DNA of 12,039 nt from Nitrospira sp. Lineage in GTDB: Bacteria; Nitrospirota; Nitrospiria; Nitrospirales; Nitrospiraceae. The position numbers and the translations under genes are program-made. This document shows, piece by piece, positions 1 to 12,039 of the stretch (position 1 is its first letter; every line of letters begins with the position of its first letter). The DNA lies in contig JAIWOH010000170.1 in the NCBI GenBank assembly GCA_020216985.1, forward strand, positions 1 through 12,039, given 5' to 3'. The notes beneath the pieces were generated by a model that was not told the origin of the DNA, did not search any database, and saw only the letters and a list, made by a program, of their open reading frames with translations.

Positions 1-710
1 ACTCGATGCAAGGGAAACTCTTCAAGAAATTCATCGACGAATCGATCAAGAGAAGCTGTTCGCCAAGCCCCTGAGTAACGAAATACGGTCCACAGATGCC
101 CGACATCAAGCACCAGGCCGCACGGAGCGGCCTGGGTAATGAGGCCGAAAAACGTCGGGATCGGCAGGGTACCAGCCACAAAATAGGTCAATGGAGGCAT
201 TTCAAGAAGCAGTAACGGAGAGCGGCCGTTCACGAAGCCGTCATACCGATCAAGCATGGTTTGCGCGGCCATTGCATTTTCGGCCACTACGGCCGCGCCG
301 GCGTCGGTATAAAGCGGCGGCAAATAGGTTCCATACGAATAGCCGGCGATAGATTTGGCGGCGCATTCGTGTGTCAGCCATGCACTGCCAAGCACGGACA
401 GATGGCGCGCAATCTCATCCATTTCTTTATGAAACATCGGATCTTCATGAACGCCTGGCTGTGTCAGCCACAGCCCTTCTCCGTGGTACGGAGTCAAGCT
501 CTCGCCCATCCGGTTCCTGACGGCGGCCAACGCCGCGGGAGTCGCGCGGAAGATCTCCATATAGTCAGGAAACACTTGACGTTGGCGCAAGGTTCCAAGC
601 AAGGTAAAAATGTCAGGGGAGTAGACGTCAAGGGAAAGGCCCAGCCCATGAAGCTGGACCTGCTCAAGACGACGGAGGAACGATCGCTCGACGAAGTCCG
701 AAGTCCTCAT
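1..710 (-). CDS. DUF692/MNIO-family TIM-barrel protein, 3' part missing at window edge
   Basis: An open frame of 236 codons runs leftward from ATG at 708-710 and off the window. An in-frame TAA lies just upstream (723-725), and AGGA sits 5 nt before the ATG, so the start is well supported. The pattern follows the DUF692 (UPF0276, multinuclear non-heme iron oxidative enzyme) family. It has an early GLGLSLD strand (residues 22-28), a YHGEGLWLT segment (75-83) where the family has a His-Gly-x-Gly-Leu-Ser motif, WLTHE (111-115) for the family SeH motif, LLLLEMPP (166-173) for the family LEN strand, and GLVLDVGHLW (198-207) for LLLDvnN. Candidate metal ligands are H76, H114, E170 and D202. Family members modify cysteine or other residues of ribosomal peptides, usually with a partner protein and a precursor peptide. 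Neither is visible here, so the substrate is unknown. Several usual Asn positions differ, so this is a divergent member. The family call is by eye. Confidence 0.75.
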   Translation of the reverse strand, partial: MRTSDFVERSFLRRLEQVQLHGLGLSLDVYSPDIFTLLGTLRQRQVFPDYMEIFRATPAALAAVRNRMGESLTPYHGEGLWLTQPGVHEDPMFHKEMDEIARHLSVLGSAWLTHECAAKSIAGYSYGTYLPPLYTDAGAAVVAENAMAAQTMLDRYDGFVNGRSPLLLLEMPPLTYFVAGTLPIPTFFGLITQAAPCGLVLDVGHLWTVFRYSGAWRTASLDRFVDEFLEEFPLHR

Positions 711-727
711 GTCATTCCTGTTTTAAC

Positions 728-739
728 GCACCAAGGTGC
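728..739 (-). repeat. Short perfect inverted repeat in the leader of the DUF692 gene
   Basis: The minus strand reads GCACC-TT-GGTGC, a perfect 5-bp inverted repeat. It lies about 18 bp before the DUF692-like start codon and close to the predicted transcription start of that gene. It could be a small operator or a leader hairpin. No regulator is identifiable, and an arm this short can arise by chance. Confidence 0.3.
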
Positions 740-743
740 CTAG

Positions 744-773
744 AGTGTACGCCTTGAAACCATTGAATCACAA
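744..773 (-). promoter_or_regulatory. Candidate sigma70 promoter for the DUF692 gene
   Basis: On the minus strand, TTGTGA (768-773, 4 of 6 to the -35 consensus) is followed after 18 bp by TACACT (744-749, 4 of 6 to the -10 consensus). Transcription would start near 737, giving a leader of about 27 nt before the ATG at 710. The site lies in the only intergenic stretch between the divergent DUF692 and CBS genes, where a promoter is needed. Confidence 0.35.
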
Positions 774-807
774 GCGTTTCACGGTATCATGGTGAGCAAG
801 GACCGTC

Positions 808-816
808 TGCTATACT
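808..816 (+). promoter_or_regulatory. Extended -10 promoter candidate for the CBS gene
   Basis: TGCTATACT is an extended -10 element: TGn followed by TATACT, 5 of 6 to consensus. No good -35 hexamer sits 16-18 bp upstream, as is common for extended -10 promoters. Transcription would begin near 823, about 20 nt before the ATG at 844. Confidence 0.4.
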
Positions 817-843
817 TGGCATGCCACAGGATCCGGAAGCCGG

Positions 844-1644
844 ATGGTCCGAAGCGGAAAAACCCGGCCGATCGATGCTGAAAAGGGAAAAGCGCCACCG
901 ATGGCCGCCAACTATAGGGACACAGTGGTCGCCCATATGATGACACCAGGCGTCGTTCAAATTCCCGGCGACGTTTCCGTCACGGAAGCGGCCTCGCTTA
1001 TGGAACGGGAACGGATGCCCTGTCTGCTCGTCAAGGACACGGAGGCGTCTTACGGCCTTATGACGCCCACGGATATCGTCAGAAAAGTAGTGGCCCAGGG
1101 CCTGGAACCGGATGATATCGAAGTAAGAACGATCATGACCCAACCGGTGCAATTCATTGAGTATGATCGTCTGGTCGACGAGGCCTCCACACTCATGATG
1201 TCCAGCGGCTCGCCTATCCTGATCGTCACGAAAGAGCAACTGCCGGTCGGCGTCCTCACCGTCAGAGACTTGATTCTCTCCCCTCAACGGCGGGCGGTGC
1301 AGATCCCGGCCGTTCTTCAAGTGTTGGAAGGAAGCGATCCGCCGCGCGAGTGCCAGGCCGTCATCGTGCAACTCAGTCACGTTGGCGCGCTGGTCCAGTC
1401 TCTCCTTTCCCTGCTGCCCGACACTCCCGTCCTCCTGAGTTTTTCCCTTCCCAATTTTGTCACACCATTGGCCATCCGAGGAACGATCGTGGCCCAGCCT
1501 GTTCAAACCGCACACAATGGCGACGCCGTCAGACCCTCACAGTCAACCACCGAAATTCAATTTTCCGGTCTTCCCCCGTCGGACCAATCCAAAATCAAGG
1601 CGTGGATGCTTCAGAACGCGACAACCGATCGCGATCTCCCGTAA
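844..1644 (+). CDS. Tandem CBS-domain protein with PilZ-like C-terminal region
   Basis: A 266-residue soluble protein. Two CBS motifs are clear. CBS1 (about 26-85) begins VAHMMTPGVVQI and ends GLMTPTDIVRKV. CBS2 (about 92-145) begins VRTIMTQPVQFI and ends GVLTVRDLI. Such pairs form a Bateman module that usually binds adenine nucleotides and acts as a regulatory domain. The C-terminal 100 residues have the strand pattern of a PilZ domain (DTPVLLSFSLPN near 193-204, and IQFSGLPPSDQSKIKAWM near 238-255, like the PilZ end 'F..l.....+.i..fi'). A clear RxxxR c-di-GMP-binding motif is not visible, so binding is doubtful. The ATG at 844 is the first start after an in-frame stop (793-795). ATG at 901 (MAANYRDT) is a possible alternative that trims only an unconserved N-terminus. 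Likely a signal-sensing regulator of unknown target. Confidence 0.8.
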   Translation: MVRSGKTRPIDAEKGKAPPMAANYRDTVVAHMMTPGVVQIPGDVSVTEAASLMERERMPCLLVKDTEASYGLMTPTDIVRKVVAQGLEPDDIEVRTIMTQPVQFIEYDRLVDEASTLMMSSGSPILIVTKEQLPVGVLTVRDLILSPQRRAVQIPAVLQVLEGSDPPRECQAVIVQLSHVGALVQSLLSLLPDTPVLLSFSLPNFVTPLAIRGTIVAQPVQTAHNGDAVRPSQSTTEIQFSGLPPSDQSKIKAWMLQNATTDRDLP

Positions 1645-1668
1645 TCGATCGTCCTCTTCGACTTCTTG

Positions 1669-1696
1669 ACGGATCTTTGACCGCCAAACGATCCGT
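1669..1696. repeat. Inverted repeat overlapping the LOG-gene promoter
   Basis: The left arm ACGGATCTTTG (1669-1679) pairs with the right arm CAAA-C-GATCCGT (1685-1696) around the loop ACCGC. This gives 11 base pairs with a single bulged C. It covers the -35 hexamer of the promoter at 1677-1705, so it could be an operator for a dimeric repressor. It lies 25 bp past the CBS stop codon and could instead be a weak transcript end, although no U-rich run follows. Confidence 0.45.
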
Positions 1697-1705
1697 TGAT
1701 ACAAT
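1677..1705 (+). promoter_or_regulatory. Sigma70 promoter of the LOG-family gene
   Basis: TTGACC (1677-1682, 5 of 6) and TACAAT (1700-1705, 5 of 6) are separated by exactly 17 bp, and the -10 carries the extended TGn motif (1697-1699). Transcription would start near 1712, giving a leader of about 25 nt before the ATG at 1737. This is the best promoter match found in the window and gives the LOG gene a transcript independent of the CBS gene. Confidence 0.65.
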
Positions 1706-1736
1706 TTCCCTGAACTTTTACGACAGAGACCATACC

Positions 1737-2792
1737 ATGACTATATCCCCGCGATCTCAGCAGGTTCGTGAGCGCCTCTCCCCCTCCAAAGAGGAAATCC
1801 TTCAACAAGTCGGTGCCTTGCTCGACAGGCCGGAGGACGATCTGCGCCTCACGCTCATGAAAGAACTATTGTGCAATCTCTTTAAGCTCCATGACGCAAA
1901 CCTCGATCTCCTCGACCTCAAAATCGTCAACCGAGCCGTCAAAGAGCTCCGCCATGCGTTTTGCGTGTTTCGAAGTTACCGCGACCGGAAAAAGATCAGC
2001 ATCTTCGGCTCGGCCAGAACACCGTCGGATGATCCCAATTATCAATTGGCCTCCCGCTTCGCACGAGCCGTTGTCCGAGCCGGGTTCATGGTCATCACCG
2101 GAGGAGCGGACGGGATCATGCGCGCCGCCCAGGAAGGGGCCGGGCGCGAGAATAGTTTCGGCGTCAATATCATGCTCCCCTTCGAGCAAGGCCCCAACAA
2201 CATCATCGCCGACGATCCGAAGCTGATCACGTTCAAGTATTTTTTTACCAGAAAATTGATGTTCCAAAAGGAAGCGGACGCCATCGCACTGTTTCCCGGC
2301 GGATTCGGCACCCACGACGAAGGTTTCGAGATCCTGACGCTGGCTCAAACCGGGAAAAGCGATCCGCAACCGATCGTCTGCCTTCAGACACCGGGCTGTA
2401 ATTATTGGAATGATTGGGAGGGGTTCATCAGAAAACAACTCTTGGAACGCCGGCTGATCAGCGAAGATGACCTGAGCCTGTTTGCGATCATGGATTCCGC
2501 CGATGCGGCCGTCGATCACATTCTCCGCTTCTATCGCCGGTATCACTCCATTCGGTTCGTCGGACGACAATTGTCGATGCGGCTGAACTCGCCCATTTCG
2601 CCCGAACAGCTCGAATCCGTTCGGGAACGGTTCGGCGATCTCTTGGCCGAGGGCCGATTTGAATTGCGAGGCCCCTTGGAGGAAGAGCTCGACGAGCCGG
2701 CGTTGCAGCACCTGCCTCGGCTGGTGTTCACATTCAACCGTCGAAGCGCGGGACGACTCCGTCAGCTGATCGATCATCTCAACTCACTTTGA
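1737..2792 (+). CDS. LOG-family (TIGR00730-type) nucleotide 5'-monophosphate phosphoribohydrolase
   Basis: A 351-residue cytosolic Rossmann-fold protein. Visible landmarks are ISIFGSAR (87-94, first strand and loop), VITGGADGIMRAA (119-131, matching the family GGGPGIM loop), the basic segment FFTRKLMF (169-176), and FPGGFGTHDE (186-195), the diagnostic PGGxGTxxE motif with its catalytic Glu. LOG and PpnN enzymes cleave the N-glycosidic bond of nucleoside 5'-monophosphates, releasing a free base and ribose 5-phosphate. Many were once labelled 'lysine decarboxylase'. At 351 residues it is longer than plain LOG (about 190), with an 86-residue N-terminal helical region and a C-terminal extension of about 90 residues. 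That makes it more like the PpnN/YgdH type, although shorter than E. coli PpnN. ATG 1737 is preferred because the frame upstream overlaps the CBS gene and a strong promoter ends just before it. The true substrate cannot be read from the sequence. Confidence 0.88.
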   Translation: MTISPRSQQVRERLSPSKEEILQQVGALLDRPEDDLRLTLMKELLCNLFKLHDANLDLLDLKIVNRAVKELRHAFCVFRSYRDRKKISIFGSARTPSDDPNYQLASRFARAVVRAGFMVITGGADGIMRAAQEGAGRENSFGVNIMLPFEQGPNNIIADDPKLITFKYFFTRKLMFQKEADAIALFPGGFGTHDEGFEILTLAQTGKSDPQPIVCLQTPGCNYWNDWEGFIRKQLLERRLISEDDLSLFAIMDSADAAVDHILRFYRRYHSIRFVGRQLSMRLNSPISPEQLESVRERFGDLLAEGRFELRGPLEEELDEPALQHLPRLVFTFNRRSAGRLRQLIDHLNSL

Positions 2793-2856
2793 GCACCGCT
2801 TACACGATTTGGCGAGCGTTCTCGCAACGCGGCGGACGGTCTATTCAACCCCCATC

Positions 2857-2876
2857 GGTCTTCCGGCGGACCTTTT
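2857..2876 (+). terminator. Weak terminator-like hairpin after the LOG gene
   Basis: GGTC (2857-2860) pairs with GACC (2869-2872), followed at once by TTTT and, after CG, TTT. The stem is only 4 bp, with an imperfectly paired interior (TTCCGGCG). It lies 65 bp past the LOG stop and before the DHH start. It may end some LOG transcripts, but the stem is too short for a firm call. Confidence 0.2.
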
Positions 2877-2893
2877 CGTTTGCCGACGCCCCA

Positions 2894-2902
2894 TGTTATC
2901 TT
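2894..2902 (+). promoter_or_regulatory. Extended -10 element candidate before the DHH gene
   Basis: TGTTATCTT has TGn followed by TATCTT (4 of 6 to the -10 consensus). No -35 is convincing. Transcription would start near 2909, leaving a leader of only about 9 nt before ATG 2918. No good Shine-Dalgarno precedes that ATG, so a nearly leaderless message is possible. Confidence 0.25.
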
Positions 2903-2917
2903 TTGTAAAGATTCCCC

Positions 2918-3790
2918 ATGGCTGATTCGCCCCCTATACAAAAGTTCCGAAACCCGCCGGACGTTGTGCTGTATCATGCCGACTGCTCGGACGGGTTCGG
3001 AGCGGCTTGGGCTATTTGGAAGAGATATCCTGGCGCCCGCTTTCTCGCGGTCAAGCACGGCGTTCCTCCGCCGCCCGATCTCAAAGACCATCGGGTCGTC
3101 ATCGTCGATTTCAGTTACGCGCCCTCGGTTCTTGACGCCATGGCGAGCGAAACGAAAGAATTGCTCATCCTGGATCACCATATTACGGCGGAGAAGGCCT
3201 TGAAGGGGCGTCCATACGCGTATTTTGATCAGACGAAGTCCGGCGCCGTGTTGGCCTGGGAATGGACCCATGGCACGTCTCCGCCATGGCTGCTTCGATA
3301 CATCGAAGACAAGGATTTATGGCGATGGGCTTTACCGGCAAGCCGAGAAATTAACGCGGCGATTGCGTCATATCCGTTCGATTTTCAGACGTGGGACCGC
3401 TTTTCCCAAACGACCCTCGAACAAGAAGGCCGTGCGATTCTTCGCTACGAGCAGGAATTGGTCGGCAAATTGACGGCCCACGTCGTGATGGTGGAGTTTC
3501 AAGGAGACATCGTGCCGTCGGTTCACAGCGCGATTTTGACGAGTCAAATCGGCGAACGGCTTTCTTCTGACCACCCGTTTTGCCTCATCTGGCACGACCG
3601 TGATGGGCGGCGCTATTTCAGTCTGCGATCCCGCGCCGGGGGCAGAGACGTCGGGGCGATCGCCGCCTCGTTCGGAGGAGGCGGACATACCCATGCCGCG
3701 GGATTTTCCGTCCCGCTCGAATCCGATGGAACCCTCCCCCCCGATCCGCTGCTGCCGCGCCTTGCCGCGACGCAATCCCGTTCTCGCTGA
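2918..3790 (+). CDS. DHH/DHHA1-family phosphoesterase (COG2404-like)
   Basis: A 290-residue cytosolic hydrolase. All DHH-family landmarks are present in order: YHADCSDGFGAAW (19-31, motif I metal-binding Asp residues), VIVDFSY (61-67, motif II Asp), LILDHH (83-88, the name-giving DHH), IEDKDLWRW (129-137, motif IV Asp region), and a C-terminal DHHA1 domain ending GGGGHTHAAGF (253-263), the substrate-binding glycine-rich loop. The domain order and length fit the group annotated as NrnB-like oligoribonuclease or cyclic-nucleotide phosphodiesterase of the DHH superfamily. These are Mn-dependent enzymes that cleave phosphodiester or phosphoanhydride bonds. Whether the substrate is nanoRNA, pAp or a cyclic dinucleotide cannot be settled by reading. 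The rhomboid gene starts 12 bp downstream, so the two probably form a transcription unit. No residue expected to bind metal appears to be missing. Confidence 0.88.
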   Translation: MADSPPIQKFRNPPDVVLYHADCSDGFGAAWAIWKRYPGARFLAVKHGVPPPPDLKDHRVVIVDFSYAPSVLDAMASETKELLILDHHITAEKALKGRPYAYFDQTKSGAVLAWEWTHGTSPPWLLRYIEDKDLWRWALPASREINAAIASYPFDFQTWDRFSQTTLEQEGRAILRYEQELVGKLTAHVVMVEFQGDIVPSVHSAILTSQIGERLSSDHPFCLIWHDRDGRRYFSLRSRAGGRDVGAIAASFGGGGHTHAAGFSVPLESDGTLPPDPLLPRLAATQSRSR

Positions 3791-3803
3791 GCGAGGGGCG
3801 CCG
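3783..3803 (+). promoter_or_regulatory. Stop-codon hairpin touching the rhomboid ribosome-binding site
   Basis: CTCGC (3783-3787) and GCGAG (3791-3795) form a perfect 5-bp stem whose loop is exactly the TGA stop codon of the DHH gene. The right arm runs into GAGGGG (3793-3798), the Shine-Dalgarno for the GTG start at 3803. A ribosome finishing the DHH gene would open this hairpin, so the arrangement suggests translational coupling of the two genes. Confidence 0.4.
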
Positions 3804-4513
3804 TGATCCCTCTTCATGACGACAATCCCACCGAACGGACTCCTTTCATCACCGTTTTATTGATCTTCATGTGCGTTGCGATTTTTCTGTATCAGGAATC
3901 GCTGCCGGGCCGAGCCGGAGAACTGTTTGTGTTTCAATACGGCGCAATTCCCGCCGTGATCTTCGGGAATGCCACGTTCCCTGATGACTTTTCCGCGGCC
4001 GTGCCGGCAAGTCTGACGTTGGTCACCAGCATGTTTCTCCATGGGGGATGGATGCATCTGTTGGGCAACATGCTGTATCTCTGGATCTTCGGAAACAACA
4101 TCGAGGATGCCATGGGACATGTAAAGTACATCGTCTTTTACGTATTGTCCGGCATACTCGCGGCGCTGAGCCACGCCTTTATCGATCCTGCCTCCACAAT
4201 TCCCATGGTAGGAGCAAGCGGAGCCATTTCTGCTGTGCTGGGAGCCTATCTGCTGTTGTACCCCCGCGCCCACGTGCTGGTCTGGCTGATGGGATTGGGC
4301 ATCGCTCGAGTCCCGGCCGGTATTGTATTAGGCATGTGGTTCGTCACCCAATTGGTGAGCGGCGGCATGAGTGTCGGAGCCTCAGGCGGCGGGGTCGCCT
4401 TTTTTGCCCATATCGGCGGATTCGTCGCGGGTATGGCACTGGTCGGCCTTTTTAAACGGCCCGATGTCCCCTTCTTTTCACCGAGCCGTCCCTACGACAG
4501 ATGGGATCGATGA
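3803..4513 (+). CDS. Rhomboid-family intramembrane serine protease
   Basis: A 236-residue polytopic inner-membrane protein that cleaves transmembrane substrates within the bilayer. The N-terminal IPLHDDNPTERTP is typical of one bacterial rhomboid group and fixes the GTG start at 3803, which is preceded by GAGGGG at 4 nt spacing. The loop and helix motif HGGWMHLLGN (80-89, HxxxxHxxxN) is present. The nucleophile is Ser139 in GASGA (137-141) and the base is His203 in FAHIGGFVAG (201-210). About six hydrophobic helices are seen, and the C-terminal tail is cytosolic-looking with many Pro and Arg. It follows the DHH gene by 12 bp and probably shares its transcript. The 3' end overlaps purK on the other strand by 22 bp. 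The substrate is unknown. Confidence 0.92.
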   Translation: MIPLHDDNPTERTPFITVLLIFMCVAIFLYQESLPGRAGELFVFQYGAIPAVIFGNATFPDDFSAAVPASLTLVTSMFLHGGWMHLLGNMLYLWIFGNNIEDAMGHVKYIVFYVLSGILAALSHAFIDPASTIPMVGASGAISAVLGAYLLLYPRAHVLVWLMGLGIARVPAGIVLGMWFVTQLVSGGMSVGASGGGVAFFAHIGGFVAGMALVGLFKRPDVPFFSPSRPYDRWDR

Positions 4514-5685
4514 AGCAACCGTTCTTCCGACTGCTCCAGTAGGTGCATGAGCCGAGCGGCTCGCTCGACGGTTTCTTCGGCGCGTTCGGCAAGAAAGGTG
4601 ACGTGTCCCATCTTCCTCCCAGGACGCGCAACCCGTTTCCCGTACAGGTGCAGCACCGCTCCAGGAATGGAGATCAACTCCCGGTACTGCCTCCCCGTTG
4701 TCACAGTTTGCGCCTCGGCGCCAAGCAGATTGACCATTGCGGCGGGACTGAGCAAACGGATTTCTCCCGACGGCAGCCCACAAAGAGCACGAACTTGCTG
4801 TTCAAACTGCGAGACGGTACAAGCATCCAGAGTGTAGTGACCTGAGTTATGGGGGCGCGGAGCGATTTCATTAATAAGAAATCCGTTCGCCGTTTGAAAA
4901 AATTCGACGCAAAAGACGCCGATCCCGTTCAACTTCTCAACTGCTTGCCGAGCAAGGAACGCGACGGTCCGTTCGCTATCGGGCTGGAGGGAGGAGGGAA
5001 CGCGCGTCAGACGCAGGATGCCGCCTTCGTGTAGATTGTGCGCTGCGGGGTATGTGTGACATTCGCCGTCGTGCCCCCGAACAACGAGGACCGACACCTC
5101 TCGCTCAAATGTCACCAACTGTTCGAGAATCCACTTGGAGCAAGAGAGTTCCGTTTGTTGCAGCTCATGGGCAACCTTCTCGATTTCGGCCGGCTGACGG
5201 ATGGTCCACTGCCCTTTTCCATCATAGCCGGACCTCACGGTCTTGCACACAGCCGGCAGACCGATCTGTTTCACGGCTTCGGCCAGTTGTGCCGGTGAAT
5301 TCAGGGCGACAAAAGCCGGAACAGGCAGAGAGACGGCCGAGAGGAACTGTTTTTGCGTGATTCGGTCTTGAATGGTGCGAAGGACTATCGATGACGGCCT
5401 GACCGGATGACTTTGCTCGAACCGCTCACACAGTTCGGCCGGGATATTTTCCCACTCGAACGTTACCGCGTGGACAAAGCGGGAAAAGGCCTCGAAACTC
5501 TGAGGATTCGAGAACGAGGAAACGAACGATCGATCCGCGACGGCATGAGCGGGTGCGTCGGGATCGGGATCCCACACGGCCACGCGATAACCCATTCGCC
5601 TTGCCGCCCCGGCGAACATCGCTCCCAACTGCCCGCCGCCTAATACGCCGAGAACCGAGCCTGGTTCGAGAATCGACTGCATCAT
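4492..5685 (-). CDS. purK: N5-carboxyaminoimidazole ribonucleotide synthase PurK
   Basis: A 397-residue ATP-grasp enzyme of de novo purine synthesis. It converts aminoimidazole ribonucleotide, ATP and bicarbonate to N5-carboxyaminoimidazole ribonucleotide, the substrate of PurE encoded just upstream. The N-terminal GVLGGGQLGAM (13-23) is the hallmark pre-ATP-grasp loop. VTFEWENIP (74-82), KTVRSGYDGKGQW (148-160, the ATP-grasp glycine-rich loop), EREVSVLVVR (194-203), FCVEFF (258-263) and NEIAPRPHNSGHYT (272-285, catalytic and metal-binding segment) all follow PurK. Tandem ATGs at 5685 and 5682 both fit. The start lies 10 bp after the purE stop, so the genes are co-transcribed. The open frame continues upstream to 5958, but that part overlaps purE and is not PurK-like. 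No good Shine-Dalgarno is visible, so translation may depend on coupling to purE. Confidence 0.95.
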   Translation of the reverse strand: MMQSILEPGSVLGVLGGGQLGAMFAGAARRMGYRVAVWDPDPDAPAHAVADRSFVSSFSNPQSFEAFSRFVHAVTFEWENIPAELCERFEQSHPVRPSSIVLRTIQDRITQKQFLSAVSLPVPAFVALNSPAQLAEAVKQIGLPAVCKTVRSGYDGKGQWTIRQPAEIEKVAHELQQTELSCSKWILEQLVTFEREVSVLVVRGHDGECHTYPAAHNLHEGGILRLTRVPSSLQPDSERTVAFLARQAVEKLNGIGVFCVEFFQTANGFLINEIAPRPHNSGHYTLDACTVSQFEQQVRALCGLPSGEIRLLSPAAMVNLLGAEAQTVTTGRQYRELISIPGAVLHLYGKRVARPGRKMGHVTFLAERAEETVERAARLMHLLEQSEERLLHRSHLS

Positions 5686-5695
5686 GCCGGAACGA

Positions 5696-6265
5696 TCATT
5701 CGGGGTGTGGCGGAAGTGAATGCCTTGCTCCACCAGCCTCCGGAGAATTGAGCACAGTCTCGGTCTGCTGGCGCCGATACTGCTTGACGCGCTTGGCAAT
5801 ATCCGGATATCGCCCGGCAAGAATCTGTGCCGCAAGCAATCCCGCGTTTTCGCCCCCTCCAATCGCCACCGTCGCGACCGGAATTCCCTTGGGCATTTGA
5901 ACAATGGACAACAAGGAATCAAGACCCCGCAGATGCTCAGTTGGAATAGGGACGCCAATGACGGGAAGATGGGTTTTGGCAGCGAGCATCCCTGGAAGAT
6001 GGGCAGCGCCCCCGGCTCCGGCGACGATCACTTCGATTCCTCGCTGCGCGGCGGTCGAAGCATATTCGAACAGTCTATCCGGAGTCCGATGCGCCGAGAC
6101 GACCAGCATTTCATAAGGGATATTCAATTCAGCCAAGATGGCACCGGCTTTTTCCAGAATGGGGAAGTCTGATTTACTCCCCCCCAGAACTCCTACCATC
6201 ACCCCCTGGGTACTCACCGAGGCATCATGTGATGGAGATGAAGCTGATCGACTGGGTTCTTCCAT
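5696..6265 (-). CDS. purE: N5-carboxyaminoimidazole ribonucleotide mutase PurE (class I)
   Basis: This protein shifts the carboxyl group of N5-CAIR to C4, giving CAIR, in the step after PurK. Conserved segments are [10 protein letters not shown] (the GSxSD phosphate loop), VVSAHRTPD with the catalytic His, [11 protein letters not shown], and the segment [18 protein letters not shown]. Adjacent purK supports the two-step bacterial class I route. The start is uncertain. The conserved core begins near 6202. Candidates are ATG 6265 (used here; 189 residues with AGG just upstream), ATG 6199 (167 residues, the usual family length, with AGG 5 nt upstream), and TTG 6361 or GTG 6352, which would add an unconserved Ser/Glu-rich extension. 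The C-terminal tail of about 25 residues beyond the core is polar and variable. Confidence 0.93.
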
Positions 6266-6520
6266 AGCCTGTTGGCTCTCTTTGCGCTCGGACTGGATTT
6301 TTATATCAGGCGGAAGGGCTTCTTCATGGTGATCCAACGTCGGCAGGCTCACCTTAGCCAACCTTCGCCCGGAGGATCAAGTCCCTTCAAAGGATGTATG
6401 ACTCATTTCTCTCGACAGAAGAATAGTATGGCCAGGAAGAACTTGGAGAGATCGGGCAGAAGCAACGTTCCCAACCGAACCACCGTCTGACAACCACACG
6501 AACTTTCTTCCAAGGACACG
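6266..6520. other. Intergenic stretch between purE and the export-operon terminator
   Basis: This stretch must hold the purE promoter and leader, or the start of purE if TTG 6361 or GTG 6352 is used. No hexamer pair with good match and spacing was found on the minus strand; TACTAT or TATTCT near 6420-6430 are weak -10 candidates without a -35. A 72-codon plus-strand frame (6272-6490, TTG start) shows no recognisable domain and is taken as chance. No riboswitch or repeat was recognised. Confidence 0.4.
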
Positions 6521-6550
6521 AAAAAGAAGGGGAGGGGGAACCCCCTCCCC
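6521..6550 (-). terminator. Strong intrinsic terminator of the export operon
   Basis: On the minus strand, GGGGAGGGGG pairs perfectly with CCCCCTCCCC over 10 bp around a TT loop, then comes TTCTTTTT. The hairpin (6529-6550) sits 20 bp after the HlyD-type gene's stop codon. Reading right to left it is a textbook Rho-independent terminator. No U-run follows on the plus strand, so it is one-directional. It separates the export operon from purE-purK. Confidence 0.9.
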
Positions 6551-6570
6551 TCCCCAACTCTCACAAAGTC

Positions 6571-8013
6571 CTACTTCAACCCCTGCCCAGCAGTCCTTGG
6601 CATGAACATCTCAAAGATGCTGGGCTCGCGCTCAGTATAGTCAGGCGGGAAGAAGTTGAATCGCCGCCACAATTCATACCACAGCGGGACGCGATTCAGA
6701 ATGACCCAGCCCAGAACCTTCGTCCCTTGCCGAACCCGTGACTGGTCGGGCCATGGTTGCGAATCTTCCGGGTCTGGTACCACCCAGAATCTAAAATTGC
6801 CTTTGCCGTCGTCGATCTGATCGACGACTCGAATGATGCCGGTCCGCGTGCCTGCCATCAATTCAGGCCACGCCGGCAAGGGGATCGCCGGAACTCCAAA
6901 GAACAGAATCTTCACCTTTCGTCCCGGTGTCAAGAGAGGAGCATCCAGCCCTTCGGCCCTCATTTCAATCGCGACGTCCTCCGCTTTGGGAGACAGTGTG
7001 ACGAGTGTCTCTCCTTGTTTGACGGTCTCCATGATGCCGATCCTTGCTTGCCTGACCACGGTCCCGTCCATCGTCGCATAGATCTTAGCTGCTTCAATAC
7101 GCCGTTGATTGTTTTGCAGACGAACCGTGACGTCCGCCAGCTCATCCGCTGCTTTCGCAGCACTTGCAACCGCCTGGTCACGAGCGGCTTCCGCCTCTAT
7201 CAATCGCTGCCATACCTCGGCAGAGACCTGATCTCGACCAAATGCCAATGCCGACCTTGCTTGTTCGGCCGCCTTTAGATTGGCCTGCGCGGCTTGCAGG
7301 GCGGCCTGTGCCGTCACCTCAGCTTGAATCGTCAACTCAAGTTCCCGTTGGGAAACCAATCCGTCCTTGACGAGCTGTCGGTGTCGATCGACGTTGAGCA
7401 GTGCGGTGGTCAAATCGATTTTGGCAGCCTCAAGCTTTTGCTGGGCTTCACGCACTCTGTTCTCCGCCTCGACCACCCTTGCGTCGGCAGAAGGAACCGC
7501 GGCTTTGACTAAGTTTCTCATTTCTCCAATCCGCTTATTTAACTGCTCGGCCCTAGCCAGAGCCGCTTCCCGTTGCTGCTGCAGGGCGATCTTTCGCTGC
7601 TCCAACAGGGAAATGAGTTCTGGCGCCATGAAATTCGGGTCATAGTCTTCAAGCTCGGCGATGAGGTCGCCTTTCTTCACCGGCATACCCTCATAAATAT
7701 GCCAAGCCTTTAGTCGACCGGTGATGCGGGATTCAATGTTTTGCGGTCGTTCATACGGCGTATAAGCCGAGACTTTCCCTGTGGCGCTGATCGTCTGCGT
7801 CCACGGGACGAACTCGACGATAATCAGTATTAGAAGAAGAATAGTTAACGTCACCCGTGAAGAGCCGAGTAAACTTCTTGGCACTTTTACGGCCTGCCAT
7901 GATGACATATTGGCCACACTGCCCATCATGTCGACATCAACGGCCGCAATCCCTGGCCCCGGTTGTGATACCACAAGCGATCTTTCTTCTGAATTACCTT
8001 GTTGGCGAGCCAT
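6571..8013 (-). CDS. HlyD-family periplasmic adaptor (membrane fusion protein)
   Basis: A 480-residue adaptor that would link the inner-membrane ABC protein to a TolC-type outer-membrane channel. A cytosolic N-terminus of about 53 residues is followed by one transmembrane helix (about 54-70, VTLTILLLILIIVEFV). The first half of the lipoyl/barrel-sandwich domain follows (about 88-125, ending GMPVKKGDLIAELEDYDP). A long Ala/Glu/Gln-rich coiled-coil hairpin then runs from about 132 to 308. The second lipoyl half is near 310-342 (IYATMDGTVV to GETLVTLSP), and a beta-barrel region runs to the end. The start ATG 8013 has a strong GGGAGG 4 nt upstream. It lies 39 bp after the ABC gene and is the last gene before the terminator. 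The length fits type I secretion adaptors. The transported substrate is unknown. Confidence 0.9.
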   Translation of the reverse strand: MARQQGNSEERSLVVSQPGPGIAAVDVDMMGSVANMSSWQAVKVPRSLLGSSRVTLTILLLILIIVEFVPWTQTISATGKVSAYTPYERPQNIESRITGRLKAWHIYEGMPVKKGDLIAELEDYDPNFMAPELISLLEQRKIALQQQREAALARAEQLNKRIGEMRNLVKAAVPSADARVVEAENRVREAQQKLEAAKIDLTTALLNVDRHRQLVKDGLVSQRELELTIQAEVTAQAALQAAQANLKAAEQARSALAFGRDQVSAEVWQRLIEAEAARDQAVASAAKAADELADVTVRLQNNQRRIEAAKIYATMDGTVVRQARIGIMETVKQGETLVTLSPKAEDVAIEMRAEGLDAPLLTPGRKVKILFFGVPAIPLPAWPELMAGTRTGIIRVVDQIDDGKGNFRFWVVPDPEDSQPWPDQSRVRQGTKVLGWVILNRVPLWYELWRRFNFFPPDYTEREPSIFEMFMPRTAGQGLK

Positions 8014-8052
8014 GGAGCCTCCCTTAATTCGCTGTTACATGACAACAGTCAG

Positions 8053-9729
8053 TTACATATGGGCATGATGCAGCATCACACGACGATCGGCATGATCCGT
8101 CAAGTTGGGATCAGTGGACACAAAAATCACCGACCATGGTTCTTCTTTTGCACAGAGTCGACGCAAGATCCTCTCCCTCAGCGAGGGCTCAAGACTGTGA
8201 ATCAGACCGTCGAAGATCAGGACTTGAGGCCGACCAAGAATAGCCCTGGCAAGGAGGATTTGGACGGCATGACTTGGCGAAATGGCTTCGCCCAGTTCCG
8301 AGATATCCGATTTGATGCCTTGAGGAAGGACATCGATATCTTCTTCGAGTTCTGTAAACCGGAGCGCCCATATGATGTCGTCATACGTAACGTAGGATCG
8401 TCCGAGCACGATATTGTCTTCTATGGTCCCTTTCAACAGAGAAAGCTGAGAATCAATCATGACGCTCCGACATTGACTGAGGACGGTGGGATCGATGTAT
8501 CGCAAATCAACCCCGTTATATTGGACAACACCGCTGGTCGGCGCCTCCAACCCGCCCAGCACCCTGGCCAACGCCGTTTTGGCCGTAGTGGTACGGGCAT
8601 AAATCCCAAGCTTTTCTCCCGGAGCGACATCCAAATTGAAACCATCAAACACGGACGCGCCGTCATGAACCAGCCCCACGCTTTTGCAGGTGACTCGGAT
8701 CCCCTCGTTCAGATGCGCGGGCAATGCGACCGTCGACGCGGCGGGGAGCGGATCACGCTGAAGCGAGAAGAAATCGCTCAGTTCCATGACGGCCGTGAAG
8801 AAATAATACACGTGGCCCATGTTTTTGATCAGCGAGTCGAAATTCAGCACCAGCGCGCCAACCACCACTTCGGCCGCCACTAACTGCCCAAGGGTCATTT
8901 GCCCCTGCGCCATCAGCCATCCGGCAAGCGCCAATGCACCGGCTTGCGCGACGGCTTGTCCGGAGACAGAACCGATATATTGACGCAACAAGACCCGAAT
9001 TCTCGCCTTTCGAGTTTCGGTGTAGCGGTTAACAAGTTGGTCGGTCTTCTGCATGATCCAGGCAGAACTGTCTGTTGCCTTCAACTGCAGAATATTGCGC
9101 GAGATATCCTGCATCCAATCGAAGACCTCATACTTAGCCTCGGCCATATCCATCGTCGTCCGCAACGCGCCGCGGGAAAGAACAAAAAATGTGATGGCAA
9201 AGCCGACCATCAGCAACATGTCGTACACAAGAAAATAAGGGTGATAAATCACCAGCAGGACCATGCCTACCGTCCCGCCCACGACGACGTTCACCAAGTC
9301 GATGAGGAGCGTGGATAAAGCACGCTGCATGAACACGATCTCAATAAAGCGGTTGGCCGCTTCAGGCCTAAAGCCTTGGAAGCGATAGCGCGGAAGCTGT
9401 TGAGCCATGGCAATGGCCACCCTGGCAAAGATCCGCCGCTGGACGATTTCAACCGCATAGAAGTGGAACGTCTTGAACATGCCGACGAACAGCAAGACCG
9501 CCAGCATGATGCCGGTCAACGTCCAAATCATCACAGGCTGAACAGCATAAGAGAAGGTGCTGACGAGCTCTTGAACCGTTAAGGGGACGATAAGGGAGAA
9601 CAGTCCAATCGCGAGAGCATAGGCCAGGATAACGGTGAGCAATTTTTTCTCGACACGCGACCCTACAGAGAGCTGTCTCATCAGTGCTTGAAACAAGTTC
9701 GGATAGCTTGAACCGTAAGGCTCTTTCAT
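8053..9729 (-). CDS. ABC exporter, fused permease and degenerate nucleotide-binding domain
   Basis: A 558-residue inner-membrane protein with a six-helix exporter permease (about 30-310) joined to a nucleotide-binding domain (about 345-558). There is no N-terminal C39 peptidase domain. The ATPase domain is recognisable along its length (GEKLGI before Walker A, GTIEDNI, LLARAILGRPQVLIFD, HADRR near the end) but its catalytic motifs are altered. Walker A reads ARTTTAKTA (378-386) instead of GxxGxGKST, keeping only Lys384. The signature LSGGQ is ISPSH (483-487). The residue after Walker B Asp507 is Gly508 instead of Glu. The D-loop SALD is HSLE (511-514). The H-loop His is Thr539. The Q-loop Gln is shifted or lost (S427-Q428). 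No frameshift or stop interrupts the frame. ATG 9729 is chosen because AGGGGG lies 5 nt upstream; GTG 9780 has no such site. Probably a pseudo-ATPase subunit of the export system, or one half of a heterodimer. Confidence 0.88.
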   Translation of the reverse strand: MKEPYGSSYPNLFQALMRQLSVGSRVEKKLLTVILAYALAIGLFSLIVPLTVQELVSTFSYAVQPVMIWTLTGIMLAVLLFVGMFKTFHFYAVEIVQRRIFARVAIAMAQQLPRYRFQGFRPEAANRFIEIVFMQRALSTLLIDLVNVVVGGTVGMVLLVIYHPYFLVYDMLLMVGFAITFFVLSRGALRTTMDMAEAKYEVFDWMQDISRNILQLKATDSSAWIMQKTDQLVNRYTETRKARIRVLLRQYIGSVSGQAVAQAGALALAGWLMAQGQMTLGQLVAAEVVVGALVLNFDSLIKNMGHVYYFFTAVMELSDFFSLQRDPLPAASTVALPAHLNEGIRVTCKSVGLVHDGASVFDGFNLDVAPGEKLGIYARTTTAKTALARVLGGLEAPTSGVVQYNGVDLRYIDPTVLSQCRSVMIDSQLSLLKGTIEDNIVLGRSYVTYDDIIWALRFTELEEDIDVLPQGIKSDISELGEAISPSHAVQILLARAILGRPQVLIFDGLIHSLEPSLRERILRRLCAKEEPWSVIFVSTDPNLTDHADRRVMLHHAHM

Positions 9730-9747
9730 GAACACCCCCTGTGATTT

Positions 9748-9775
9748 AAAAATGAGGGATCGGCCTTTACCCTCA
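9748..9775 (-). terminator. Terminator-like hairpin between the TolC-like and ABC genes (possible attenuator)
   Basis: On the minus strand TGAGGG (9775-9770) pairs perfectly with CCCTCA (9758-9753) around an 11-nt loop that contains GGCC, followed at once by TTTTT (9752-9748). The hairpin lies in the 54-bp gap after the TolC-like stop and just before the ABC Shine-Dalgarno. The short stem suggests partial termination, which would lower ABC and adaptor output relative to the outer-membrane channels. Confidence 0.45.
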
Positions 9776-9783
9776 CACACCCT

Positions 9784-11382
9784 TTAATCACGTCCCTGCA
9801 GCTTTCGGCCCGACAAACCGGCCGCGGTGGCAGGATCACCGTATTTCGCCAAAATGCTATCGGGCACAGGCTTCGACAGCGCCCCCTTGGCCCATAAATA
9901 GCCTCCCCGTGCCAAGTCATAATCGTATTGTGCCTGATACAGCTCGTAAGCAGCCTCGACGGCATTCCGCTCTCGCAGATTCACGAACAAGAGACTGGTT
10001 ACACCCATGTCGAATCGCTTCTGCTCACCGGCCAACAAAGTCTGCGCCAATTGATACGCTTCTCTGGCCGCTTTCACCCGGTCCCTGGCCCGCACGATGG
10101 CGGACACCCAGTTATCAACGTCGAGGCTGACTTTTTGCTCGGCATTCCACAGGTCATACGTCAGTCGTTCTTGCTCGGCCTCTGCATGGGCCACCTTGCC
10201 ACGGGCTTCTCGGTTGAACAACGGCATGCTGAGTACGGTTCCTACCCGGTAGCCGAATCCTCCAATCCAGTAGATACCCCCCACCGATCGCCCGCCCTCA
10301 ACCGTCAGCTTAGGAAGCAGTTTGTTCTTGGCCAGTTTGAGATCAATGTTGTTCATCCGAACGTCGATCGCCAGCTTGCGCACTTCCGGGCGGTCTTCCT
10401 TAGCTGCAACTTTGGCCTCGACGATTTCATCTTCAGTCGGCAAGGGTGTTTCCCCCCCGAACTCCGGCGCCCACTCAGGCAGAGGAGTAATCGGTTCCTC
10501 CTTTTCCCAAAGGAATAGAGACAGTTTGTACTGTTCATATTCCAATTTTCGTTGAGCGGCAATGGCGGCCTCGCGCCGTCGCTGGACTTCTTGACCTGCC
10601 TCAACGACATCGAGCGGTGACACCAGCCCCGCCTTTGCTTTCCCCTCAATGAACACAAGGCGATCCTCCGCGACCCGCAGAGCCTGTTTTTGAACCTCGG
10701 CCTGCTTGACCGCCAACTGCCAATCCCAGTACTGCACGGCCCCGGCCAAGAACAGATCTTGCCGCGTCTGCGCAACTTTGACCTCAGCTAACGGTCCAGC
10801 CAGTTCGGCCTGCTGGAACTCGGCGAACTCATCGTTGATCATGAAGCCGCGCAGCAGATTGAATTCTCCGCCAAAGATGGCCATTTGATTTGGATAAAAA
10901 AGTTCGAGATCCTCAGGGAACGCCACTGGTCCTCCATGCGGAGAACGAGAAATAGCCCCTGAACTCGAGACGGTCGCACGATCTCCAAAACCGTGACGGA
11001 TACCGCCGAAAATATTGAACCCATAGGGGTGCCCAATCTTGAGCATGGTATCGCTATAACCAGCCACCAGGGTATTCGGCACACCTTGTACGTTCGTCAG
11101 GTTCCACGTTTGAAACCGGTCGACTTCGACCTCGTTTCGCAATTTCGGCTCCCAGGCCCCCAGCGCCTTCAAGATCTTCGCTCGAGCCTGCGCCCGTTCC
11201 AATCCAGTCGCTCGAATCAATGGATGAGTCAACTCAATCCTGGCCAGCACCTCTTCAATGGTCAGTGGAGCGGTTCGTATCGGAGCCTGCTTCGATGATC
11301 CCATGACCGTTGGCGCTTCCGCCAAGACGGTCACCGGTATCCAGACCAACGAGACTAATAACGCTACCAACAAAGCGATCAC
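9784..11382 (-). CDS. TolC-family outer-membrane efflux protein
   Basis: A 532-residue outer-membrane channel, somewhat longer than typical TolC (about 430-490). A signal peptide is visible (hydrophobic 2-20, cleavage likely after VLA at 21). The mature protein starts with a linker and then the first outer-membrane-efflux repeat (LTIEEVLARIELTHPLIRAT near 40-59). Coiled-coil stretches rich in Ala, Glu and Gln lie at about 185-290 and 395-500. The second repeat holds KRFDMGVTSLLFVNLRERNAVEAA (455-478), the family's C-terminal helix pattern. The start is GTG 11382, with AAAGGAG 9 nt upstream; no better start precedes it. It follows a paralogue by 25 bp and precedes the ABC and HlyD-type genes, so it should be the outer-membrane part of this exporter. 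Insert-like Gly-rich segments at 120-150 differ from standard TolC. Confidence 0.9.
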   Translation of the reverse strand: MIALLVALLVSLVWIPVTVLAEAPTVMGSSKQAPIRTAPLTIEEVLARIELTHPLIRATGLERAQARAKILKALGAWEPKLRNEVEVDRFQTWNLTNVQGVPNTLVAGYSDTMLKIGHPYGFNIFGGIRHGFGDRATVSSSGAISRSPHGGPVAFPEDLELFYPNQMAIFGGEFNLLRGFMINDEFAEFQQAELAGPLAEVKVAQTRQDLFLAGAVQYWDWQLAVKQAEVQKQALRVAEDRLVFIEGKAKAGLVSPLDVVEAGQEVQRRREAAIAAQRKLEYEQYKLSLFLWEKEEPITPLPEWAPEFGGETPLPTEDEIVEAKVAAKEDRPEVRKLAIDVRMNNIDLKLAKNKLLPKLTVEGGRSVGGIYWIGGFGYRVGTVLSMPLFNREARGKVAHAEAEQERLTYDLWNAEQKVSLDVDNWVSAIVRARDRVKAAREAYQLAQTLLAGEQKRFDMGVTSLLFVNLRERNAVEAAYELYQAQYDYDLARGGYLWAKGALSKPVPDSILAKYGDPATAAGLSGRKLQGRD

Positions 11383-11383
11383 G

Positions 11384-11398
11384 AAAGGAGACTCCTTT
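11384..11398 (-). promoter_or_regulatory. Palindrome containing the ribosome-binding site of the second TolC-like gene
   Basis: The minus strand reads AAAGGAG-T-CTCCTTT, a perfect 7-bp inverted repeat. Its left arm is the Shine-Dalgarno of the GTG start at 11382. Folded (5-bp stem, 5-nt loop), the site would be sequestered. A ribosome terminating at 11408, 10 bp away, could open it. This predicts translational coupling of the two channel genes. A DNA-binding palindrome is a less likely reading. Confidence 0.45.
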
Positions 11399-11407
11399 GT
11401 TGTCGAA

Positions 11408-12039
11408 TTAATCGCGCCCCGGTTGTTTGTAACCGTTCTTACCCGCCGCCGTCAGCGGATCTCCGTATTTCGCCAACACCGTATCCCCTACCGGCTTCGA
11501 CAAGGCCCCCCTCGCCAAGAGCAGGCCGCCTCGCGCCAAATCATAATCGTACCGCGCTTGATAGAGTTCAAACGCCGCCTCGACGGCATTCTGTTCTCGC
11601 AAATTCACGAATAAAATGCTGGAGATTCCCATATCGAATCGTTTTCTCTCGCCCTCTTCCAGAGCCTTGGCCAGTCGATAGGCTTCTGTCGCCGCTCGTA
11701 CCCGATCTCGAGCCCGAACGATCGCCGAGAGCCAGTTGTCCACATCGATACTCACTTGCTGTTCGGCATACACCTGGCTCAAGACCAACCGTTGTTGCTC
11801 CGCCTCCGCATACAAGACTTTCCCTCGGCCCTCCCGTTGGAAGAGCGGCATGGCAAACTGTGTCGCATAGCGATATCCCACGCCTACGATCCAGTCCGCA
11901 GGCGCATCCATCCGCCCTCCCTCAAAATCAAATTTGGGAAGCAAGTAGTTCTTAGCCAGTTTGAGATCGATGTTGTTCATCTTGGCTTCAATGTACAGCG
12001 CTCGCACTTCCGGCCGATCTTCCTTCGCCTCAACTTTAT
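11408..12039 (-). CDS. TolC-family outer-membrane efflux protein, N-terminal part missing at window edge
   Basis: The frame is open through the right edge (codons beyond 12007 read KVEAKEDRPEVR, matching the neighbour), so the gene continues outside the window and about 210 C-terminal residues are seen. It is clearly paralogous to the gene at 9784-11382. Shared stretches include MNNIDLKLAKN, SAIVRARDRV, KRFDMG, LFVNLRE, NAVEAA, YDYDLARGG, GALSKPV, LAKYGDP and the terminal GRD. By eye roughly two thirds of the aligned residues are identical. It would be a second outer-membrane channel in the same operon. The internal ATG at 12007 is not the start. Confidence 0.9.
   Translation of the reverse strand, partial: KVEAKEDRPEVRALYIEAKMNNIDLKLAKNYLLPKFDFEGGRMDAPADWIVGVGYRYATQFAMPLFQREGRGKVLYAEAEQQRLVLSQVYAEQQVSIDVDNWLSAIVRARDRVRAATEAYRLAKALEEGERKRFDMGISSILFVNLREQNAVEAAFELYQARYDYDLARGGLLLARGALSKPVGDTVLAKYGDPLTAAGKNGYKQPGRD

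Follow-up and report, generated by a model that had tools for sequence, protein, structure and literature searches.

We found that the stretch of Nitrospira DNA analyzed here (the window, 12,039 bases, which make up the entire contig G000:C33) encodes an ABC exporter-like protein, ABC*, whose ATPase domain has lost its catalytic motifs. With slightly better than even confidence, we read ABC* as what would be the inner-membrane part of a tripartite HlyD-TolC conduit, derived from a type IV ABC exporter and not run on ATP hydrolysis. Hydrolysis of ATP is what defines an ABC transporter, and the textbook HlyD-TolC export systems are driven by ATP hydrolysis or by MFS or RND pumps; proteins that combine an ABC fold with HlyD and TolC but have no canonical ATPase site would thus form a tripartite class of their own, with a nonstandard energy source. 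Judged by sequence, no member that we examined has a canonical hydrolytic site, and the transmembrane domain (TMD) is the constant part of the protein, outliving the nucleotide-binding domain (NBD) in one clade. Given that key catalytic parts are lacking in every relative examined, and that the whole domain is absent in one branch, the pump probably works without burning ATP. Because our homologue lists give the best 120 of each search, "the family" here means the members examined.

The ABC* reading frame runs uninterrupted from an ATG at position 9729 to a stop at 8053-8055. An alternative GTG at 9780 would give a protein of 575 amino acids (aa); relatives in the window's group have an ATG where the shorter start sits. 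As the sequence-only reading had held, both folds are recognizable: the NBD matches the Pfam model ABC_tran at 34.6 bits (cutoff, 25), and the N-terminal half, which gave no match to Pfam ABC_membrane, is a type IV exporter TMD by fold. Since full-chain rmsd values between the window protein and solved exporters are large (6 to 17 Å), we take this structural match as evidence of fold only. The protein has the layout of a type IV ABC exporter, a six-helix TMD followed by an ABC ATPase fold, and by sequence it lacks the hydrolytic site, built from Walker A, LSGGQ, catalytic Glu, and switch His, that marks a transporter driven by ATP. The motifs read earlier from the letters (ARTTTAKT, ISPSH, Gly508, HSLE, and Thr539) were all found as quoted (Table 1). 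The accompanying statement that every motif is changed is slightly too strong, as Lys384/Thr385, Asp507, and Gln428 are retained.

Table 1. Positions of the features discussed, in window coordinates unless a locus is named
Feature	Position	Strand	Remark
Second TolC-type gene	11408..12037	-	Cut by contig end; 1 to 3 tandem TolC genes in relatives
TolC-type outer-membrane protein	9784..11382	-	54 bases upstream of ABC* ATG; OEP, E 7.5e-40
ABC* gene, type IV ABC exporter fold (TMD plus degenerate NBD)	8053..9729	-	558 aa
Transmembrane domain, residues 12-321	8767..9696	-	AF2 helices; fold match to TAP/TM287-288/TmrAB
Putative first coupling loop, residues 112-121	9367..9396	-	Leu112/Pro113 eroded in NBD-less clade
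His163	9241..9243	-	35/35 degenerate versus 0/29 intact rows
Trp205	9115..9117	-	35/35 degenerate versus 0/29 intact rows
Putative coupling helix 2, residues 213-218 (Lys217)	9076..9093	-	Eroded in NBD-less clade
Gln250	8980..8982	-	35/35 degenerate versus 0/29 intact rows
Glu287	8869..8871	-	35/35 degenerate versus 0/29 intact rows
Degenerate nucleotide-binding domain, residues 340-558	8056..8712	-	
Walker A position, ARTTTAKT (378-385)	8575..8598	-	Glycines lost, Lys384/Thr385 kept
Q-loop, DSQ	8446..8454	-	Gln428 kept in window protein
Signature position, ISPSH (483-487)	8269..8283	-	In place of LSGGQ
Walker B, VLIFDG	8206..8223	-	Asp507 kept, catalytic Glu replaced by Gly508
D-loop position, HSLE (511-514)	8188..8199	-	
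Switch position, STDP for S-H	8107..8118	-	Thr539
HlyD-type periplasmic adaptor	6571..8013	-	480 aa; 39 bases downstream of ABC*
DabB/DabA-type genes directly after NBD-less gene	L066 1231-7444; L065 5504-11731; L244 9167-15385		
Tandem pair of family members	L147 5893-9483; also L148-L156, L158, L161, L162		L156 first copy in two frames

Among 59 near genomes, family members occur in 33 of 35 from the same genus (the window's own counted; absent from G021 and G029) and in 6 of 24 from the same order. Phylum-wide, 132 of 395 genomes matched at an E value of 1e-30; 21 of these (E 1e-30 to 1e-33) were, judged by E value, generic ABC matches, leaving 111 (counted by eye), all in the window's order. 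Most of the loci with names belong to Nitrospira, among them N. defluvii, N. moscoviensis, and N. lenta (best 80 of 163), and among the matches listed in the protein search the names add Nitrospinota. Annotated records call members "ABC transporter ATP-binding protein" or "ABC transporter transmembrane domain-containing protein," and a search of the openly licensed PMC literature found no description of this family.

The losses recur throughout these relatives. Our database alignment held 240 proteins (among the matches listed) plus the query, with 223 full-length rows covering the NBD columns, from Nitrospirota and Nitrospinota; the locus alignment reduced 173 matching open reading frames to 129 distinct ones plus the query, with 124 such rows. 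The sequence-only reading had asked whether the same substitutions are fixed in orthologues; in the database alignment the position of the catalytic Glu is Gly in 223/223 rows, and the switch position is never His (Thr in 120, Asn in 94, Ile in 7, and Met in 2). The Walker A Lys position in these 223 rows is Lys in 114 and Arg in 102, a D-loop His is present in 214, and neither SGG[QE] nor a canonical Walker A was found among the 240 proteins listed. The locus alignment has Gly (122 rows) or Ser (2 rows) after the Walker B Asp and a catalytic Glu in 0/124; its first Walker A Gly position holds Ala, Thr, Ser, Val, or Cys; and both the D-loop His and an Asp-Pro after the lost switch His stand in 124/124. 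The A-loop aromatic is lost in 15 of the 16 Nitrospirota/Nitrospinota rows shown. New conserved motifs have thus taken the place of the lost ones. Orthologues with intact motifs, which the earlier reading had named as its refutation, were sought, and none appeared among the members examined.

Nitrospirota and Nitrospinota include groups known for nitrite oxidation, whose organisms are central to the nitrogen cycle. Three Nitrospinota members (P0190, P0203, and P0236) carry the same losses, and the losses are perhaps a shared trait of nitrite-oxidizing groups. TIGR03479, used as a proxy for nitrite oxidation, matched 15 of 395 genomes, all outside the window's order, and apparently does not recognize the Nitrospira enzyme, which makes this count uninformative about such a link.

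We then considered how selection acts on the degenerate domain, using a simple Nei-Gojobori count. Among 14 orthologues from the window's group, dN/dS had a median of 0.049 and a maximum of 0.10 for the NBD (37 pairs) and was 0.099 for the TMD (45 pairs), these values coming from nonindependent pairs with dS of 0.1 to 1.2, near 1.2. The controls were intact exporters of ~730 aa from the same 14 genomes (18 regions fetched, 15 with an intact frame by pattern, L226, L232, and L233 being excluded, and 14 used, matched to the 14 orthologues); these gave 0.084 for the NBD (43 pairs) and 0.056 for the TMD (49 pairs), and the NBD/TMD ratio of dN was 0.81 in the window's group versus 1.17 in the controls. 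Relaxed selection on the NBD is therefore the wrong account of the window's group, where the NBD evolves more slowly than the TMD, the reverse of the intact controls. This slower rate implies that the NBD is not dispensable in that group, and the comparison with the controls indicates that selection maintains the degenerate domain with a constraint no looser than that on a functional NBD. Taken together, the shared losses and the purifying selection on the NBD lend support to the earlier proposal of selection for a nonhydrolyzing ATPase domain.

These results also bear on whether ABC* is simply a decaying pseudogene or a sequencing error. Broken copies do occur: one locus has an internal TAA (L061), another is split and has an ambiguous residue (L068), the copy in G400 is a fragment with two stops, and the first copy in L156 lies in two frames. 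Relatives at 98 to 99% in G008 and G009 have motifs identical to those in the window, and more distant full-length relatives share the losses, so the window's motifs are no sequencing error. With the window frame uninterrupted and purifying selection strong, decay or error is exceedingly improbable for ABC*, and for the family it is refuted by motif conservation and dN/dS.

The claim that ABC* continues to work alongside its HlyD-type and TolC-type neighbors gains from the operon context retained across relatives. Of the flanked Nitrospirales loci, 43/50 have HlyD and 44/50 have TolC, and the type I secretion gene set of ABC, HlyD, and TolC is present together; in 6/50 (L059-L064, the last a 3.5-kb contig) no HlyD or TolC gene was detected nearby. 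In most window-group loci with enough flank (for example, L070 3268-7994), three tandem TolC-type genes precede one ABC* gene. The remaining window genes look ordinary: purK, purE, and genes for a rhomboid protease, a LOG-family protein, and CBS and DHHA1-type proteins, the DHHA1 match scoring below its cutoff.

Other genes recur around the operon. Homologues of an arginase-family gene (L072 361-1293) are found in 27/54 loci, and in one group (9/54 loci) an extra gene with a four-helix-bundle sensor domain directly follows the ABC* gene or genes (L042 7196-8005; L147 9554-10345). An NhaR-type LysR regulator has homologues in 26/54 loci (for example, L072 2069-2968, L066 12091-13011, and L048 11897-12814); three that we tested scored 245, 222, and 230 bits, all passing the NhaR cutoff of 219, and two sphingomonad regulators proved OxyR-like instead, below the cutoff. 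DabA occurs in 4/54 loci; L055 and the Sphingobium locus L254 also carry it beside the operon, and in Sphingobium (plasmid pHAL16) it lies directly upstream of the family member. A CPA2-type Na/H exchanger in 2/54 loci (L060 6766-7974; L062 6823-7974) starts ~20 bases after an orphan family member with no HlyD or TolC gene detected nearby. These neighbors hint at ion or carbon homeostasis, though they vary by clade.

One could accordingly suppose that the TMD-HlyD-TolC set does not transport at all and instead senses or serves as a scaffold, possibly in connection with the homeostasis of ions or inorganic carbon. The NhaR-type regulators (three tested by family), the exchanger beside L060 and L062, the DabA gene upstream of the Sphingobium member, and the DabA and DabB genes beside all three NBD-less loci described below are in keeping with this idea, but TolC and HlyD are conduit proteins, the DabA and exchanger links differ by clade, and neighborhood is weak evidence. 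We regard a nontransport role as very doubtful.

The sequence-only reading had left two roles for the domain, an ATP-independent scaffold or gate and the silent half of a heterodimer whose active partner lies outside the window. Known heterodimers do have one degenerate site, as described in a review of degenerate sites (PMC7756269), and intact exporters exist elsewhere in the same genomes as family members. Near the family genes, however, the flanks of 131 partly overlapping loci (many genomes counted twice; at most ~8 kb of flank) showed no intact ABC gene of the exporter type. A relaxed pattern gave two matches in these loci, 329-aa ATPase frames ~4 kb away in L056 and L057, and a stricter intact-ABC pattern gave none in 130 loci; within these flanks we reject a neighboring active partner. 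The paralogue most similar to ABC* in the window's own genome (C153, 55%) is likewise rejected as an intact partner, its motifs being equally degenerate. The N. defluvii group has 13 loci with two adjacent family members, both degenerate. Known degenerate halves usually keep more motifs, which also counts against the silent-half reading. A partner encoded elsewhere in the genome is unlikely, and a silent half completed in that way is, in our estimate, improbable. The scaffold or gate role is favored over the silent half because there is no intact neighbor, because both N. defluvii copies are degenerate, and because one clade has no NBD.

The family reaches beyond Nitrospirota and Nitrospinota. 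A tblastn search of 72,556 plasmids with an NBD-less protein returned 22 records, all from Sphingomonadales or Bacteroidota genera (25 to 31% identity in the 15 matches listed of 22), and a second search with an Aureibacter protein returned 27. From both searches we took 16 plasmid regions; 10/10 annotated family loci have the ABC gene, an HlyD-type adaptor, and TolC (the adaptor of L254 being annotated as a biotin/lipoyl-binding protein), and L253, L255, L262, and L263 carry no annotation. A Sphingopyxis plasmid copy (L256 4001-5296) is truncated beside an IS3-family transposase. Two Persicobacter members (L255 3476-5671; L262 4545-6728) have an N-terminal extension of ~150 aa, presumably in the position where HlyB has its C39-like domain. 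All 14 full plasmid rows, Bacteroidota and alphaproteobacterial, are degenerate, in differing ways: sphingomonad plasmid rows read, for example, APGVER / LSVGE / LSPLYD, and a Riemerella row reads GDTASGKS / LPYST / LLKEP, versus GESGSGKS / LSGGE / ILDEATSSLD / SHR in the intact outgroup control (L264) of the same alignment. In a TMD tree, a single branch separates 35 degenerate rows from 29 intact exporters (support, 100/99; all 200 bootstrap trees), with the intact outgroups on long branches and a long-branch warning from the tree tool. The family spans at least four phyla.

The branches differ in how far the degeneration has gone. A further profile search matched 3,249 proteins, and in the best 120 (most without an organism name, the named ones Bacteroidota) Walker A is kept in 117/120 and the catalytic position is acidic in 114/120 (Asp in 98, Glu in 16). 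Within the same best 120 of 3,249, the Walker B Asp is replaced by Glu in 96, giving a Glu-Asp pair in 79, and LSGG[QE], a D-E Walker B, and a switch His are each found in 0/120; the A-loop aromatic is present in 10 of the 12 Bacteroidota-type rows shown. These counts indicate that degeneration has gone less far here than in the window's branch, and by sequence these members may bind ATP and perhaps retain residual hydrolysis. The conduit could then be regulated by nucleotide: ATP or another nucleotide would be bound as a ligand or glue that sets the gate, and its hydrolysis would be slow or absent. The Bacteroidota-type motifs speak for this possibility, as does the fact that Nitrospirales members mostly keep the Walker A Lys/Arg and the Walker B Asp; ATP as a permanent glue in degenerate sites has been suggested in the accessible part of one paper (PMC7756269). 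Set against this, Nitrospirota and Nitrospinota members are without the Walker A glycines and nearly all those shown are without the A-loop aromatic, in Sphingomonadales rows the Walker A Lys and the Walker B Asp are gone as well, and one clade has no NBD. We consider nucleotide regulation rather unlikely as an account of the family; the window's group may still have an atypical or trans-complemented nucleotide role.

In that last clade, three genomes (G054, G056, and G377) encode proteins of 337 to 346 aa that end after the TMD, and among the matches listed, 13 database clusters (329 to 346 aa) have the same form, four of them on contigs of >2.1 Mb. In the TMD tree the 14 NBD-less rows group as a single clade (100/99) that arises from within the degenerate members with an NBD. 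Five short proteins outside this clade (P0140, P0146, P0202, P0230, and P0148) are possible fragments and were not counted as losses; a tree including P0140, P0146, and P0202 requires four changes of the "short" label. The three NBD-less loci still have the operon order HlyD-TolC-TMD, followed by DabB- and DabA-type genes (Table 1); the HlyD frame of G377 has its first start codon late in the frame (373 aa).

At a threshold of 90%, 72 full-length rows share 93 conserved TMD columns, and the NBD-less rows have lost four of them (112, 113, 217, and 312), three of which lie in the two putative coupling loops. When the TMD was scored in 15-residue blocks, residues 211-225 were the one block whose match collapses in NBD-less rows, from 0.68 to 0.28. 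In the AF2 model of the window protein, a short helix of its own is made up of residues 213-218, at what we take to be the expected place of coupling helix 2. In P0134, the first-branching NBD-less row, the loop still looks intact. By sequence, this pattern is as one would expect if the NBD had gone first and the site where it docks had been lost afterward. NBD-less genes have dN/dS values of 0.23 to 0.29 (three pairs) and so are still constrained, less tightly; the predicted structure of an NBD-less protein has a mean pLDDT of 50, too low for use.

Four TMD residues set the family apart from intact exporters (Table 1). Among the matches listed, His163 and Gln250 are present in 240/240 relatives and 120/120 Bacteroidota-type proteins, Trp205 in 237/240 and 120/120, and Glu287 in 229/240 (Gln in the other 11) and 120/120. 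Two of them, His163 and Glu287, which none of the compared intact exporters has, are candidate residues of a protonatable switch, although an obligatory proton role for Glu287 is weakened by the Gln in 11/240 relatives and also in L086.

How might such a conduit work? In our preferred reading of a conduit not run on ATP hydrolysis, the NBD would remain docked via the coupling helices, with a structural or regulatory part to play; an ion gradient or the adaptor would make the TMD dimer open and close, or simply gate it; and cargo would pass from the TMD to HlyD and TolC. Drive by a gradient is a tentative version of this reading, and a gated passive conduit or scaffold is a rather doubtful one. 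We also tentatively suggest that the family could be a second case, independent of the first, in which an exporter driven by ATP became a transporter driven by a gradient, here within an HlyD-TolC conduit and with its stages kept across phyla. The stages would run from Walker A kept with signature and switch gone (Bacteroidota), through loss of the Walker A glycines with the NBD fixed as a structural module (Nitrospirota and Nitrospinota) and further loss (Sphingomonadales), to deletion of the NBD with eroding coupling helices (one Nitrospirales clade).

Several known systems invite comparison. The type I secretion ABC proteins (HlyB, LssB, and PrtD) and the NHLM exporters resemble ABC* in their operon with HlyD and TolC and in giving its best NCBIfam matches (TIGR03797, 131 bits; TIGR03796, 129; TIGR03375, 119). 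These scores of 119 to 131 bits stand against curated cutoffs of 693 to 853, the type I secretion ABC models fall far short (TIGR03375, 119 versus 693 bits; TIGR01842, 103 versus 510; TIGR01846, 100 versus 726), and the hydrolysis motifs are absent. Heterodimeric exporters (TM287/288, TmrAB, TAP, and MsRv1273c/72c) have one degenerate site, which the accessible part of the literature treats as paired with an active one (PMC7756269), whereas the family members examined have no canonical site and no partner gene nearby. YddA and BclA are full-length ABC relatives of an NBD-less family and, in the accessible part of the report on SbmA, are not described as lacking catalytic motifs (PMC13316013).

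The closest parallel is SbmA/BacA of the SLiPT family, which shares an ABC-type TMD and works without ATP (PMC13316013). SbmA is proton driven and has a glutamate ladder lining its cavity, and the ancestor proposed for it is an ABC transporter from which the NBD and the coupling helices were lost (PMC13316013). SbmA has no NBD, whereas most family members seen keep a degenerate one; the window protein has an NBD and retains its coupling-loop residues. SbmA is an E. coli peptide importer of the YddA line with an extra TM0, whereas this family adjoins HlyD and TolC, and the number shared by Glu287 here and E287 of SbmA is a coincidence. A profile of the NBD-less clade found no PDB sequence at an E value of 1, so kinship with SbmA is not shown by sequence; a fold search with the window protein did not return SbmA among the 50 matches listed, which is uninformative either way. 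The two SbmA-type losses, of the NBD and of the coupling loops, are nonetheless both seen in the family, in the 14-row NBD-less clade only. The SbmA work, in its accessible part, proposes that secondary transporters arise by NBD loss (PMC13316013), and this route is testable here because living lineages of the family preserve both intermediates with a degenerate NBD and an end point with none. If the conversion that we tentatively propose is true, the family would be a natural series for a primary transporter becoming a secondary one.
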